A DNA stretch of 64,000 nt. Source: a virus. Made by a program: the position numbers and the translations under genes. The notes under the pieces are model-generated. The model searched no databases. It saw only the letters and a program-made list of their open reading frames with translations, and was not told the DNA's origin. The stretch spans positions 85,818-149,817 of IMG/VR virus record IMGVR_UViG_3300035670_000026; one strand, 5' to 3'. The first letter of the stretch is position 1. The number at the start of each line of letters is the position of its first letter. Positions 1 through 64,000 of the stretch are shown here, piece after piece.

Positions 1-2
1 GT

Positions 3-50
3 ACAAAAATACAAGTTCCAACCTATGTTACAAAGGCATCTAAAAAATGA
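3..50 (+). CDS. 3' end of an upstream gene (partial, uncertain)
   Basis: The window opens inside an open frame ending at TGA 48-50 with a plausible C-terminus, VPTYVTKASKK. The other two frames also stay open briefly, so the frame is not certain. It would belong to the structural module preceding the tape measure gene. Its last codons lie in the terminator-like hairpin at 32-58. Confidence 0.25.
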   Translation, partial: TKIQVPTYVTKASKK

Positions 51-58
51 TGCCTTTT
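32..58 (+). terminator. Rho-independent terminator-like hairpin
   Basis: AAAGGCATC (32-40) pairs with GATGCCTTT (49-57) over an 8-nt A-rich loop, followed by T and AT-rich sequence. It sits between the gene entering the window and the tape measure gene and probably ends the upstream transcript. Confidence 0.6.
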
Positions 59-69
59 AATATTTATAA
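57..69 (+). promoter_or_regulatory. Candidate late promoter motif
   Basis: The 13-mer TTAATATTTATAA ends 10 nt before the tape measure start. The identical 13-mer precedes the next gene at 2683-2695, and close variants occur at 17553, 55090 and 56669. There is no TTTG box 20 nt upstream, unlike the early promoters. A late-promoter role is inferred only from position and recurrence. Confidence 0.4.
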
Positions 70-79
70 CAAAAACTAA

Positions 80-2680
80 ATGGCTAAACAAAATTCTACT
101 CAAAGACTTAATGAAGAATTAGGATTTCTGAGAGACCAAATTACATCAATTGGTGCTCAGATTGGTGAAGCTATTAATGAAAGATTAGAAGAAACAGGAA
201 ATATTGTTGATAGAGTATCATCAACTATTAATAAAACAACTGCAAAAGCAGCTGTAAAATCTGTTACTGATTTAACTAAAGGTTTAGATAGTGCCCTTCA
301 AAATCAATTAAAAATAAATCAAGGTGCTCTTAAGTTATCTGATATAACTAAAGCACAACAAGGTTTAGAATCTAGAAGATTAACTTTAAAACAAAATCTT
401 CAAAACCTAGAAAATTTAGGTTTAATTACAGCTAAGGAAAGAGCAAAACAAGAACAAGAATTATCAGAAGCTTTAAATAACGAAGCTAAAATTCTTAACA
501 ATCAAGCAAAAGAATATGACACTATTAACCAAAAATTAGGTGTTACTGGTAAATTAATAGGTGGTATTTCTAAAATTCCTGTCTTAGGAAATTTAATAGA
601 TGCTGAAGAAGCTTTAGGAGCGGCTCAATTAGAAGCAGCTAAAAAAGGTTCTACATCAGCAACTGTAATGAAAAAAGCATTCAGTTCATTAGGAAGTAGT
701 TTAAAAACTAGTTTAATGGACCCTTTAACTGGTATAACATTAGTATTAGCTGGTGTTAAACAGTTATATAACATATTTAAAAAAGTTGATACCGAAACTG
801 GTAACTTTGCTAAAGAAATGGGTATATCCTATAATGAAGCAAGAGCTACCAGAAAAGAATTTGAAGATATAGCAGCTAGCTCAGGTGATGTTAATATAAC
901 AGCATCTAAATTACTTCAATCTCAATTAGAAATTAATAAAGCATTAGGAGCTAATGCTAAGGTATCAGAAGAAGATTTAAAAACATATACTCAATTAAGA
1001 GATGTTGCTGGAGTTGAACCAGAACTTTTAAATGAATCTCTTAAATTAAGTAAACTCCGTAATGTATCTTTAAAACAAGCTACAACTTCTTTATTAGGTC
1101 AATTAAAAGTTACTAAAGCACAATTAGGTATTAACTTTAGTAATAAAGAAATAATGTCTGAAGTTGCTAAAACTTCAAATGTTACTAAAATAGCATTAGG
1201 AGGTAGCACAGAAGCATTAGTAAAAGGTGTAGCACAAGCAAAAGCATTAGGTACAAGTTTAGATAAATTAGATAATTTAGCCGGTTCTTTACTTAATTTT
1301 GAAGAATCAATCTCAGCAGAATTAGAAGCTGAATTATTAACTGGTAGAGATTTAAATTTAGAAGGAGCTAGAAGAGCTGCTTTAAATAATGATTTAGTAG
1401 GATTAGGTCGTGAATTAAAAGCTCAGGGAGTTGATGCTGTTAAATTCGGTAAAATGAATAGACTTCAACAAGAGTCTATTGCTAAAGCTATGGGTATGAG
1501 CCGTGAAGAAATGGCTGACATGCTTATGGAACAACAAGCCCTTCAAACACTTGGTAAACAAAATATGGACCAAGTAAAAGAAGAGTATGAATTAGCACGT
1601 AAACAAGGTAAAGAAGCAGAATTTTTAGCTAAATTAGGTAATGATGAATTAGCATCCCAACTAAAAAATCAGTCTGTACAAGAAAGGATGGCCGTTGCTC
1701 AAGAAAAAATGCTTGCTGCTTTTGAAAAGTTATCTCCAATTATCGAATCTATTGTAACTCCAATTGCAAATGTTGCTGGAGCATTAGCATCTTCAAAACC
1801 ATTAATGGATGCTATTGTAAAAGGTGCTCTTATATTAGCTGGTATTAAATTTGCGAACTTCCTTAGTTTAGGAAAATCATTAGGAGGTATGAGTAGTATG
1901 TTTGGTGGAGGTGGTGCCGCGGGAGGTGCTGCTAAATCTTTAAGTGAAAAACAAATTGCTGCTGGTTTTGGGGGTAAAGCTGCTAAAGAAGCTCTTAAAA
2001 CAGGAGGAATGGAAGCCGCACAAGCTGCTATGAAAGGTGGTGGTGGTGGATTATTTGGTAAGATTGGAGGATTTTTTAGCAATATGAATCCTTTAAAAGC
2101 CGTTAAAGGTAAAATAGGAAAAATAGCACCAAAATTATTAAAAATTCCTTTAATAAGTACTGTATTAGAAGGTATATTTGCTGGTCAAGATATTGCTAAC
2201 CTAATTTCTGGGGGTGGTTCACTTAACGAAATATACAAAGGTATAGGTGTAAGAGGTGGTGAAGCTATTGGTGGTATTGGTGGGGCAGCTTTAGGAGCCG
2301 TAGTAGGATCACTAATCCCAGGTCCTGGTACTCTTATAGGTGGTATTTTAGGAGATGCTTTAGGAAGATGGGTAGGTGGTAGCTTAACAGAAGCATTAGG
2401 TGCTGAAGGATTTGGTAAAACAATTGCTTCAACTTTTGGATATGATAAAGACATTGAATCTGGAATTAAAGGGGGTGCGATACAAGCTGAAGATTATGTA
2501 ATTAAAACTTTACCTAAAGATACAGTAGTAGGTGCCGGTGGTACTAAATTAGGTAGAACAGATGAAATGGTAGCGTTGCTACAAGAACTTATAACTGCTG
2601 TTAAAACAGGTGGTAATGTTTATCTTGATGGTAATAAGGTTGGTACCGCAATGGGTATTAGTGCTTATAAAACTCAATAA
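80..2680 (+). CDS. Tail tape measure-like protein
   Basis: An 866-residue protein. The N-terminal third is helical and Gln/Lys/Glu rich. The middle is Ala/Gly rich with hydrophobic stretches, including a glycine-zipper segment near residues 725-775 (GGIGGAALGAVVGSLIPGPG). The C-terminus (LLQELITAVKTGG, then VYLDGNKVGTAMG) is a type of ending seen in phage tail tape measure proteins. Such proteins set tail length and line the tube, and may enter the cell envelope during DNA injection. Genes downstream encode baseplate components, which fits. It is shorter than many myoviral tape measures, so a gp29-like hub/tape role is equally possible. Confidence 0.7.
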   Translation: MAKQNSTQRLNEELGFLRDQITSIGAQIGEAINERLEETGNIVDRVSSTINKTTAKAAVKSVTDLTKGLDSALQNQLKINQGALKLSDITKAQQGLESRRLTLKQNLQNLENLGLITAKERAKQEQELSEALNNEAKILNNQAKEYDTINQKLGVTGKLIGGISKIPVLGNLIDAEEALGAAQLEAAKKGSTSATVMKKAFSSLGSSLKTSLMDPLTGITLVLAGVKQLYNIFKKVDTETGNFAKEMGISYNEARATRKEFEDIAASSGDVNITASKLLQSQLEINKALGANAKVSEEDLKTYTQLRDVAGVEPELLNESLKLSKLRNVSLKQATTSLLGQLKVTKAQLGINFSNKEIMSEVAKTSNVTKIALGGSTEALVKGVAQAKALGTSLDKLDNLAGSLLNFEESISAELEAELLTGRDLNLEGARRAALNNDLVGLGRELKAQGVDAVKFGKMNRLQQESIAKAMGMSREEMADMLMEQQALQTLGKQNMDQVKEEYELARKQGKEAEFLAKLGNDELASQLKNQSVQERMAVAQEKMLAAFEKLSPIIESIVTPIANVAGALASSKPLMDAIVKGALILAGIKFANFLSLGKSLGGMSSMFGGGGAAGGAAKSLSEKQIAAGFGGKAAKEALKTGGMEAAQAAMKGGGGGLFGKIGGFFSNMNPLKAVKGKIGKIAPKLLKIPLISTVLEGIFAGQDIANLISGGGSLNEIYKGIGVRGGEAIGGIGGAALGAVVGSLIPGPGTLIGGILGDALGRWVGGSLTEALGAEGFGKTIASTFGYDKDIESGIKGGAIQAEDYVIKTLPKDTVVGAGGTKLGRTDEMVALLQELITAVKTGGNVYLDGNKVGTAMGISAYKTQ

Positions 2681-2682
2681 TT

Positions 2683-2695
2683 TTAATATTTATAA
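2683..2695 (+). promoter_or_regulatory. Candidate late promoter motif
   Basis: TTAATATTTATAA, identical to the copy at 57-69, lies 14 nt before the start at 2710 in the only real gap between the first two structural genes. Confidence 0.4.
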
Positions 2696-2709
2696 TAAAA
2701 AATACAACT

Positions 2710-2952
2710 ATGGGACTATTAGATTTACTTAAAAAAGGATCTGTATTAACTGATTTAGATGGTAAAACCCCAAAATCATATGATGGTGTAACTCAATATG
2801 AAAAAGGTTTAGCAACATCTCAATTAGATTTAGATGGTAAAACACCTCTTGCATACGACAGACTCACTCAATACCAGAAAAGTTTAGCTGCATCTCAATT
2901 AGATTTAGACGGTACAACTCCTGAAAAATATTTGGATAACTTACCTGGGTAA
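2710..2952 (+). CDS. Small repeat protein of the tail module
   Basis: Eighty residues built of two full 25-residue repeats and a partial third, each beginning DLDGKTP or DLDGTTP and containing a conserved Tyr and TQY. No family is recognised. The last base of its stop codon is the first base of the next start codon, so it is translationally coupled to a baseplate gene and is probably a minor virion component. Confidence 0.75.
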   Translation: MGLLDLLKKGSVLTDLDGKTPKSYDGVTQYEKGLATSQLDLDGKTPLAYDRLTQYQKSLAASQLDLDGTTPEKYLDNLPG

Positions 2953-4916
2953 TGCCTTTAATCGATTTAAAGACTGACTTAAAGTCCCTGCGATATGGGA
3001 AGGATACTCTTGGAGGAGGGTATAGTGGACAACCCTATATTCAAACTCCAATTCCTGATGGCTTTAATGATTTAGGACCACGTGAAGATTTTATTTTAAG
3101 GGGAGGTGTAAACGCAATAGAAGATTCTCTTACTGACGTTAAACGCTTAACTAAAATGTTTATAGACACTAAATCACCAAATGGTTTATTGTTTATAGCA
3201 AAGCAACAGCTATTATCTCGTACAGCAGTTCGTACTCAAACAAGTGGTATTTTAAATGAAGGTATTTATTCCCCATTAAATACATTAGCTCAAGCCGGTG
3301 TTATAGCGTTTGGTACACATTTAAATAAACAAGGTATAAATCCGTTTGCCCAAACGGGAGCATATGCTAACAACAATTCTTTATACGGTACTAGAGTTAA
3401 ATCTACTCAACCTAATATTGAAAACAGATTAGTTAAATTATATAATGCTGTATCTGGTTCTACAATAGGTAATGACAATGGTATAAAACTAAATGATGGT
3501 CAAAATGTTATAGTTTATACAGGAGGCCCTGGTTCTATTTTAGGAATAGGAAATACTGGTATAAGATATGTTGATAATATTAACAGAACAGGTTTAAATA
3601 ATTATCAAGCTAAATCCCCTACATTAAAACCTTATTTTGAAGGTAAAGCTCCAAAAATTGTAACTCCTGGAGATTATTTAAAAACTATAGGAGATGCTAT
3701 AAGTGATAAAGGTGTTTCTGGAAAATATTTAAGATTAACAGGAGATCGTTTAATTAATGCTTTTAATAGTGAAGGTAAACCTGTAGATGACTATTTTCAT
3801 AATGTATATGAACCTGCTACTGAAGGTAATACATGGCCTGTAAATACTCCTTTAATTTACGCTAATAATACCTTTACTTATAATCAAGAAGATATTATAT
3901 CTACTGAAAATAATGTAGGTAAATTAGACGGTAGTCCAAGAACTCAAGATTTTAGAGCTATTTTAAGAACTAAATTACAAGGTACTCAAAAGACTAAAGC
4001 AGAACAAACAGGCGCTACACCCGATGCTCCTAATTACAATACAAAAAACATAGAAAATAGAGTATTATTAGGAGACCCAGGTCAACGCTCAGGAAAAAGC
4101 TATGTTAATTATGAAAAAGGAGTTCAAACAATAAATGGATCTTCTATTTATTCTTCAATAGACATTGCTGGAATAGGATCATACCAACCAGGATTAGATA
4201 AAATTACATCTATTCCTGTATATAGAAGTGAAAATGTAGCTTCTGAAAAATATGTAAATGATTTAGTTAAATTTAGAATTGCTATTATAGATAATGATTC
4301 TCCTAATTTTAAAACATTCATACATTTTAGAGCATTTTTAGATTCAATGTCAGATTCTTACTCATCTACATGGAATGGATTTAATTATTTAGGAAGAGGT
4401 GAACAATTTTACACTTATGGTGGGTTTACTCGACAAATGTCATTATCTTGGACAGTTGTTGCTCAGTCAAAGCAAGAACTTATTCCAATGTATAAAAAAT
4501 TAAATTATCTTGCCTCATCACTTACCCCAGATTATAGTCCAAATGGGTATATGAGAGGTAATTTAGTACAATTAACAATAGGTGGTTATGTTTATGAACA
4601 ACCTGGTTTTATAACTGCTTTAACATATGATGTACCAAGTGAATCACCTTGGGAAATTGGTTTAGGTTCTAGTGAAGCTGGAAATGAGGATTCCTCAGTT
4701 AAGGAATTACCACACATGATTAAAGTAACAGGATTTAGCTTTACCCCAATCCAAAGATTTATCCCAAGACTTCAAAATAATACTTACGCATTTAATAATA
4801 ACACAACAGGAAGTGTTGAAGATGATTTTGGATTTGTAAGTACCTATGGTCCTGAAAGATATATTGCTCTAGCTAATGGTGCAAATACTGTAAATAATAA
4901 TTATGATAGTAATTAA
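2952..4916 (+). CDS. Baseplate/tail-tube initiator-like structural protein
   Basis: A 654-residue protein of mixed beta-rich composition. A conserved-looking region near residues 500-565 (RQMSLSWTVVAQSKQEL, then VQLTIGGYVYEQPGFI) resembles the tube-fold domain of T4 gp48/gp54-type proteins that cap the baseplate and start the tail tube. It lies between the tape measure gene and a gp53-like LysM gene, where such proteins are expected, and overlaps both neighbours by one base. The family assignment is tentative; a virion structural role is likely. Confidence 0.55.
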   Translation: MPLIDLKTDLKSLRYGKDTLGGGYSGQPYIQTPIPDGFNDLGPREDFILRGGVNAIEDSLTDVKRLTKMFIDTKSPNGLLFIAKQQLLSRTAVRTQTSGILNEGIYSPLNTLAQAGVIAFGTHLNKQGINPFAQTGAYANNNSLYGTRVKSTQPNIENRLVKLYNAVSGSTIGNDNGIKLNDGQNVIVYTGGPGSILGIGNTGIRYVDNINRTGLNNYQAKSPTLKPYFEGKAPKIVTPGDYLKTIGDAISDKGVSGKYLRLTGDRLINAFNSEGKPVDDYFHNVYEPATEGNTWPVNTPLIYANNTFTYNQEDIISTENNVGKLDGSPRTQDFRAILRTKLQGTQKTKAEQTGATPDAPNYNTKNIENRVLLGDPGQRSGKSYVNYEKGVQTINGSSIYSSIDIAGIGSYQPGLDKITSIPVYRSENVASEKYVNDLVKFRIAIIDNDSPNFKTFIHFRAFLDSMSDSYSSTWNGFNYLGRGEQFYTYGGFTRQMSLSWTVVAQSKQELIPMYKKLNYLASSLTPDYSPNGYMRGNLVQLTIGGYVYEQPGFITALTYDVPSESPWEIGLGSSEAGNEDSSVKELPHMIKVTGFSFTPIQRFIPRLQNNTYAFNNNTTGSVEDDFGFVSTYGPERYIALANGANTVNNNYDSN

Positions 4917-5215
4917 TGAACAGATATCAAAACATACCGAAAACAAAAATTGAAGGAAATTTAGTATATCAAACATCAAGATATCCTGAGGTACCTTTAT
5001 CATCAAATGATATCTATGTTTATACTACTATAGGTGATAGGTTTGATACTTTATCTCAACAATATTATGGTAATAGTTCTTTGTGGTGGGTTATTTCAAT
5101 TGCTAATACTGATAAAGTAAACCAAAGTACTTTAATAATTCCTGAAGGATTACAAATACGAATCCCAGCAAATTATTCTATCATTGTTCAAGATTTTAAT
5201 ATAATAAACGCTTAA
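4916..5215 (+). CDS. LysM-domain baseplate wedge protein, gp53-like
   Basis: A 99-residue protein. Residues about 30-90 form a LysM-like domain, with DRFDTLSQQYYGNSSLWWVI followed by an IPEGLQIRIP segment. This is the pattern of small phage baseplate proteins such as T4 gp53, in which LysM joins wedge subunits. It starts on the last base of the preceding stop codon and ends two bases before the hub gene. Confidence 0.75.
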   Translation: MNRYQNIPKTKIEGNLVYQTSRYPEVPLSSNDIYVYTTIGDRFDTLSQQYYGNSSLWWVISIANTDKVNQSTLIIPEGLQIRIPANYSIIVQDFNIINA

Positions 5216-5216
5216 T

Positions 5217-8066
5217 ATGGCTAACATAGTAGGGGAAGGTTTTAATCCAATAATTATAAGTCAAATAAAACAACGACAAAAAATCTATGGTGCTAGTGAT
5301 AGAGATAATCAAATATTATCTTTTTTACAAGCTCGAACAGGTTGGTGTAAGATGGTTTCATCTGTTGATGTAACATCTCCAGTTAGAGGAATACCTTATA
5401 GTGGAACTGAATTAGCTTCAAGATTTGTTTTATTTAATGGAACTACAAATGAATCACCTACTAGAGGAGCCCAAGAAACTTATCAAAGAGGTGGTATATG
5501 GCCTGGTGTAGGAGATTTTAATAATTATGCTTATGGTATGGGAGGTACAGCATTTGGTTTAAATCCAATGCCTGGTATTACTCAAGCTACTATCAAAACC
5601 GAAACTAGAGGTTCATTAAAAACAGCTACTATTAATATTAGAGCAAATAATAGAAATCAATTTGATATTATTGATGTTTTATATTTGCGTTTAGGATATT
5701 CAATGTTATTAGAATGGGGTAATAGTTCATATTATGATAATAATAATGTTTATATAACTGATAATCCTCATAGTTTAGCAGATGATTTTTTAACTGGTAA
5801 AGTAAAATACAATAATTATTATTCTAAAATATCTTCTAAAATAGAAGCATCTTGTGGAAACTACGATGCTATTATAGGAAAAGTAGTTAATTTTACTTGG
5901 ACATTTACAAAAGAAGGAACTTATGATATTACTGTAACTTTAAGAAGTTTAGGTGATGTTATAGAATCATTAAAAACAAATGCTCTTTTACCTGGTGGCA
6001 CCTCAGAAAATACATCAGGCACCTCAGGTACAGCAGGTACATCAGGTACTGCGGGGGTTGCCGGTCCTCCACCTGAACCAACCCCAGAAGATGTAATTAA
6101 ATCTTTTGCAAATGTACATCAAATAGGAAAAAAACTTTACAACTTACAACAAAAACTTCAACCTTTAGGAGCAACTGAAGCTGGTATTTCTAGATTAACA
6201 GGAACTAATTCTTCGGATACTATTGCTTTTAGACAACAATATGAAGGAAGCCCAGCTCAATATTATGTTAGATTAGGATATTTCTTAGAATATATTCAAA
6301 ATACTATCCTTCCATATATTGATACTCCTGATGTTCCTATTCAAAAAATAGATACTAATGTAGAGTCTAATATTATTTATTTAATGGCTCGCCAAATTAG
6401 TACTAATCCTGGAATTTGTATTTTTAATAAAGTTTTTGATACTCCTAATGGATTTATAGAGTTTGCAGCAGGAACAAATAATTTTATAGTTTCAGCACCC
6501 AACGGTAAAAATCAATATGGTAAGATAATGAATGCATATTTTAATATGCAATATATTCTTACTCAAATGGATTCATTAAAAAATGAAGATGGTAAAGTTC
6601 CATTGTATGATTTATTAAATTGTTTATGTCAAGGATGGAATAATGCAACTGGTAATTTTAATAAATTAGAACCTACTGTTGATGCAGACGAAAGTATTAT
6701 TAGATTTACAGATGAAGTTGTCCTCCCAGATAGAGATTCATGGTTAGGAAAACAAGGAAAATCAACAGAATTAGCTTCATTTGATGTTTATGGATATTAT
6801 TATGGGAAAGGTGATGATGGATATCTTAAAGGCCAATCCCATGCTGGTTTTATTAGAGATTTAAGTTTTAATACTACAATTCCACCTAATTTAGCAACTA
6901 TGATTACTATAGGTGCTACCTCAAATGGATATGTAGTAGGACAAGATTCAACAGCTTTATCTCGTATGAATGCTGGTTTAGATGATAGATTTAAAAAAAC
7001 TATTAAAACACACCAAGATACTAATACAACTGGAAGTGGTTCAATTAATGAAAATTATAAAGGTGCCCTAGAAGCATTTCAAGTATTTGCTCGTGATTTA
7101 GGTTCTTATAAAGGTACTGTAAAACCAAAATGGAACCAAGAAGCAATTACTAATTTTACTAATACTGCCGTTACATTTTACGAATATGATCAAGCTAAAC
7201 AATCATTAGAAGCTGCTGGATTAACTTCTGAAGAAGCTTCAGTATCAGCTCAGAAAAATGATTTTTCAATTTTGTCTACAAAACCTGCTTCTCCAAACAT
7301 TGGATTTTTACCATTTGATTTACAATTAACAATGGATGGACTTTCAGGAATGAAAGTTTACCAAAAATATGTAGCAGATTCTAGTTTTTTACCTTCAAAC
7401 TATCCCACATCATTAGAATTTTTAATTAAAGGTATAACTAATAATATTCAAAATAATGAATGGACTACTACTTTAGAATCAATTGCTGTACCTAAAAATC
7501 CATTTGGTTCTTCAATTGCTAAAGGTACTGTAGCAGCCGGTTCTGCAAGAGATACAAGTAGAGGTGCTGCTCCTACACCAACCGAATCTACACCAAACGC
7601 TGATAGATTAAGAACAATCTTAGCAAGTTTAGGGTACCGTGAAAAAGGTAGAGAATTATCTAACGGTGGAGATATTTCAAATGATCTAGTAAATTATGCT
7701 GCTTCAGTATTTAGAGAAATTAAAAAACAATTTCCAAGTTTAATAATTACAGTAACTGGAGGTAATGATGCTTATCACCAAAGATTATCTTATAAATCAT
7801 CTCATACCTTAGGCCAAGGATTAGATTTTGTAATTTCTCCCCTAACAACAGCTAATAAAAATGCTGTTGATAAAATATTAGGTGGATTTGCAGCCGGTAA
7901 CCAAAATAAAGTTGTTAGCTTTATTAATGAGTACGATTATCCATCATCAGCTGCAACTGCCGGTCATTTCCATATTAGAATAGGTGGTAAAATTGAAAGT
8001 AAAAGAATTGCTACATTTATAGCTCAAGCCGATAAAGGTCAATTAACAACATATCCAATAGTATAA
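5217..8066 (+). CDS. Baseplate hub protein with C-terminal M15-type peptidase domain
   Basis: A 949-residue protein. Residues 1-260 look like a baseplate hub. A Gly-Thr-Ser-rich linker follows near residues 265-285. The last 150 residues carry the pattern of M15/D-Ala-D-Ala carboxypeptidase-like zinc enzymes: S-x-H-x6-D as H863 and D870 in SSHTLGQGLDF, and an HxH at H917/H919 in GHFHIRIG. The enzyme would cut peptidoglycan cross-links during tail penetration, as T4 gp5 does with a lysozyme domain. Domain calls come from motifs only. The neighbouring LysM and tail genes support a place in the baseplate. Confidence 0.7.
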   Translation: MANIVGEGFNPIIISQIKQRQKIYGASDRDNQILSFLQARTGWCKMVSSVDVTSPVRGIPYSGTELASRFVLFNGTTNESPTRGAQETYQRGGIWPGVGDFNNYAYGMGGTAFGLNPMPGITQATIKTETRGSLKTATINIRANNRNQFDIIDVLYLRLGYSMLLEWGNSSYYDNNNVYITDNPHSLADDFLTGKVKYNNYYSKISSKIEASCGNYDAIIGKVVNFTWTFTKEGTYDITVTLRSLGDVIESLKTNALLPGGTSENTSGTSGTAGTSGTAGVAGPPPEPTPEDVIKSFANVHQIGKKLYNLQQKLQPLGATEAGISRLTGTNSSDTIAFRQQYEGSPAQYYVRLGYFLEYIQNTILPYIDTPDVPIQKIDTNVESNIIYLMARQISTNPGICIFNKVFDTPNGFIEFAAGTNNFIVSAPNGKNQYGKIMNAYFNMQYILTQMDSLKNEDGKVPLYDLLNCLCQGWNNATGNFNKLEPTVDADESIIRFTDEVVLPDRDSWLGKQGKSTELASFDVYGYYYGKGDDGYLKGQSHAGFIRDLSFNTTIPPNLATMITIGATSNGYVVGQDSTALSRMNAGLDDRFKKTIKTHQDTNTTGSGSINENYKGALEAFQVFARDLGSYKGTVKPKWNQEAITNFTNTAVTFYEYDQAKQSLEAAGLTSEEASVSAQKNDFSILSTKPASPNIGFLPFDLQLTMDGLSGMKVYQKYVADSSFLPSNYPTSLEFLIKGITNNIQNNEWTTTLESIAVPKNPFGSSIAKGTVAAGSARDTSRGAAPTPTESTPNADRLRTILASLGYREKGRELSNGGDISNDLVNYAASVFREIKKQFPSLIITVTGGNDAYHQRLSYKSSHTLGQGLDFVISPLTTANKNAVDKILGGFAAGNQNKVVSFINEYDYPSSAATAGHFHIRIGGKIESKRIATFIAQADKGQLTTYPIV

Positions 8067-8067
8067 A

Positions 8068-8730
8068 ATGTATTATCCTAAATCTCAAATAAAGACTAAT
8101 TTATACACTAATGGGGATGAGTATGTTATTGAATTAACCCAAACCCCCTATACAGGATATTATTACTTAACAAGTACAGGAAGAGCATTTACTGGAAGAA
8201 CACCTGATGATAGACCAAATCAAGAATTAATTAAAGTTGAACCGGTAACAAAAGATGAAGGTGATTCTTCAACAGTAATAAGACCCTCAACAGCTACTAT
8301 TTTTTCATCTCATAATCCGGGAGCAATAGATGCAGTTACTTCTTTAGATTATAATTCGGCTTTAAATTATGCCCAATTAAAAAATATAAACGTATATAAT
8401 CCTCCAATTAAAATTTTACCTTATTATTCTCCAACCCAACCAACCCAACAAGATTATCAAAATGGAGAATTTCAAAGATATTTTTGTAAACAAACAAATC
8501 AAATTTCATATATTGAGATTAATCAAGAACAATTTGACAAATTAGTTGCTCAAGATCCTCAAATTGAATTTTCTCTTTATCAACCATTTACTATAACTTG
8601 GATATTAACTGGAGATAAAGAACAAGTTACTCGTAATAATAAAAATATAGTTGAGTTAGCTATTTTTAGACAAAAACTACCTAAATTTGGAGATTACCTA
8701 AAATTTGATTATATTAAATACTATCAATAA
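8068..8730 (+). CDS. Structural protein of unknown function
   Basis: A 220-residue protein starting one base after the hub gene. It has many Tyr, Thr, Pro and Gln residues and an early motif GYYYLTSTGRAFTGRTPDD. No family was recognised with confidence. Composition and position at the end of the baseplate run suggest a virion protein. Confidence 0.7.
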   Translation: MYYPKSQIKTNLYTNGDEYVIELTQTPYTGYYYLTSTGRAFTGRTPDDRPNQELIKVEPVTKDEGDSSTVIRPSTATIFSSHNPGAIDAVTSLDYNSALNYAQLKNINVYNPPIKILPYYSPTQPTQQDYQNGEFQRYFCKQTNQISYIEINQEQFDKLVAQDPQIEFSLYQPFTITWILTGDKEQVTRNNKNIVELAIFRQKLPKFGDYLKFDYIKYYQ

Positions 8731-8743
8731 ATGGTTATAATAA

Positions 8744-10024
8744 ATGTTTTGGTTAATCGAGACTCAATCTCAAATTGAGTATTTAATAAATAGGCAATAC
8801 AAAGAGGTATTTATAGAAATAGTACCTCATCATGATAAAGTACATCCTGCTTTAAATGATGTATCCTTAGTGTATTTTAGACCGTCTATAGAAACAAAAG
8901 GGTTTATGTTATGTATTGACCATAGCGAGACTTTAAGTATTAATAAGACACTAGTAAACACACTATTACAAGAAATAGAACAATTATGGGTGCGTGATAA
9001 GAAAAATGCATTATACTATTTTCAAATTAAGAGCTTGCTCGATATAAACATACTTACGAATCCGTATATACCAGAACAAACTCCAACTCATACATATTTT
9101 TATAACAAATACCCGGATAACAAAGAAATTAACAAAATTATTCCGGTAGTTAAACATTATGAGGTATGTGAGAATATTTATAATAAAGTAAAACCTCATT
9201 TTACAACGGATTTACCCTCGTATTTTGATTTTTACAACAACAAAACCACACTCGCATTCTTTGGAATCGAAAAAAATGGAGTAAATATAGATGAAACAAT
9301 TTTTGAACAACATTTTAAACCTACAAAAGATTTCTACTCTATTAGTAACGGACGGGTTTATACAAATTACAACCTTTCTACAACTACACGTAGACCAAGT
9401 AACTCTTTTAATGGCATTAATTTTGCCGCACTAAATAAGGATAATGGCGCAAGGGGGAGCTTCATATCGAGTCATGAGTTTGTGGAGCTTGATATTAGTG
9501 CATATCATCCTCATCTCGCTAGTCGCTTGGTTGCCTATGATTTTGGCGGTGTCGATGTCCACCAAGCGTTCGCAGATCTCTACGGTACGAGCTACAAAGA
9601 AGCCAAAGAACTCACGTTTAAGCAACTATACGGAGGCGTATTTAAAGAGTATGAGCACCTTGAATTTTTTCAACAAATAAAGAAATTTATTGATAATAAC
9701 TGGAAAGAGTTTAATAACTCGGGTCAAGTTATCGTGCCGAACTCAAGTTATTGCTTTAAAAAAAGCGAGCTGGATAATATGAATCCACAAAAGCTATTTA
9801 ATTATATTTTACAAAACTTGGAGACATCAACAAACGTTTGTATCTTAATGGAAATACATAAATTGTTAAGAGGTAAAAATACTAAGTTAGTATTATATAC
9901 GTATGATAGTTTTTTATTCGATTACGATGCAGAAGAAAATTTAATGAATGATATAGAAAATGTATTTAAAAATAAAGGTTTACAAATAAAGGTTAAAAAT
10001 GGAAACAGTTACGATTTTGAATAG
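8744..10024 (+). CDS. Compact family A DNA polymerase-like protein
   Basis: A 426-residue protein whose C-terminal half has the ordered motifs of DNA polymerase I. Motif A is VELDISAYHPHL (Asp near residue 251). The fingers motif K-x3-F-x3-YG is KELTFKQLYGG, with Lys, Phe and Tyr-Gly spaced as K758, F762, Y766-G767 of E. coli Pol I. Motif C is YTYDSFLF near residue 388. Both catalytic Asp are kept. The steric-gate Glu of motif A is His here, and the motif C HDE reads YDS. No 3'-5' exonuclease motifs were found in the N-terminal 190 residues. It is separate from the family B replicase at 27717 and lies between tail genes and the gp32-like gene. It could be a repair or primer-extension enzyme. 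Confidence 0.7.
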   Translation: MFWLIETQSQIEYLINRQYKEVFIEIVPHHDKVHPALNDVSLVYFRPSIETKGFMLCIDHSETLSINKTLVNTLLQEIEQLWVRDKKNALYYFQIKSLLDINILTNPYIPEQTPTHTYFYNKYPDNKEINKIIPVVKHYEVCENIYNKVKPHFTTDLPSYFDFYNNKTTLAFFGIEKNGVNIDETIFEQHFKPTKDFYSISNGRVYTNYNLSTTTRRPSNSFNGINFAALNKDNGARGSFISSHEFVELDISAYHPHLASRLVAYDFGGVDVHQAFADLYGTSYKEAKELTFKQLYGGVFKEYEHLEFFQQIKKFIDNNWKEFNNSGQVIVPNSSYCFKKSELDNMNPQKLFNYILQNLETSTNVCILMEIHKLLRGKNTKLVLYTYDSFLFDYDAEENLMNDIENVFKNKGLQIKVKNGNSYDFE

Positions 10025-10457
10025 TTATTATGATATTTATTGGGAGAAAACCCAACTAAATATTAAAGATTTGAACAACAAGTTATTTTGTACGTTTGTA
10101 GACGAAGAGTCACTTGACAGTATGGTTTCGAGCATATCGAAAACATATTCTATTATGTACAATAAAATGTTTGTGTTATTTGTTAAAAGTACGGGTGAAT
10201 ATGTAATTACTTACAATGTTGAACAAGTTAATGTAAACAACATTCCTGTAAATACGATTTTAGTACATCGTAAAAAAGAAACAAATACACTATATACAAT
10301 TAATGCCCTAAATGATTTAATTAAAAAATTAAATGGTGGAGTAGTTGATACTTCATATCGTGTAAATTGGCAACACTATAAAAATTGTATCCTTCTCACC
10401 CAGAATGGAGACCTAAAGCAATTAAATACAAAAGTTTACCAAATTATTGAACTTTAG
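9999..10457 (+). CDS. Hypothetical protein coupled to the family A polymerase
   Basis: A 152-residue protein starting 26 bases inside the end of the polymerase-like gene in another frame, so the two are probably translated together. It is rich in Asn, Val, Thr and Lys, with no Cys cluster or recognisable catalytic motif. Function unknown; its partner suggests a DNA-related role. Confidence 0.65.
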   Translation: METVTILNSYYDIYWEKTQLNIKDLNNKLFCTFVDEESLDSMVSSISKTYSIMYNKMFVLFVKSTGEYVITYNVEQVNVNNIPVNTILVHRKKETNTLYTINALNDLIKKLNGGVVDTSYRVNWQHYKNCILLTQNGDLKQLNTKVYQIIEL

Positions 10458-10487
10458 TTTGGTAATTGAATAAATAGTTATTATATT
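10458..10487 (+). promoter_or_regulatory. Early promoter, TTTG-N20-TATATT, for the gp32 operon
   Basis: TTTG at 10458-10461 and TATATT at 10482-10487 with a spacer of exactly 20, ending 27 nt before the gp32 start. The spacer region contains AATAA/TTATT as an inverted repeat. It matches the promoter set found upstream of many small genes here. Confidence 0.65.
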
Positions 10488-10514
10488 AATGTTACAAACA
10501 AAATTTGATTAGTT

Positions 10515-11342
10515 ATGGATTTAAATGAAATGAGAAATCGACTGTCTTCAATGCAGTCAAAGCAATCTGGTAAAGGCAGCGGAGAAAAAAAATCTGTCTT
10601 TTGGAAACCCTCAGTAGGTAAGCAAGTAGTTCGAGTTGTACCCTCTAAGTACAACAAGAAAAACCCATTCACTGAAATGTATTTCCATTATGGTATTGGA
10701 AAAAATACTATGGTATCTCCAATTAACTGGGGTGAAAAAGACCCAATCGTAGAATTTGCAAAACAATTGCGTAGTACTAGTGACAAGGAAAATTGGCGTA
10801 TGGCTAAAAAGCTTGATCCTAAAATGCGTATTTTTGTTCCTGTTGTGGTTCGCGGTGAAGAAAGCGAAGGAGTAAAATTGTGGCAGTTTGGTAAAGAATT
10901 ATATATGGATTTCTTGAACCTTGCTGACAACGAAGATGTTGGTGATTTTACCGACGTAATGAATGGTCGTGATATTACATTGACCACTGTAGGTCCTGAG
11001 GTAACAGGCACAAACTACAACAAAACTACTATCATGCCTAAAGTTAAAGAAACTTTATTGGCCGATGATAAAGCAACTATTGAAGCATTGCTTTCAAATC
11101 AACCTAATCCTATGGAAGTATTTAAAAAATACCCATATGATGAAATGAAGACAGCTCTCCAAGAATGGTTGTCTCCTGAAGACGAATATTCCGAAGGTGA
11201 TATTATCGATGATGAAAAGGAAGAAGTTGTAGAAAAACCTGCTAAAGCTTATTCACTTAAGACCCCTGCGTCTGAAAAAGTAAGTAAGGCAGATAAGTTT
11301 GATGCTTTGTTTGACGAAGAAGATAACGACTTACCTTTTTAA
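10515..11342 (+). CDS. Single-stranded DNA-binding protein, gp32-like
   Basis: A 275-residue protein with the layout of T4 gp32: a basic N-terminal arm (RNRLSSMQSKQSGKG), an OB-fold core with VFWKPSVGKQVVRVVPSKYN, and an acidic tail ending DEEDNDLPF. It would coat ssDNA at the fork and recruit helicase, recombinase and polymerase. The zinc-binding Cys/His set of T4 gp32 is absent: the segment MVSPINWGEKDPIVEFAKQL has Ser, Asp and Val where Cys are usual. The tail tip resembles the bacterial SSB C-terminal peptide. It heads a run with UvsX, FEN nuclease and helicase. Confidence 0.9.
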   Translation: MDLNEMRNRLSSMQSKQSGKGSGEKKSVFWKPSVGKQVVRVVPSKYNKKNPFTEMYFHYGIGKNTMVSPINWGEKDPIVEFAKQLRSTSDKENWRMAKKLDPKMRIFVPVVVRGEESEGVKLWQFGKELYMDFLNLADNEDVGDFTDVMNGRDITLTTVGPEVTGTNYNKTTIMPKVKETLLADDKATIEALLSNQPNPMEVFKKYPYDEMKTALQEWLSPEDEYSEGDIIDDEKEEVVEKPAKAYSLKTPASEKVSKADKFDALFDEEDNDLPF

Positions 11343-11353
11343 TTTAAACATAC

Positions 11354-12436
11354 ATGGCAAGAAGTAAAAAAAGCGAATCGCTAACGGCTGCTCTATCCTC
11401 TGAACTTAGATCTAAATTTGATTTGACTAAGTTTAAGGAGAAAAAAATGCTTAACTCAAATGTAAAGTTTAAAGAGCAAAAATGGATTCCACTAAGTACA
11501 GCATTTCAAGATGTAACATCAGTACCAGGGATTCCAATGGGTCACATTGTACTTCTTCGTGGACACAGTGATACAGGTAAAACAACCGCTATGATTGAAG
11601 CAGCAGTTTCAGCCCAAAAAATGGGCGTTTTACCTGTGTTTATTGTAACTGAGATGAAATGGAATTGGGAACATGCTGTCCAAATGGGTCTTCATGTAAA
11701 CGAAATTGTAGATGAAGAAACAGGTGAAATTTCAAATTACGAAGGCAATTTTATTTATGTTGACCGTGAAACTCTACACACTATTGAAGACGTAGCAGCA
11801 TTTGTTTTAGATTTATTAGACGAACAGAAAAAAGGTAATCTACCTTATGACTTATTATTCCTTTGGGATTCAATTGGTTCAATTCCTTGTGAAATGTCTG
11901 TTAAATCAAACAAAAACAACAACGAATGGAATGCGGGAGCAATGTCAACCCAATTTGGTAACAATGTTAACCAGAAAATTACACTATCACGTAAAGAATC
12001 ATCACCATACACTAATACACTAGTATGTGTTAATAAAGTATGGACTGCAAAAGCAGAAGTACCAATGGGTCAACCAAAGTTGATGAACAAAGGTGGATTT
12101 GCAATGTGGTTTGATGCTACATTCGTAGTAACATTTGGTAATATTTCAAATGCAGGTACATCTAAAATCAAAGCAATTAAAGATGGTAAGCAAGTTGAAT
12201 TTGCTAAACGTACAAACATCCAAATTGATAAAAACCACATTAATGGGGTTCAATCAAGAGGAAAAATTATCATGACTCCACACGGATTCATTAATGATAC
12301 TGACAAGGAACTTAAATCGTATAAAGATGCACACGCATCTGAGTGGATGAAAATACTTGGAGGTATGGACTTTGATATTTTTGAGGAACAAGATTTATTT
12401 GAACCCGAAACTATCTTTACACAAGAACCAGATTAA
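11354..12436 (+). CDS. uvsX: RecA-like recombinase UvsX
   Basis: A 360-residue RecA-fold ATPase. Walker A is GHSDTGKTT at residues 70-78. The LLFLWDSIGSI segment supplies Walker B, and NVNQKITLSRKE leads into the DNA-binding loop region. It pairs ssDNA with homologous duplex for recombination-dependent replication and repair, together with the gp32-like protein encoded just upstream. Length and gene neighbourhood match T4-type UvsX. Confidence 0.92.
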   Translation: MARSKKSESLTAALSSELRSKFDLTKFKEKKMLNSNVKFKEQKWIPLSTAFQDVTSVPGIPMGHIVLLRGHSDTGKTTAMIEAAVSAQKMGVLPVFIVTEMKWNWEHAVQMGLHVNEIVDEETGEISNYEGNFIYVDRETLHTIEDVAAFVLDLLDEQKKGNLPYDLLFLWDSIGSIPCEMSVKSNKNNNEWNAGAMSTQFGNNVNQKITLSRKESSPYTNTLVCVNKVWTAKAEVPMGQPKLMNKGGFAMWFDATFVVTFGNISNAGTSKIKAIKDGKQVEFAKRTNIQIDKNHINGVQSRGKIIMTPHGFINDTDKELKSYKDAHASEWMKILGGMDFDIFEEQDLFEPETIFTQEPD

Positions 12437-12437
12437 T

Positions 12438-13475
12438 ATGAAAAGAAAAGAATTACTTAAACTCCTTGATAATCTTGAGGAGCAGGAAACAGTCTCCTCA
12501 AATCGTTACGATCGTGTGCTTTTAATTGATGGTTTAAATTTGTTTTTTAGAAATTTTGCCATGATGAATATAGTAAACTCTCAAGGAGTACACGTAGGTG
12601 GTTTAGGTGGTTTTATTCGCTCATTAGGATCTTTAATTAATCAAATTCAACCTACATCTGTGTTTGTAGTATTCGACGGGATTGGTTCTTCCACAAATAG
12701 GAAGAACCTACTCCCCGAGTACAAATCAGGTCGTAATCAACACAGAATTACAAACTGGGAAGTATTTGAAGATTTAGAAGATGAAGATGATGCTAAAATT
12801 AATCAAATAGTTCGTATTGCTCACTATTTAAAATGTTTGCCTGTTAAAACGGTTGCAATTGATAAAGCAGAAGCAGACGATATTATAGCGTATTATAGTG
12901 ATTATCTTCCTTCAACACACGGTTCCAAGGTTTTTATAGTATCATCAGATAAAGACTTTATACAACTGGTAAATGACGATGTTATTGTATATCGTCCAAT
13001 CGAAAAAGAATATTATACTAAAGATACAGTTAAAGAAAAATTTGGTGTATTAGCCGAAAATTTTATTTTGTATAAAATGTTACTTGGAGATAATTCGGAT
13101 AAAGTAGCAGGTGTAAAAGGATTAGGTGAAAAAGGTTTATTCAAGAAATTCCCTGAATTATCTACTGATATATTAACATTAGATGACATTTTTAACCTAT
13201 CAGAAGCTAAGTATAAAGAACATGTTATTTATTCTCGCATTGCTTTTGAACGCGATAGATTAGAACAGAATTATAAAATTATGAACTTAAAAAAACCTTT
13301 ATTAGATGATGGCGATAAAGAGTTTTTAAGGGAATTTGCTGAAGATGATACTTTAGTTTTGAATATTGAAGCTTTTTTACGATTTTACCACGATGATGGT
13401 TTAGGTCATTTAATTAAGAACGTTGAGTTTTGGGTTAATGACACATTTAAAGTATTAAACAGTTTTAGAAAATAA
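12438..13475 (+). CDS. rnh: FEN/RNase H-like 5'-3' exonuclease
   Basis: A 346-residue nuclease of the T4 RNase H/FEN family. Acidic metal-binding motifs are in order: LLIDGLNLFF, VVFDG, EADDIIA, VSSDKDFIQL and the helix-hairpin-helix-like LLGDNSDKVAGVKGLGEKG. It removes RNA primers and flaps on the lagging strand. I take the start at 12438, one base after the UvsX stop, rather than an earlier in-frame ATG inside uvsX, because homology begins there. Confidence 0.9.
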   Translation: MKRKELLKLLDNLEEQETVSSNRYDRVLLIDGLNLFFRNFAMMNIVNSQGVHVGGLGGFIRSLGSLINQIQPTSVFVVFDGIGSSTNRKNLLPEYKSGRNQHRITNWEVFEDLEDEDDAKINQIVRIAHYLKCLPVKTVAIDKAEADDIIAYYSDYLPSTHGSKVFIVSSDKDFIQLVNDDVIVYRPIEKEYYTKDTVKEKFGVLAENFILYKMLLGDNSDKVAGVKGLGEKGLFKKFPELSTDILTLDDIFNLSEAKYKEHVIYSRIAFERDRLEQNYKIMNLKKPLLDDGDKEFLREFAEDDTLVLNIEAFLRFYHDDGLGHLIKNVEFWVNDTFKVLNSFRK

Positions 13476-13480
13476 GTTAT

Positions 13481-14851
13481 ATGACATTAAGTAATCTTTC
13501 GCAGTACGGTATTGGCTTTCAAATTAAAGTCTTATCTTCACTTTTAACACATAAAGAGTTTTTGCTTAACATCCATGATGTTATTAGTGAAGAATATTTT
13601 GACAACCAGGCACACCGTTGGGTTATTAAAGAAATTTTAAAGTATTATCAAAAATACCACACTACACCTTCAATGGATGTTTTGAAGGTAGAATTGAAAA
13701 AAATTGACAACGAAGTACTTCAAGTATCTATTAAAGAACAACTTCGCGAAGCTTATAAAGCATCAGATGAAGATCTTAAATATGTTGAAGAAGAATTTTC
13801 TAATTTTTGTAAAAACCAACAACTTAAGAAAGCGTTGTTAACAAGCGTAGATTTTTTGAATGCGGGAGACTATGATTCAATTCGTTCATTAATTGATAAC
13901 GCACTTAAATCAGGTCAAGACAAAAATGTAGGTCATGAATATAATAAAGATGTTGAATCTCGCTATAGAGAAGACCACAGAGTTGTAGTACCTTGTCCTT
14001 GGGAATCATTTAATATGCTACTTCAAGGTGGTTTAGGAAATGGTGATTTTGGTTTAATTTTTGGTAATCCTGGTGGTGGCAAATCTTGGACACTCATTGC
14101 ACTAGGTGGTTATGCTGTTAAGATGGGTTATAATGTTCTTCACTATACACTTGAATTAGGTGAAGATTATGTTGGACGTCGTTATGATGCTTTTTTTACT
14201 AATATTCCTGTAAATAAAATTACTGAACAAAAGAATAGAGGTAAAGTAGAAGAAACAGTAGAAACTTTGCAAGGTCAATTGATTATTAAAGAATATTCTC
14301 CTGGAAAGGCATCAATGTCAACTATTGAATCCCATATTAAAAAATGTATTGACCAAGATTTCAAACCAGATTTGGTTATTATCGACTATGTAGATCTTCT
14401 TCGCTCTAAAAAGACAAATCGTGAGCGTAAAGACGAAATAGATGATATTTATGTAAGCACAAAAGCTTTGGCTCGCGAGTTAAATATTCCTGTATGGTCT
14501 GTTTCACAAGTAAACCGAGCTGGTGCAAAAGATGATGTAATTGAAGGCGATAAAGCAGCAGGATCATATGATAAAATTATGATTACTGATGTAGCTATAT
14601 CCCTTTCACGTAAACGTCAAGATAAAATTAACGGCACAGGAAGATTTCACATTATGAAAAATAGATATGGTATGGATGGTATGACTTTTAATGTTAAGGC
14701 AGATACATCTACTGGCCATTTTGAAGTCTCAGAACGTATTGAAGATGATGAAGAAGAAACAACAACAACTTCTAAATCATCCGTTTTTTCTACTATAGAT
14801 GCTGTAGACAAAAAAGAGTTGCGAAATAAATTTTTTGAACTTAACTCCTAA
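13481..14851 (+). CDS. 41: Replicative DNA helicase, gp41/DnaB-like
   Basis: A 456-residue DnaB-type helicase. An N-terminal helical domain is followed by a RecA-type ATPase core with Walker A GNPGGGKS near residues 195-202, Walker B LVIIDYVDLL, and the WSVSQVNRAG sensor segment. It would unwind DNA ahead of the family B polymerase as a hexamer on the lagging strand. The preceding genes are gp32, UvsX and FEN nuclease, as expected for a T4-like replication block. No gp61-type primase or gp59 loader is in this window. Confidence 0.93.
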   Translation: MTLSNLSQYGIGFQIKVLSSLLTHKEFLLNIHDVISEEYFDNQAHRWVIKEILKYYQKYHTTPSMDVLKVELKKIDNEVLQVSIKEQLREAYKASDEDLKYVEEEFSNFCKNQQLKKALLTSVDFLNAGDYDSIRSLIDNALKSGQDKNVGHEYNKDVESRYREDHRVVVPCPWESFNMLLQGGLGNGDFGLIFGNPGGGKSWTLIALGGYAVKMGYNVLHYTLELGEDYVGRRYDAFFTNIPVNKITEQKNRGKVEETVETLQGQLIIKEYSPGKASMSTIESHIKKCIDQDFKPDLVIIDYVDLLRSKKTNRERKDEIDDIYVSTKALARELNIPVWSVSQVNRAGAKDDVIEGDKAAGSYDKIMITDVAISLSRKRQDKINGTGRFHIMKNRYGMDGMTFNVKADTSTGHFEVSERIEDDEEETTTTSKSSVFSTIDAVDKKELRNKFFELNS

Positions 14852-14860
14852 TTAAAAATT

Positions 14861-15838
14861 ATGACAAATATTATACAACCCAGATTAGTGTACAAACCAT
14901 TTGAATACCAAGAAGCAGCCGATTATTGGCTCAAGCAACAACAAGCCCATTGGCTTCATACAGAAGTACCTATGATGTCGGATTTAACAGATTGGAGTTC
15001 AAATTTAAACGCAACTGAAAAAAATATTATTGGTTCTATTTTAAAAGGTTTTGCTCAAACAGAAACAGTAGTAAATGATTATTGGTCAGGATTAGTAACA
15101 AAATGGTTTCGCAAACCAGAAATTATTATGATGGCTACAACTTTTGGTGCTTTTGAAACAATCCATGCTGAAGCTTATTCGTTGTTAAATGAAACTTTAG
15201 GTCTTGATAATTTTGATGAATTTTTAGAAGATGAAGCTACAATGGCTAAAATTGAAAATTTAATGAATGTGAGAGATAGTTTCCAAGGTGAAACAGATTG
15301 GCATGAAGTAGCAAAATCACTAGCAATATTTTCAGCATTTACTGAAGGCGTTAATTTATTTTCTTCGTTCGCAGTGTTGTTAAGTTTTAAAATGCGTAAT
15401 AAACTTAAAGGTGTAGGTCAAATCGTTGAATGGTCTATTAGAGACGAATCATTGCATTCAGAAGCTGGATGTTGGTTATTTAGAACATTAGTTCAAGAAA
15501 ATCCTAAACTTAAAACCCAAGAACTTGAAGCCGCTATTAATGAAGCAGCATTACTTTCTCTTAAACTTGAGCTTGATTTTATCAATAAGGTTTATGAACT
15601 TGGAGATTTAGAAGGTTGTTCACAATATGATTTAGAACATTTTATTAAAAATAGAGTAAATACTAAATTAGGTGATTTAGGATATAAACCAATCATTTCG
15701 AATGTAGATATGACCGCAGTAGAAAGAATGAAATGGTTTGACCACTTATCCGCAGGTAAACAACATACTGATTTCTTTGCAAATCGTGTAACTAATTATT
15801 CAAAAGGTCATTTAACTTGGGACGAATCAATTTTTTAA
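14861..15838 (+). CDS. nrdB: Class I ribonucleotide reductase beta subunit
   Basis: A 325-residue R2 subunit holding the diiron/tyrosyl cofactor. Helices carry E99-x2-H102 with the radical Tyr at position 106 (FETIHAEAY), a second Glu in FTEGVNLF, and E-x2-H in RDESLHSEAG. It generates the radical used by NrdA to make dNDPs for replication. It ends six bases before nrdA, so the two are cotranscribed. Confidence 0.95.
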   Translation: MTNIIQPRLVYKPFEYQEAADYWLKQQQAHWLHTEVPMMSDLTDWSSNLNATEKNIIGSILKGFAQTETVVNDYWSGLVTKWFRKPEIIMMATTFGAFETIHAEAYSLLNETLGLDNFDEFLEDEATMAKIENLMNVRDSFQGETDWHEVAKSLAIFSAFTEGVNLFSSFAVLLSFKMRNKLKGVGQIVEWSIRDESLHSEAGCWLFRTLVQENPKLKTQELEAAINEAALLSLKLELDFINKVYELGDLEGCSQYDLEHFIKNRVNTKLGDLGYKPIISNVDMTAVERMKWFDHLSAGKQHTDFFANRVTNYSKGHLTWDESIF

Positions 15839-15844
15839 TAAATA

Positions 15845-17554
15845 ATGGACAATAATTTATCAGTAGACTATACACAGTGGGAGCGTGGAAAAGACTATCC
15901 CGAATATTTTGATGAAGTAGCTCTTAGTACTATTTCTAAAGGTTATTTACTTCCAGGTGAAAATCCAAAAAAAGCATATAGAAGAGTAGCACACGCTGTA
16001 GCGATGCGTTTAAATCGCCCTGACTTAGAAAATAAATTTTTTAAATATATTTGGAATGGCTGGATTGGATTGGCTAGCCCTGTACTCTCAAACACAGGGA
16101 CAGACCGCGGATTGCCGATTAGCTGCTTTGGTATCGATACTCCAGATTCAATCAGAGGTATTGGCCTTACAAACGCTGAACTCATGCGACTTACCTCTTA
16201 CGGAGGTGGAGTTGGAATCTCCCTCTCAAGAATTAGAGGTAGAGGATCAAATATTACCGGAAACGGAAAATCTGAAGGAGTAGTTCCTTGGGCTAAAATT
16301 TATGATTCTACTATTATTGCAACTAATCAAGGTTCAGTACGTAGAGGAGCAGCTTCAGTAAATCTTGATATTAACCACGTTGATATTAAAGAATTTTTAC
16401 AAATTCGTAGACCTAAAGGCGATCCTAATAGACAGTGTCTTAATTTACACCAGTGTGTGGTTGTTGATGATGCGTTTATGAAGCGCTTAAATGATCGCGA
16501 CAGCGAAGCTATGTCATTATGGCTTGAAATACTTAAATCACGTGTAGAAACGGGTGAACCATATATTATGTTTAAGGATAACGTCAATAAAGATAATCCT
16601 TTAGCATATAGAATGAATAACTTAGATGTTTCTATGACTAATATTTGTACTGAAATTACTCTACACACAGACGAGGAACATTCATTTATTTGTTGTTTAA
16701 GTTCACTTAATTTAGCTAAATATGATGAATGGAAAAATACAGATGTAGTTGAAACTGCAATCTATTTTCTTGATGGTGTAATGGAAGAATTTATTGTTAA
16801 AACAAACGGTAAAGAATCTATGATTCGTTCACACCGTCACGCTAAAAAAGGTCGTGCACTTGGTTTAGGTGTAATGGGTTGGCATACATTTCTACAACAA
16901 AAGAATTTACCATTTAATTCTATTGCTTCAACAGCTTGGACACATACTATCTTTAGTCAAATTAAAACACAAGCTGAGGCCGCATCTCGTAAATTAGCAG
17001 TTGAATATGGTGAACCACTTTGGTGTAAAGGTACAGGTATGAGAAATACTCATTTATTAGCTATTGCTCCTACAGTATCAAATTCACGTATTAATGCTTG
17101 TTCAGCAGGTATTGAACCTCAACCAGCAAACGTTTATGTTTTTAATGGTGCTAAAGGAACATTTATTGTTAAAAACCCAGAATTAGAGGCATTACTTGAA
17201 TCTAAAGGTAAAAATAATAATAGAGTTTGGGATCAAATCCTAGCAGATAATGGTTCAGTACAAAATTTATCTCATGAAATTTTAACTGATAATGAAAAAG
17301 AAATTTTCTTAACATTCCCAGAAATTAACCAGTTGGCACTAGTTCAACAAGCAGCAGTTCGTCAACGTTATATTGACCAAACTCAATCACTAAACCTTTC
17401 ATTTGACCCAACTGATTCACCAAAATGGATTAATCAAGTACATATGGAAAGTTGGAAATTAGGAATTAAAACATTATATTACTTACGCACAGACTCAGTT
17501 ATCAAAGGTGATTTAGGTTCACGAACTGTAGACTGTGTTGCCTGTGATGGATAA
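15845..17554 (+). CDS. nrdA: Class I ribonucleotide reductase alpha subunit (short form)
   Basis: A 569-residue catalytic subunit. It has the substrate-site Cys in GLPISCFG, the NICTEI active-site motif, radical-transfer Tyr residues near the C-terminus (TLYYLRTDS) and a C-terminal redox pair, CVAC. It is shorter than T4 NrdA (about 750 residues), and no N-terminal ATP-cone is seen, so overall activity control by dATP is probably lost. Codon use changes sharply around 16050-16230, over the first catalytic Cys. Confidence 0.93.
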   Translation: MDNNLSVDYTQWERGKDYPEYFDEVALSTISKGYLLPGENPKKAYRRVAHAVAMRLNRPDLENKFFKYIWNGWIGLASPVLSNTGTDRGLPISCFGIDTPDSIRGIGLTNAELMRLTSYGGGVGISLSRIRGRGSNITGNGKSEGVVPWAKIYDSTIIATNQGSVRRGAASVNLDINHVDIKEFLQIRRPKGDPNRQCLNLHQCVVVDDAFMKRLNDRDSEAMSLWLEILKSRVETGEPYIMFKDNVNKDNPLAYRMNNLDVSMTNICTEITLHTDEEHSFICCLSSLNLAKYDEWKNTDVVETAIYFLDGVMEEFIVKTNGKESMIRSHRHAKKGRALGLGVMGWHTFLQQKNLPFNSIASTAWTHTIFSQIKTQAEAASRKLAVEYGEPLWCKGTGMRNTHLLAIAPTVSNSRINACSAGIEPQPANVYVFNGAKGTFIVKNPELEALLESKGKNNNRVWDQILADNGSVQNLSHEILTDNEKEIFLTFPEINQLALVQQAAVRQRYIDQTQSLNLSFDPTDSPKWINQVHMESWKLGIKTLYYLRTDSVIKGDLGSRTVDCVACDG

Positions 17555-17565
17555 AATATTTATAA
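17553..17565 (+). promoter_or_regulatory. Candidate late promoter motif
   Basis: AAAATATTTATAA overlaps the nrdA stop codon and ends two bases before the ATG at 17568. It shares 11 of 13 positions with the motifs at 57 and 2683. If used as a promoter the transcript would be almost leaderless, so it could equally be AT-rich chance. Confidence 0.25.
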
Positions 17566-17567
17566 CT

Positions 17568-18929
17568 ATGAAAAAGTACTTATTACCCTTAGTAATAGCA
17601 CTCTCCGCCCTGTCAGTGTCAGCTTCAGCTGCATTTTATTCAGTGACTGGCCTCAGCATGTTGTTTGCTGGGGCTAGTTTTGCTGTATTAATAATGGCTT
17701 CTTCATTAGAAGTAGCTAAATTGGTGATTGCTTCTTTATTATACCAATATTGGGAAAATTTAAATAAAATTTTAAGAATATATCTTACCATAGCAGCTTG
17801 TGTATTAGTATTAATTACATCAGCTGGTATTTATGGTTTTTTATCTGCTGCTTACCAAGAAACAGCAACTAAATCAGAAATCGTTGATAAACAAATTGCT
17901 GCCTTAGAAACTAAAAAGAAATTATACGAAGATAATAGAGATAATATTTTACAAGAAAAACAATCACTTGCAGATTTAAGAGGAACCTTATCTAAAGGTT
18001 CAACTACTCAATATACTGATAAAAATGGTAATTTAGTAGTTAGAACAAATAATGCTGCTATTCGTAATATTGAATCTGCATCTAAATCAGATGAAAAATT
18101 ATCAAGTAAAATTGATATTGTAAATGATTCTATTTTTAGTTTAGAAAATCAAATATTAGAAATTAAAGTAAATAGTGAAGCAACAAGTGAGCTAGGACCT
18201 CTTAAATATATTTCTAAGTTAACAGGTCAACCAATGGATAAAATTATCAACTGGTTCTTACTTGTTATTATTTTTGTGTTTGATCCATTAGCTATTTCTT
18301 TAGTAATTGCTGCTAATTTTGCTTTTGCTCAAATCCGTCCTAAAAAAGAACCTTCATTAGAAGAAAATGTTGATGGAATGAGAAAAGTAGTAGAAGCATA
18401 TGATGATTTAGAAGATGAAATAAAAGAATGGGATGTAACTTTAGAAGATGGATTAGAAGATTTTGAATGGGATGAATATGGTAATCCTCTTCCCATTACA
18501 GATAAAGAACCAAATGATGTCTTAAAACAAGCTGCTGAAAAATATAAAACCCAAATTGGTATCCCAGTAATGGTTGACCCTAAAACAGGAAAACTCTTTT
18601 ATGAAGAACCAGATTCCGATCCTTTAGATTTAGATAGTGATAGAATAATTGAAGAAGAAGAAATTCAACAAGTATTTGAACAAGCTGATATTGATAATGA
18701 TGGTGTTATAGACGAAAAAGAAGCTAATTTATCTAATTTATCAGAAGAACAAACACAAGAACTTAATGATTTAAAACAATCTTTAGATGTTTTAGAAAAT
18801 ATTAATCAGAATACTAATTATGAATTTCAGTGGAAAAAAGATAAAATCACCGAAGAAATTAAAAAAATAAAAGAAAAATTATTAAAGAAATTTAATAAAG
18901 ATGATGATACTACAATAACGTATTTTTAA
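17568..18929 (+). CDS. Multi-pass membrane protein with coiled coil and EF-hand
   Basis: A 453-residue protein. Three hydrophobic helices lie in residues 1-100 and a fourth near 225-250. A Lys/Glu-rich coiled coil (residues about 105-215) lies between the third and fourth. The acidic tail contains a canonical EF-hand loop at residues 374-385, DIDNDGVIDEKE, with Asp at 1, 3 and 5, Gly at 6 and Glu at 12. It probably sits in the host inner membrane with the tail in the cytoplasm. The start at 17568 gives MKKYLLPLVIAL; an upstream in-frame start lies inside nrdA and is less likely. Function unknown. Confidence 0.8.
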   Translation: MKKYLLPLVIALSALSVSASAAFYSVTGLSMLFAGASFAVLIMASSLEVAKLVIASLLYQYWENLNKILRIYLTIAACVLVLITSAGIYGFLSAAYQETATKSEIVDKQIAALETKKKLYEDNRDNILQEKQSLADLRGTLSKGSTTQYTDKNGNLVVRTNNAAIRNIESASKSDEKLSSKIDIVNDSIFSLENQILEIKVNSEATSELGPLKYISKLTGQPMDKIINWFLLVIIFVFDPLAISLVIAANFAFAQIRPKKEPSLEENVDGMRKVVEAYDDLEDEIKEWDVTLEDGLEDFEWDEYGNPLPITDKEPNDVLKQAAEKYKTQIGIPVMVDPKTGKLFYEEPDSDPLDLDSDRIIEEEEIQQVFEQADIDNDGVIDEKEANLSNLSEEQTQELNDLKQSLDVLENINQNTNYEFQWKKDKITEEIKKIKEKLLKKFNKDDDTTITYF

Positions 18930-18930
18930 A

Positions 18931-18953
18931 AAAGGAGCGCTTAATTGCGCTCC
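18931..18953 (-). terminator. Rho-independent terminator for the reverse-strand lipoprotein gene
   Basis: GGAGCGC (18934-18940) pairs with GCGCTCC (18947-18953) over a 6-nt loop. Read on the minus strand, the stem is followed by TTTTTT, so it terminates leftward transcription. The lipoprotein stop codon (18941-18943) lies in the loop. It may also slow rightward transcripts from 17568-18929. Confidence 0.75.
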
Positions 18954-19156
18954 TCTCTATTTGTTATTGATACGGCTATAATTTTATTATATTCATCTAA
19001 TGTTAATCTAGTTCGAGTAACTATAATAACGTGGTCCTCATAAATTAATGCTTGTCTGGTTATTTTAGGAGTTTCACTTACTTTATGAGCTACAAAATTA
19101 GTTGAAGAACAAGCAGTCATAACTAACACAACCCCAATTAATAATAGTTTTTTCAT
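18941..19156 (-). CDS. Small lipoprotein, the only reverse-strand gene seen
   Basis: Seventy-one residues beginning MKKLLLIGVVLVMTACSS, a signal peptide with a lipobox-like VMTAC ending at Cys16. The mature part is about 56 residues, polar, with no known domain. The start at 19156 is chosen because the signal peptide begins there; an in-frame ATG 54 bases upstream adds a basic segment. It has its own terminator and probably its own promoter. Phage lipoproteins of this size can block superinfection or act as outer spanins; neither is proven here. Confidence 0.8.
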   Translation of the reverse strand: MKKLLLIGVVLVMTACSSTNFVAHKVSETPKITRQALIYEDHVIIVTRTRLTLDEYNKIIAVSITNREERN

Positions 19157-19192
19157 TTTGTTTTTTGGTTTTAGGGTTAAACTAATATTACG

Positions 19193-19244
19193 TGTATAAA
19201 TATTAGTCATTTTAACGTCATTTCAAATTCATAAAAAACGTCAT
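19193..19244 (-). promoter_or_regulatory. Putative promoter/operator region of the lipoprotein gene
   Basis: Read leftward, a TTTG box is followed about 20 bases later by an ATATTTATA box before the lipoprotein start. On the plus strand the octamer AACGTCAT occurs twice, at 19214-19221 and 19237-19244, bracketing the TTTG box. The pair of octamers could bind a regulator. Confidence 0.35.
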
Positions 19245-19252
19245 ATTAAAAA

Positions 19253-19282
19253 TTTGGCTTTCCGAAATTTCGTTCGTATATT
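19253..19282 (+). promoter_or_regulatory. Early promoter, TTTG-N20-TATATT
   Basis: TTTG 19253-19256 and TATATT 19277-19282, spacer exactly 20, with the flank TTCG before and TACCCC after the second box. The spacer contains the perfect palindrome CGAAATTTCG. It drives the gene at 19307. Confidence 0.75.
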
Positions 19283-19306
19283 TACCCCATAATAGAAATA
19301 AAGGTT

Positions 19307-19537
19307 ATGATAAGTCAAGAAGAAATTTACCAAGCAGAACAAGAATTAGCTCGTTTTAATGAGTTGATGAGCAAAGAGATTCTTAATCAAGAAGAGTATG
19401 AATTTTGTAAAGCATGGGATGCTGAAGAAGCTAAAAATTTATTCTATAATGCTTGGAATAATACCTATCTCAACTTAAATGTTTATTCTGAGGTTGAACA
19501 TGAGTGTCGCCAATTTGAAATGGAAAGAGGTTTTTAA
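19307..19537 (+). CDS. Hypothetical small acidic protein
   Basis: Seventy-six residues, helical and rich in Glu, Asn and aromatic residues (AWNNTYLNLNVYSEVEHE). No family recognised. It has its own early promoter and an AAGGTTATG start context. Probably an early host-takeover or accessory gene. Confidence 0.75.
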   Translation: MISQEEIYQAEQELARFNELMSKEILNQEEYEFCKAWDAEEAKNLFYNAWNNTYLNLNVYSEVEHECRQFEMERGF

Positions 19538-19540
19538 AAA

Positions 19541-19570
19541 TTTGGTTTCCTAAAAAATATTTCGTATATT
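19541..19570 (+). promoter_or_regulatory. Early promoter, TTTG-N20-TATATT
   Basis: TTTG 19541-19544, TATATT 19565-19570, spacer 20, with the same TTCG before the second box. It lies between the stop of the previous gene and the start at 19596. Confidence 0.75.
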
Positions 19571-19595
19571 CATCCCATAATAAAAAATAAAGGTT

Positions 19596-19802
19596 ATGAC
19601 AAGAGTAAGTTTATTAATCCAAAGTCACTTAAGTGATGTGTTAATTGAAATGAATATTCCACAACTTCAAGAACAAGCTCAAGAACGTTTAGAGTTCGTA
19701 AAATGGTTAGTCCATATGTTTCCTGAAACCGATGTACGTGTTGATGCTGATGTGGTTTACAAACAATTTAGATTAAAACAACAAGTAAGTTTGGAAAATT
19801 AA
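19596..19802 (+). CDS. Hypothetical small protein
   Basis: Sixty-eight residues, predicted helical, with a leading hydrophobic patch (VSLLIQSHLSDVLIEM). No known domain. Its final codons carry the TTTG box of the next promoter. Confidence 0.7.
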   Translation: MTRVSLLIQSHLSDVLIEMNIPQLQEQAQERLEFVKWLVHMFPETDVRVDADVVYKQFRLKQQVSLEN

Positions 19803-19819
19803 AAAATTATTATTATATT
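19790..19819 (+). promoter_or_regulatory. Early promoter, TTTG-N20-TATATT
   Basis: TTTG 19790-19793 lies within the final codons of the preceding gene; TATATT is at 19814-19819 with spacer 20. The start codon follows at 19834. Confidence 0.6.
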
Positions 19820-19833
19820 TAAATAAAAAAGTT

Positions 19834-20040
19834 ATGACACAAGAAGAATTCGACTACAAACACACAGACATGATTAATTATTTGATTGATTTGAATCATG
19901 AAGCTGCAGAAGTATGGAAATTTCATCCTAAGAATCCCAATCGCATTGATCCTGTTCAGTACCATGAAATTTTGGTAGCAAAAATTGCTCAAGTAGAAGC
20001 AGAAGAAGCAGAATTCGTTGCACAATATGGGAACCTATAG
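19834..20040 (+). CDS. Hypothetical small acidic protein
   Basis: Sixty-eight residues, helical, ending in a run of Glu and Ala (KIAQVEAEEAEFVAQYG). Not recognised. It overlaps the next gene in another frame. Confidence 0.65.
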   Translation: MTQEEFDYKHTDMINYLIDLNHEAAEVWKFHPKNPNRIDPVQYHEILVAKIAQVEAEEAEFVAQYGNL

Positions 20041-20623
20041 TTTTATTAAAGCTAGTTGCATAAAACATAGTCGAGAGGTAGTTACGGAGCGTATTAAAAA
20101 GCTCCAACCTCTCAACTATAATAAATTTATGTGGTGGCGTCAATTTACTGATAATGTTAAGCCATTAGGTAAACGTGCTACTCTTAAAGATCGAATCGCA
20201 AACCGTGAATTTGAACCATCAACTTATTTATGGCAGGCGCAATATGCTTTGTATCAAGCATTAGACAAAATCAATCTTCAAACTGATGATCATCAAAAGC
20301 AAATGGAAAATCTTGCTGTTGATTTGGCTCGTTATAAACGTTTGATGGAAGATTATGAAAAAGAAGAATCACAACGCATGGAAGCATTATATGATGCTTT
20401 TATATCTGCTTTCAAAATTACTAGAGAAGAATTAGAAGAAAAATTTCTTAATTGGCCCGGTGATATTGCTTCATTTTATAATCATGCTGAAAACTTTCTT
20501 TATACAACCCCAGCTGAAAATCGTAAAAATATGAGAGGTCGTCCTAAAAAAATACAACCTATACAAGTTCAAAACAAACTAAAACGTGGGAGAGGACGTC
20601 CTCGTAAAAATGAAATGTTTTAA
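20018..20623 (+). CDS. Protein with C-terminal AT-hooks
   Basis: 201 residues. A helical central region (residues about 85-150) is followed by two AT-hook-like motifs at the C-terminus, RGRPKK and RGRGRPRK. Such hooks bind the minor groove of AT-rich DNA, so this is probably a DNA-binding protein acting on phage or host DNA. A start at 20027 (MGTYSF) is also possible. It overlaps the upstream gene by about 20 bases. Confidence 0.7.
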   Translation: MHNMGTYSFIKASCIKHSREVVTERIKKLQPLNYNKFMWWRQFTDNVKPLGKRATLKDRIANREFEPSTYLWQAQYALYQALDKINLQTDDHQKQMENLAVDLARYKRLMEDYEKEESQRMEALYDAFISAFKITREELEEKFLNWPGDIASFYNHAENFLYTTPAENRKNMRGRPKKIQPIQVQNKLKRGRGRPRKNEMF

Positions 20624-20625
20624 AA

Positions 20626-20775
20626 ATGATAGAAATTATTAGACATAGTTTAGGATTTTGTGGTGATCATTACCATCCAAATCTTTTTACAATTTTAGCT
20701 AGTGGGCTTGGAGTCCTCCCAGCTTTTAATTATATTTATTTCAAATATATTAAGCGTTATGACAAAAAGAATTAA
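20626..20775 (+). CDS. Small hydrophobic protein
   Basis: Forty-nine residues, starting two bases after the previous stop. A hydrophobic middle (LFTILASGLGVLPAF) and basic end (YIKRYDKKN) suggest a single membrane helix. It overlaps the start of the DpdA-like gene by 17 bases, which would couple their translation. No family known. Confidence 0.5.
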   Translation: MIEIIRHSLGFCGDHYHPNLFTILASGLGVLPAFNYIYFKYIKRYDKKN

Positions 20776-21556
20776 GGTTTCACATGAAGTTCCTTTTAGT
20801 TTATTGAATTATAGTCGTGAATTTAATGATTACGATTATTGTCTTCCTCATTTGTTAGACCAAAATGAAGAATATTTGGCTTATTTTAAACAAGCTAAGA
20901 CAGAAGGTCGTTATATTATAATGGATAATTCGCTTCACGAGTTGGGTGAAGCTTATGATTCAAATCGTTTATGGCACTGGATAAACGAATTACAACCAAA
21001 TGAATTTATTGTACCTGATGTTTGGGAAAATAAAACACAGAGTGTTGTAAACGCTCGTCAGTGGATTAAATATGAATATCCCGAAAATACTATCCCAGTA
21101 GCAGTAGTTCAAGCCCAAACACTTCATGAAGCATTTGAATGCACTCAAACTTATAAAGATTTGGGATACCAGAAAATTGCTTATTCATATGGTGCTTCTT
21201 ATTATAACGATGTTTGTGTTCATCCTAATAAACATTTAGGTAAAGCACTTGGTCGTGTATATGTAATTTCTACTTTGTATAAGCAAGGAGTTTTAACTCC
21301 AAATGACCGAGTACATCTATTAGGTTGCCAAGTACCTCAAGAATTTGGTTGGTATCAAGGTATTGAATGTATTGAATCAATTGATACATCAAACCCAATC
21401 ATGGCCGCACTAGATGGTAATACTATTAATTTCTTTGGTTTAACAGAAAAACCAGAAGCCAACATGAATAATTTTCAAGAATTACCTTCAGAAGATATTG
21501 ATTTGGATATTATTGATAATAATGTTGAAATGTTTCGTTTAATTAATAATTTATAA
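20759..21556 (+). CDS. dpdA: DNA-guanine transglycosylase, DpdA-like
   Basis: 265 residues with the plan of the TGT fold. MDNSLHELGEAYD (D56) matches the position of the TGT DSGGFQ motif, and LLGCQVPQEFGWYQGIECIE followed by SIDTSNP (D209) matches the segment with the catalytic Asp nucleophile. Phage relatives called DpdA exchange guanine in DNA for preQ0, which blocks restriction enzymes. The surrounding queC, queD, queE and folE genes, with no tRNA genes, favour a DNA rather than tRNA substrate. The start at 20759 is chosen by the GTTATG context. Confidence 0.78.
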   Translation: MTKRIKVSHEVPFSLLNYSREFNDYDYCLPHLLDQNEEYLAYFKQAKTEGRYIIMDNSLHELGEAYDSNRLWHWINELQPNEFIVPDVWENKTQSVVNARQWIKYEYPENTIPVAVVQAQTLHEAFECTQTYKDLGYQKIAYSYGASYYNDVCVHPNKHLGKALGRVYVISTLYKQGVLTPNDRVHLLGCQVPQEFGWYQGIECIESIDTSNPIMAALDGNTINFFGLTEKPEANMNNFQELPSEDIDLDIIDNNVEMFRLINNL

Positions 21557-21559
21557 GTT

Positions 21560-21763
21560 ATGGACACACAAACCGAATATAAATCATTGTTTGATTATCT
21601 AGGTCACGCCGCTGGTAGTGATCTGGGAAAACAAGTAGCTGCAGCTGCATCAGCAGAAAAAGTAAGAATTTCTGCCAAGTACGTTCAAAATTCAAAATAT
21701 AAAGGAGAAATTTTGATGTATCCTATTGATTGGTTAGACTATTACTTTTCAAATAAAAAATAA
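21560..21763 (+). CDS. Hypothetical small protein
   Basis: Sixty-seven residues, Ala/Lys rich (LGKQVAAAASAEKVRISAK), ending with aromatic LDYYFSNKK. It lies between dpdA and queC in the same run. Function unknown. Confidence 0.7.
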   Translation: MDTQTEYKSLFDYLGHAAGSDLGKQVAAAASAEKVRISAKYVQNSKYKGEILMYPIDWLDYYFSNKK

Positions 21764-21764
21764 T

Positions 21765-21899
21765 ATGAACCAACAACAAATAAACCCAGCTTGGGAAGCT
21801 GAAATTAAGAAAGTTTTAGACGAACTTTGGAAAAATCGTTTTAATTTAAGTTTGCGTAATGTAGAAACTTTACGTAGATTCGCTAATAAAAAATCGTAA
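21765..21899 (+). CDS. Hypothetical 44-residue protein
   Basis: A short helical, basic protein (EIKKVLDELWKNRFNLSLRN) starting one base after the previous stop and ending one base before queC. Tight spacing and ordinary codon use support it. Function unknown. Confidence 0.6.
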   Translation: MNQQQINPAWEAEIKKVLDELWKNRFNLSLRNVETLRRFANKKS

Positions 21900-21900
21900 T

Positions 21901-22776
21901 ATGGCAAAACATGTAGTAGTTAGTCTTAGCGGAGGGATGGACTCCTCAACATTGTTACTTCGTTGCTTAAAAGAGTACGATACAGTAACAGCACTTTCAT
22001 TTGATTATGGACAAAAACATAGAGTTGAACTTGAACGTGCTCAATCGTTAGTAGATTATTTGAATTCTAATTGTGAAGAAAATAATTGTTATGGGGGTTG
22101 TAAAGTAAACTACCGAGTTATTAAGCTCGATGGTTTAGTTGATTTACTTAATTCAGCACTCGTAACAGGTGGAGATGAAGTACCTGAAGGACATTATGCT
22201 GAAGAAAATATGAAAGCAACAGTTGTTCCTAATCGTAACAAAATCTTTGCTTCAATTACTCAAGCAGTTGCACTTTCAATTGCTGATAAAACAGGTGAAC
22301 CATGTGACATTGCAATGGGTATTCACGCGGGTGATCATGCAATTTATCCTGATTGTCGCCAAGAATTCCGTGATGCAGATGATGCAGCATTTAGAATTGG
22401 TAACTGGGGTTCTGAGAAAGTAGGTTACTTTACACCATATCTTGAAGGTGATAAATTTACCATTTTACAAGATGGAGAAGTATTGTGTAGTGAATTAGGA
22501 CTTGATTTTGATGAAGTATATTCTCGTACAAACACTTCATATAAACCAATTTATATTCCTTATCCTGAAAGTAAATCAAGAGTAGAAGAAACACTTAGAA
22601 CTAAATTTGGTGAATGGTATTCTGATTACAAATCAGCATCGTCAGTTGAACGTGTAGAAGCGTTTATTAAATTAGGTCGCCCTGATCCAGTAGAATATGC
22701 TGACGAGACCGGTCCTGTAACTTGGGAACATGTAGTAACAGAAGTATTTAAAGTACTAGAAAGTTATGAAAAATAA
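21901..22776 (+). CDS. queC: 7-cyano-7-deazaguanine (preQ0) synthase QueC
   Basis: A 291-residue PP-loop ATPase with SGGMDS at residues 10-15 and conserved ATVVPNRN and GIHAGDH. It turns CDG into preQ0 using ammonia and ATP. The C-terminal zinc site of ordinary QueC (CY plus CGxCxxC) is missing: the equivalent positions read TNTSYK and YKSASSVER, while the following AFIKLGRPDP is kept. This looks like a real structural variant, not a frameshift. Its partners QueD, QueE and FolE are downstream. Confidence 0.92.
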   Translation: MAKHVVVSLSGGMDSSTLLLRCLKEYDTVTALSFDYGQKHRVELERAQSLVDYLNSNCEENNCYGGCKVNYRVIKLDGLVDLLNSALVTGGDEVPEGHYAEENMKATVVPNRNKIFASITQAVALSIADKTGEPCDIAMGIHAGDHAIYPDCRQEFRDADDAAFRIGNWGSEKVGYFTPYLEGDKFTILQDGEVLCSELGLDFDEVYSRTNTSYKPIYIPYPESKSRVEETLRTKFGEWYSDYKSASSVERVEAFIKLGRPDPVEYADETGPVTWEHVVTEVFKVLESYEK

Positions 22777-23329
22777 TCCTTTTAAACGTCTTCAAGAATT
22801 AGCAGGAATTATTACCGAAGAAAAACAAACATACGATTATGGTTGTGCTATGTTGTATTTTAATCTTCCAGAAATGAATAAAATCCATGATGCTATTAAT
22901 CCTAATGATGTTTATATTCAAGAGGGTGATCGCTCATTTGGATTTGAGACTGAACCACATTGTACTTTGCTTTATGGTTTACACGAGGGAGTAACAACAG
23001 AAGATATTGAAAAAGTATTAGATAAGTATACTTATTATACTTGTAAAGCACATAACGCCTCTTTGTTTGAGAATCCTGAGTTTGATGTTTTAAAATTTGA
23101 TGTTAAGGGGGATAATTTAAATGAGACAAATGCTGATTTACAACAATATCCATTTACTTCTAATTTCCCTGATTATCACCCACACATGACTATTGCTTAT
23201 TTGAAATCAGGTAGTGGAAAAAGATATGTTCAAATGCTTAAAGGTGTGGAATTTGATTTGGCACCTCAGTATGCTGTGTATTCAAAACCAAATGGTGATA
23301 AAGATAAAATCAATATTAAAATAGATTAG
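22766..23329 (+). CDS. 2H phosphoesterase, possible anti-CBASS (Acb1-like) enzyme
   Basis: 187 residues with two HxT motifs, H65-C-T67 (EPHCTLLYG) and H140-M-T142 (YHPHMTIAY), the signature of the 2H superfamily. Members cut 2'-5' or cyclic phosphodiester bonds; T4 Acb1 destroys CBASS signal nucleotides. The N-terminus (FKRLQELAGIITEEK) looks like a T4-type capsid-targeting peptide ending in an [LI]xE prohead protease site, so the enzyme may be packaged and injected. It overlaps the end of queC in an AGTTATG context. Confidence 0.72.
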   Translation: MKNNPFKRLQELAGIITEEKQTYDYGCAMLYFNLPEMNKIHDAINPNDVYIQEGDRSFGFETEPHCTLLYGLHEGVTTEDIEKVLDKYTYYTCKAHNASLFENPEFDVLKFDVKGDNLNETNADLQQYPFTSNFPDYHPHMTIAYLKSGSGKRYVQMLKGVEFDLAPQYAVYSKPNGDKDKINIKID

Positions 23330-23332
23330 ACT

Positions 23333-23617
23333 ATGAGTGATGGAATTACAGAAGCTCGTAGAGGTACTTATTGGAAAAACGACAAATACGACAAAAGTAT
23401 AATTAATTGGGAATTACATCAACAATTAAATAGTAAAAAATCAAAAATAGATAAAGATTTTAAACATATGCCTAACCAAAAATGGCATAAAATTATAAGC
23501 TTTATCAAATCAGGAGTGCGTATCTTAGGATACGCTCTTCTCCCATTTAATTTGGTAGTTGCAACAATTGTACTTATATTTAGCGAAGTTATTGGAATTA
23601 TAGAAGAATTAGTATGA
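23333..23617 (+). CDS. Small membrane protein
   Basis: 94 residues: a charged N-terminal part with many Lys, then one long hydrophobic helix near residues 64-92 (ALLPFNLVVATIVLIFSEVI). Tail-anchored topology is likely. No family recognised. Confidence 0.65.
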   Translation: MSDGITEARRGTYWKNDKYDKSIINWELHQQLNSKKSKIDKDFKHMPNQKWHKIISFIKSGVRILGYALLPFNLVVATIVLIFSEVIGIIEELV

Positions 23618-23820
23618 TAAAAAGACACTACCGAAAATCACTTCCCCAACCTGAAATGTACATTATAGTAAATCAGGATGGAAAAGTATTTATTGGTTTA
23701 AAAGGTGGTTACCCTGAATATTCTTCAGATTGGTCTCAAGCCAAACCACTATTTATAGAGAACACAAAACATCTTTTAAGAGAAAAAGGAACAGAATTAA
23801 TTAAAGAATCAGAATTATGA
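23614..23820 (+). CDS. Hypothetical small protein
   Basis: Sixty-eight residues, basic N-terminus followed by a beta-like segment (MYIIVNQDGKVFIGLKGG). It overlaps both neighbours by four bases. Function unknown. Confidence 0.65.
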   Translation: MIKRHYRKSLPQPEMYIIVNQDGKVFIGLKGGYPEYSSDWSQAKPLFIENTKHLLREKGTELIKESEL

Positions 23821-24065
23821 AACAACTATGGTATTTTTCGGCTCCCTGGTGTGGACCGTGTAAACAATTTGGTCCTACTATGGACCGTGTATCCAACCAA
23901 GGTATCCCCGTTAATAAAGTAAATGTAGATTATGAACCAGATGCTACTACTAAATTTGGAATTAAAAGTGTCCCTACAGTTATTTTAGTAGAAAACGGAC
24001 AAGAAATAAAACGCTTTACAGGTGTAAAATCAGAACAAGACGTAATTAATTTTTATAATGGGTAG
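23817..24065 (+). CDS. trx: Thioredoxin
   Basis: An 82-residue minimal thioredoxin fold. The active site CGPC is in FSAPWCGPCKQF and the cis-Pro is in IKSVPTVILVENG. It can reduce the phage ribonucleotide reductase between turnovers. It overlaps its neighbours by four and eight bases. Confidence 0.9.
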   Translation: MKQLWYFSAPWCGPCKQFGPTMDRVSNQGIPVNKVNVDYEPDATTKFGIKSVPTVILVENGQEIKRFTGVKSEQDVINFYNG

Positions 24066-24522
24066 TTTTAGATCAACAAAAATATTTGATGGTTATTCAA
24101 CAGTATTTCGTCAATGGAAAGCTACAGATACCCATTGTCGTTTTTTACATGGTTACGGAGTAAGTTTAAAAGTATGGTTTGAAGGCGATCTTGATCACCG
24201 CAATTGGGTTTGGGACTTTGGGGGTATGAAACGTACTAAAGGTACCATTGATGGTATGAATCCTAAAGAATGGATGGATTATATGCTTGATCATACTACA
24301 ATTATAGCAGAAGACGATCCATATCTTTCTTATTTTCGTAACATGGATTCCGAAGGTATAATTCAATTACGAGTAATACCCAATACAGGAGCAGAATGTT
24401 TTGCTCAATATTTTTATTACAAACTAAATACATTTATTCAAAAAGAAACAAATAAGCGTGTAAAAGTAGTTCAAGTTGAATTCCGTGAACACGAGAAAAA
24501 TACAGCATTTTATAAAGGTTAA
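24058..24522 (+). CDS. queD: 6-carboxytetrahydropterin synthase, QueD-like
   Basis: 154 residues of the tunnelling-fold QueD/PTPS family in its phage-type form: FRQWKATDTHCRFLHGYG holds the catalytic Cys and part of the zinc site, NWVWDFGGMK and DHTTIIAEDD follow, and EFREHEKNTAFY is the C-terminal substrate-binding segment. The usual HGH is HGY. It makes CPH4 from dihydroneopterin triphosphate for QueE, encoded immediately downstream. Confidence 0.85.
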   Translation: MGSFRSTKIFDGYSTVFRQWKATDTHCRFLHGYGVSLKVWFEGDLDHRNWVWDFGGMKRTKGTIDGMNPKEWMDYMLDHTTIIAEDDPYLSYFRNMDSEGIIQLRVIPNTGAECFAQYFYYKLNTFIQKETNKRVKVVQVEFREHEKNTAFYKG

Positions 24523-24523
24523 T

Positions 24524-25306
24524 ATGGCATTAAAAAGAATTGAAGATTATAGTAAAAAGCTTCCAATTGTAGAGCTTTATACTTGCGTACAATCAGAAGG
24601 CAGTAGAGCAGGTCGTCCTACTGTTGCTGTACGCACAACAGGATGTACTCACCGTTGTTATTTCGGTGAAGGAGGATGGTGTGACTCTTGGTACACTAGT
24701 ATCCACCCAGAAAAAGGTAAATATTCATTTCAGGATATTGTAGACATTTATGATGCTCATCCTGAAATTACTGAAATGATGCTTACTGGAGGTTCTCCTA
24801 CTATGCATCCAGCACTAGTAAATGAATTGACTCATTTTGCTCACGAAAGAGGAATTATTATTACTATTGAAACTGAAGGATCTCATTTCCTAGAAACTGA
24901 TCATCCTATTGGTCTTATTAGTTTTAGTCCTAAATTTAACAATTCAGTTCCTGTTTTAGGAGTACTTACACCTCAAGGTTCAGTTACTGATCAAAAGATG
25001 ATTGACAAACACAATAGTTTACGTTTAAATAAAGTAGCTATTAAACAATCAATGGAATATCATGCTGATTACCATATGAAAGTTGTAGTTAATCCTGTTG
25101 AAGACCCTGAAACTTGGAATGAAATCAAAACATTCTTGGATGAATTGGAAGTACCTAAAAATAAAATTTGGATTATGCCTCCTGGAGATAACCGACAAGA
25201 ATTGATTCGAGTTTATCCTATGGTAATTCAATGGTGTACAGACAACTATTATAATTTTACAGGTCGTGAACACATCATTGCCTTTGATACAAAGCGTGAA
25301 GTTTAA
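24524..25306 (+). CDS. queE: 7-carboxy-7-deazaguanine synthase QueE
   Basis: A 260-residue radical SAM enzyme. The N-terminus has the QueE substrate motif with SEGSRAGRP, and a cluster motif spaced C-x3-C-x7-C (GCTHRCYFGEGGWCDSW). MMLTGGSPTMHP is the glycine-rich SAM-binding motif. It converts CPH4 to CDG. The start at 24524 is two bases after the queD stop; an earlier ATG inside queD is rejected. The last Cys is further away than in the standard CxxxCxxC motif. Confidence 0.9.
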   Translation: MALKRIEDYSKKLPIVELYTCVQSEGSRAGRPTVAVRTTGCTHRCYFGEGGWCDSWYTSIHPEKGKYSFQDIVDIYDAHPEITEMMLTGGSPTMHPALVNELTHFAHERGIIITIETEGSHFLETDHPIGLISFSPKFNNSVPVLGVLTPQGSVTDQKMIDKHNSLRLNKVAIKQSMEYHADYHMKVVVNPVEDPETWNEIKTFLDELEVPKNKIWIMPPGDNRQELIRVYPMVIQWCTDNYYNFTGREHIIAFDTKREV

Positions 25307-25312
25307 TATTTA
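25283..25312 (+). promoter_or_regulatory. Possible promoter for HPRT, TTTG-N20-TATTTA
   Basis: TTTG 25283-25286 in the last codons of queE is exactly 20 bases from TATTTA 25307-25312. The region also holds TTAATATTTATTT (25303-25315), so it combines the early spacing with the late-type box. Confidence 0.4.
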
Positions 25313-25317
25313 TTTTT

Positions 25318-25830
25318 ATGGGTAGTAAACAAGTATTATTTACTGAATTAGAATTACAAAACAAAGTAGGCGAACTTGCTTATAACATTAAAAAACAAAA
25401 ACATGATTTTCCTCCCGTGTTTATATGCGTTTTAAACGGCGCATTTATGTTTTTTACGGATTTAGTGAAGCGAATGGATGAATGCGAAATAGACTTTATA
25501 CGCGCGAAATCATACGAGGGAATTACACAGAGTACAGTCAAAATTACTAAATCTATTGAAATTGATATTTCAAGAAAAGATGTTTATCTTGTAGATGATA
25601 TTTACGATACAGGAGAAACAATGAAAGAACTTACTAACCACCTTAAATTATATAATCCTCGATCAATCACTCCAGTTACTTTATTTAAACGTTGGAGTGC
25701 AAAACATCCCGATTTAATTTATGGATTTGAATTGTATGATGAGGCCTGGCTTGTAGGTTATGGTTTAGACAATGAAAAAGGTCTCCAACGAAATCTTAAA
25801 CATATCCTTGGAATCCCAAGAGAAGATTAG
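25318..25830 (+). CDS. hpt: Hypoxanthine-guanine phosphoribosyltransferase-like enzyme
   Basis: 170 residues of the type I PRTase fold. The PRPP motif is VYLVDDIYDTGETM; FICVLNGAFMF and RAKSYEG supply further substrate-binding loops. It would turn guanine or hypoxanthine plus PRPP into GMP or IMP. Located between queE and folE, it could salvage guanine released when DpdA exchanges bases. Codon use over residues about 30-75 is more GC-rich than the rest. Confidence 0.85.
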   Translation: MGSKQVLFTELELQNKVGELAYNIKKQKHDFPPVFICVLNGAFMFFTDLVKRMDECEIDFIRAKSYEGITQSTVKITKSIEIDISRKDVYLVDDIYDTGETMKELTNHLKLYNPRSITPVTLFKRWSAKHPDLIYGFELYDEAWLVGYGLDNEKGLQRNLKHILGIPRED

Positions 25831-25836
25831 TATATT
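25807..25836 (+). promoter_or_regulatory. Early promoter, CTTG-N20-TATATT
   Basis: CTTG 25807-25810 and TATATT 25831-25836, spacer 20. The first box is half of the inverted repeat CTTGG/CCAAG (25807-25820). It lies over the end of the HPRT gene and drives the gene at 25854. Confidence 0.55.
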
Positions 25837-25853
25837 ATATAAAAATAAAAGTC

Positions 25854-26282
25854 ATGAATGTATCTCAAGCATTAAAGCAAAAAAACAAATTAACTGTTGA
25901 ATTAAAAAAACAGTACCAAATTGCACAAAAATTTAATTCCCAAGAAGAAGGGAATATTAGACGTTATTCAGTGCAGGACGCATTGGATAAAGCTGCCGAG
26001 TTAACTATGGAGTTAACTGACCTAAAAACCAAGATCCACTTGGCAAACGCTCCTGTATACGATAAGATCTTTCGTATGGCTGAGTTAAAAGGCCGTATCA
26101 AGGAATTAAGAAAAATTCCAACGGAAGAAGGAAAAGCTGAATCACGATACAGTTCAGTAGTATCTGTAAAAGAAGTGGAAATTAATATTACCCAACTTGA
26201 TGAAATGGTCCAAACACTAGAAGCAAGAATTGAAGAAATTCAAGCTGAGTTGGACGTTCATAACGCAACAACCCAAATTTAA
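25854..26282 (+). CDS. Coiled-coil protein, DIP1984/septicolysin-like
   Basis: 142 residues, nearly all helical with heptads. Its start (ALKQKNKLTVELKKQ), centre (LKGRIKELRKIPTEEG) and ending (LDVHNATTQI) resemble the DIP1984/septicolysin-like family, whose function is not firmly known. It has its own promoter and is followed directly by the structured RNA. Confidence 0.6.
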   Translation: MNVSQALKQKNKLTVELKKQYQIAQKFNSQEEGNIRRYSVQDALDKAAELTMELTDLKTKIHLANAPVYDKIFRMAELKGRIKELRKIPTEEGKAESRYSSVVSVKEVEINITQLDEMVQTLEARIEEIQAELDVHNATTQI

Positions 26283-26285
26283 TTT

Positions 26286-26478
26286 GAGTAGGGAGTGATG
26301 ATGAATTAATTTTTGATGTCTTACAATTCTACTATGAGCCACATAGCGGATAAGTGATGATGATAAGGTTTATCCAACATCAAAATTTAAAAACTCAAAA
26401 CATCAATCCTCGCGCACTTCAATAAATTTAAACCTCTTTGAACAGGACTAAAATTATTGATTCTGACTCGCTCCCCTC
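26286..26478 (+). ncRNA. Candidate structured RNA upstream of folE
   Basis: A 255-base gene-free stretch that folds by eye into nested helices. The outer helix is 26291-26298 with 26468-26475, extended by GAG/CTC outside a 2-nt bulge. A 9-bp helix, 26311-26319 with 26377-26385, encloses a 5-bp hairpin (26332-26346) and a 7-bp hairpin (26348-26375). A third arm is 26402-26410 with 26444-26461. The segment ACATCAA at 26400-26406 can replace 26377-26383 in pairing, so two states are possible. AGTGATGATGA occurs twice (26294 and 26353). No ORF of useful size is present. It matches no RNA family I recognise. Confidence 0.55.
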
Positions 26479-26485
26479 ATTTTAA

Positions 26486-26515
26486 TTTGGATATTTTAAA
26501 TATCCTTTATATATT
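26486..26515 (+). promoter_or_regulatory. Early promoter of folE with spacer palindrome
   Basis: TTTG 26486-26489 and TATATT 26510-26515, spacer 20. The 17-base palindrome GGATATTTTAAATATCC (26489-26505) fills the spacer and could be an operator or a hairpin ending upstream transcripts. ATG follows at 26538. Confidence 0.65.
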
Positions 26516-26537
26516 AAAAACATAAAATAAATAAGTT

Positions 26538-27242
26538 ATGGAAAATATCGAAAATAAACGTCGTAAAAAACACGAAGACATTGAGTGTGTTCCTGTAGGT
26601 TATGCTAATGGAGTAGCAGCAGGTTTTCCTTTTACTGATAAAGAAAAGGAATCAATGATTGAAGAAGCAGCCGAAGCATTTGGCCAGTTTCTTGATGCAC
26701 TAAAATGTGATTGGCGAAAGGATCCTAATTCAATGGAAACTCCTCGTCGCGTAGCCAAAGCATATGTAAATGATTTGTGGAAAGGTCGTTATAATAATTT
26801 TACTGAAATTACTTCATTTCCTTCAGATGGTTATGATGGAATTATTATTGAACGTAATATTCAACTTACGTCAATGTGTTCTCACCATCACCAAACAATT
26901 CGTGGTGTAGTACATATTGGTTATGTAGCTGGAAACGAAGGTCAAGTAATTGGTTTGTCTAAATTAAATCGTATTGTAGAACATTTTGGTCGTAGAGGTG
27001 CTATTCAAGAACAACTTACATCCGCTATTCACCAAGCAGTAGATAAAGTGTGTGAAGCTAATCGTGGTGTAATTGTAACTGTAGTTGCTACTCATAATTG
27101 TGTAAGTTGCAGAGGTATTAATCACCAAGGTGCTGCAATGGTAACTACTAAAGCATCAGGTGTGTTTATGGATAATAATAATCAAGCACGTAAAGAATTT
27201 TTTGATTCACTTAAAATTAATAATGGTCATGTCTCAATCTAA
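26538..27242 (+). CDS. folE: GTP cyclohydrolase I
   Basis: 234 residues. The T-fold catalytic domain begins near residue 35. Zinc ligands are in CSHHHQ and CVSCRGINHQGAAM, with GLSKLNRIVEHFGRR as the substrate-binding region. It makes dihydroneopterin triphosphate from GTP, the first step toward preQ0. The N-terminus is extended and basic. It has a promoter of its own, separate from the queC-queE run. Confidence 0.93.
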   Translation: MENIENKRRKKHEDIECVPVGYANGVAAGFPFTDKEKESMIEEAAEAFGQFLDALKCDWRKDPNSMETPRRVAKAYVNDLWKGRYNNFTEITSFPSDGYDGIIIERNIQLTSMCSHHHQTIRGVVHIGYVAGNEGQVIGLSKLNRIVEHFGRRGAIQEQLTSAIHQAVDKVCEANRGVIVTVVATHNCVSCRGINHQGAAMVTTKASGVFMDNNNQARKEFFDSLKINNGHVSI

Positions 27243-27717
27243 GGAAAATTATGTCCCGTTTGTAAGCGAAGTTGAAGAATTTAACGCTTTAATGAATAAA
27301 CCCAATAACTATGAACCAACAATTCCAGAAAATAGAGCTGAATGGGAATTTGTTTATAACTTCATTCTCGAAGAACTTGAAGAATATAAACAAGCTTGCG
27401 AACGTGGGGACATCGTGGAAGTTTTGGATGCGTTGTGTGATATTACTTATGTATCCCTTGGGAACGGTGCTATGCTTCATGGTCTTAAGGATAAAGTTTG
27501 GCCCGCTTATATGGAAGTACAGGCATCAAATTTATCAAAAGCTTGTTCTACACAAGAAGAGGCACAAGCGACTGTTGACTTACGTTCCCGAGAGCAAGGC
27601 GAAGGATGTCACTATGAACAGGTTGCTGACAAGTATGTTGTATATCGTACTAGAGACCGTAAAGTAATGAAGTCTATCAATTACTTTAAACCTAATCTTA
27701 AGCAGTTTTTTAAATAA
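27229..27717 (+). CDS. MazG-like NTP pyrophosphohydrolase
   Basis: 162 residues with an all-alpha NTP-PPase core: EELEEYKQACERGD followed by EVLDALCDITYVSLGNGAM (ExxE and DxxD metal-binding pattern), and the EVQASNLSK segment. Such enzymes clear or adjust nucleotide pools. The start at 27229 (MSQSKENY) overlaps folE by 14 bases; a longer frame upstream lies in folE and is rejected. It abuts the polymerase gene. Confidence 0.75.
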   Translation: MSQSKENYVPFVSEVEEFNALMNKPNNYEPTIPENRAEWEFVYNFILEELEEYKQACERGDIVEVLDALCDITYVSLGNGAMLHGLKDKVWPAYMEVQASNLSKACSTQEEAQATVDLRSREQGEGCHYEQVADKYVVYRTRDRKVMKSINYFKPNLKQFFK

Positions 27718-30320
27718 TGTATCAATCCATCTATTACGATAGAGAGGAATACCAGTACTACTTAAGAGATGATAAGCGAGGTTGGAAGGTATTTAATTAC
27801 CAGCCAACCTGCTATGTTGCTGATCCAGATGGTGAATTGGAAACTCTTGATGGTATTCGTGTATCACCAATCAAAAAGATTGATTGGAAAGATTCTAGAT
27901 TTTATGAAAAAGATGTAGATAAGAACACTCGTGTGTTAGTAGATTTATATCACGAGTCTGATGAAACACCTTCATACCATAATTTAGTTTATCTCGATAT
28001 TGAGTGTGAGATTGCTGGAGCACTTACACCTGAAAATATTAAAGACCCTAAAGGTAAAATTACATCTGTTGCTTTGTACGATAATAATAGTAAAAAATAT
28101 TACTGTTTATTATTAGATGAAGTAGGTAAAATGTCTGAAGCCAAATCTGAAGGTAAAGAGGTGATTCCTTACCCTACAGAAAAAGATTTGCTCAATGGAT
28201 TTCTTGATTTATGGATTAAATTAGATCCTACTATCATTTCAGGATGGAATAGTGAATTCTTTGATATTCCTTATTTGTATTATCGTATTTCTAAAGTATT
28301 AAGTGAAGATATTGCTCAGTATTTATCTCCTATTCGTAAGGTAAAATCTACAGCAATGTTTGATGCGGGGGTAATGACTGATTTTGTAGTTGTAGGTGGT
28401 ATTAATCACTTAGATTACATGAATTTGTTTAAAAAGTTTATTACTAAACAAGAATCAAGTTATGCTTTAGGTAATATCGGAGAAAAATATGTTAAATTAG
28501 GTAAAATTGATTACAAAGGTTCACTCGATAGACTATTCCAGGAAGATATAGAAAAATTTATTGAATATAACCTTCGAGACGTTGAAATTATTGTTGAATT
28601 AGAAAAATCACTTAAATTCATTGAATTAACAGTTACAATTGCTCATTTGTGTCATACAACTTATGAATCAATCTATTATTCAACTGTGTTAAATGATGGA
28701 GCTATTTTAACTTATCTAAAACGTAAAGGTATTGTATCTCCTAATAAACCAACCACATATAATCCTGCACTTAAAGAAATTAAGGAAGAATATGCTGGGG
28801 GTTATTTAAAAGATCCAGTACCTGGTTTGTATGAATGGGTTATTGACCTCGATTTTACTTCGTTGTATCCCTCAATCATTCGCTCACTTAATATGGGTAT
28901 TGAAACACTAGTAGGACGCGTTGTAAACCGAGATAAATTTGATAATCAATGGTCTTTACGTGAACTTAAGGCAATGGATCCTAATAAAATTATCGAAATT
29001 GAAAAAGTTAAAAAAGATAGATCATTGGTTCGTTCTGAAGTAAAAGTAAAAGACATTATAGAACTTATTAAAGAAGGAAATTTACTAATTTCAGCTCCTG
29101 GAGTAATATTCCGTAAAGATAAATCAAGTGTTGTGTGTGAAATTCTAGCAGACTGGTTTGCTAAACGTCAAGAATATAAGGCGTTGATGAAAAAAGCATA
29201 TAAAATCGACAACGACCCTGTTATGGGAGAGTTTTATAATAAACGTCAACACGCGTATAAGATTAAATTAAATGATGTTTACGGGGTATTTGCTATCAAT
29301 GGTTGGAGATACACTGATGGACATAAATTTATTAGTAAAGCTATTACTCTTACTGGTCAAAGATTAACTCAAGAGTCTATTAAGTTTGTTAATAAATGGA
29401 TGAATGAAGAATTAGGTACTAAAGATAAAGATTACATTGTTACATCAGATACCGATTCACTGTTTATTCAAACTAAAGAACTAATATTACAACGTAATCC
29501 TGAATTAGCAGATGGTACACAAGATGAAATTGTAAAAGCAGTACTTAAAGTTGCTACCGAAATTCAAAAATTAGCAAATGATCATTTACATGTTTTAGTA
29601 CAAGAGTTATTTAATGTTAAATATCCTGATGAACCACATTATTTTGAGTTAAAACAGGAGGTTGTACTTGATAGAGGTTATTTTGCGGGTAAACGTAGAT
29701 ATGCAATGCATATTGTAAATAAAGAAGGTGTACCAACAGATGAACTAGATATGAAGGGTTTAGATTTGATGAAATCAAATTTTCCTCCACTATTTAGAAA
29801 GTTTGGTGAACATATTTTAAATGAAATTATGTTCGGTACTTCTAAAGCTAGTATTGATAAGCAAGTCCTTGAATTTAGAGAATCACTTAGAACAGTAGGT
29901 TGGGAACAAATTTTAAAACCTACAGGATTAAAGAAAATGAGTGAATATATCGCTTCAGGTCCTACAGCTGGTGAAATATTTAGTAAATTAGGTTTAAAAT
30001 GTCCTATTAATACTAAAGCAGCAATTTATTACAATGATTTATTGCGTTTTAAAGGATTAGATAAAAAACATCCAACTTTTCAAATAGGAGATAAAATGTA
30101 TATTGGATACCTGAAAGAAAATCCGTATCGTATCGATGTGATTGGTTTTAACGGATATAATGATCCTCCAGAAATTATGGAATTCATAGAAAAATATATT
30201 GACAGAGATGGATTATTTGATTCAGTTATGAAAAATAAATTAGAAGGCATTTATAAAGATCTTAAATGGGGTATGCCTGTACTTAATAAAAAAGTTAATA
30301 AATTCTTTACATTCGAATAA
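27717..30320 (+). CDS. 43: Family B DNA polymerase, gp43-like
   Basis: 867 residues, close to the length of T4 gp43. Exonuclease motifs are YLDIECE (D94, E96), WNSEFFDIPYLY and YNLRDVEI. Polymerase motif A is DLDFTSLYPSII near residue 380, motif B KIKLNDVYGVFA, and motif C TSDTDSLF near residue 578. It is the replicative polymerase with proofreading. Its start shares the last base of the MazG-like stop codon, and the sliding clamp gene follows. Confidence 0.96.
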   Translation: MYQSIYYDREEYQYYLRDDKRGWKVFNYQPTCYVADPDGELETLDGIRVSPIKKIDWKDSRFYEKDVDKNTRVLVDLYHESDETPSYHNLVYLDIECEIAGALTPENIKDPKGKITSVALYDNNSKKYYCLLLDEVGKMSEAKSEGKEVIPYPTEKDLLNGFLDLWIKLDPTIISGWNSEFFDIPYLYYRISKVLSEDIAQYLSPIRKVKSTAMFDAGVMTDFVVVGGINHLDYMNLFKKFITKQESSYALGNIGEKYVKLGKIDYKGSLDRLFQEDIEKFIEYNLRDVEIIVELEKSLKFIELTVTIAHLCHTTYESIYYSTVLNDGAILTYLKRKGIVSPNKPTTYNPALKEIKEEYAGGYLKDPVPGLYEWVIDLDFTSLYPSIIRSLNMGIETLVGRVVNRDKFDNQWSLRELKAMDPNKIIEIEKVKKDRSLVRSEVKVKDIIELIKEGNLLISAPGVIFRKDKSSVVCEILADWFAKRQEYKALMKKAYKIDNDPVMGEFYNKRQHAYKIKLNDVYGVFAINGWRYTDGHKFISKAITLTGQRLTQESIKFVNKWMNEELGTKDKDYIVTSDTDSLFIQTKELILQRNPELADGTQDEIVKAVLKVATEIQKLANDHLHVLVQELFNVKYPDEPHYFELKQEVVLDRGYFAGKRRYAMHIVNKEGVPTDELDMKGLDLMKSNFPPLFRKFGEHILNEIMFGTSKASIDKQVLEFRESLRTVGWEQILKPTGLKKMSEYIASGPTAGEIFSKLGLKCPINTKAAIYYNDLLRFKGLDKKHPTFQIGDKMYIGYLKENPYRIDVIGFNGYNDPPEIMEFIEKYIDRDGLFDSVMKNKLEGIYKDLKWGMPVLNKKVNKFFTFE

Positions 30321-30323
30321 GTT

Positions 30324-31064
30324 ATGATTAATAAATTAGACCTTACATCAGTTATTTCAAAATATTACCTAAATGGTATGGTTGAAGCTGTTAAATGGGA
30401 TATTCAAGATGAAAATATGGTTATTAAATTTAATGCACCAACTAAAGAAATGATTGGTCGTGTTGAATTTAAAGGTATGCCTCTTGAAGATTCAACTATT
30501 GCAATCAGCAATACTACTCAATTGAATAAATTAATTGGTATTACAAATGGTTATTTAGACTTAAAATATGAAAAAATTAATAAGTATATTACCAAATTAA
30601 TCATTGCTGATAATCAGTTTACACTTAATTATGCTCTAGCAGATGCTATGATTATTCCTAAAGCTGGAGAAATAACAGGTGAAATGTCCTGGAATATTGA
30701 AGCTCCACTTGATAATGAAAGTATTAATGCTATTGTAAAAGCTAAAGGAGCATTAGCTGAAAGCGAAACCGTAGTTATTAAACCATTTGAAAATGCAGAT
30801 GGTGAATTTCAAATTGAAATGCAGTTTGGTGGTAACGTAGAACATGCTAATAAAGTTTCATTTTACATTCCAGGTGCTGAAACAACTGATTTACCAGATG
30901 ACTTTAAAGAACATTATAATTCAAATATGATTAAAGAAATCATGTATTGTAATAAAGATATGGCTGGAGGTAATATTAGTATTAACTTAGAAGGCATTAT
31001 GAAGTTAGAATTTGAAAACGAGAATTTAAAAAGTACTTATTACCTTGTGTCAAAAGAAATCTAA
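30324..31064 (+). CDS. 45: Sliding clamp, gp45-like
   Basis: 246 residues, similar in length to T4 gp45, with repeated beta/alpha segments and a C-terminal NLEGIMKLEFENENLKSTYYL strand pair typical of clamps. It would form a ring that tethers the polymerase and may also help late transcription. It follows the polymerase gene by three bases. Sequence conservation in this family is low, so the call rests partly on position. Confidence 0.82.
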   Translation: MINKLDLTSVISKYYLNGMVEAVKWDIQDENMVIKFNAPTKEMIGRVEFKGMPLEDSTIAISNTTQLNKLIGITNGYLDLKYEKINKYITKLIIADNQFTLNYALADAMIIPKAGEITGEMSWNIEAPLDNESINAIVKAKGALAESETVVIKPFENADGEFQIEMQFGGNVEHANKVSFYIPGAETTDLPDDFKEHYNSNMIKEIMYCNKDMAGGNISINLEGIMKLEFENENLKSTYYLVSKEI

Positions 31065-31441
31065 TGAAAAAACCAGACAATGTATCAGATAACCCAGGAC
31101 TTTTACCTTATGCTAGTAATATAGGAGCACCTGCTATTCGCCCAGATAATATTGATGATTGGAAGCTTAGAGGAGTAAATAAGGTAAACAAACAACTCGA
31201 AACTAAATTTTTAGAATTAAAAGAAGAATACTTAAAATTAGTAGAAGAATATAAATGGAATGAATTAGTTTATCAAGCTAAATTTGCATATGAACCTATA
31301 ATTGGTGGAGTATATCACTTGTATGTTGGTAGAGATGGAAATCCTTTTTTATCTTTAATAGCACCAAATGAATGGAATATGGAATATATTGGTTCTTTTA
31401 AACTAAATAGTGAACAAAAATGGATCAAAATTGAATTTTGA
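31064..31441 (+). CDS. DUF2452 family protein
   Basis: 125 residues with the features of DUF2452: NPGLLPYASNIGAPAIRPDN at the start, then LVEEYKWNELVYQAKFAYEP and GGVYHLY, and LSLIAPNEW. Function unknown. It shares one base with the clamp stop codon and is probably cotranscribed with it. Confidence 0.75.
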   Translation: MKKPDNVSDNPGLLPYASNIGAPAIRPDNIDDWKLRGVNKVNKQLETKFLELKEEYLKLVEEYKWNELVYQAKFAYEPIIGGVYHLYVGRDGNPFLSLIAPNEWNMEYIGSFKLNSEQKWIKIEF

Positions 31442-31533
31442 TATATGTATAATAGACAAAACCACAACTTTAGGGAGCAAGTTTTGTTAATGTTTAACCC
31501 GCTGATCTTCGGACAGCATAAATTTAAAATGAT
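31442..31533 (+). promoter_or_regulatory. Structured 5' leader of hsp20
   Basis: A 92-base leader with TATAAT at 31448-31453. AACTT/AAGTT form a hairpin displaying GGGAG in the loop (31467-31483). A second hairpin (31501-31517) has a UUCG loop closed by C-G, an unusually stable fold. The 11-mer at 31468-31478 is exactly complementary to 31960-31970 after the gene. Temperature or translation control is possible but unproven. Confidence 0.45.
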
Positions 31534-31953
31534 ATGAGTACATTATTTAGAGAAAATTACATTTCACCTTTTGATCTCTTGTTTAGAGATTTTTTCAAGT
31601 CTGAATTAGACTTCCAACCAGCTGCACAAGCTAAAATTACCCACCCCGTAGATATTTTTGAAACCCAACATGGACTTCATTTTGAAGTTGCTTGTACTGG
31701 TCTTTCTAAAGACGATGTTGAAATCAATATCGAAGGGGACATCCTTAGAATTTCTTATAATAAAGAAACTGGGGAATATGTTGAACGTAATTACATCCAT
31801 AAAGGTGTAGCTAAGCGTTCATTTAATTTAGGTTATAAAATCGCTTCTAAATTTGATTTATTAAAATCAGAGGCAATGATGGAAAATGGATTACTCGCAA
31901 TTCGAATCCCATTTGCTGAAGAAGCAAAACCAAAATCCCTTAAAATAAAATAA
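31534..31953 (+). CDS. hsp20: Small heat shock protein Hsp20
   Basis: 139 residues. The alpha-crystallin domain spans about residues 32-130 (THPVDIFETQHGLHFEV, DDVEINIEGDILRISY, KRSFNLG), followed by the C-terminal IxI-type motif LKIK. It binds unfolding proteins for refolding by larger chaperones. It sits just before GroES and GroEL. Hsp20 genes occur in other T4-like phages. Confidence 0.92.
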   Translation: MSTLFRENYISPFDLLFRDFFKSELDFQPAAQAKITHPVDIFETQHGLHFEVACTGLSKDDVEINIEGDILRISYNKETGEYVERNYIHKGVAKRSFNLGYKIASKFDLLKSEAMMENGLLAIRIPFAEEAKPKSLKIK

Positions 31954-31970
31954 TAAAAAGCTCCCTAAAG

Positions 31971-32000
31971 CTTGGTTTTGTTAAAAAAAGTTCGTATATT
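31971..32000 (+). promoter_or_regulatory. Early promoter, CTTG-N20-TATATT
   Basis: CTTG 31971-31974, TATATT 31995-32000, spacer 20, with TTCG before the second box as in other copies. It lies between hsp20 and the gene at 32020 and probably serves the chaperonin genes too. Confidence 0.6.
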
Positions 32001-32019
32001 AACGGAAATAAAAAAAGTT

Positions 32020-32337
32020 ATGGACAAAAAAGAAGAATTTTCATCTCTCACAGTTATTCGAGATCCCAAAATTGAACCTTATTTTATAGGCAAGGATTCC
32101 TACTGCTACACTGTTTACCAAACAATCACCCCAGACACCAAATATACTGAGGGTAATAAACCTGGTAAGGATTATACTAAAGCATTAGGTCATTACAGTA
32201 GTTTTGGAAGTTGTCTTAAATCAATTGCTAAGAATAAAGTAGATGATAAGAAAAATTATAATTCTATTCAAGAATATATTGAAATGTTTAATCAAGTAAC
32301 AAAAGAAATTGAAAAATTAACTAACGTTGGAATTTAA
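32020..32337 (+). CDS. Hypothetical protein before the chaperonin genes
   Basis: 105 residues, mixed alpha/beta, with LTVIRDPKIEPYFIGKDSYC and ALGHYSSFGSCLKSIAKNK. No family recognised. The start at 32020 follows its promoter with AAGTTATG; a longer upstream frame overlaps that promoter and is rejected. It is three bases from groES. Confidence 0.7.
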   Translation: MDKKEEFSSLTVIRDPKIEPYFIGKDSYCYTVYQTITPDTKYTEGNKPGKDYTKALGHYSSFGSCLKSIAKNKVDDKKNYNSIQEYIEMFNQVTKEIEKLTNVGI

Positions 32338-32340
32338 ATT

Positions 32341-32631
32341 ATGGCACTAGAAGCAATTTATAATGCGGTTATTGTAAAACCCATTGAAGCAGAAGAAACC
32401 TCACATGGAGGTATTATCGTTCCCGATTTGGGAAATGAAAAAAACAAACTTGGAGAAGTAGTAGCAGTAGGTGCTGGTTACTGGTCAGTAACTGGAGCTT
32501 ATATTGAAACTGTTCTTAAAGTTGGTGATGTAGTAGTATTACCTACTATGGGATTTAGTAAACTGGAATATGAAGGTGATGAATACTGGATTGGTCCTGA
32601 AAATCAAGTTTTAGCAAAAGTAAATAAATAA
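32341..32631 (+). CDS. groES: GroES-like co-chaperonin
   Basis: 96 residues with the GroES beta-barrel: VIVKPIEAEETSHGGIIVPD contains the mobile loop that contacts GroEL, then GEVVAVGAGYW and VGDVVVLP. It caps the chaperonin. Unlike T4, which supplies only gp31, this phage also encodes GroEL directly downstream. Confidence 0.9.
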   Translation: MALEAIYNAVIVKPIEAEETSHGGIIVPDLGNEKNKLGEVVAVGAGYWSVTGAYIETVLKVGDVVVLPTMGFSKLEYEGDEYWIGPENQVLAKVNK

Positions 32632-34245
<1,614 letters not shown>

Positions 34246-34256
34246 ATTTAAGTAAA

Positions 34257-34457
34257 ATGCAAGATGCAGTATCTCTCATAGGAAAATTTATTAAAATTGG
34301 AGATGAAGTATTAGAAATAACAAATGTATATTTTGTTCCTCTAGCAATTTCTCCAAAACACTCCATATATTTTGGTCTTAAACACCCAGGTAAAGGTACT
34401 ATAAATTATTCTTATGAGTCGATACTGCCTTACTTAAATCAACAAATTAAGTTATGA
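34257..34457 (+). CDS. Hypothetical small protein
   Basis: Sixty-six residues, beta-rich (LIGKFIKIGDEVLEITNVYF). Not recognised. It overlaps the next gene by an ATGA junction. Confidence 0.65.
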   Translation: MQDAVSLIGKFIKIGDEVLEITNVYFVPLAISPKHSIYFGLKHPGKGTINYSYESILPYLNQQIKL

Positions 34458-34714
34458 AAACAGAAATCCAAGAAAAATTAATTGAATTTGCTCAACGTGT
34501 TCCTCCTGGTGATCGTTGGCAAGTAATGCATGTTAAGGCTGTTCAAGATGGTTTAACAGAAGCATTAGAAGCTTATTATCAAGCCGTAGTTATAAAACCT
34601 AAAGCATTTCGTTTAGATTTGGTTGATGGAAAACTTTATGGTATCTTCAACAATGAAGTAGAAATTAAAGAACCAGAACCAAAGAAATATAACATTTATG
34701 GTGAACTCGAGTAA
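34454..34714 (+). CDS. Hypothetical small protein
   Basis: 86 residues: helical N-terminus (EIQEKLIEFAQRVPPGDRW), then a beta segment. Unknown family. It overlaps the clamp loader gene by 17 bases. Confidence 0.65.
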   Translation: MKTEIQEKLIEFAQRVPPGDRWQVMHVKAVQDGLTEALEAYYQAVVIKPKAFRLDLVDGKLYGIFNNEVEIKEPEPKKYNIYGELE

Positions 34715-35636
34715 AAAACAACATACATTATGGGTTGAGAAACATCGTTCAGCAACACTGAATGATTATGTGGGGAATGAAAATATTAAAAAAACTATTC
34801 AACAATACCTAGATCAAAATGACATTCAGCATTTTATTTTCTTTGGCCCAGCTGGCACTGGTAAAACTACTCTTGCTAAGCTCATTGTTAATAATCTTGA
34901 TTGCGATTATCTCTATATTAACGCTTCCGACGAGCGTGGTATTGAAACTATTAGAGATAAAGTACAAGGTTTCGCATCAGTGGCTTCCTTCAAATCACTC
35001 AAAGTTATTATCTTGGATGAAGCAGATTTTCTCACAATCCAAGCGCAAGCATCGCTCCGAAACATAATTGAAACGTTTTCACGCACAACACGTTTTATTT
35101 TAACTTGTAATTTTGTTGAACGTATTATTGATCCTCTTCAATCACGTTGTCAAGTACTTAAAATTGTACCTCCTTCAAAATCTGATATTGCAAAACACGT
35201 TGCTAGTATTTTAGAACAAGAAGAAGTTGAATACGAAATTGATAATTTAAAAATTGTTGTAAATCAGTTTTACCCTGATCTTCGTAAAATGCTTAACACA
35301 CTTCAAATGAGTGTTAAGGATAACAAGATTGTAATTGATAAATCAATACTTGTTTCAAATAGTTATATAAATCAGGTATTGAAAGAATTACAACAAAAAT
35401 CACCTAACTGGAGAAATATTCGACAAATTATTGCTGATTCAAATTCTAGCGATTTTGACGAGTTATATAAGTTTTTATACGATTCAGCAAGTGAATTCGC
35501 CCCAGGTAATGAAGGTATGGTAGCTATTTATATAAACGAATATTCTTATCAATCACAATTTCGTATTGATAAAGAAATCAATTGTATGGCTTTGATTTCA
35601 CGTTTGATTGAATTAGCTAAACCTAAATTACTATGA
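34698..35636 (+). CDS. 44: Clamp loader large subunit, gp44-like
   Basis: A 312-residue AAA+ ATPase of the RFC small-subunit type. Walker A is FGPAGTGKTT near residues 50-58, Walker B ILDEADF, the arginine-finger motif is SRC, and a helical collar lies in the C-terminal third. It loads the gp45 ring with gp62. Codon use is clearly more C-ending over about 34880-35080, the ATPase core. Confidence 0.94.
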   Translation: MVNSSKKQHTLWVEKHRSATLNDYVGNENIKKTIQQYLDQNDIQHFIFFGPAGTGKTTLAKLIVNNLDCDYLYINASDERGIETIRDKVQGFASVASFKSLKVIILDEADFLTIQAQASLRNIIETFSRTTRFILTCNFVERIIDPLQSRCQVLKIVPPSKSDIAKHVASILEQEEVEYEIDNLKIVVNQFYPDLRKMLNTLQMSVKDNKIVIDKSILVSNSYINQVLKELQQKSPNWRNIRQIIADSNSSDFDELYKFLYDSASEFAPGNEGMVAIYINEYSYQSQFRIDKEINCMALISRLIELAKPKLL

Positions 35637-36037
35637 TGACTCTTCTAGCAACACATCCCGTTAAAAAATCTGACTTAGGTTTTCACGGAAATTTATTTGG
35701 AGGAAAATTAATGGCTTGGATTGATGCTGCAGCTGCTGCTTATGCAATGGAAGTTTGTCATAATCGTAGAATGGTTACAATTTCAATTGAGCAATGCATC
35801 TTTAAAAAACCAGCTAAAGAAGGATCGTTAGTTAAAATTTATGGTGAAGTAACAAAAATAGGAAACACTTCAATTGCTTTAAATCTTGAAGCTAGATCAT
35901 ATAATGTATACACATCTGAAGAATTAGTAGTTTTACATACAGGAATTACATTTGTTAGAATAGATGAAGATGGATCCCCAATTCCTATTTCAGAACAAGT
36001 AAAAAATAAATATAAAATTCCAACATCAAAGTTATGA
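35633..36037 (+). CDS. Acyl-CoA thioesterase, hotdog fold
   Basis: 134 residues with the YciA/ACOT-type hotdog signature GFHGNLFGGKLMAWIDAAA and a following VTISIEQCIFKKPAKEGSLV strand. It would hydrolyse acyl-CoA thioesters. This is an unusual activity for a phage and may redirect host lipid metabolism. It sits within the clamp loader genes and overlaps gp44 by four bases. Confidence 0.85.
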   Translation: MMTLLATHPVKKSDLGFHGNLFGGKLMAWIDAAAAAYAMEVCHNRRMVTISIEQCIFKKPAKEGSLVKIYGEVTKIGNTSIALNLEARSYNVYTSEELVVLHTGITFVRIDEDGSPIPISEQVKNKYKIPTSKL

Positions 36038-36246
36038 AACATTTTATAGTATATCTTTTAACTTGGATATCCAGTAACTTGTCCGTACCTTTTTGGATGA
36101 TAGGACATGTTCATTTAACTATGAATGTATACCAAGACATACATGAAATCCTTATGTCATTTGGTATGAATATTATTGTAGCAATAGGATTTTACTTAGA
36201 TTATAAAAAATATAAAAATGAGCAAACAACAACAAATGAATCTTAA
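36034..36246 (+). CDS. Small membrane protein
   Basis: Seventy residues with two hydrophobic helices (about 5-25 and 38-54) and a charged tail. It overlaps the thioesterase gene by four bases. Function unknown. Confidence 0.65.
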   Translation: MKHFIVYLLTWISSNLSVPFWMIGHVHLTMNVYQDIHEILMSFGMNIIVAIGFYLDYKKYKNEQTTTNES

Positions 36247-36463
36247 TATTGATATTAAGAACACTCGCCCTGTATTGTCACCTGAAGGCAATGCTGTATT
36301 TCAAGAAGGTGTAATCCTTCGTAAAGTATCTCGTTTTGTAACTGGTACTTCTGAAGATGGAATTATCCCAGTACCATGTTTCTTTGATGTAGTTACAGGT
36401 AAAGTATTAGTAGAATTGCTTCCTAAGGAATTAAGAGAAGAATTTGAAAATGACAATATTTGA
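36218..36463 (+). CDS. Hypothetical small protein before gp62
   Basis: 81 residues with ILRKVSRFVTGTSEDG and LVELLPKELREEFEND. It overlaps both neighbours. No firm homology; position between gp44 and gp62 suggests a replication-linked role. Confidence 0.65.
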   Translation: MSKQQQMNLNIDIKNTRPVLSPEGNAVFQEGVILRKVSRFVTGTSEDGIIPVPCFFDVVTGKVLVELLPKELREEFENDNI

Positions 36464-36872
36464 TTGGTTAAATCAAATCACCTACGATAAAAAATCTTGG
36501 GAAGATTTCACAGAAGATCAACAAGAATCGTTCAATTCTTACATGGTTCATAGATTTTTAAGTATGTATGAGGGATATATTGATATAACAAATGTCGTCC
36601 AAAAATTCCCTCTTACTGAAAAAAAATTAATTTATAACACTTATCGCTCCATGATTCCCAAGAAAAAAATCTTCCTTAAGTATGTAAAAAATCAAAAGAA
36701 AAACACTTACGATAACCTATTAAAATATGTAGCTGACTATTATCAATGTAGTCTAGGAGAAGCAGAAGAATATATTGATATTATTCGTGAAGCTGGTGTA
36801 AGAGGTATACTTTGGGAAATGGGAATAAACGAAAAAGAAACTGAAAAATTAATTAAACAAGCAAAGTTATGA
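36444..36872 (+). CDS. 62: Clamp loader small subunit, gp62-like
   Basis: 142 residues, helical, with FDWLNQITYDKKSW, MVHRFLSMYEGYIDITN and YRSMIPKKKIFLKYVKN, matching the pattern of gp62 proteins in marine T4-like phages. It would stiffen the gp44 assembly during clamp loading. A second start at 36450 is equally good. In T4 this gene follows 44 directly; here two short genes and a thioesterase gene are inserted. Confidence 0.72.
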   Translation: MKMTIFDWLNQITYDKKSWEDFTEDQQESFNSYMVHRFLSMYEGYIDITNVVQKFPLTEKKLIYNTYRSMIPKKKIFLKYVKNQKKNTYDNLLKYVADYYQCSLGEAEEYIDIIREAGVRGILWEMGINEKETEKLIKQAKL

Positions 36873-37093
36873 ATATGAGAAATACAATCCTATCAGCAGT
36901 ATACAAACATGCTGAAGGACACATCGCAAAACACAAAGCGAATATTGAAGTTTATCTCCACCAACCAGTTGGAATCGGAGAACATTCAGATATTATTGAA
37001 GCAATAGAAATTGAACTTAAAGCTATTGCTGAATATCAAGATCAGATTGAAATTTTAAATTTATATTTTCCATTAGACAAAAAAATTATTTAA
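36869..37093 (+). CDS. Hypothetical helical protein
   Basis: 74 residues, helical, with HAEGHIAKHKANIEVYLHQP and EHSDIIEAIEIELKAIAEYQ. This looks like a conserved phage type of unknown function. It starts in an AAGTTATG context over the previous stop. Confidence 0.65.
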   Translation: MNMRNTILSAVYKHAEGHIAKHKANIEVYLHQPVGIGEHSDIIEAIEIELKAIAEYQDQIEILNLYFPLDKKII

Positions 37094-37096
37094 GTT

Positions 37097-37471
37097 ATGA
37101 CTACTAAAAAAGATCACGATCACACAGGAGGCAGTAAAGCTGTTGCTGATTTTGAAAAAACATACCCAACACTAGCACAAGCTTGGAAAGAAACCCAAGA
37201 TGAACAATATATTTTGTTTGCTAGAAAAATGATGGATTATGGACTTTCAAATATTGCTTTAGGTACAAATCTAGAAGAACCAGAAGATATTGAGTTATCT
37301 CTAACAGGGATTTGGCTTCGTGTTAATGATAAAATCAATCGTTTAAAAAATTTACTAAAACGTAAAGGAAAAAATTACGTTGAAGATGAACCAATGATTG
37401 ATAGCTTTCTTGATATTGCTAATTATGGTATTATTGCTATGTTAGTAATGAAAGGTAAGTGGAAAAAATAA
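37097..37471 (+). CDS. Nmad1/DUF1599-like nucleotide modification-associated protein
   Basis: 124 residues with MMDYGLSNIALGTNLE, GIWLRVNDKINRLKNLL and a final DIANYGIIAMLVMKGKW, similar to DUF1599, a domain associated with modified-nucleotide pathways. It may act on nucleotides tied to the 7-deazaguanine modification. The family call is from memory of the motif pattern. Confidence 0.6.
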   Translation: MTTKKDHDHTGGSKAVADFEKTYPTLAQAWKETQDEQYILFARKMMDYGLSNIALGTNLEEPEDIELSLTGIWLRVNDKINRLKNLLKRKGKNYVEDEPMIDSFLDIANYGIIAMLVMKGKWKK

Positions 37472-37475
37472 AGTT

Positions 37476-38429
37476 TTGGCTAAAAAGAAAAAAGTCCCTC
37501 AAATTGTAAAGCAGATTAAGAATCAACCTTTACGAGAAATGAATTATGCCTTTGAAAAGGCGATTTCATATAGCCAATTTTCTGTATTTCAATCGTGTCC
37601 ACGTAAATGGGCTTTACAATATAGAGATGGTTTTTACACGTCTGAATCATCAATTCACATGACTTTCGGTACGGCATTACACGAAACTTTACAACATTAT
37701 ATAACAACTATATACGAAGTTAGTGGTGCTGCTGCTGATAGAATTGATTTAAAAGAATATTTTGAAGAACGATTTAGAGAAACTTATCTAAAAGATTACA
37801 AATCTAATAAAAATACCCACTTTAGCAATTCAGTCGAAATGAATGAATTTTTTGAAGATGGATTAGCTATTTTAGATTTTGTAAAGAAAAAACGAAGCGG
37901 TTATTTTGGTAAAAGAGGTTGGCACTTAGTAGGATGTGAATTACCACTTGTAGTTACTCCAAATCCTAAATATTCAAATATTTTATATAAAGGTTATTTA
38001 GATGTTGTTTTATACAATGAAACTCTAAATAAAATAAAAATTCTAGATATTAAAACCTCAACTAGAGGATGGACTGATAAAGAAAAAAAAGATGAAATAA
38101 AACAATTTCAACTTGTTCTTTATAAAAAATTCTTTAGCCAACAATTTAACATTCCCATTGAAGATATTGATGTAGAGTTCTTTATTGTACGAAGAAAAAT
38201 TTGGGAAAACTCAGAATTTAATATTGGTAGGATACAAGAATTTAAACCAGCTTCAGGTAAAGTAAAATTAAACAAAGCATATAATGCTATTAATGAGTTT
38301 ATAGGAGAAGCATTTAATACAGACGGTTCTCACAATTCTAGAAACCATCAACCACAACCCTCAGCTTATAATTGTAGATTTTGTCCTTTTAAAGATAATA
38401 AAGAACTTTGTGATAAAGAAGTGTTTTAG
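37476..38429 (+). CDS. PD-(D/E)XK nuclease, Cas4/RecB-like
   Basis: 317 residues. FQSCPRKW holds the first Cys, TFGTALHE the conserved His/Glu, and YLDVVLYN with ILDIKTS the catalytic Asp and D-x-K. The C-terminal NCRFCPFKDNKELC gives the other Cys of a likely 4Fe-4S cluster. It is probably a DNA exonuclease for recombination or host DNA breakdown. The start is TTG, in the same AAGTT context used by ATG starts; the first ATG is at 37542. Confidence 0.82.
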   Translation: MAKKKKVPQIVKQIKNQPLREMNYAFEKAISYSQFSVFQSCPRKWALQYRDGFYTSESSIHMTFGTALHETLQHYITTIYEVSGAAADRIDLKEYFEERFRETYLKDYKSNKNTHFSNSVEMNEFFEDGLAILDFVKKKRSGYFGKRGWHLVGCELPLVVTPNPKYSNILYKGYLDVVLYNETLNKIKILDIKTSTRGWTDKEKKDEIKQFQLVLYKKFFSQQFNIPIEDIDVEFFIVRRKIWENSEFNIGRIQEFKPASGKVKLNKAYNAINEFIGEAFNTDGSHNSRNHQPQPSAYNCRFCPFKDNKELCDKEVF

Positions 38430-38474
38430 AAGAATCCTAATATATTTATATACGATAATTAATTAATAAAAGCT

Positions 38475-38660
38475 ATGGAAAAAAAAGATATGACGTTAAC
38501 AAGCGTAAAAGTTAAAAGCGACTTGTTTGACAACTTTAAAATTGCTTGTGTTAAGTATAAATTTTCTCTACAAAAACTTGCTGATCGCACTATTCATTTG
38601 TATCTTACTGATGAAGATTTTAGAAAAAAAGTACACAACCACAACAATTTAGACATTTAA
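38475..38660 (+). CDS. Ribbon-helix-helix-like small protein
   Basis: 61 residues: a short strand (TLTSVKVKSDLF) followed by two helices (NFKIACVKYKFSLQKLADRT), the plan of an RHH DNA-binding protein. It could be a transcriptional regulator. The family call is tentative. Confidence 0.6.
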   Translation: MEKKDMTLTSVKVKSDLFDNFKIACVKYKFSLQKLADRTIHLYLTDEDFRKKVHNHNNLDI

Positions 38661-38680
38661 TAAAAATTTAAAAAAGTTAT

Positions 38681-40126
38681 ATGAACAATAGTTTTGCTTA
38701 TCTGCCACCAGAGCAGCGTAAAAAAATTTTACTTATTACAGACGATATCAGAGCACACTCAGGCGTAGCTACTGTTTCTAGGGAAATTGTAATTCACACC
38801 GCCCATCACTTTAATTGGGTAAATGTTGGAGGTTCTATTAAACATCCAGATGCTGGTAAACGATTTGATTTATCTCAATCAACCAATGAACAACTTGGAA
38901 TTACTGATTCTTCAGTAATTGTATATCCTGTTCACGAATATGGAGGACCAGATTTAATCCGTCAACTTATTGATATTGAAAAACCAGATGCTATAATGTT
39001 GGTTACAGACCCACGTTATTTTGTTTGGTTATTCATGATGGAAAATGAAATCCGTAAAAATATTCCTATTACTTATCTTAACATTTGGGATGATTATCCA
39101 GCACCTTTGTATAATAAAGCATTTTATGAAGCGTGTGATTTGTTGATGGGTATCTCTAAACAAACTGTAAATATTAATCAAATTGTTTTAGGGAATAAAT
39201 CGAAAAATAAAATTTTACGTTATGTTCCTCATGGTTTGAATAGTGATATTATGTCTCCCATTACTTCTGAAAATACAGAAAAATGGAATCATTTACAGGA
39301 ATTTAAGAAAAATTTGTTTGGTGGTAAAGAATATGATTTTGTTTTATTTTTTAATTCTAGAAATATTCGCCGTAAACAAATTCCTGATACAATGTTAGCT
39401 TACAAGTACTTTATTGATAAATTACCTGTTGAAAAAGCTAAAAAATGTGCTTTAGTTCTTCATACCGAATTAGTAACAGAACATGGAACGGATTTGTTAG
39501 CCATTCAAGAATTATTCTTAAATGGAGATCAGTATAATGTAATTTTTACTAATAAAGTATTTAACACATACGAAATGAGTTTACTTTATAATAGTACTGA
39601 TTGTCAAATTCTTTTAACATCTAATGAGGGTTGGGGATTAAGCATTACAGAAGCTATTTTATGTGGTAATCCAATAATTGCTAATGTAACAGGAGGTATG
39701 CAAGACCAAATGCGTTTTGAAGATGAAGAAGGTAATTGGTTTACTCCATCACCTGAAATTCCTTCAAACCATACTGGACGATATAAAAAACATGGTAAAT
39801 GGGCTTTCCCAGTATTCCCTACTAATCGTTCAATTCAGGGTTCTCCTCAAACACCTTATATTTGGGATGATAGATGCCGATCCGAAGATGCAGCTGAACA
39901 AATTATGAATGTTTATAATTTAGGAAGCAAAGACAGAAAAGAAGCTGGTTTGGCTGGTCGTGAATGGGCTTTAAACGAAGCCGGATTTACCATGACTAAA
40001 CAAGCTGAAAGAGTTATTGAAGCATTTGATACTTTATTTGAAAATTGGACTCCAAGAGAAAAATTTGAGTTCATTAATGTAAATGAAGTAGAAGATAGAA
40101 TTGTTAAACACGAATTGTTATATTAA
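38681..40126 (+). CDS. Glycosyltransferase, GT-B fold (GT4-like)
   Basis: 481 residues with two Rossmann-like halves. The C-terminal half has STDCQILLTSNEGWGLSI followed by EAILCGNPIIA, the nucleotide-sugar motif of GT4 enzymes. It is the first gene of the glycan island and is paired with a second GT-B enzyme one base downstream. Confidence 0.85.
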   Translation: MNNSFAYLPPEQRKKILLITDDIRAHSGVATVSREIVIHTAHHFNWVNVGGSIKHPDAGKRFDLSQSTNEQLGITDSSVIVYPVHEYGGPDLIRQLIDIEKPDAIMLVTDPRYFVWLFMMENEIRKNIPITYLNIWDDYPAPLYNKAFYEACDLLMGISKQTVNINQIVLGNKSKNKILRYVPHGLNSDIMSPITSENTEKWNHLQEFKKNLFGGKEYDFVLFFNSRNIRRKQIPDTMLAYKYFIDKLPVEKAKKCALVLHTELVTEHGTDLLAIQELFLNGDQYNVIFTNKVFNTYEMSLLYNSTDCQILLTSNEGWGLSITEAILCGNPIIANVTGGMQDQMRFEDEEGNWFTPSPEIPSNHTGRYKKHGKWAFPVFPTNRSIQGSPQTPYIWDDRCRSEDAAEQIMNVYNLGSKDRKEAGLAGREWALNEAGFTMTKQAERVIEAFDTLFENWTPREKFEFINVNEVEDRIVKHELLY

Positions 40127-40127
40127 T

Positions 40128-41420
40128 ATGAAACCGTTATTTGTAATAAGTTCTCCTTTCGACACATACAGTGGTTATGGTGCTCGTTCTAGAGATTTGA
40201 TTAAAGCTATTGTCGAAACTGACAAATATAATGTAAGACTACTATCTCAGAGATGGGGTATTACACCATTTGGATTTTGTAAAGATAATCCTGAATGGAA
40301 GTTCCTTTATGATTTAACATTACCAAACAATCAACTTCCCAAACAACCAGAAATTTGGGCTCAAGTAACCATCCCAAATGAATTCCAACCTGTTGGAAAA
40401 TACAATATTGGATTTACTGCTGGTATTGAAACTACGTTGTGTGCTGGAGATTGGATTGAAGGAATGAATAGAATGGATATCAACTTTGTATCCTCAGAAC
40501 ATTCGAAAAAAGTATTCCAAGAAACAACTTTTGAAAAAAGAAATAAACATACTAATGCTTTAGAAGGTAATGTTAAATTAGAAAAACCTATTGAAGTATT
40601 ATTTGAAGGAGCAAATATTAATATCTACAAACCAGATGATAGACCTTGTTTAATTGATTTTAATATTCCTGAAAAATTTGCTTATTTATTTGTTGGTCAT
40701 TGGATTAATGGAGATTTAGGTGAAGATCGAAAAAATGTAGGTTTGTTAATTAAAGCGTTTTATGAAACATTTAAAAACAAAACTAACAAACCAGCACTTA
40801 TTTTAAAAACATCTCAAGCTGGTTCTTCATATGTTGACAGAGAAGAAATTCTTAAAAAAATTAGACAAATCCGTAAAACAGTAAATTCTAAAAATCTTCC
40901 TAATGTTTATTTACTTCATGGTGAATTTACAGATGAAGAAATGAATTCACTTTATAACCATTCTAAGGTAAAAGCGATGATTAGTTTAACTAAAGGTGAA
41001 GGTTTTGGACGCCCATTACTTGAATTTACTTTAAATAAAAAACCATTAATTACTACAGGTTGGTCGGGACAAATGGATTTTCTTAATCCTGAATTTACTA
41101 CTTTGATTGGAGGTCAATTAACTAATGTTCATCCAAGTTCTGTTAATCAATGGTTGTTAGCTGAAAGCCAATGGTTATCTCCCGACCACGGACAAATTGG
41201 ACATTTCTTAAAAGATGTTTTTGAAAACTATAAAAACTATACTGATGGAGCTAAACGTCAAGCATTTTATAGCAAAACAAACTTTAGTTGGGATAAAATG
41301 AAGGAAAAATTAGCTGATTTTTTAACAAAAAATGTTCCTGAATTTCCTGCTGAAGTAAAATTAAAAATGCCTTCAATGAAAAAAATTGAATTACCTAAAT
41401 TAGAAAAAATAAATGGATAA
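40128..41420 (+). CDS. Glycosyltransferase, GT-B fold
   Basis: 430 residues. N-terminal half opens FVISSPFDTYSGYGARSRDL; the C-terminal half has VKAMISLTKGEGFGRPLLE, the donor-binding motif. The start at 40128 follows the previous stop by one base; an earlier in-frame ATG is inside the upstream gene. Donor and acceptor unknown. Confidence 0.85.
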   Translation: MKPLFVISSPFDTYSGYGARSRDLIKAIVETDKYNVRLLSQRWGITPFGFCKDNPEWKFLYDLTLPNNQLPKQPEIWAQVTIPNEFQPVGKYNIGFTAGIETTLCAGDWIEGMNRMDINFVSSEHSKKVFQETTFEKRNKHTNALEGNVKLEKPIEVLFEGANINIYKPDDRPCLIDFNIPEKFAYLFVGHWINGDLGEDRKNVGLLIKAFYETFKNKTNKPALILKTSQAGSSYVDREEILKKIRQIRKTVNSKNLPNVYLLHGEFTDEEMNSLYNHSKVKAMISLTKGEGFGRPLLEFTLNKKPLITTGWSGQMDFLNPEFTTLIGGQLTNVHPSSVNQWLLAESQWLSPDHGQIGHFLKDVFENYKNYTDGAKRQAFYSKTNFSWDKMKEKLADFLTKNVPEFPAEVKLKMPSMKKIELPKLEKING

Positions 41421-41868
41421 CCTAATTAATTGCACTCGTTGTGGTTCTGATGCTTGTTATATAGATGAAGTAAATCAGGATATTAAAACTTATTTTTGTT
41501 ATGGATGCGGTTTTCAAACTAATTCATTAATGAAAGTAGGAGAATCATTTTATGAAGAACAAATAAATATTTTACCTGAACTCTATAAAGACTTAATGGT
41601 TGAAGACCAAGATGGTAAAATTTGGATGCCCTCAACTATAAATTTACCTCAACAAGGTATGATTTTTGCTAATGGGTCTGATTCAAGAAATTGGGGATGG
41701 TCAGCAGTAAAAGCTGTTCCTGTTAGTGAAGAAGAAAAAGAAAAATATCCTATTCCTGGTAAAAAAGGAGAATTTTATGAATGGAGAATGGATATGACTA
41801 CTATAAAAAACTTTGTTGAACGTGATTTTATAGATGCTCTTTCGTACATTGGAGTTTTACCGGAATAA
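41413..41868 (+). CDS. Zinc-ribbon protein
   Basis: 151 residues. The first 35 have two CxxC pairs (CTRCG and CYGCG), a zinc ribbon; the rest is mixed alpha/beta with NWGWSAVKAVPVSEEEKEKY. No known function. It overlaps the glycosyltransferase gene by eight bases. Confidence 0.7.
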   Translation: MDNLINCTRCGSDACYIDEVNQDIKTYFCYGCGFQTNSLMKVGESFYEEQINILPELYKDLMVEDQDGKIWMPSTINLPQQGMIFANGSDSRNWGWSAVKAVPVSEEEKEKYPIPGKKGEFYEWRMDMTTIKNFVERDFIDALSYIGVLPE

Positions 41869-41879
41869 AATATAATAAT

Positions 41880-43019
41880 ATGAAAAAAATATGGTACGCC
41901 CCTTATAAATTTGAATCTTATGGGGAAGAAGAAATCAAAGCTGTAGAAGAATCACTCCGTTCAGGATGGTTAGGTGGACAAGGTCCTAAATCAGTTGAAT
42001 TTGAAGAAAAAATTGCTAAGCGATTTGGTAAAAAATATGGTATATTTGTCAACTCAGGTTCATCTGCATGTTTATTAGCTATTGCTGCTTTAAATTTACC
42101 TAAAGGGTGTAAAATTATTACTCCATCCTGTACATTTTCAACAACATTAGCTCCTATCCTTCAACTTGGTTACAAACCAGTATTTGTAGATGTAGGATTA
42201 GATGACTATGTAGCTAATATTGACCAAGTAGTAGCAGCTATAACTCCAGACGTAAAAGCAATTATGTTACCTAACTTAATTGGTAATAAACCAGATTGGA
42301 AACGTTTGAAACAAGAAATTAAATTATTAGGTAGAACTGATATTATCTTGATTGAAGATTCAGCTGATACAATTACAGAGACTCAAGAATCAGATGTTGC
42401 TACAACTAGCTTTTATGCCTCACATGTAATTACAGCTGGTGGGGTAGGAGGAATGGTAATGTTTAATGATAAAAAGCATGTTGCTTTAGCATTACAATAT
42501 CGTGATTGGGGTCGTTTAGGTGATGATTCAGAAATCATGGATGATCGTTTTAATCATATAGTAGATGGTATTCCTTACGATCATAAATTCTTATACTCAG
42601 TTCTAGGATATCATATGAAAGCGAGTGAAATGAATGCTGCTTTTGGTTTGGTTCAACTTCATCGCTTTGAAAAATTTGAACAAATTCGTAGAGCAAATAT
42701 TGAACGTTACATTGAAAATCTTCAAGGTGTAGGCGATTTGATTCTACCAGATGATTCAATTAAACCAAATTGGTTAGCTATTCCTCTTCAAACAGAACGT
42801 CGTTTTGAATTGCTTACTTTCCTAGAAAATAACAACATTCAAACCCGTGTTACATTTGCGGGTAACGTAACTCGCCACCCAGCTTATAGAGAATTCTTAC
42901 AAGATTTTAAAAATGCTGATACTATTATGAAAAATGGCTTCTTATTAGGTGCACACCATGGAATGACTATTGAAGATGTAGATTACGTTTGTGATAAAAT
43001 CAAGGAATTCTTTGCTTAA
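41880..43019 (+). CDS. DegT-family PLP enzyme, 3-dehydratase-like
   Basis: 379 residues of the DegT/DnrJ/EryC1/StrS fold, with NSGSSACLLAIAAL and IEDSADT for PLP binding. The lysine that binds PLP in the aminotransferases is replaced by His182 (SFYASHVITAGG), as in ColD and RfbH/E1, which remove a 3-hydroxyl instead of transferring an amino group. It may therefore help make a 3-deoxysugar. A standard aminotransferase role is unlikely without the lysine. Confidence 0.8.
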   Translation: MKKIWYAPYKFESYGEEEIKAVEESLRSGWLGGQGPKSVEFEEKIAKRFGKKYGIFVNSGSSACLLAIAALNLPKGCKIITPSCTFSTTLAPILQLGYKPVFVDVGLDDYVANIDQVVAAITPDVKAIMLPNLIGNKPDWKRLKQEIKLLGRTDIILIEDSADTITETQESDVATTSFYASHVITAGGVGGMVMFNDKKHVALALQYRDWGRLGDDSEIMDDRFNHIVDGIPYDHKFLYSVLGYHMKASEMNAAFGLVQLHRFEKFEQIRRANIERYIENLQGVGDLILPDDSIKPNWLAIPLQTERRFELLTFLENNNIQTRVTFAGNVTRHPAYREFLQDFKNADTIMKNGFLLGAHHGMTIEDVDYVCDKIKEFFA

Positions 43020-43711
43020 TGAAAGCAGTAATTTTAGGAAATGGAATACTAGGTAATGAATTAGCCAAACAAACAGGGTGGGATATTTTATCCCGCTCTG
43101 TTAATGGCATTGATTTAACTGATATTACTACTTGGGCCCATAAATTACTTCCTTATGATACTATTATTAATTGTATAGCTTACACTAATACTTACGATAA
43201 TAATAAAACTAAACATTGGGATACTAATTATAAAGCAGTTGTTGAATTAATGGATTATTGTAATAATCATTATAAAAAACTAGTTCATGTTTCAACTGAT
43301 TATGTCTATGCTAATTCAATTGGAACTCCAGATGAAGAAGGAGTACCGGTACATCAATCAACTTACTATGCTTATACAAAATTACTAGCTGATGGTTATA
43401 TTGAGTTAAAAGGTAAAAATTATTTAATTTTACGAGGAACTCATAAACCTACTCCATTCCCTTATGAGGGTGCTTGGACAAATCACTTAGGTAATTTTGA
43501 TTATATTAATGTAATTGTTGATTTTTATATCAAATTGATAAAAAAAGATGCTAAAGGTATCTTTAATGTTGGTACTAAGTTTAAAAGTATGTATCGTTTA
43601 GCAAGAGAGACAAATCCAAATGTTAAACCTATACTTAACAATGATATTAGAGTCCCGCTAGATGTAAATATGAATGTTTCAAAATTAAATAAATTTTTAT
43701 ATGAAGATTAG
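43019..43711 (+). CDS. NAD(P)-dependent sugar reductase, RmlD-like
   Basis: 230 residues of the extended SDR type: N-terminal GNGILGNELA nucleotide-binding loop, HVSTDYVY and YYAYTKLLAD (Tyr-x3-Lys). Resembles dTDP-4-dehydrorhamnose reductase but is shorter. It starts on the last base of the DegT stop codon. Confidence 0.75.
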   Translation: MKAVILGNGILGNELAKQTGWDILSRSVNGIDLTDITTWAHKLLPYDTIINCIAYTNTYDNNKTKHWDTNYKAVVELMDYCNNHYKKLVHVSTDYVYANSIGTPDEEGVPVHQSTYYAYTKLLADGYIELKGKNYLILRGTHKPTPFPYEGAWTNHLGNFDYINVIVDFYIKLIKKDAKGIFNVGTKFKSMYRLARETNPNVKPILNNDIRVPLDVNMNVSKLNKFLYED

Positions 43712-44342
43712 TTATGCTATTTTAACTCACAATGAAGGTGAGTACATTGCCGAATTACTTACGTTATTAACCACATATAAGCGTGATATAGACGAAATTG
43801 TTGTAGTTGACGATTACTCTACTGATGAAAAAACCAAGTTTATATTAAACGATCTTAAAGATTTAATTAAACTTGAATATAGAACTTTTGATGGCGACCA
43901 TACTCAAAAGAATTATTTAAATAGTTTATGTAGTGGAGATTATATTCTTCAACTTGATGCTGATGAATTAGTTAAACCTGAGTTTTTAGAAATGCTTCCT
44001 GAATTATTGGAGGAAAATCAAGAAACAGATTTGTTTATTATGCCTCGTATCAATACAGTAGAAGGATTAACTCCTGAATATATTCAAAAATGGAGATGGA
44101 ATGTAAATGAAAAAGGATGGGTTAACTTTCCTGATTGGCAAATGCGTCTTTATAGAAATTGTGATTGGGTAAAATGGGATGGTTTGCTTCATAGTAAAAT
44201 TGAAGGACATAAAACATATGTTTTCTTACCTGCTGAAGAGTTATTTTGTATAATTCATCCTAAACAATTAGATAGGCAAGTTGAACAAAACGACTTATAT
44301 GATAAAATTGAACAAAATGGAAGAAGTAAATATAAAGTATGA
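43701..44342 (+). CDS. Glycosyltransferase family 2
   Basis: 213 residues, GT-A fold. ILTHNEGEYIAELLTLL opens the domain, VVDDYSTD and LQLDADELV (DxD) follow. It overlaps both neighbours. Substrate unknown. Confidence 0.85.
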   Translation: MKISYAILTHNEGEYIAELLTLLTTYKRDIDEIVVVDDYSTDEKTKFILNDLKDLIKLEYRTFDGDHTQKNYLNSLCSGDYILQLDADELVKPEFLEMLPELLEENQETDLFIMPRINTVEGLTPEYIQKWRWNVNEKGWVNFPDWQMRLYRNCDWVKWDGLLHSKIEGHKTYVFLPAEELFCIIHPKQLDRQVEQNDLYDKIEQNGRSKYKV

Positions 44343-45031
44343 ATTTAGTTATTGCACCTGCTGGTGATAAATCTCTTTATCTTGAATGGTTAAATGGAGA
44401 ATCAAACTTTGAGTTGGTTTTGCTTTACTATGGAGATGATATTGAAGTAGCTAAATCTTTTACAAAACATACTCCTCACGTTTATGCCTCTAAAGGTTTT
44501 AAATGGTGGTTAATTAAATCCTTTATTGAAGATAATTTAGAATGGGTATCTCAATTTGAATATATCTGGCTCCCGGATGATGATTTAAGTATAGATACTA
44601 AAAGTATTAACGAATTATTTGAAATAGCTAAAAAATATTCTCTTTGGTTGTGTCAACCTGCTCTTTTAGGTTATGCTTCTCATAATATAACTTTGCCTCG
44701 AGAAAATTCTTTATTACGTTATACCAACTTTGTTGAAGTAATGGCTCCATTAATGAATTTAGATACATTATTAAAATTAAAAGAAACATTTGATGTTAAT
44801 TATTCATCTTGGGGTTTGGATGGAGTATGGCCTTACTTGTTAGGTAATCCTAAAGATAAAGTAGCTATTATAGATGCCATAAAAATGATTCATACAAAAC
44901 CACCTAAAAGTCCTGAATTATATTCTAAAATTCCACATTCATTAGAATATGATACTAACTTAGCTTTTGAAAAATATACCTCGGGAGAAAGTTTCCCACA
45001 TACTGAATACACACAAATACCTTTAATTTAA
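44339..45031 (+). CDS. Glycosyltransferase-like protein
   Basis: 230 residues with a YIWLPDDDLSID segment like the metal-binding DxD of GT-A enzymes and a WGLDGVWPYLLG motif. It may belong to the DUF707-type group. Function inferred from the motif and the neighbours. Confidence 0.65.
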   Translation: MNLVIAPAGDKSLYLEWLNGESNFELVLLYYGDDIEVAKSFTKHTPHVYASKGFKWWLIKSFIEDNLEWVSQFEYIWLPDDDLSIDTKSINELFEIAKKYSLWLCQPALLGYASHNITLPRENSLLRYTNFVEVMAPLMNLDTLLKLKETFDVNYSSWGLDGVWPYLLGNPKDKVAIIDAIKMIHTKPPKSPELYSKIPHSLEYDTNLAFEKYTSGESFPHTEYTQIPLI

Positions 45032-45032
45032 A

Positions 45033-45434
45033 ATGAAAAGAAAATACCTACCAACCCTTAGCGAATTAGTAGATAGATTGTCTATTGTTCAACTCAAAGA
45101 AGTATTCATTTCAGAACATAAAGAAGAATACTCTCAGGAAATAGCGGATATTGTTCACGATATTCAATTGCTATTGGATGAACAAGAGGGTATCATCACA
45201 GCCGAAACTATCCGTGCTATAGTTGTATTAGCGCAAATGAATTTACATATATGGCATAATGAATCTAATTATCGTAAGGGTATTAAAGACGGTAATAACC
45301 TGGAATTAACGCATGGTTTAAATGGTATCCGCAACGTAGCAAAAAACCGTATTCAAGAAGTAGTAGGAGGACGTAAAGATTATAAGATTGATTGTTTAGC
45401 TGCTGATTTTAAAGATTGGGAAATTAGTTGGTAA
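45033..45434 (+). CDS. Conserved hypothetical protein in the glycan island
   Basis: 133 residues, mostly helical: PTLSELVDRLSIVQLKEVF, MNLHIWHNESNYRKG, LTHGLNGIRNVAKNRIQE. No known fold. Its codon use has more C- and G-ending codons than its neighbours. Confidence 0.65.
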   Translation: MKRKYLPTLSELVDRLSIVQLKEVFISEHKEEYSQEIADIVHDIQLLLDEQEGIITAETIRAIVVLAQMNLHIWHNESNYRKGIKDGNNLELTHGLNGIRNVAKNRIQEVVGGRKDYKIDCLAADFKDWEISW

Positions 45435-45435
45435 T

Positions 45436-46323
45436 ATGGATAAAAAATTAGTTTTTAATATTACTTTTCACAACCAGTTAGAACATTTAAAATTTCATCT
45501 GGACACAATCACTCAGTGGGATTGTAATAAAAATACTGAATTTGTTATTACAAGTGCCCATAAAGAAAATATCAATGAAATTAAACGTTATTGTGATTTA
45601 AATTTTCCAAAACATATTTTTGATTTCTTTTTTGTTGAAGAAGATAGGGGTTACCATAAAGGAACCTTGTATAATGTTAATGAAGGTATAAAATATATTA
45701 ATACTTTTAAACAATATGATTATTTAATAAATGTAGAAGGTGATAATATGTTTTACGATGAATCCAAATTCTTAAATTTAATTAAGGAAATGGAAACAAA
45801 AGATAAACATTTATTAATTGTAGATTGGATTACAAAAGGTCATTTTCTTTATACTAACTATGTAAATTTACCTAAATATCATTCACTTACTACATTAAAC
45901 ATTTATAGTAAGTATTTTATTGATAATCATTATCCTTTAGATTATTATGAACAAATTATAGATTTAGGATGGCAAGGAAATCCAGGAACACCTTTTGAGG
46001 ATTACTTGAGTATGGCTTTTAATATAAAACATTCTTTAGATACTGAAGGTAAAATTTTAGGATATTTTAATAAATGGGCATATTACTTAAATTATGATAT
46101 GTCTTGGAAGATAACTCCAAACCATGGAATCTGTACCAAAAATTCATATTATGATTTTGATAAAAAATGTTTTGTTTGTTGTGGTGAAGATATTCCTATT
46201 TACGTTTATATCCCAAATGCTCATATTCCCGATAGATTTATAAAATACGGACTTGTATTGTTTACAAAAGAAGTAGAACCTACTTTAAAATTTATAGAAT
46301 TATATAAACCTTATTTAAATTAA
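45436..46323 (+). CDS. Putative glycosyltransferase
   Basis: 295 residues. FNITFHNQLEHLKFHLDTI and YDYLINVEGDNMFYD look like the start and DxD region of a GT-A enzyme. A late cluster (KKCFVCCG) could bind metal. Family uncertain. Confidence 0.6.
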   Translation: MDKKLVFNITFHNQLEHLKFHLDTITQWDCNKNTEFVITSAHKENINEIKRYCDLNFPKHIFDFFFVEEDRGYHKGTLYNVNEGIKYINTFKQYDYLINVEGDNMFYDESKFLNLIKEMETKDKHLLIVDWITKGHFLYTNYVNLPKYHSLTTLNIYSKYFIDNHYPLDYYEQIIDLGWQGNPGTPFEDYLSMAFNIKHSLDTEGKILGYFNKWAYYLNYDMSWKITPNHGICTKNSYYDFDKKCFVCCGEDIPIYVYIPNAHIPDRFIKYGLVLFTKEVEPTLKFIELYKPYLN

Positions 46324-46324
46324 T

Positions 46325-47077
46325 ATGAAATTTTTAGTTATAGGAGATAGTTGTTTTGATGTTTACGTTTATTGTAAATCAACTCGTTTTTGTCCTGATG
46401 CTCCGGTTCCTGTTTTAAATCCTATTCGCACAGTTAGTTCTTTAGGAATGGCAGGAAATGTAGTAGATAATTTGAAAGGATTAGAAGCAAATGTTGATTT
46501 TATTACTAACGAAGAATTAATTAAAAAGATTCGTTATGTTGATGATAGAACAAATCACATGTTTATTAGAATTGACGAAGGAGAATCAACTAACATCCAA
46601 CGAATCTCAAAATCAGTTTTAGAAAATATAAAATGGGATGATTATGAGGCAGTAATTGTAAGTGATTATTGTAAAGGATTTTTATTGGAAGAAGATATTA
46701 AATATATTTCTAGAAATCACCCACTTACCTTTTTAGATACTAAAAAACAATTAAATGGATTTGCTGATGATTTTACATTTATTAAAATTAATGATGTGGA
46801 ATACAATAAAACAAAACATACAATCCAACCACATTTAAATGAAAAATTAATTGTAACTTTAGGTTCTAAAGGAGCAAGATATAAAAACAAAACATACCCC
46901 GTAAAACAAGTTGATGTAAGAGATACAAGTGGAGCTGGAGATACATTTATAGCAGGTTTAACATACAAATATGCTTTAAGTTTAGATATAACTAAAGCTA
47001 TTAAATTCGCAAACCAATGCTCAAGTCAAGTAGTACAGAAAAAAGGAACAGCAAAAGTAAATATTAATGAATTATGA
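46325..47077 (+). CDS. PfkB-type sugar kinase, HldE/RfaE-like
   Basis: 250 residues. The C-terminal DTSGAGDTF is the PfkB ATP/anion-hole motif with the catalytic Asp; SLGMAGNVVDNL near the start is the sugar-binding region of RfaE-type heptose kinases. It would phosphorylate a heptose or similar sugar for nucleotide activation. Confidence 0.85.
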   Translation: MKFLVIGDSCFDVYVYCKSTRFCPDAPVPVLNPIRTVSSLGMAGNVVDNLKGLEANVDFITNEELIKKIRYVDDRTNHMFIRIDEGESTNIQRISKSVLENIKWDDYEAVIVSDYCKGFLLEEDIKYISRNHPLTFLDTKKQLNGFADDFTFIKINDVEYNKTKHTIQPHLNEKLIVTLGSKGARYKNKTYPVKQVDVRDTSGAGDTFIAGLTYKYALSLDITKAIKFANQCSSQVVQKKGTAKVNINEL

Positions 47078-47589
47078 AATACACTTATAGTAAAACCCTC
47101 CCAGAGGTAGCAATTATCCAACCCGATATCCACTATGATTATAGAGGAGAATATATTGAAACTTGGAACAAAGAATATTATAAATCCCTAGGAGATATCG
47201 ATTTTAAACAAGACGATATTAGCACCTCAGTAAGACATACATTAAGAGGATTACACGGAGACAATGTAACCTGGAAACTAGTACAATGTCTTTATGGTTC
47301 ATTACTCCAGGTAGTTGTTGATATGAGAACTGATAGTAAAAATTATCTTAAGTACGATATGTTTCCTATTAATGATAAAAATAGAAAACAAATTTTAATT
47401 CCTCCTGGATTTGCAAATGGACATTTAGTTATGAGTGAATTTGGTATTTTCTCATATAAACAATCTACTCTATATACCGGAGCAGATGCTCAATTTACTG
47501 TTAGATGGGATGACCCTAAGTTAAATATAGCTTGGCCTATTATAAACCCAATATTATCATCACGAGATAAAAACGCAAACCTACTATGA
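47074..47589 (+). CDS. rfbC: dTDP-4-dehydrorhamnose 3,5-epimerase-like
   Basis: 171 residues of the RmlC cupin family: the catalytic His is in LRGLHGD, the Tyr region in FSYKQSTLY, and IPPGFANGHLV is conserved. It inverts C3/C5 of a 4-keto sugar. It overlaps both neighbours by four bases. Confidence 0.88.
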   Translation: MKYTYSKTLPEVAIIQPDIHYDYRGEYIETWNKEYYKSLGDIDFKQDDISTSVRHTLRGLHGDNVTWKLVQCLYGSLLQVVVDMRTDSKNYLKYDMFPINDKNRKQILIPPGFANGHLVMSEFGIFSYKQSTLYTGADAQFTVRWDDPKLNIAWPIINPILSSRDKNANLL

Positions 47590-48536
47590 AAATACTAATT
47601 ACCGGAGCTGCAGGTTATATAGGTTCAGTATTAATTGATTACCTATTTTCTAACCATGATGAAATGTTTGATAAAATTATTGCTGTCGATAGTTTAATGT
47701 ATAATCAAACAACATTAACCCAATATTGTCATAGAGACGAATTCGAGTTTCATAAACTTGATGTTCGTGATTATGATAAAATGCTTCCATTAGTACAAGA
47801 AGCAGATGTAATTATTCCTTTAGCTTGCATCGTTGGAATGCCAGCTTGTAAAAAATATCCTGAACTTACAGTAGCAACTAACCAAGAAGCAATTCAGTGG
47901 TTAACTAAAGTAACTCGTCCTGATCAAAAAATTATTTTCCCAACTACAAATAGTGGTTATGGAATCGGTCAAGATGGAATTCACTGTACTGAAGAAACAC
48001 CTTTAAATCCAATTTCACTTTATGGTGTAACTAAAACCGAAGCTGAAAAATCATTATTAGAAAATGGAAACGCGGTTACACTAAGATTAGCTACAGTGTT
48101 TGGTATGTCTTCTCGTATGCGTTTAGATTTATTAGTAAATGATTTTACGTACAAAGCATATAAAGATCAATATATTGTATTATTTGAATCTCACTTTAAA
48201 CGTAATTTTATTCACATTAGAGATATAGCTTACACATTTGTATTTACCATTCAGAATTTTAATAAAATGAAAGGCCAAGCATTTAATGTAGGTTTAAGTT
48301 CAGCTAATATTAGTAAAAAAGAATTATGCGAAACTATTAAAACATTTATTCCTGAATTTTATATTGCTGAAAGTGAAATTAATGAAGATCCAGATAAACG
48401 AAATTATATTGTAAGTAATGATAAATTAGAATCATTAGGTTGGTATCCTAAATTTACACTAGAAGAAGGTATTGCTGAATTACTTAAAGCATATCCTATT
48501 ATTGAAAACTCAAATAATAATTTTACAAATTTATAA
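47586..48536 (+). CDS. NAD-dependent epimerase/dehydratase
   Basis: 316 residues, extended SDR: GAAGYIGS binds NAD, FPTTNSGYG and SLYGVTKTEAE carry Ser/Thr and Tyr-x3-Lys. Substrate is a nucleotide sugar, not identifiable here. Confidence 0.88.
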   Translation: MKILITGAAGYIGSVLIDYLFSNHDEMFDKIIAVDSLMYNQTTLTQYCHRDEFEFHKLDVRDYDKMLPLVQEADVIIPLACIVGMPACKKYPELTVATNQEAIQWLTKVTRPDQKIIFPTTNSGYGIGQDGIHCTEETPLNPISLYGVTKTEAEKSLLENGNAVTLRLATVFGMSSRMRLDLLVNDFTYKAYKDQYIVLFESHFKRNFIHIRDIAYTFVFTIQNFNKMKGQAFNVGLSSANISKKELCETIKTFIPEFYIAESEINEDPDKRNYIVSNDKLESLGWYPKFTLEEGIAELLKAYPIIENSNNNFTNL

Positions 48537-49174
48537 TGAATACTCAATTTCAACAATTTAATAGATTATACGACCAAATTTTCCAAACTACATTGTTTGG
48601 AGGACCTGGTACTGGTCATACAAAATGTGGTGATAGTGACCAACATTTGATGACTTTATTTGCTTTAGTATTGCAAACACGAGCAAAAAACATTCTAGAA
48701 TTAGGAGTAAGATATGGTGATACTTCACTCCCCTTAGCAATGGGTGCTTCTATTACTGGTGGAGTTGTTGAAGCAGTTGATATTGAACCAACAGAATGGG
48801 ATTGTCCTGAAATTCTAAAACCCCACTATAAATTCCATTTATCAGATGCTATTGATTACTTATATAATGCTAATAAAATTTATGATATAATTTACATAGA
48901 TGATTGGCATACTTATCCTCACGTAAAAACAGAATTAGAACTTATTGATAGACTTTCAGATGAAAATACTCTTATTTTATTACATGATTTGATGGGTAAC
49001 AATTGTACTCCAAAATATTTCCAACCTCTTTCTTTACAAGGAACAGAATGGGACGAAGGTGGCCCTTTTAGAGCAGTAAATGAATTAAATCCGGATAAAT
49101 GGGAATGGATGACTATTCCTGTAAATAATGGATTAACTTTATTAAGAAAACGTTCTGAAATAATAAATTTTTAA
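48536..49174 (+). CDS. Class I SAM-dependent methyltransferase
   Basis: 212 residues with ILELGVRYGDTS as SAM motif I and DIIYIDDWHTYPHV further on, similar to the CmcI/Methyltransf_24 type. In this island it probably methylates a sugar. Confidence 0.75.
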   Translation: MNTQFQQFNRLYDQIFQTTLFGGPGTGHTKCGDSDQHLMTLFALVLQTRAKNILELGVRYGDTSLPLAMGASITGGVVEAVDIEPTEWDCPEILKPHYKFHLSDAIDYLYNANKIYDIIYIDDWHTYPHVKTELELIDRLSDENTLILLHDLMGNNCTPKYFQPLSLQGTEWDEGGPFRAVNELNPDKWEWMTIPVNNGLTLLRKRSEIINF

Positions 49175-50049
49175 TGAATATTATAGTTACAGGAGCTAGT
49201 GGATTTGTAGGTAGACATTTAGTACCTACTTTAGAAGAACAAGGACATACAGTTTATGCCCTTAATTCTTCTGATTTTACAGATATTTGGTTAATTGAAA
49301 ATATAGATTATATTATCCATTTAGCTGTTAAAACAGCAGCTGGAGGTTATTGTCAAACTCACCAAGGTGAACAATATTTAATCAATAGTGCTATTAACAC
49401 AGAAATGTTACATGCTTGGAAAAATAAATATTCAAATGCAAAAATGGTAACATTTGGTTCTTCTTGTGGTTATGATAAAAACGTAATTAAAACAGAAGAC
49501 AATTACCTTAAAGGTGAACCTGAACCGGGTTATGAGGTTTATGGAACTATTAAACGTAGTTTACTTGTTGGACTTAAAGCATTAAAACAAGAATATGGTA
49601 TGGATTATAGTTACTTAATTCCATCTGTATTTTATGGTCCCGAATATGATTTACATGATAAGCATTTTATATTTGATTTGATTAGAAAAATAGTAAGTGC
49701 TAAAAATGGAGGTGATAAAGTAGTATTGTGGGGAACTGGAGACCAAACCCGTGAACTTATCTTTATTAAAGACGCAGTTGATATCATTATTCAAGCAATG
49801 ACTTGGGATAAAGAAATAGTTAACCTATCTTCAGGTAAAGAACATTCAATTAAAGAATATGCTCAAACAATTTGTAATTTAGTAGGATATGATTTTAACT
49901 TAATTGAGTGGGATACAACAGCATTTGTAGGTTCACCTAATAAAAAATTAGTTAACACACATTTACAAGATTATAATTTTACTTCTTTAGAGGAAGGTTT
50001 AAAACAAACTATAGAATATTATGAAAATAGGAGTCGTAGTAGTAAATAG
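49174..50049 (+). CDS. NAD-dependent epimerase, GDP-fucose synthase-like
   Basis: 291 residues: GASGFVGRH, TFGSSCGYD and YGTIKRS (Tyr-x3-Lys), with the LWGTGDQTRELIFIKD segment typical of GDP-L-fucose synthases. It would epimerise and reduce a 4-keto sugar. It overlaps the next gene by 29 bases. Confidence 0.82.
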   Translation: MNIIVTGASGFVGRHLVPTLEEQGHTVYALNSSDFTDIWLIENIDYIIHLAVKTAAGGYCQTHQGEQYLINSAINTEMLHAWKNKYSNAKMVTFGSSCGYDKNVIKTEDNYLKGEPEPGYEVYGTIKRSLLVGLKALKQEYGMDYSYLIPSVFYGPEYDLHDKHFIFDLIRKIVSAKNGGDKVVLWGTGDQTRELIFIKDAVDIIIQAMTWDKEIVNLSSGKEHSIKEYAQTICNLVGYDFNLIEWDTTAFVGSPNKKLVNTHLQDYNFTSLEEGLKQTIEYYENRSRSSK

Positions 50050-50905
50050 AAATGACGGATACAAAGATTTTGAACGTGGTTTAATTCACTTTAAGTCAAT
50101 GTTAGATACTTTTGATGAGGTAACTTACATTGATTGGAATTCACCCGAGGGTTCATTTTTATGGGAAATTCAAGATGAATTACCTAAAACTGGTAAAATA
50201 AAACATTTTGTTATTCCACCTGAGATTGTATCTCAAATCATTGTAGACCCTAAAGCTCAACAATGTAATGAAACATTAAGTAGAAACATTGGTATTCGTA
50301 GAAGTGAGTGTGATTGGATTGTTTCAACAAATATTGATATTATTCCTCCTAAACGTGAGGATTTACTTAAACTAATTGAAACACTAGACCCAAACACATT
50401 TTATACCATCTCCAGACGTGAAGCACCTAAAGAGGTAGTTTATAAACATGGACATAAAAATTGGGAAGCACTCAGAGAAGAACTTTATAACACAATCCCA
50501 GAAAGACGTTTTCCAGCAATGGTTACTCCTGGTGATAAATTTAGTTTAATTAATTGCTGTGGTGATTTTCAAATGGCTCCTAAACACGTTTGGGATAAAA
50601 TTCAAGGATTTGAAGAAGAAATGTTGTATGCTTGTTTTGCAGATACAAATATTCAGAAAAAAGCAGTATTAAATGGGTTTGGTTTAAAAGATTTATATAA
50701 TCCTCCTTTATTTCACATGGAACATGGTGCTTATTATACCAAAGAAGATGGTACTCGTGTTTTAGACCCAGAAAACAAAGGATCTTATACTGGAGATACA
50801 AAAGCATATAATGATGCTTGGACATTTGTCGAATGGTTTCAACATAGTTATAACACAGATAAGTGGGGATTAGGAGGAATAGAAATTGAATTTGAAACTA
50901 TTTAA
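50021..50905 (+). CDS. Glycosyltransferase family 2-like
   Basis: 294 residues. VVVNRNDGYKDFERGLI begins the GT-A fold; STNIDIIPP is the DxD-like site. ATG lies in the GAAAATAG-rich end of the previous gene. Last gene of the main glycan island. Confidence 0.8.
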   Translation: MKIGVVVVNRNDGYKDFERGLIHFKSMLDTFDEVTYIDWNSPEGSFLWEIQDELPKTGKIKHFVIPPEIVSQIIVDPKAQQCNETLSRNIGIRRSECDWIVSTNIDIIPPKREDLLKLIETLDPNTFYTISRREAPKEVVYKHGHKNWEALREELYNTIPERRFPAMVTPGDKFSLINCCGDFQMAPKHVWDKIQGFEEEMLYACFADTNIQKKAVLNGFGLKDLYNPPLFHMEHGAYYTKEDGTRVLDPENKGSYTGDTKAYNDAWTFVEWFQHSYNTDKWGLGGIEIEFETI

Positions 50906-50910
50906 CTAAA

Positions 50911-50940
50911 TTTGGAAATTTAAATTTTATTTATTATTTT
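50911..50940 (+). promoter_or_regulatory. Early promoter, TTTG-N20-TATTTT
   Basis: TTTG 50911-50914 and TATTTT 50935-50940, spacer 20, with the palindrome AAATTTAAATTT in the spacer region. It restarts transcription after the glycan island. Confidence 0.5.
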
Positions 50941-50952
50941 AACAACAAAATT

Positions 50953-51111
50953 ATGGTATTTGGATATTATAGTAAAAACGATAGAACGAAAGAAATAATC
51001 ACTCGTAAAGTTGGTTTGTCTCGTTTAGAAGCAGCTAAATATTTTGCTGCTCGTAAACAATTAGATTTGAAAACGTTTTTAAAACTATACGCTGTTAAAA
51101 CACTTATATGA
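50953..51111 (+). CDS. Small conserved-looking protein
   Basis: 52 residues, basic and helical (LSRLEAAKYFAARKQLDLKT). ATGA overlap with the next gene and its own promoter support it. Function unknown. Confidence 0.65.
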   Translation: MVFGYYSKNDRTKEIITRKVGLSRLEAAKYFAARKQLDLKTFLKLYAVKTLI

Positions 51112-51485
51112 AACCATTTGGTAAAAATATTAATATTAAAAAACGTAACGACGAACCAACTGAAAAAGAAGTATTTTTAGATATACTTCAAATAGTTGGT
51201 GATTGTTGGAAACGTTCTAATTTAATGGAAGAAGAGATGAATTTAGGTATTTCATCATATGAAGAACCTTTTTACATCACTATTGAAAATTTAATATTTT
51301 TACATTATGGGGAATGGAAAGGACATATGATTCTTTGGTGGATATTTGATAGATTTAATGATGAAGGTGAATTACTTCCTATTGAAGTTACCTTTCATAA
51401 TAAAGAAGATCAAGAACCAGAAGAATATCTAATAGAAAATCCAGAACAACTCTGGGACTTACTTAAAAAAATTGAGTTAAATTAA
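51108..51485 (+). CDS. Hypothetical protein
   Basis: 125 residues, acidic, with EVFLDILQIVGDCWKRSN and HMILWWIFDRFNDEGELLP. Not recognised. Confidence 0.65.
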   Translation: MKPFGKNINIKKRNDEPTEKEVFLDILQIVGDCWKRSNLMEEEMNLGISSYEEPFYITIENLIFLHYGEWKGHMILWWIFDRFNDEGELLPIEVTFHNKEDQEPEEYLIENPEQLWDLLKKIELN

Positions 51486-51499
51486 AAAGTTATATAATT

Positions 51500-51811
51500 A
51501 TGGTTATGGCAAAGTATTGTAAAGGATGTGGTGAACAAATCCATCCAAAACGTGTTGAAATTTTACCCAACACAACAACATGTGTGAGTTGTTCCAATAC
51601 AGGGATGAAACGTGGAGTAACAGTCTTAAATGGAGACGTTGAAAAAGATGATACTTGGGTAGATATTGTATTCATGGAACCCGAGGACTACGAACACTAC
51701 ATGGAACAAGAAGGAAAATTAAAACGTATAGTAGCTAGTTCTCCTAAAGCAGAAGTGCAAGATTTTGATAAAGAACCAAATGAACCAATACAACCTAATT
51801 TTGAGGAATAA
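51500..51811 (+). CDS. DksA/TraR-type zinc finger protein
   Basis: 103 residues. CKGCGEQIHPKRVEI followed by CVSC is the C4 finger of TraR/DksA proteins, then an acidic tail. It lacks the long coiled coil of DksA, so binding RNA polymerase is only possible. ATG at 51506 has the better GTTATG context. Confidence 0.68.
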   Translation: MVMAKYCKGCGEQIHPKRVEILPNTTTCVSCSNTGMKRGVTVLNGDVEKDDTWVDIVFMEPEDYEHYMEQEGKLKRIVASSPKAEVQDFDKEPNEPIQPNFEE

Positions 51812-52455
51812 TGCCTAAAGCAAAACCACTTGGTAAAGAACTAATTTTAGCTGCTATGGCTAAAACTAAATCAAATAAGGCCGCTGCGCGTTATTTGAAT
51901 TGTTCTTATATACATTATAAAATGTGGGCCAGGAGGTATGAAGCAACAGAATCAGGTTATGTTAATTTATTTGAACAACATAAAAATCAATCAGGTAAAG
52001 GTATTCCTAAATTTTTAAGTAATGGTAATCCAAGAAAGGATTTTGCATTACTTGATTTAATTGAAGGCCGAATAGACCCATCTTCGTTTAATCCTAATAA
52101 AATCAAATATAGGTTATTACAAGAGGGTTATATGAAGGAGGAATGTTATTCATGCGGGTTCCACGAGCATCGTTTACTAGACTATAAAATGCCACTTTTA
52201 ATGCATTTTAAAGATGGAAATAAGCAACACTATCGACTTGAAAATCTAGAAATGCTCTGTTATAATTGTTACTTTATCCAGATTGGAGATATATTTAGTG
52301 ATAAACAATTAGAAGGTTTAGAAGAACATTTAATTAAAAATGAATCTAAAGTTGATTGGGAAGTAGATGATTATACTCAACAACGACTTAAAGAATTAGG
52401 ATTATATGAATCCAAACCAGTTGATGATGGTAGTGAATTTATCTCTAGAATATGA
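51811..52455 (+). CDS. HNH-like protein with helix-turn-helix start
   Basis: 214 residues. An HTH-like N-terminus (NKAAARYLNCSYIHYKMWAR) is followed by a C2C2 finger with CYSCG, LMHFKDGN and MLCYNC, similar to an HNH fold. A complete HNH catalytic His pair is not clear, so it may be a DNA-binding protein rather than a nuclease. Confidence 0.6.
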   Translation: MPKAKPLGKELILAAMAKTKSNKAAARYLNCSYIHYKMWARRYEATESGYVNLFEQHKNQSGKGIPKFLSNGNPRKDFALLDLIEGRIDPSSFNPNKIKYRLLQEGYMKEECYSCGFHEHRLLDYKMPLLMHFKDGNKQHYRLENLEMLCYNCYFIQIGDIFSDKQLEGLEEHLIKNESKVDWEVDDYTQQRLKELGLYESKPVDDGSEFISRI

Positions 52456-52640
52456 AAAAGAAACAAATACCATTATTAAAAAAAGGTAAAAATAAAAAAC
52501 ACGACAAAATTGTAAATGATTTTGAAGCTCAAAAAAATAAACACCTTGAAAAATTAGCTACTAAAACTCTTGAAGAACAAGAAAAACTTAGTAAACTAAA
52601 AGAAAAAAATATTAACACAGACTTTTTTAAATTATTTTAA
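52452..52640 (+). CDS. Hypothetical small basic protein
   Basis: 62 residues, over one third Lys, helical. Overlaps the previous gene by four bases. No family. Confidence 0.55.
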   Translation: MKKKQIPLLKKGKNKKHDKIVNDFEAQKNKHLEKLATKTLEEQEKLSKLKEKNINTDFFKLF

Positions 52641-52643
52641 ATT

Positions 52644-52985
52644 ATGGCCGTTGAAATCACAGTACAAAATACAGACGAATTCCAGGAAATGGTAGAAAAT
52701 AAAGACTTTCGTCTTTCAGAAGCTATTGTAAGTGGAATTTTAAATAATATTGATGGTAAAAAGAAACACATTCACGTATTATCTATAACTTGCTTAGAAG
52801 AAGAAGAAATTTATGATATTACTGTTGAACGTAAATATTTTGCGGAAACACTAGAAGAAAATTTACCATATTATGTTCGTGAAGAACGATATGAGGATTG
52901 TCAAAAAATAGTAAATATTATTAGTGAGTTAAAAAATCAAGATATTTCAAATATTTTAGATGAAATTACAAAATCTAAAAAATAA
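52644..52985 (+). CDS. Hypothetical acidic protein
   Basis: 113 residues, beta N-terminal half and helical C-terminal half (YEDCQKIVNIISELKNQ). Unknown function. Confidence 0.65.
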   Translation: MAVEITVQNTDEFQEMVENKDFRLSEAIVSGILNNIDGKKKHIHVLSITCLEEEEIYDITVERKYFAETLEENLPYYVREERYEDCQKIVNIISELKNQDISNILDEITKSKK

Positions 52986-53015
52986 TTTGGTTAAGTAAAT
53001 TTTTATTCATACATT
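52986..53015 (+). promoter_or_regulatory. Early promoter, TTTG-N20-TACATT
   Basis: TTTG 52986-52989, TACATT 53010-53015, spacer 20, immediately after the preceding stop. Drives the glucosaminidase at 53039. Confidence 0.65.
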
Positions 53016-53038
53016 TACGCTAAATAAAAATAAAAGTT

Positions 53039-53602
53039 ATGTTTTACAAGTATGACAAAGAATCTCTAATCTGGAAACGTGATTGGAAAAAAATGAAAAT
53101 TTCACTTGGTATAGTAAGTGTTTTATTTATTAGTTCATTCGTTTTGGGACGTTATGTTAAATTTGAATCATTAGATAAGTACGAACAAGAGTTGTTGATT
53201 TTAGATTTACAAAATGAACGAAATAAATTTTCTCAAGAAAAATTAGTTGATGAACTAAAACGGTTAAATGTAAAATACCCCCACATTGTAATGGCTCAAT
53301 CTATTATTGAGACTGGACATTGGAAAAGTAAAGTATTTAAAGAGAACCATAACTTGTTTGGAATGAAACAAGCAAATATTCGAATTAATACTGCTAAAGG
53401 AACTCAAAATAATCATGCTTATTATGATAGCTGGCAGGAAAGTCTTTATGATTATGCTTTCTACCAGTGCCGTTATATGAGTAATATTAATAGTGAAGAA
53501 AATTATTTTATAGCATTAGGAGCTTCATACGCTGAGTCCCCAGATTATATTAATGCTTTAAAAAATGTAATTAAAAGAGAAAACCTTAAAGATTTGTTTT
53601 AA
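53039..53602 (+). CDS. Membrane-anchored glucosaminidase, candidate endolysin
   Basis: 187 residues. A single N-terminal hydrophobic helix (residues about 21-38) is followed by a FlgJ/Bax-type glucosaminidase domain: QSIIETGHWKSKVF with the catalytic Glu91, then NLFGMK and YDSWQESLYDYAFY. The domain cuts the glycan strand of peptidoglycan. The signal-anchor layout fits an endolysin exported by the host Sec system and released later. No holin could be named nearby. Confidence 0.8.
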   Translation: MFYKYDKESLIWKRDWKKMKISLGIVSVLFISSFVLGRYVKFESLDKYEQELLILDLQNERNKFSQEKLVDELKRLNVKYPHIVMAQSIIETGHWKSKVFKENHNLFGMKQANIRINTAKGTQNNHAYYDSWQESLYDYAFYQCRYMSNINSEENYFIALGASYAESPDYINALKNVIKRENLKDLF

Positions 53603-53606
53603 TATG

Positions 53607-53632
53607 TATTAGGGTACGTTTTAACCCTAATA
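53607..53632 (+). terminator. Hairpin after the glucosaminidase gene
   Basis: TATTAGGGT and ACCCTAATA form a 9-bp stem with an 8-nt loop. A T-run is lacking on the plus strand, so termination would be weak. It could also regulate the gene at 53637 which starts four bases later. Confidence 0.4.
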
Positions 53633-53636
53633 AGTA

Positions 53637-53780
53637 ATGGCAAAATTAAAGTCCCAAACAGTCTCAATTAGACAAGAAAAAGCAAAAGTTAATAACAAAG
53701 GTGTCCATGCAACTACTAAAACCAGCAAAAGTAAATCTTCTGATAATTACAAAAAACCATATAGAGGACAAGGTAGATAA
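53637..53780 (+). CDS. Small basic protein
   Basis: 47 residues rich in Lys, Ser and Gln (LKSQTVSIRQEKAKVNNKG), ending KKPYRGQGR. Likely nucleic-acid binding by charge alone. Confidence 0.6.
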   Translation: MAKLKSQTVSIRQEKAKVNNKGVHATTKTSKSKSSDNYKKPYRGQGR

Positions 53781-53839
53781 AATGACACAATTAATTAAAA
53801 AAGAATCAATATCCTAATTAAATTAGATTAAATTAAGTT

Positions 53840-53965
53840 ATGAGCAAAACTAGTAACCACCAAAAATTAGAGTGTTTAAAAGCTTGGCAATCAGCCCTTA
53901 AAACACAACCTAAAAAGAAAAAAAGACCAGATTGGCTAAAGGAGTTATACGAGAATGAAGATTGA
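53840..53965 (+). CDS. Hypothetical 41-residue protein
   Basis: Basic helical peptide with QPKKKKRPDWLKELYEN. TAAGTTATG start context; overlaps the next gene by 11 bases. Confidence 0.5.
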   Translation: MSKTSNHQKLECLKAWQSALKTQPKKKKRPDWLKELYENED

Positions 53966-54134
53966 TGGAAACGCAATTGATTTTTTTAATTCTATCCCAG
54001 ATGATGTTTTAGCTAAAATAGCTTTTTACGATTGGGAATCATTAGAAAGATTATGTATTGCACTTACCTTAGATATCCAGTTACTGAAAGAATCTACACA
54101 AAGTGAAGATAAAGTTTATAAATACGAAGCATGA
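53955..54134 (+). CDS. Hypothetical 59-residue protein
   Basis: Acidic helical protein (FYDWESLERLCIALTLDIQL). ATGA overlap with the methyltransferase gene supports it. Function unknown. Confidence 0.6.
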   Translation: MKIDGNAIDFFNSIPDDVLAKIAFYDWESLERLCIALTLDIQLLKESTQSEDKVYKYEA

Positions 54135-55087
54135 AACCATTTGAAATAGCAAGTTATAATTTTGACGAACAACGTTTTGATGTTCGTGTTAACCATCCCA
54201 TAAAGAAAGGATATTTTGTTTTAAAAGATATCGACTTAGAAACTACTTTATATAAAATGGATTTGTGGGATATGGGAGGTCCTATGGATATTTTCTTTAT
54301 TCCGGTTCCTAAATTTACTTTCGATTTTATGAGAGAAGATTTTGGAGGATTTATTTTAGAATTAGTAGATGAAGATATTATTATCGATAGAGAAATAATG
54401 CGTTTGCGTTATACCGATATGTACAAATACAAACAAAATTTTCTAAACGATTTTCACCACCCCGTATTTATAAACTACAGAGAATTCTTCCAATGGGATA
54501 GATATAGTTGTTTTGATCTCTCAGGATGCGAAAAAATAATCGATGCCGGGGCAAGTATTGGTTTGTTTACTAAATATATGCTTAATAAAGGTGCTAAAAA
54601 AGTATTTGCTGTAGAGTGTGATGATAGAAGTATTAAAGCACTTAAAAGTAATTTTGCTTTTAACGATGATGTAAAAGTTATTCCAAAAGCACTTTATAGT
54701 AGTGAGGGTGAAATGAATTTATTTTTCAAAGATGATAATCCATTAGTAGGTAGTTTAGAATACAATCATAGTGAATTTAAAAATTGGGACCACATGGCTG
54801 ATTCTAAAACAGTTTCTACTATTACTTTAGAAAAATTGTTCTTAGAAACAGGTTGGGACAATATTGATTTGTTAAAATTAGATATTGAAGCTAGTGAGTG
54901 GGAAGTAATGGATAGTACCCCTAACTATATTTTTGAAATTACTAATAAATTTCTTTTAGAATACCACTACCCAGAAGGTAGATTGTATAGTGTAATAGAT
55001 AGAATGCGTTCATTAGGTTTTAAACATTGGTTTGAACCTGGATTTAATGAAGAATCAATAAACGGAACTGTACTATTTTTTAGATAA
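54131..55087 (+). CDS. FkbM-type methyltransferase
   Basis: 318 residues. The C-terminal two thirds are FkbM-like: KIIDAGASIGLFTKYML (SAM motif I), VFAVECDDRS, and LLKLDIEASEWEVM. Members O-methylate sugars, so it may extend the glycan pathway. Confidence 0.85.
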   Translation: MKPFEIASYNFDEQRFDVRVNHPIKKGYFVLKDIDLETTLYKMDLWDMGGPMDIFFIPVPKFTFDFMREDFGGFILELVDEDIIIDREIMRLRYTDMYKYKQNFLNDFHHPVFINYREFFQWDRYSCFDLSGCEKIIDAGASIGLFTKYMLNKGAKKVFAVECDDRSIKALKSNFAFNDDVKVIPKALYSSEGEMNLFFKDDNPLVGSLEYNHSEFKNWDHMADSKTVSTITLEKLFLETGWDNIDLLKLDIEASEWEVMDSTPNYIFEITNKFLLEYHYPEGRLYSVIDRMRSLGFKHWFEPGFNEESINGTVLFFR

Positions 55088-55089
55088 AA

Positions 55090-55102
55090 GTAATATTTAT
55101 TA
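55090..55102 (+). promoter_or_regulatory. Candidate late promoter motif
   Basis: GTAATATTTATTA, a variant of the 57 and 2683 motifs, 12 bases before the gene at 55115. No TTTG box at the early spacing. Confidence 0.25.
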
Positions 55103-55114
55103 TAAATGTAAATT

Positions 55115-55282
55115 ATGGCTAAAACACTTAAATATATTCTACAAGATATATCTACAAATGAATATCTAACTGAAACAGGTTGGAGTTCAAATATAGATGA
55201 TGCTAAACACTATATTCAAAGCGATGTAGATGCTCTCCCAATAGGTAAATATCTTGTTATTTGGGTTTGGGTAGTAAGCTAA
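55115..55282 (+). CDS. Hypothetical 55-residue protein
   Basis: A small protein with a hydrophobic, Trp-rich C-terminus (YLVIWVWVVS). AATTATGG start. Function unknown. Confidence 0.55.
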   Translation: MAKTLKYILQDISTNEYLTETGWSSNIDDAKHYIQSDVDALPIGKYLVIWVWVVS

Positions 55283-55306
55283 TTTTATAAAATTTCTTTA
55301 AAAAAA

Positions 55307-55336
55307 TTTGGAAGGGCGAAAGCCCTTTCATACATT
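55307..55336 (+). promoter_or_regulatory. Early promoter with GNRA hairpin in the spacer
   Basis: TTTG 55307-55310 and TACATT 55331-55336, spacer 20. AAGGGC-GAAA-GCCCTT (55312-55327) is a perfect 6-bp stem with a GAAA tetraloop inside the spacer. Confidence 0.7.
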
Positions 55337-55357
55337 CACACCATAGAAATAAAGGTT

Positions 55358-55816
55358 ATGGCGCTTTGGAAATTTACAAATACAAATAAGTACGGAACAT
55401 TAAGAAGCCGTGTTATATTTGTTCCTGATGGTAAACCACTTTCAATTGGTAAAGGATTTGGTCCATTTGTTGGTGTTCGTAGATTTAGATATACTCATGA
55501 GCATATGCACCCACCAGCATTATTTACTTCATCTATTGATAATCAAAAGTATATTGTTCCTGGTTGGCAAAAAGTAATACCTGAAACTACTTTGAATGAT
55601 ATTGAGTGGATTAAACCTGAACCTAAAGTTGTTCAACAACAAAATGTTTCTCCAACAAACAAAGAATATAAATTTGAATCTAAAAGCGAACCAGGTAGTT
55701 TTTATGTTGTTCGAGTAACAGGTAATAAAGTAAAATGTAATTGTGCTGGTCAATATCGAGCAAAAGATAGACAGTGCAAACATATGAAGGAAGTTAAACA
55801 GAAATTAGGTCTATGA
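55358..55816 (+). CDS. SWIM zinc-finger protein
   Basis: 152 residues. The C-terminus has CNCAGQYRAKDRQCKHM, the CxCx(n)CxH pattern of SWIM domains, which bind DNA or proteins. The N-terminal half is basic and aromatic (GFGPFVGVRRFRYTHEHM). Overlaps the HNH gene by four bases. Confidence 0.75.
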   Translation: MALWKFTNTNKYGTLRSRVIFVPDGKPLSIGKGFGPFVGVRRFRYTHEHMHPPALFTSSIDNQKYIVPGWQKVIPETTLNDIEWIKPEPKVVQQQNVSPTNKEYKFESKSEPGSFYVVRVTGNKVKCNCAGQYRAKDRQCKHMKEVKQKLGL

Positions 55817-56205
55817 AGTGTAGAGTAGAATGGTGTAACCATGAAACCGAATTTTATAACAAAAAACAATGTTATAAATACTGTCCTACTCATATCCAGT
55901 ATAAACAATATGCTTCTAATGCTCCTGTACGTCCTTGGTTAATGTATAAAGTAGAAAAAATAGTAAATAATGATTTAGTGTGTGAGCACTGTGGTTTAGA
56001 TATGGTTAAGCATTACAAAAATGCTAATCTAAAAGCAATACTTACAGCAATGGACGTTGACCATATCGATTCAGCTATTAAAGGTACACCTGAGGGTGAA
56101 CAACCAAATAATTATCAATTACTTTGTAAAATGTGTCACATCATTAAGTCATATGATGAAGGCGATTATATTAATAAAAAATATAGAAAAGATTTGGAAT
56201 CCTAA
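55813..56205 (+). CDS. HNH endonuclease
   Basis: 130 residues. CEHCG, MDVDHID, and YQLLCKMCHIIKS form an HNH site with structural zinc. It may be a free-standing homing-type or accessory nuclease. An N-terminal CxxH-type cluster adds another possible zinc site. Its last codons contain the TTTG box of the next promoter. Confidence 0.8.
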   Translation: MKCRVEWCNHETEFYNKKQCYKYCPTHIQYKQYASNAPVRPWLMYKVEKIVNNDLVCEHCGLDMVKHYKNANLKAILTAMDVDHIDSAIKGTPEGEQPNNYQLLCKMCHIIKSYDEGDYINKKYRKDLES

Positions 56206-56222
56206 AATAGGGTTCGTATATT
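56193..56222 (+). promoter_or_regulatory. Early promoter, TTTG-N20-TATATT, inside a gene end
   Basis: TTTG 56193-56196 lies in the final codons of the HNH gene; TATATT 56217-56222, spacer 20. The spacer holds a 7-bp dyad, AATCCTA against TAGGGTT with one G-T pair. Confidence 0.7.
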
Positions 56223-56243
56223 CCCCATATAAAGATAAAGGTT

Positions 56244-56672
56244 ATGACAGAAAAAACAGAACGTAGAGGCAGACCAGCAGAACAACCATTTGAAAAACCA
56301 GAAAAATGGACTCGTGAATTTTATGAAGTACCATCAAAACCTGAATTAGGTACTAAAACAACATTCTATTATGATAATAGTAAAACTGTAAATGGTCCTT
56401 ATAAAACAGAGATTACTTATCCTAAGAATTACAAATATGATAAGTTTAAAATTGAAAAAGGTAAAGCATATAATAAGCAACCTGTAGTTTTAGTATTTAA
56501 AACATCAAATCGTTTAAATGCTCAGACTAAAATGAAAATATTTGCTAATGAAAATATTGATTATATTATGACTGCTTCTAAATTAGTAGGTGTACCTGAA
56601 AATGCAATTATTCTAGAATGCGGAGTAGGTGAAAGCTTTATTAAATCCTATAAACTTAAGTATTCTCTTTAA
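56244..56672 (+). CDS. Hypothetical protein with AT-hook-like start
   Basis: 142 residues. RRGRPAEQP near the N-terminus resembles an AT-hook; the rest is basic and beta-rich. Function unknown. Confidence 0.65.
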   Translation: MTEKTERRGRPAEQPFEKPEKWTREFYEVPSKPELGTKTTFYYDNSKTVNGPYKTEITYPKNYKYDKFKIEKGKAYNKQPVVLVFKTSNRLNAQTKMKIFANENIDYIMTASKLVGVPENAIILECGVGESFIKSYKLKYSL

Positions 56673-56681
56673 TATTTATCA
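56669..56681 (+). promoter_or_regulatory. Candidate late promoter motif
   Basis: TTAATATTTATCA, 11 of 13 positions as in the 57 and 2683 copies, 21 bases before the gene at 56703. A TATAAT hexamer also lies at 56684-56689. Confidence 0.3.
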
Positions 56682-56702
56682 CATATAATTAAACTATAAA
56701 AA

Positions 56703-57386
56703 ATGGCAACACGTGCTTTAATTGGATACATGGAAAATGGAGTTTTAACTTCAACCTACAATCATTATGATGGCTATCCTGAAAATTTAGGTAAAGCTTT
56801 AAATAAATTCTATAATACACCTGAAAAAGCAAAAGAAATTGCTAATAAAGGTTATGTTAGTTATATTGATCCTGAAACTGGTGAGATTGAAGCTAACAAT
56901 AAACAAGCCCCAGACAAATTAAATTTAAATAAACTAGATCCACAAAACGCAATTGAAGAAGTAGCATCTTTAGTAGATTCATACGGTGCTGATTATGCTT
57001 ATTTCTATGATGCCGACGCAAATATGTGGGATAATCTTAAAAATAATGGTATTCGTTCTATGATGGATGCTTTAGAAGGTATTTTATTTCAAGGAAGTGA
57101 AGAAATGGATGAATCTATTGATGAAGCTAAAGATGTTAAAGGTCATGTAATGATGTTACTTGATAAAGTAGAATCAAAACTTAGACCTGAAGAAAAAGAT
57201 ATGTTTACTGTATATCAAGAATCAGTAATGCGCGATATTAAAGCAGGTGGTTCACGTTTAAATCAATACGAAGATTTTACAGCTGAAGATATGGTTGAAG
57301 ATTATAAAAACTATATTTCTGATAAAATGGATATTGATGAGACATTTGTACGTCAAATGAAATATAGAGCAGGTATTATTAAATAA
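56703..57386 (+). CDS. Conserved phage protein, possible virion component
   Basis: 227 residues. MATRALIGYMENG and YNHYDGYPENLGKALNKFY resemble a phage-encoded family of unknown function. Preceded by a late-type motif rather than an early promoter, so it may be made late with 57396-57926. Confidence 0.6.
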   Translation: MATRALIGYMENGVLTSTYNHYDGYPENLGKALNKFYNTPEKAKEIANKGYVSYIDPETGEIEANNKQAPDKLNLNKLDPQNAIEEVASLVDSYGADYAYFYDADANMWDNLKNNGIRSMMDALEGILFQGSEEMDESIDEAKDVKGHVMMLLDKVESKLRPEEKDMFTVYQESVMRDIKAGGSRLNQYEDFTAEDMVEDYKNYISDKMDIDETFVRQMKYRAGIIK

Positions 57387-57395
57387 AATAAAATA

Positions 57396-57926
57396 ATGAG
57401 AAAAGCAGATAATTTTGACTCAAGTAAGTGGTTAGTAGAAAACAAAATCACTACACAATCTCGTTTAAATGAAGATGAAGAGGAAAAAAAATATTACCTT
57501 GCAGCAAAGTCAAAGGATGGAAAAAAACATGAAGTATTTAAAAAAAATCCAAACTATATAAAAACAACTTATAATAGTGCTTTAGAGCTTATAAACTCTT
57601 TAAAAAAACCAAAACATTATATATACTACGTATCAGATATAGATGGTAATCCTGTTGATGAAGAGGGTAACATTATTAATGAAGGTTTCCAAAAAAATTA
57701 TAAACATCTTGAACTCTCCCCAGAAGACTTTAAACCCGGAGATTTCTTTTTAATGACACCAGATGAAGAGGGTGAGTTTTTTGAGCATAAAGAAAAAGTA
57801 AAAATTTTATCTATTGATCTTCCTAAAGATGGCAGAAGTAGTATAGCTAAAGTTAAAACTGAAGACGGTAAAGAAATGAACTTATCTAATACTTCATTAT
57901 ACGATATAGCAAGATCTAAAAAATAA
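57396..57926 (+). CDS. Possible capsid-internal protein
   Basis: 176 residues, highly charged. The first 26 residues (WLVENKITTQSRLNE after a short Asp/Lys start) resemble a T4-style capsid-targeting peptide ending in LxE, the site cut by prohead proteases. The rest is Lys/Glu rich. Function unknown. It ends just before a strong terminator. Confidence 0.6.
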   Translation: MRKADNFDSSKWLVENKITTQSRLNEDEEEKKYYLAAKSKDGKKHEVFKKNPNYIKTTYNSALELINSLKKPKHYIYYVSDIDGNPVDEEGNIINEGFQKNYKHLELSPEDFKPGDFFLMTPDEEGEFFEHKEKVKILSIDLPKDGRSSIAKVKTEDGKEMNLSNTSLYDIARSKK

Positions 57927-57950
57927 TTTAGAATAATTACAAATGAAAGA

Positions 57951-57977
57951 AAGGGGTGGCTTTACCACCCCTTTTTT
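57951..57977 (+). terminator. Strong rho-independent terminator
   Basis: AAGGGGTGG (57951-57959), loop CTTTA, CCACCCCTT (57965-57973), then TTTT. A 9-bp GC-rich stem with a T-run. It ends the 56703-57926 transcript. TATATT follows at 57979-57984, possibly a weak promoter for the next gene. Confidence 0.88.
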
Positions 57978-57990
57978 GTATATTTCCAAC

Positions 57991-58131
57991 ATGATGAAAG
58001 AAGAACATAAAATAAATGGTTTAGATGTTCGCCACGTAGCTCAAATCGTGCGACGTAAAATGATTACTCGTACTAAACCAAGTAAAAAAGTTTATTCTCG
58101 AAAAAATCTTAAAAAAGATTTGGAATCCTGA
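57991..58131 (+). CDS. Small basic protein
   Basis: 46 residues, basic (VRRKMITRTKPSKKVYSRKN). A longer frame would start upstream of the terminator and is rejected. ATG at 57994 is also possible. Its end, KKDLES, carries the next TTTG box as in the HNH gene. Confidence 0.6.
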   Translation: MMKEEHKINGLDVRHVAQIVRRKMITRTKPSKKVYSRKNLKKDLES

Positions 58132-58148
58132 GGGATTGTTCGTATATT
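58119..58148 (+). promoter_or_regulatory. Early promoter, TTTG-N20-TATATT, inside a gene end
   Basis: TTTG 58119-58122, TATATT 58143-58148, spacer 20. AATCC/GGATT form a dyad in the spacer. Almost the same start as the 56193 copy (TTTGGAATCCT). Confidence 0.72.
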
Positions 58149-58169
58149 CACGACATAGAAATAAAGGTT

Positions 58170-58529
58170 ATGAAAAGATTTGAAATAGAAAAACAAGAGT
58201 TATTTATTGCGTTAGCAAGTATTTTGAATACTAAAGGTGCTGACATTGAGATGGAAAGCAGTTGGGATAGTATCAACAAAACAATTGAATATATTAATGT
58301 TCCTGTAATTCGTGGGTACATGGGTCCTGAAGGTGAGGGATTTTATTTTAGAGCTCGCCGTGATTATTTTGGTTTAAGTGCTGATAAGTTATTTAATAGT
58401 TTTCCAATCAATATTGATGGTTATAAGTTTAAAGCAGTAAGTTTTAGTGATTATGAAGTTGATGATGATCGTACTTGGTCTGAAAGTATTAGTTTTATTG
58501 TTACTAAAGATGGCAAAAACGTCATCTAA
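58170..58529 (+). CDS. Hypothetical protein
   Basis: 119 residues, alpha/beta, with FEIEKQELFIALASILNTKG and GFYFRARRDYFGLSADK. Unknown family; single gene after its promoter. Confidence 0.68.
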   Translation: MKRFEIEKQELFIALASILNTKGADIEMESSWDSINKTIEYINVPVIRGYMGPEGEGFYFRARRDYFGLSADKLFNSFPINIDGYKFKAVSFSDYEVDDDRTWSESISFIVTKDGKNVI

Positions 58530-58533
58530 AAAA

Positions 58534-58563
58534 TTTGGTTTCCTGAAAGATTGTTCGTATATT
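58534..58563 (+). promoter_or_regulatory. Early promoter, TTTG-N20-TATATT
   Basis: TTTG 58534-58537, TATATT 58558-58563, spacer 20, with TTCG before and TACCCC after the second box, as at 19253. Serves 58589-59915. Confidence 0.75.
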
Positions 58564-58588
58564 TACCCCATAAGATAAAATAAGAGTT

Positions 58589-58963
58589 ATGAAAGAAAAT
58601 AAATTTTTAACAAACAAGTGGCTTGAAATTAAGAAGATGTTCGAAGCCAACACTAATGGTTCTAAAGAGTATGGTTCGAATTTCGAAATTGATGGTGAGT
58701 TAGATGAGTTAACTCAACACTTCTTAGGTTATATTACTAAGTTGACTTTATCTAAAGGTTTTGATGCTGAAGTAGAAGGCGTTAAATTAGATCTTTGGAA
58801 AGAGCGTATTTGGAGTTTAATTGAAAATGCTGGTTTGCTTCCAAACATTGCTTGGAAAGATGAACTTGAAGAAGAAAAAGAAATCGAAGATACCTGGAAT
58901 GGGTATGATGATGAGTTTGATGTTGATATTGATGCTCTAGAAAAACAAGTTTATGGATTCTGA
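58589..58963 (+). CDS. Hypothetical acidic protein
   Basis: 124 residues, helical with a strongly acidic C-terminus (DEFDVDIDALEKQVYGF). Not recognised. Confidence 0.68.
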   Translation: MKENKFLTNKWLEIKKMFEANTNGSKEYGSNFEIDGELDELTQHFLGYITKLTLSKGFDAEVEGVKLDLWKERIWSLIENAGLLPNIAWKDELEEEKEIEDTWNGYDDEFDVDIDALEKQVYGF

Positions 58964-59087
58964 AATTAAAGAACGTTTGTATAAAGAATTGATGCAAGTG
59001 TTAATATCATTAGAAGATGGTGATTTTAATGGAGCAACAATGGAACTTGAAGATTTAATTAATCGTCTTAAATTTGACCAACTATGA
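58953..59087 (+). CDS. Hypothetical 44-residue acidic protein
   Basis: Helical, acidic (EIKERLYKELMQVLISLEDG). Overlaps the gene before by 11 bases and the gene after by four. Confidence 0.6.
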   Translation: MDSEIKERLYKELMQVLISLEDGDFNGATMELEDLINRLKFDQL

Positions 59088-59365
59088 AATTTCTTGAATT
59101 AAACGGATACGGAAATAACTTTAAACACCTAATTTCCATTAAATCAATTTCAGATATTGCATTTGAACCTAATTATACACATATTGTTCTTAGTAATAGT
59201 ACTTCAGTCAATGTAGTTGAAACCGAAGAAGAAATTATTAAAATGATTTATCATCTCGAAGGTTTTATTACTAATAAAGATATAGCTTCAATTTACGAAT
59301 TTACTCAACGCAGTGGTGATGATGCTTGGGATGTATCAACATATGATGATGAATTACCTTTTTAA
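59084..59365 (+). CDS. Small protein with SSB-like C-terminal tip
   Basis: 93 residues. A compact alpha/beta body is followed by an acidic tail ending DDELPF, nearly the same as the bacterial SSB tip (DDDIPF) and the end of the phage gp32-like protein (NDLPF). It might compete for host proteins that bind SSB tails. This is inferred from six residues. Confidence 0.68.
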   Translation: MKFLELNGYGNNFKHLISIKSISDIAFEPNYTHIVLSNSTSVNVVETEEEIIKMIYHLEGFITNKDIASIYEFTQRSGDDAWDVSTYDDELPF

Positions 59366-59593
59366 ATGAAACCAAAATTTGAACTTGATTTACATGGTGT
59401 AAAACACCAAGATGTAGAAGCAACTTTAGATAATTTTTTCCTATGGGAAAATAATATCATATCACAATCAATACAAGTAGTAATCGGAAACTCAACCGAA
59501 ATGCAAAAAATAGTTTGTAAATGGCTTGATTCCAATGAATTTTCTTATTATATTCCATCACATAATTTAGGAGTTATTTACGTTAATGGCTGA
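59366..59593 (+). CDS. Stand-alone Smr-like domain protein
   Basis: 75 residues with LDLHGVKHQDVEATL at the start, the LDLHG motif of Smr domains, and KIVCKWLDSNEF near the end. The usual HGxG reads GNST, so nuclease activity is doubtful. It begins directly after the preceding stop. Confidence 0.7.
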   Translation: MKPKFELDLHGVKHQDVEATLDNFFLWENNIISQSIQVVIGNSTEMQKIVCKWLDSNEFSYYIPSHNLGVIYVNG

Positions 59594-59915
59594 GAAAAAA
59601 GGCAACACAGAAAAATTACGCTACGACTTTAATGAAGCTCGTTGCTGTGAAATTTATCTTTCAGGATTAAATCGTTATGGTAGAGTTACTGGTCGTGAGT
59701 TCCGCTCATTTGGCGGTTCACGTCGTATTCTAAACGTTGATAATCGTGAAAATGTATTTTATGAGGATTATAATGGTCCAGTCTATTGGTTTGGTACTAA
59801 CAAACGAGTACCGGATGATATGATTGAACCTAAAGTAATGTTTTTAAATGGGCAAGATCCTCGCAAATTTGGTACACTTCGCCCACATGAAAGGCATCTA
59901 TTAGATAAAATATAG
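59586..59915 (+). CDS. Hypothetical basic protein
   Basis: 109 residues, Arg/Gly rich (RYGRVTGREFRSFGGSRRIL). No family known. Overlaps the Smr-like gene by eight bases. Confidence 0.65.
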   Translation: MAEKKGNTEKLRYDFNEARCCEIYLSGLNRYGRVTGREFRSFGGSRRILNVDNRENVFYEDYNGPVYWFGTNKRVPDDMIEPKVMFLNGQDPRKFGTLRPHERHLLDKI

Positions 59916-59943
59916 ATATTTATTGTTATAATAGTTGTTAAAA

Positions 59944-61056
59944 ATGAAGTTTAGTATAAGTACATCGTTTTATAAAAGAAGTGATAAGGTATATCACTTA
60001 TATAATCAAATTCTAAGTCAAACATATACTAACTGGGAATGGATTGTTACAGATGATTTTTCTGAAGAAAATAATGCTGAACAAATATTGGAAGAAATAT
60101 GTGCTAAAGATTCTAGAGTAAAATATTATCAACAATCACGTAAAAAAGAATGTTTTTACAATCCACAACGAGGTACTAGTGGAGATATAGTTGTGATGTT
60201 AGATAGTGATGATTATGCTTTTCCTAAACTTTTAGAAATATATTATCATTTTTTCTTAAAACATCCTGAGGTTGTTGGTATGAGTTGTTTATCTCATACT
60301 ATTGATGGACAAGGAATATTTGCTGAAATTCAAGGTGGTGGAACTTATAAGTGTGAGGATTTTCCTACGTTTAATTTTACACCAATGAGCAGAGCGTTTA
60401 AAAATATTTTTAAAGAATTTGATAATGGAATACTCCAATATTATCAAAACGATACTAATATTGTTCGTCATATGGAAACAATAGGAAAATGGTTACATCT
60501 TCCTAGAGTATTATGTGAATACTACTACTCACCAGATACAATTTCTAGAGCTACCCGTACCCCAGAAGAATGGGGTCTTGTAGAACAAGAAAGATATTTT
60601 ATTGAAAGTAAATTTCCACATTTACAAGACCCGGATAGATGTTCTAGTTTTTTACATTATTTACCTATAAGAGATTTGGCTCGTGCTTTTTCATTATGTA
60701 ACTTTAATAAAGATTTAGGTCATAGTAATATTTTATTTATAAAAAAACAAATGAATCCTGCTCAAAGAATGCTTTTAAAAGAATTATTTTTTGAACAAAA
60801 TTTATCTTTTGACTATACTAAAGAATTTAAATTTGACGAGGTAGTTATTTATTTAGATGAAGAAACTTATAATTTATTAGATGAAATAGTTGAAACTTTA
60901 AGGAAATATAATAGTCAAGTACCACTACGATTGTATTTAGATGAAAGACTTAACTCAAATAGTTTTGATTCTATAGATAGTAAAATAGCAACAGTATTTG
61001 GAGGTCGTGGGTGGGCACATGGTGGATATGAAACTTATTTTAGTACAGCAGTATGA
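59944..61056 (+). CDS. Glycosyltransferase family 2
   Basis: 370 residues. GT-A domain: SISTSFYKRSDKVYHLYNQI, WIVTDDFSE and VVMLDSDDYAFP (DxD). A TTG at 59935 would add three residues; ATG is preferred. Together with the gene at 61234 it forms a second small glycan group. Confidence 0.85.
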   Translation: MKFSISTSFYKRSDKVYHLYNQILSQTYTNWEWIVTDDFSEENNAEQILEEICAKDSRVKYYQQSRKKECFYNPQRGTSGDIVVMLDSDDYAFPKLLEIYYHFFLKHPEVVGMSCLSHTIDGQGIFAEIQGGGTYKCEDFPTFNFTPMSRAFKNIFKEFDNGILQYYQNDTNIVRHMETIGKWLHLPRVLCEYYYSPDTISRATRTPEEWGLVEQERYFIESKFPHLQDPDRCSSFLHYLPIRDLARAFSLCNFNKDLGHSNILFIKKQMNPAQRMLLKELFFEQNLSFDYTKEFKFDEVVIYLDEETYNLLDEIVETLRKYNSQVPLRLYLDERLNSNSFDSIDSKIATVFGGRGWAHGGYETYFSTAV

Positions 61057-61241
61057 CAAACGAGGAAAGATTAGAGGAAAGACTATATCATGCTTTTGAA
61101 AGAGGGTATTATCATAAAGTTCTTCAACGAGTAGAAGAATTGAAAACACAATTTCCTAAAATGAGTCATCATGATCGATTTGATACAGCATGTACTGAAT
61201 CAAAACAAGAGTGGTTACAAATTAATAAAGATAATGATTAA
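61053..61241 (+). CDS. Hypothetical small protein
   Basis: 62 residues, helical and charged (EERLEERLYHAFERGYYHK). ATGA overlap with the glycosyltransferase. Unknown function. Confidence 0.6.
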   Translation: MTNEERLEERLYHAFERGYYHKVLQRVEELKTQFPKMSHHDRFDTACTESKQEWLQINKDND

Positions 61242-62280
61242 TAAAAATAATATTTGCATTATTGTAGGTAGTTATCCTCAAAATCATATGGATACTGCTC
61301 TTGCAAGTTTAACAATTGAGAGTTTTAAAAGACAAGGTTATGATATTTGCTTTGTTTCTCATTCCCCATTAAACAATGATATACAAAAAACATGTAAATA
61401 TTACATTTACTCAGATGAAAACTATACTTTAAAATTCCCTAAACCTACATCAGTAGGAATTTACCACGCTAATACTGACATATACTACCAAACAAATTGG
61501 GGTAATAAAATTGGCTCCCATTCATACTCAGTATTAACCAATTTAAAAAATGCTTTTTATTTGCTACAACATAAATCCTATAAAAAATTCATTTATGTAG
61601 ATAGCGATACTTTCTTACACCAAGAAGATCATGAATTACTAGAAACAAAATTAGCAGAAACTGATTTTGAAAACAAAGACTTTTGGTTTATGCTTGAAAG
61701 TGGAGAAAATAATATGCCTTTACCGACAACAGCTTTTTTTGCTGGTGATATTGCTCATTTTAATGATGTTTTAAGTCAAATAGATTCACCTGAAAAATAT
61801 TTAGAATTTGGTTCGTTAGTAGGAGGATATGCCTTAGAAGCAATATTTGGTGCTTTGTTTATATGTGAGGGACATAATGGTCATTTAGAACATACGGCAC
61901 CAAGATATCTATTTAAAAGTCCTTGGTTAGGTATTTCATCAACTTTAGGAAAAACAATCATACCGGGATTAAACCCACCATTTCAAGTTAATGCTGATAT
62001 AGTAAAATACAAGCAGATTGAAGCCCTAAATTGTGTAGCATTTGTAATTGAATTTAATTCAAGAAATGAACTTATAACAGCTAAATTATATAAAGATAAT
62101 AATATGATTGTTTCAACAGAATTAACTACGGGTCCTATTATTTGGTGGGCATATGAGTGTGAAGATACAAAAGTTTGGAAAATAGAATTATATCATAAAG
62201 ACGAGTTAGTTACTAAAGTAGAAAGAACAACAGAAGAAATCTTTTGGAACAATTGGTCATTTCTTGAAATAAAAAACTAG
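61234..62280 (+). CDS. Putative glycosyltransferase
   Basis: 348 residues. YKKFIYVDSDTFLHQEDHEL gives a DxD site, and FNDVLSQIDSPEKYLEFGS follows as in GT-A enzymes. The start at 61234 (MINKNNICIIVGSYPQNH) is preferred; a longer frame overlaps the previous gene fully. Donor unknown. Confidence 0.65.
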   Translation: MINKNNICIIVGSYPQNHMDTALASLTIESFKRQGYDICFVSHSPLNNDIQKTCKYYIYSDENYTLKFPKPTSVGIYHANTDIYYQTNWGNKIGSHSYSVLTNLKNAFYLLQHKSYKKFIYVDSDTFLHQEDHELLETKLAETDFENKDFWFMLESGENNMPLPTTAFFAGDIAHFNDVLSQIDSPEKYLEFGSLVGGYALEAIFGALFICEGHNGHLEHTAPRYLFKSPWLGISSTLGKTIIPGLNPPFQVNADIVKYKQIEALNCVAFVIEFNSRNELITAKLYKDNNMIVSTELTTGPIIWWAYECEDTKVWKIELYHKDELVTKVERTTEEIFWNNWSFLEIKN

Positions 62281-62353
62281 GAAAATTAAAAATTAGTCAT
62301 TATATTATCGAAAAATAATTAAGCAAGCTTGCACAGATAAACCACACTCCTTA

Positions 62354-62364
62354 ATCCGTATATA
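62354..62364 (+). repeat. Left half of an 11-bp inverted repeat pair
   Basis: ATCCGTATATA here is the exact reverse complement of 62848-62858. The pair flanks two small genes. The core CGTATATACG is itself palindromic. Possibly an operator. Confidence 0.4.
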
Positions 62365-62372
62365 CGATAAAA

Positions 62373-62663
62373 ATGAGAACAACTATAGAACAAAAAAGAC
62401 AACAAGCCGTTGTTGATTTGATTAATAAAATGTTTGAAATTGCCGGTCACCAAGTAACTTACGATGATATTAAAGATCGTAAAGATGATTGGTATACCCA
62501 ATGGACTATGAGTCCCCAACAAAATACCGAGTGGCAAGATTGGGGAGCAGAATATTTAAGAAAAAATCTTAAACTAAATAAAAAATTTGCCGAAACAGAA
62601 ATGGCTTGGGTAAGTTTAATGTGGGGCCTAAAATTTAATAAAGATCCATATGAACAAATATAA
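62373..62663 (+). CDS. Hypothetical protein
   Basis: 96 residues, helical and Trp-rich (DWYTQWTMSPQQNTEWQDWG). This looks like a conserved phage type, function unknown. Preceded by a 92-base gap that also contains a GCAAGCTTGC palindrome at 62323-62332. Confidence 0.7.
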   Translation: MRTTIEQKRQQAVVDLINKMFEIAGHQVTYDDIKDRKDDWYTQWTMSPQQNTEWQDWGAEYLRKNLKLNKKFAETEMAWVSLMWGLKFNKDPYEQI

Positions 62664-62847
62664 ACCAATACCCGATTCGGATTTTTATCATGAGATGGCC
62701 GACAGGCTACACGTGATAACTTGTACAATAGATGTTCATCTGTTGCAACACCCGGTAGCAAAACTGGATAAAAAAATAAGTAAAAATATAGAGAAAGCAC
62801 TTGAATTGCTGGAGGAGGCATATCTAGAGGCAGGTTCTAAAATGTAA
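62650..62847 (+). CDS. Hypothetical small protein
   Basis: 65 residues, helical (KISKNIEKALELLEEAYLEA). Overlaps the previous gene by 14 bases. Unknown. Confidence 0.6.
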   Translation: MNKYKPIPDSDFYHEMADRLHVITCTIDVHLLQHPVAKLDKKISKNIEKALELLEEAYLEAGSKM

Positions 62848-62858
62848 TATATACGGAT
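62848..62858 (+). repeat. Right half of an 11-bp inverted repeat pair
   Basis: TATATACGGAT ends at the base before the thymidylate synthase start and mirrors 62354-62364. Position suggests control of the synthase or of transcription through it. Confidence 0.4.
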
Positions 62859-64000
62859 ATGAATAGTATAGATAAACAATACCAAGCGCTGCTTGGAGAC
62901 ATCCTGGAAAATGGGGTGGAAAAGGGTGATAGAACCGGAACAGGTACAATCTCGGTTTTTGGTCGTCAAATCAGACATAAAATGTCAGATGGATTTCCAT
63001 TACTTACAACTAAAAAAATGGCATTTAAAACTATGGTAACTGAATTACTATGGTTTCTAAGAGGTGATACTAATATTAAGTATTTGGTTGACAACAACTG
63101 TAATATCTGGAATGGCGATGCTTATAAAGGATATGAAAAAGAATGTGTTGCACATGGCGTAGATCCAATGTCGATGGAACAATTTATCCAGGCGATTAAG
63201 CTTTACAAAGACGATCGAGATTGGATCGAGAAGATTAAAAGTCCTGCTACTCATTTTATTCCAGATTTGACAGGTTACCAACTTGGAGACTTAGGTCCAG
63301 TTTATGGCAAACAATGGAGAAGTTGGTCTAAATTCCATCCAACAATGCACGAGAATGGATATACCCTCCCCGCAGGTCAGACAAATATAGACCAAATCGC
63401 AAACCTAATCAACGACCTTAAAACAAATCCCGACTCAAGACGATTAATGGTTAATGCTTGGAATGTGGGTGAATTAGACCAAATGGTTCTTCCACCTTGT
63501 CATTATGGATTTCAAGTTTATACAAGAGAGTTGAGTTTTGATGAAAGATGTAAAATACAAATCGATAGGTTAGACGGAATGTACTCTCCAGAAAAGGATA
63601 TTTTTATTAAGTCATCAATAGATGAAGTTAAGTTGATGACAATGGATAAAAACAATATTCCAACCAGAGCAATCTCATTAATGTGGAATCAACGTTCAGT
63701 AGATACATTCTTAGGTTTACCATTCAACATCGCATCTTATGGTTTGTTACTTGAGATCATCGCCAAAGCTGTTAACATGGTTCCAGATGAATTGATTGGT
63801 AATTTGGGTGATGTTCATTTATACTCAAACCATATTGAACAGGCAAAAGAACAAATTGGTAGAGAACCATTTGAATTACCAACATTAAACATAGCAAAAA
63901 CAGATACGTTTTGGAATGAATTTGATGTAAGTTTATTTGGTCATTTAGATCCAACAGATTTCATGATTGAAAACTATCAGTCACACTCAACAATAAAAGC
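62859..64000 (+). CDS. thyA: Thymidylate synthase ThyA (3' end beyond window)
   Basis: At least 380 residues with no stop before the window edge. RTGTGTISVFG is the folate/phosphate region, LPPCHYGFQVY holds the catalytic Cys, and LGLPFNIASYGLL is the nucleotide-binding motif. The last residues (YQSHSTIKA) match the ThyA C-terminus, so only a few are missing. Compared with the 264-residue E. coli enzyme there are extra segments near residues 90-135 and just after the catalytic Cys. It makes dTMP for replication. Confidence 0.93.
   Translation, partial: MNSIDKQYQALLGDILENGVEKGDRTGTGTISVFGRQIRHKMSDGFPLLTTKKMAFKTMVTELLWFLRGDTNIKYLVDNNCNIWNGDAYKGYEKECVAHGVDPMSMEQFIQAIKLYKDDRDWIEKIKSPATHFIPDLTGYQLGDLGPVYGKQWRSWSKFHPTMHENGYTLPAGQTNIDQIANLINDLKTNPDSRRLMVNAWNVGELDQMVLPPCHYGFQVYTRELSFDERCKIQIDRLDGMYSPEKDIFIKSSIDEVKLMTMDKNNIPTRAISLMWNQRSVDTFLGLPFNIASYGLLLEIIAKAVNMVPDELIGNLGDVHLYSNHIEQAKEQIGREPFELPTLNIAKTDTFWNEFDVSLFGHLDPTDFMIENYQSHSTIK

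Follow-up and report, generated by a model that had tools for sequence, protein, structure and literature searches.

Background

The C-terminal tip of single-stranded DNA-binding protein (SSB), the SSB-Ct, is one of the chief address labels by which bacteria direct the upkeep of their genomes. As set out in the part of PMC10164576 used here, the E. coli SSB-Ct reads DFDDDIPF and binds its partners with micromolar affinity (3-4 micromolar for RecG), for which a C-terminal Phe with its carboxylate, a Pro before it and acidic residues are needed. The Phe docks into a hydrophobic pocket, the carboxylate on a basic lip and the acidic residues on a basic ridge, and binding is weakened or lost once the Phe is removed or the Pro altered (PMC10164576, same part). 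The defence systems Hachiman, Nhi, Retron-Eco8, AbpAB and Hna are reported to be responsive to phage SSBs in the sections of PMC13381803 and PMC10732053 drawn on here.

Small phage proteins ending DDDLPF occur in phrog_4932/DUF3127, phrog_378/DUF669 and phrog_18154/DUF736 (the DUF736 match lies below its cut-off), which carry the SSB label in PHROGs. Here we describe a 93-aa phage protein, termed the tip protein, which resembles these in size and ending but belongs to another family without such a label, and in which an SSB-Ct-type tip is carried by a head matching no SSB family. Neither the SSB-Ct motif nor the class of fold to which the head belongs is new; the family itself has at most weak matches in Pfam and PHROGs and none among named phages. 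In a literature search, with most subscription journals outside its coverage, no phage non-SSB protein with an SSB tip was found.

Results

The window analysed here is a stretch of 64,000 nucleotides (positions 85,818 to 149,817) of an IMG/VR virus record of 149,817 bases, IMGVR_UViG_3300035670_000026; its features are collected in Table 1. The preliminary description had assigned to the locus a small protein ending DDELPF, and the open reading frame and its translation confirm this. The C-terminus, YDDELPF, is the true end of the 93-aa protein: the tail reads ...DAWDVSTYDDELPF, and the TAA stands immediately after the end, ...DDAWDVSTYDDELPF.

Table 1. Positions of the tip-protein locus and of the phage gp32-type SSB within the window
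Feature	Position	Strand	Remarks
Phage's own gp32-type SSB, end DEEDNDLPF	10515..11342	+	Pfam gp32 E 6.5e-13, PHROG SSB E 2.1e-20
Upstream neighbour family	58589..58963	+	no more than about 130 bases from the tip gene in 17/17 tip-bearing loci; alignment A7
44-aa ORF, stop overlapping the ATG of the tip gene (ATGA)	58953..59087	+	
Tip protein gene	59084..59365	+	ORF, ATG start, TAA stop, 93 aa
Head (residues 1-57), predicted FlbD-like fold with one helix and five strands	59084..59254	+	AlphaFold2
Acidic linker (residues 58-87), for the most part predicted to be disordered; length and sequence differ among members	59255..59344	+	AlphaFold2
SSB-Ct-type tip DDELPF	59345..59362	+	exact C-terminus of the 93-aa protein
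75-aa ORF directly downstream, weak Smr-domain resemblance	59366..59593	+	Pfam Smr E 0.027, below cut-off
Downstream neighbour, family MAEKxG...RVTxREFRSF	59586..59915	+	17/17 tip-bearing loci

Among the six-frame ORFs of at least 60 aa in the window only two end in PF, the tip protein and the gp32-type SSB. Over 14 phage records, read in pieces and including 13 selected for holding the tip-protein family, 18 of 3,939 six-frame ORFs of at least 40 aa end in [LIV]PF, where the frequency of this pattern inside the proteins would give 2.4. These 18 comprise 13 members of the tip-protein family, 2 gp32 proteins, 2 occurrences of one 261-aa protein ending WGNLPF and 1 ORF of 42 aa ending KLIPF. The SSB-type tip on the 93-aa protein is real and above chance. 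It resembles the SSB-Ct in its exact C-terminal position, the terminal Phe, the Pro, the hydrophobic residue before it, the acidic residues upstream and a linker that structure prediction presents as flexible. The terminal Phe is preceded by Pro in all 12 distinct tip-bearing members of the family, and the five residues before LPF hold 2-3 D/E in each of them. Unlike SSB, the tip protein, a putative ligand, has a head of about 57 residues that matches no SSB family. As a separate observation, the 261-aa protein, which in contig G058 (43741-44526) ends SSMSWGNLPF, has no acidic residues just before its LPF.

The host is likely a member of Bacteroidota, as inferred from the relatedness to Flavobacterium phage immuto and from gene order. 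The replication genes follow the order found in immuto (SSB, RecA-like, 5'-3' exonuclease, DnaB, ribonucleotide reductase), the ribonucleotide reductase of the window being presumed from gene order, and gp32 matches its immuto counterpart at 48% over 72% of the protein. In addition, a large protein (5217-8066) matches only the four immuto records at E 1e-5. Among the matches listed, the polymerase is nearest to Microcystis and Synechococcus phages, with 28-34% identity, so the host is not certain. Two adjacent ORFs (32341-34245) look like GroES and GroEL. GroEL was considered as a pointer to the host and set aside, with at most 61% identity to the genome sequences found and no clear host; its best match is a Pelagibacter MAG contig, which may be misbinned phage.

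An SSB match was found in 117 of 118 genomes of the phylum of an Amoebophilaceae genome (Bacteroidota). We examined 33 of the SSB loci, and the best 30 end DDLPF (29) or DGLPF (1); the three extra loci were omitted, two lacking a recognisable frame and one, a 111-residue frame with a masked letter, ending RPS. Thus the earlier statement that the tip is of the host type agrees with these Bacteroidota genomes, the host group itself being inferred. The likeness to host SSB proposed at the same time stands as a match to the host group but is not exclusive, since the gp32-type SSB of the phage has the same kind of tip and the small protein therefore copies the phage SSB as much as that of the host. 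By their sequences, the SSBs of the host group, the gp32 of the phage and the 93-aa protein share one kind of tip.

The gp32 relatives in viral contigs were surveyed in the best 80 of 133, which were not deduplicated. PF is C-terminal in 72 and LPF in 59 of the 79 that could be read to the stop codon; the ends other than LPF are SPF (10), VPF (3), DLPWEK (3), DDFVF (2) and DDENDD (1), and one is broken early. In L053 (3001-3828) the gp32 frame is broken early, with 83 aa to the stop, and its near relative L051 is intact. In the clade of the window (with L003-L082), a KFDxLF stretch is followed by the acidic LPF tip, whereas the gp32 of immuto ends SKFDDLFN without LPF, its KFDDLF resembling the KFDxLF of the clade. 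A host-type gp32 tip in this clade as against none in immuto bears on a possible use of host SSB partners in gp32-type replication. Tip protein and gp32 of the clade share the acidic LPF tip and the same phage, but gp32 has an ssDNA-binding core and the tip protein matches no gp32 or SSB family.

Convincing gp32 genes were found in 3 of the 17 tip-protein records, ending NDLPF (window), TGSPF (G055) and DGLPF (G062), and in G055 the small protein ends DDDLPF while gp32 ends TGSPF. One of the three contigs in which the small protein lacks the tip also has a convincing gp32, which still ends VDDLPF. Loss of the small-protein tip therefore does not follow loss of the gp32 tip, and no claim of covariation between the two tips is possible. 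A weak gp32 candidate in G058 (E 4.8e-4) was dropped, being a 370-aa acidic ORF unlike gp32.

Searches with the protein and with a two-row alignment led to 14 viral contigs, and a repeat with 15 rows to the same 14; searches with other rows on top added L327 and L328, which have the tip, and L318, L319 and L326, which do not. In most searches patterns in the head served to choose the candidates, which tblastn then confirmed; a tip was no requirement for this, although it can add to the score, and in the first search one of six patterns (WDVSTYDD) adjoined it. The resulting alignment (A8) holds 12 distinct tip-bearing proteins, that of the window included, and 2 distinct tip-less ones. All 66 pairs that can be formed from the 12 agree in LPF, and residues -25 to -9 have a mean ungapped identity of 14%, the linker being hardly alignable. 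In pairs with head identity below 0.6 (a figure taken without gaps, which places L327 and L328 among the low ones because their starts lie one residue further upstream), LPF is identical in 43 of 43 despite an average of 8% over residues -25 to -9. Moreover, across 10 distinct sequences Leu is encoded in three ways, Pro in four and Phe in two; these codon changes are synonymous, hence the residues and not the DNA are what is kept.

Two distinct relatives, at 36% identity, lack the tip, and both lack the downstream neighbour gene. The preliminary description had counted homologues without the tip against its proposal; such homologues exist as a side branch alone, and within the syntenic family the tip is conserved, LPF being present in 12 of 12 distinct members with all 17 loci syntenic. 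In a tree of heads the tip-less pair is grouped (97/93), with L327 and L328 beside it on long branches. The simplest reading is a single loss of the tip, the root being arbitrary and the tool having issued a long-branch warning.

Beyond these contigs, tblastn of the window protein (E<=1) against 50,697 phage records found no relative among named phages, nor did tblastn of two distant members (E<=10) against the same records, two matches at E 8 being ignored. A search of genome contigs with the two-row alignment gave no tip-protein relative. Nor did a tip protein turn up when 49 records (the 48 contigs behind the gp32 loci, and immuto) were scanned with the two-row profile, or 19 of these with a 10-row profile; the contigs are fragments and immuto is complete. 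Matches of the family in Pfam and PHROGs are weak at most, the best being an unlabelled PHROG at E 0.0007.

The tip goes with its gene neighbourhood. The downstream MAEKxG...RVTxREFRSF family sits directly 3' of the tip gene or one small ORF further; it was found in none of the three tip-less contigs, in which the upstream family lies 0.4 to 2.4 kb away. The same search detected it in immuto and in each of the 6 tip-bearing contigs included, and in none of the 18 that had been selected for their gp32. The immuto member (62184-62513) is encoded in a genome with no detectable relative of the tip protein. The small ORFs flanking the tip gene are less constant: the 44-aa ORF is present in 8 of the 17 tip-bearing loci, the window counted, and in the tip-less L326, and the 75-aa ORF is confined, within the 20 loci compared, to L084, L085 and the window. 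Elsewhere in the window, a protein encoded at 55358-55816 carries CNCAGQYRAKDRQCKHMKEV near its end, presumably a SWIM-type zinc finger, and has similar ORFs in L002 and L095; a PD-(D/E)XK nuclease (Pfam PDDEXK_1, E 2.2e-19) is encoded at 37476-38429. The phage also encodes a DnaG-like primase of its own, at positions 28709-29638 of the virus record (Pfam DNAG_N, E 4.3e-8).

A first AlphaFold2 model of the tip protein had a mean pLDDT of 60 and gave no useful PDB match. The model built with 14 rows has a mean pLDDT of 75, with 85-91 per block of ten over the head (from residue 3); the linker has 42-61 per block in the two models, with a short low-confidence helix at 70-75, and the blocks from residue 61 onwards have 46-61 in the second model and 35-44 in the first. 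The modelled head has an FlbD-like fold. Its top match in BFVD covers 56 columns at rmsd 1.7 and 34% identity (E 2.6e-4, one of two BFVD matches in all with E <0.001), and 9 among the 50 BFVD matches listed bear flagellar names (target TM up to 0.81), the structures being predicted on both sides. The likeness to FlbD/SwrD (PF06289) and to FlbD-like phage proteins concerns this predicted fold; 36 among the 50 BFVD matches listed have 59-81 residues and are shorter than the tip protein, whose sequence match to PF06289 is weak, and no flagellar role is implied. Four of 14 members match Pfam FlbD weakly, the best at E 0.011, without reaching the curated cut-off of 24.7 bits (a match at E 0.015 in the same scan scores 16.2 bits). 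In hhalign the head scored 23.2 against FlbD with a probability of 10% (24.8 and 16% in an earlier run), the best of 200 column shuffles reaching 18.6. Because of that probability, and since an unrelated alignment of the tip to SSB reaches 20.9, this score alone is weak.

Foldseek against the PDB gave nothing under E 0.001. In a second look at PDB chains, LytTR and RemA domains came first with Z 5.5-7.1, a level that may mean merely a common arrangement; no bacterial SSB chain is among the PDB matches listed, and such a fold may still be present. The window protein has no match at E<=1 to an SSB (PF00436) or gp32 (PF08804) domain in Pfam or PHROGs, and both domains are absent from the match lists for further sets of 15 and 14 members of the family. 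All 12 members have a head with net negative charge (-1 to -4 over 60 residues); gp32 heads, by the same kind of measure, are net acidic or neutral in 13 of 13, so charge is weak evidence. Profile-profile alignment to host-group SSBs aligned the last 8 residues alone (probability 4.5%, score 20.9). Hence, as far as sequence comparison goes, a head matching no SSB family carries an SSB-Ct-type tip.

To see how DDDLPF is distributed, we looked for its codons followed by a stop in IMG/VR viral contigs, where at least 80 loci have it. The 81 matches read in these 80 comprise 20 of the bacterial SSB type, 13 of the gp32 type and 48 others. When 20 of these 48, chosen by eye as different, were scanned, 9 matched PHROGs labelled single strand DNA binding protein, one of them with 77 aa; the other 11 belong to unlabelled families, have no match or, in L400, match polymerase-exonuclease weakly. 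By family, 42 of the 53 classed proteins among the matches listed are ssDNA-binding, in several folds. The tip alone is therefore no proof of mimicry.

Discussion

We favour, as the leading reading and at somewhat below an even chance, a two-part adaptor or competitor that docks into the SSB-Ct pockets of DNA enzymes. It would consist of the small beta head of FlbD-like fold, an acidic, flexible linker some 20-30 residues long and a functional SSB-Ct tip. Enzymes whose usual docking site is host SSB, and phage gp32, would take the tip into their pockets, and meanwhile the head would hold another partner or block the docked enzyme. As the outcome, SSB-docking enzymes would be recruited to phage DNA, or kept from it, by a protein needing no ssDNA binding. 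Since the tip is kept in relatives sharing the neighbourhood, the phage probably hooks host or phage DNA enzymes. Binding to RecQ, RecO, PriA or exonuclease I, put forward in the preliminary description together with a decoy effect or a tether to the phage fork, is putative. The adaptor comes first in our ranking for two reasons: a single tip of micromolar affinity would compete badly with host SSB and gp32 as a decoy, and the constancy of the neighbouring genes points to a partner for the head. Against it stand the two distinct relatives without the tip, and the prevalence of ssDNA-binding proteins among those ending DDDLPF means that the head may bind ssDNA after all. Furthermore, gp32 is abundant in T4 and the same is expected of the gp32 of this phage; as the latter already shows the tip, a second carrier looks redundant.

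We consider it possible, if rather doubtful, that a dedicated family with a non-DNA-binding head redirects host SSB-docking enzymes in trans. The enzymes would then be handed to phage replication, or repair and SSB-sensing defence would be kept off phage DNA. If this is true, phages would be shown to use the SSB-Ct label in trans, and the protein would offer a compact natural handle on RecO, RecQ, PriA, RecG and DnaG of Bacteroidota. If the tip docks, losing the last Phe alone should abolish the interaction.

Unlikely in our view is a decoy whose free tip competes with host SSB or gp32 for SSB-Ct pockets and so disarms repair nucleases or defence. The match to the tip on SSBs of the probable host phylum, the position of the gene among small ORFs of unknown function and the response of several defence systems to phage SSBs speak for it, but in the sections of the defence reports used here (PMC13381803, PMC10732053) the trigger of Hna and AbpAB is not placed in the C-terminal tip. 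At the 3-4 micromolar affinity given in the cited part of PMC10164576, a monomeric decoy would also need high abundance against the many tips of gp32 and host SSB. In a PADLOC scan of 14 members, which covers defence proteins and not counter-defence, one member gave one weak match (AbiEi, E 0.0039).

Ranked below the decoy, and likewise improbable, is an accessory protein whose head binds ssDNA or RNA while the tip recruits partners, in effect an SSB of unrecognised fold. This explanation is kept alive by the DDDLPF tips, which lie mostly on ssDNA-binding families among the matches listed, and is consistent with fold matches that include the DNA-binding LytTR, RemA and Sac7d/Sso7d (Z up to 7.1, a common level). 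On the other side, FlbD-like phage proteins are the closest to the head in predicted fold, gp32 is already available to the phage, and the net acidic head argues weakly against nucleic acid binding.

In T4, C-terminal hydrophobic-acidic motifs serve clamp binding (gp55, gp33, gp43), and given this precedent the C-terminus could be a motif for the phage sliding clamp and not an SSB-Ct. We hold this to be very improbable, as LPF preceded by acidic residues is what SSB tips have, the same kind of tip stands on the gp32 of the phage, and the polymerase of the phage ends KFFTFE, not LPF. Least probable of all is a chance or inherited C-terminus without function, for which the tip-less relatives could be cited and against which stand the invariant LPF beyond a diverged linker and its synonymous codon changes.

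The DDDLPF survey suggests that tips of this kind recur more widely on small proteins. Among loci L348-L427, and beyond the SSB families that were tested, a group of 85-91 aa with the tip is found in L354, L384, L421 and L425, and L413 encodes a 76-aa protein with the same DDDLPF end.
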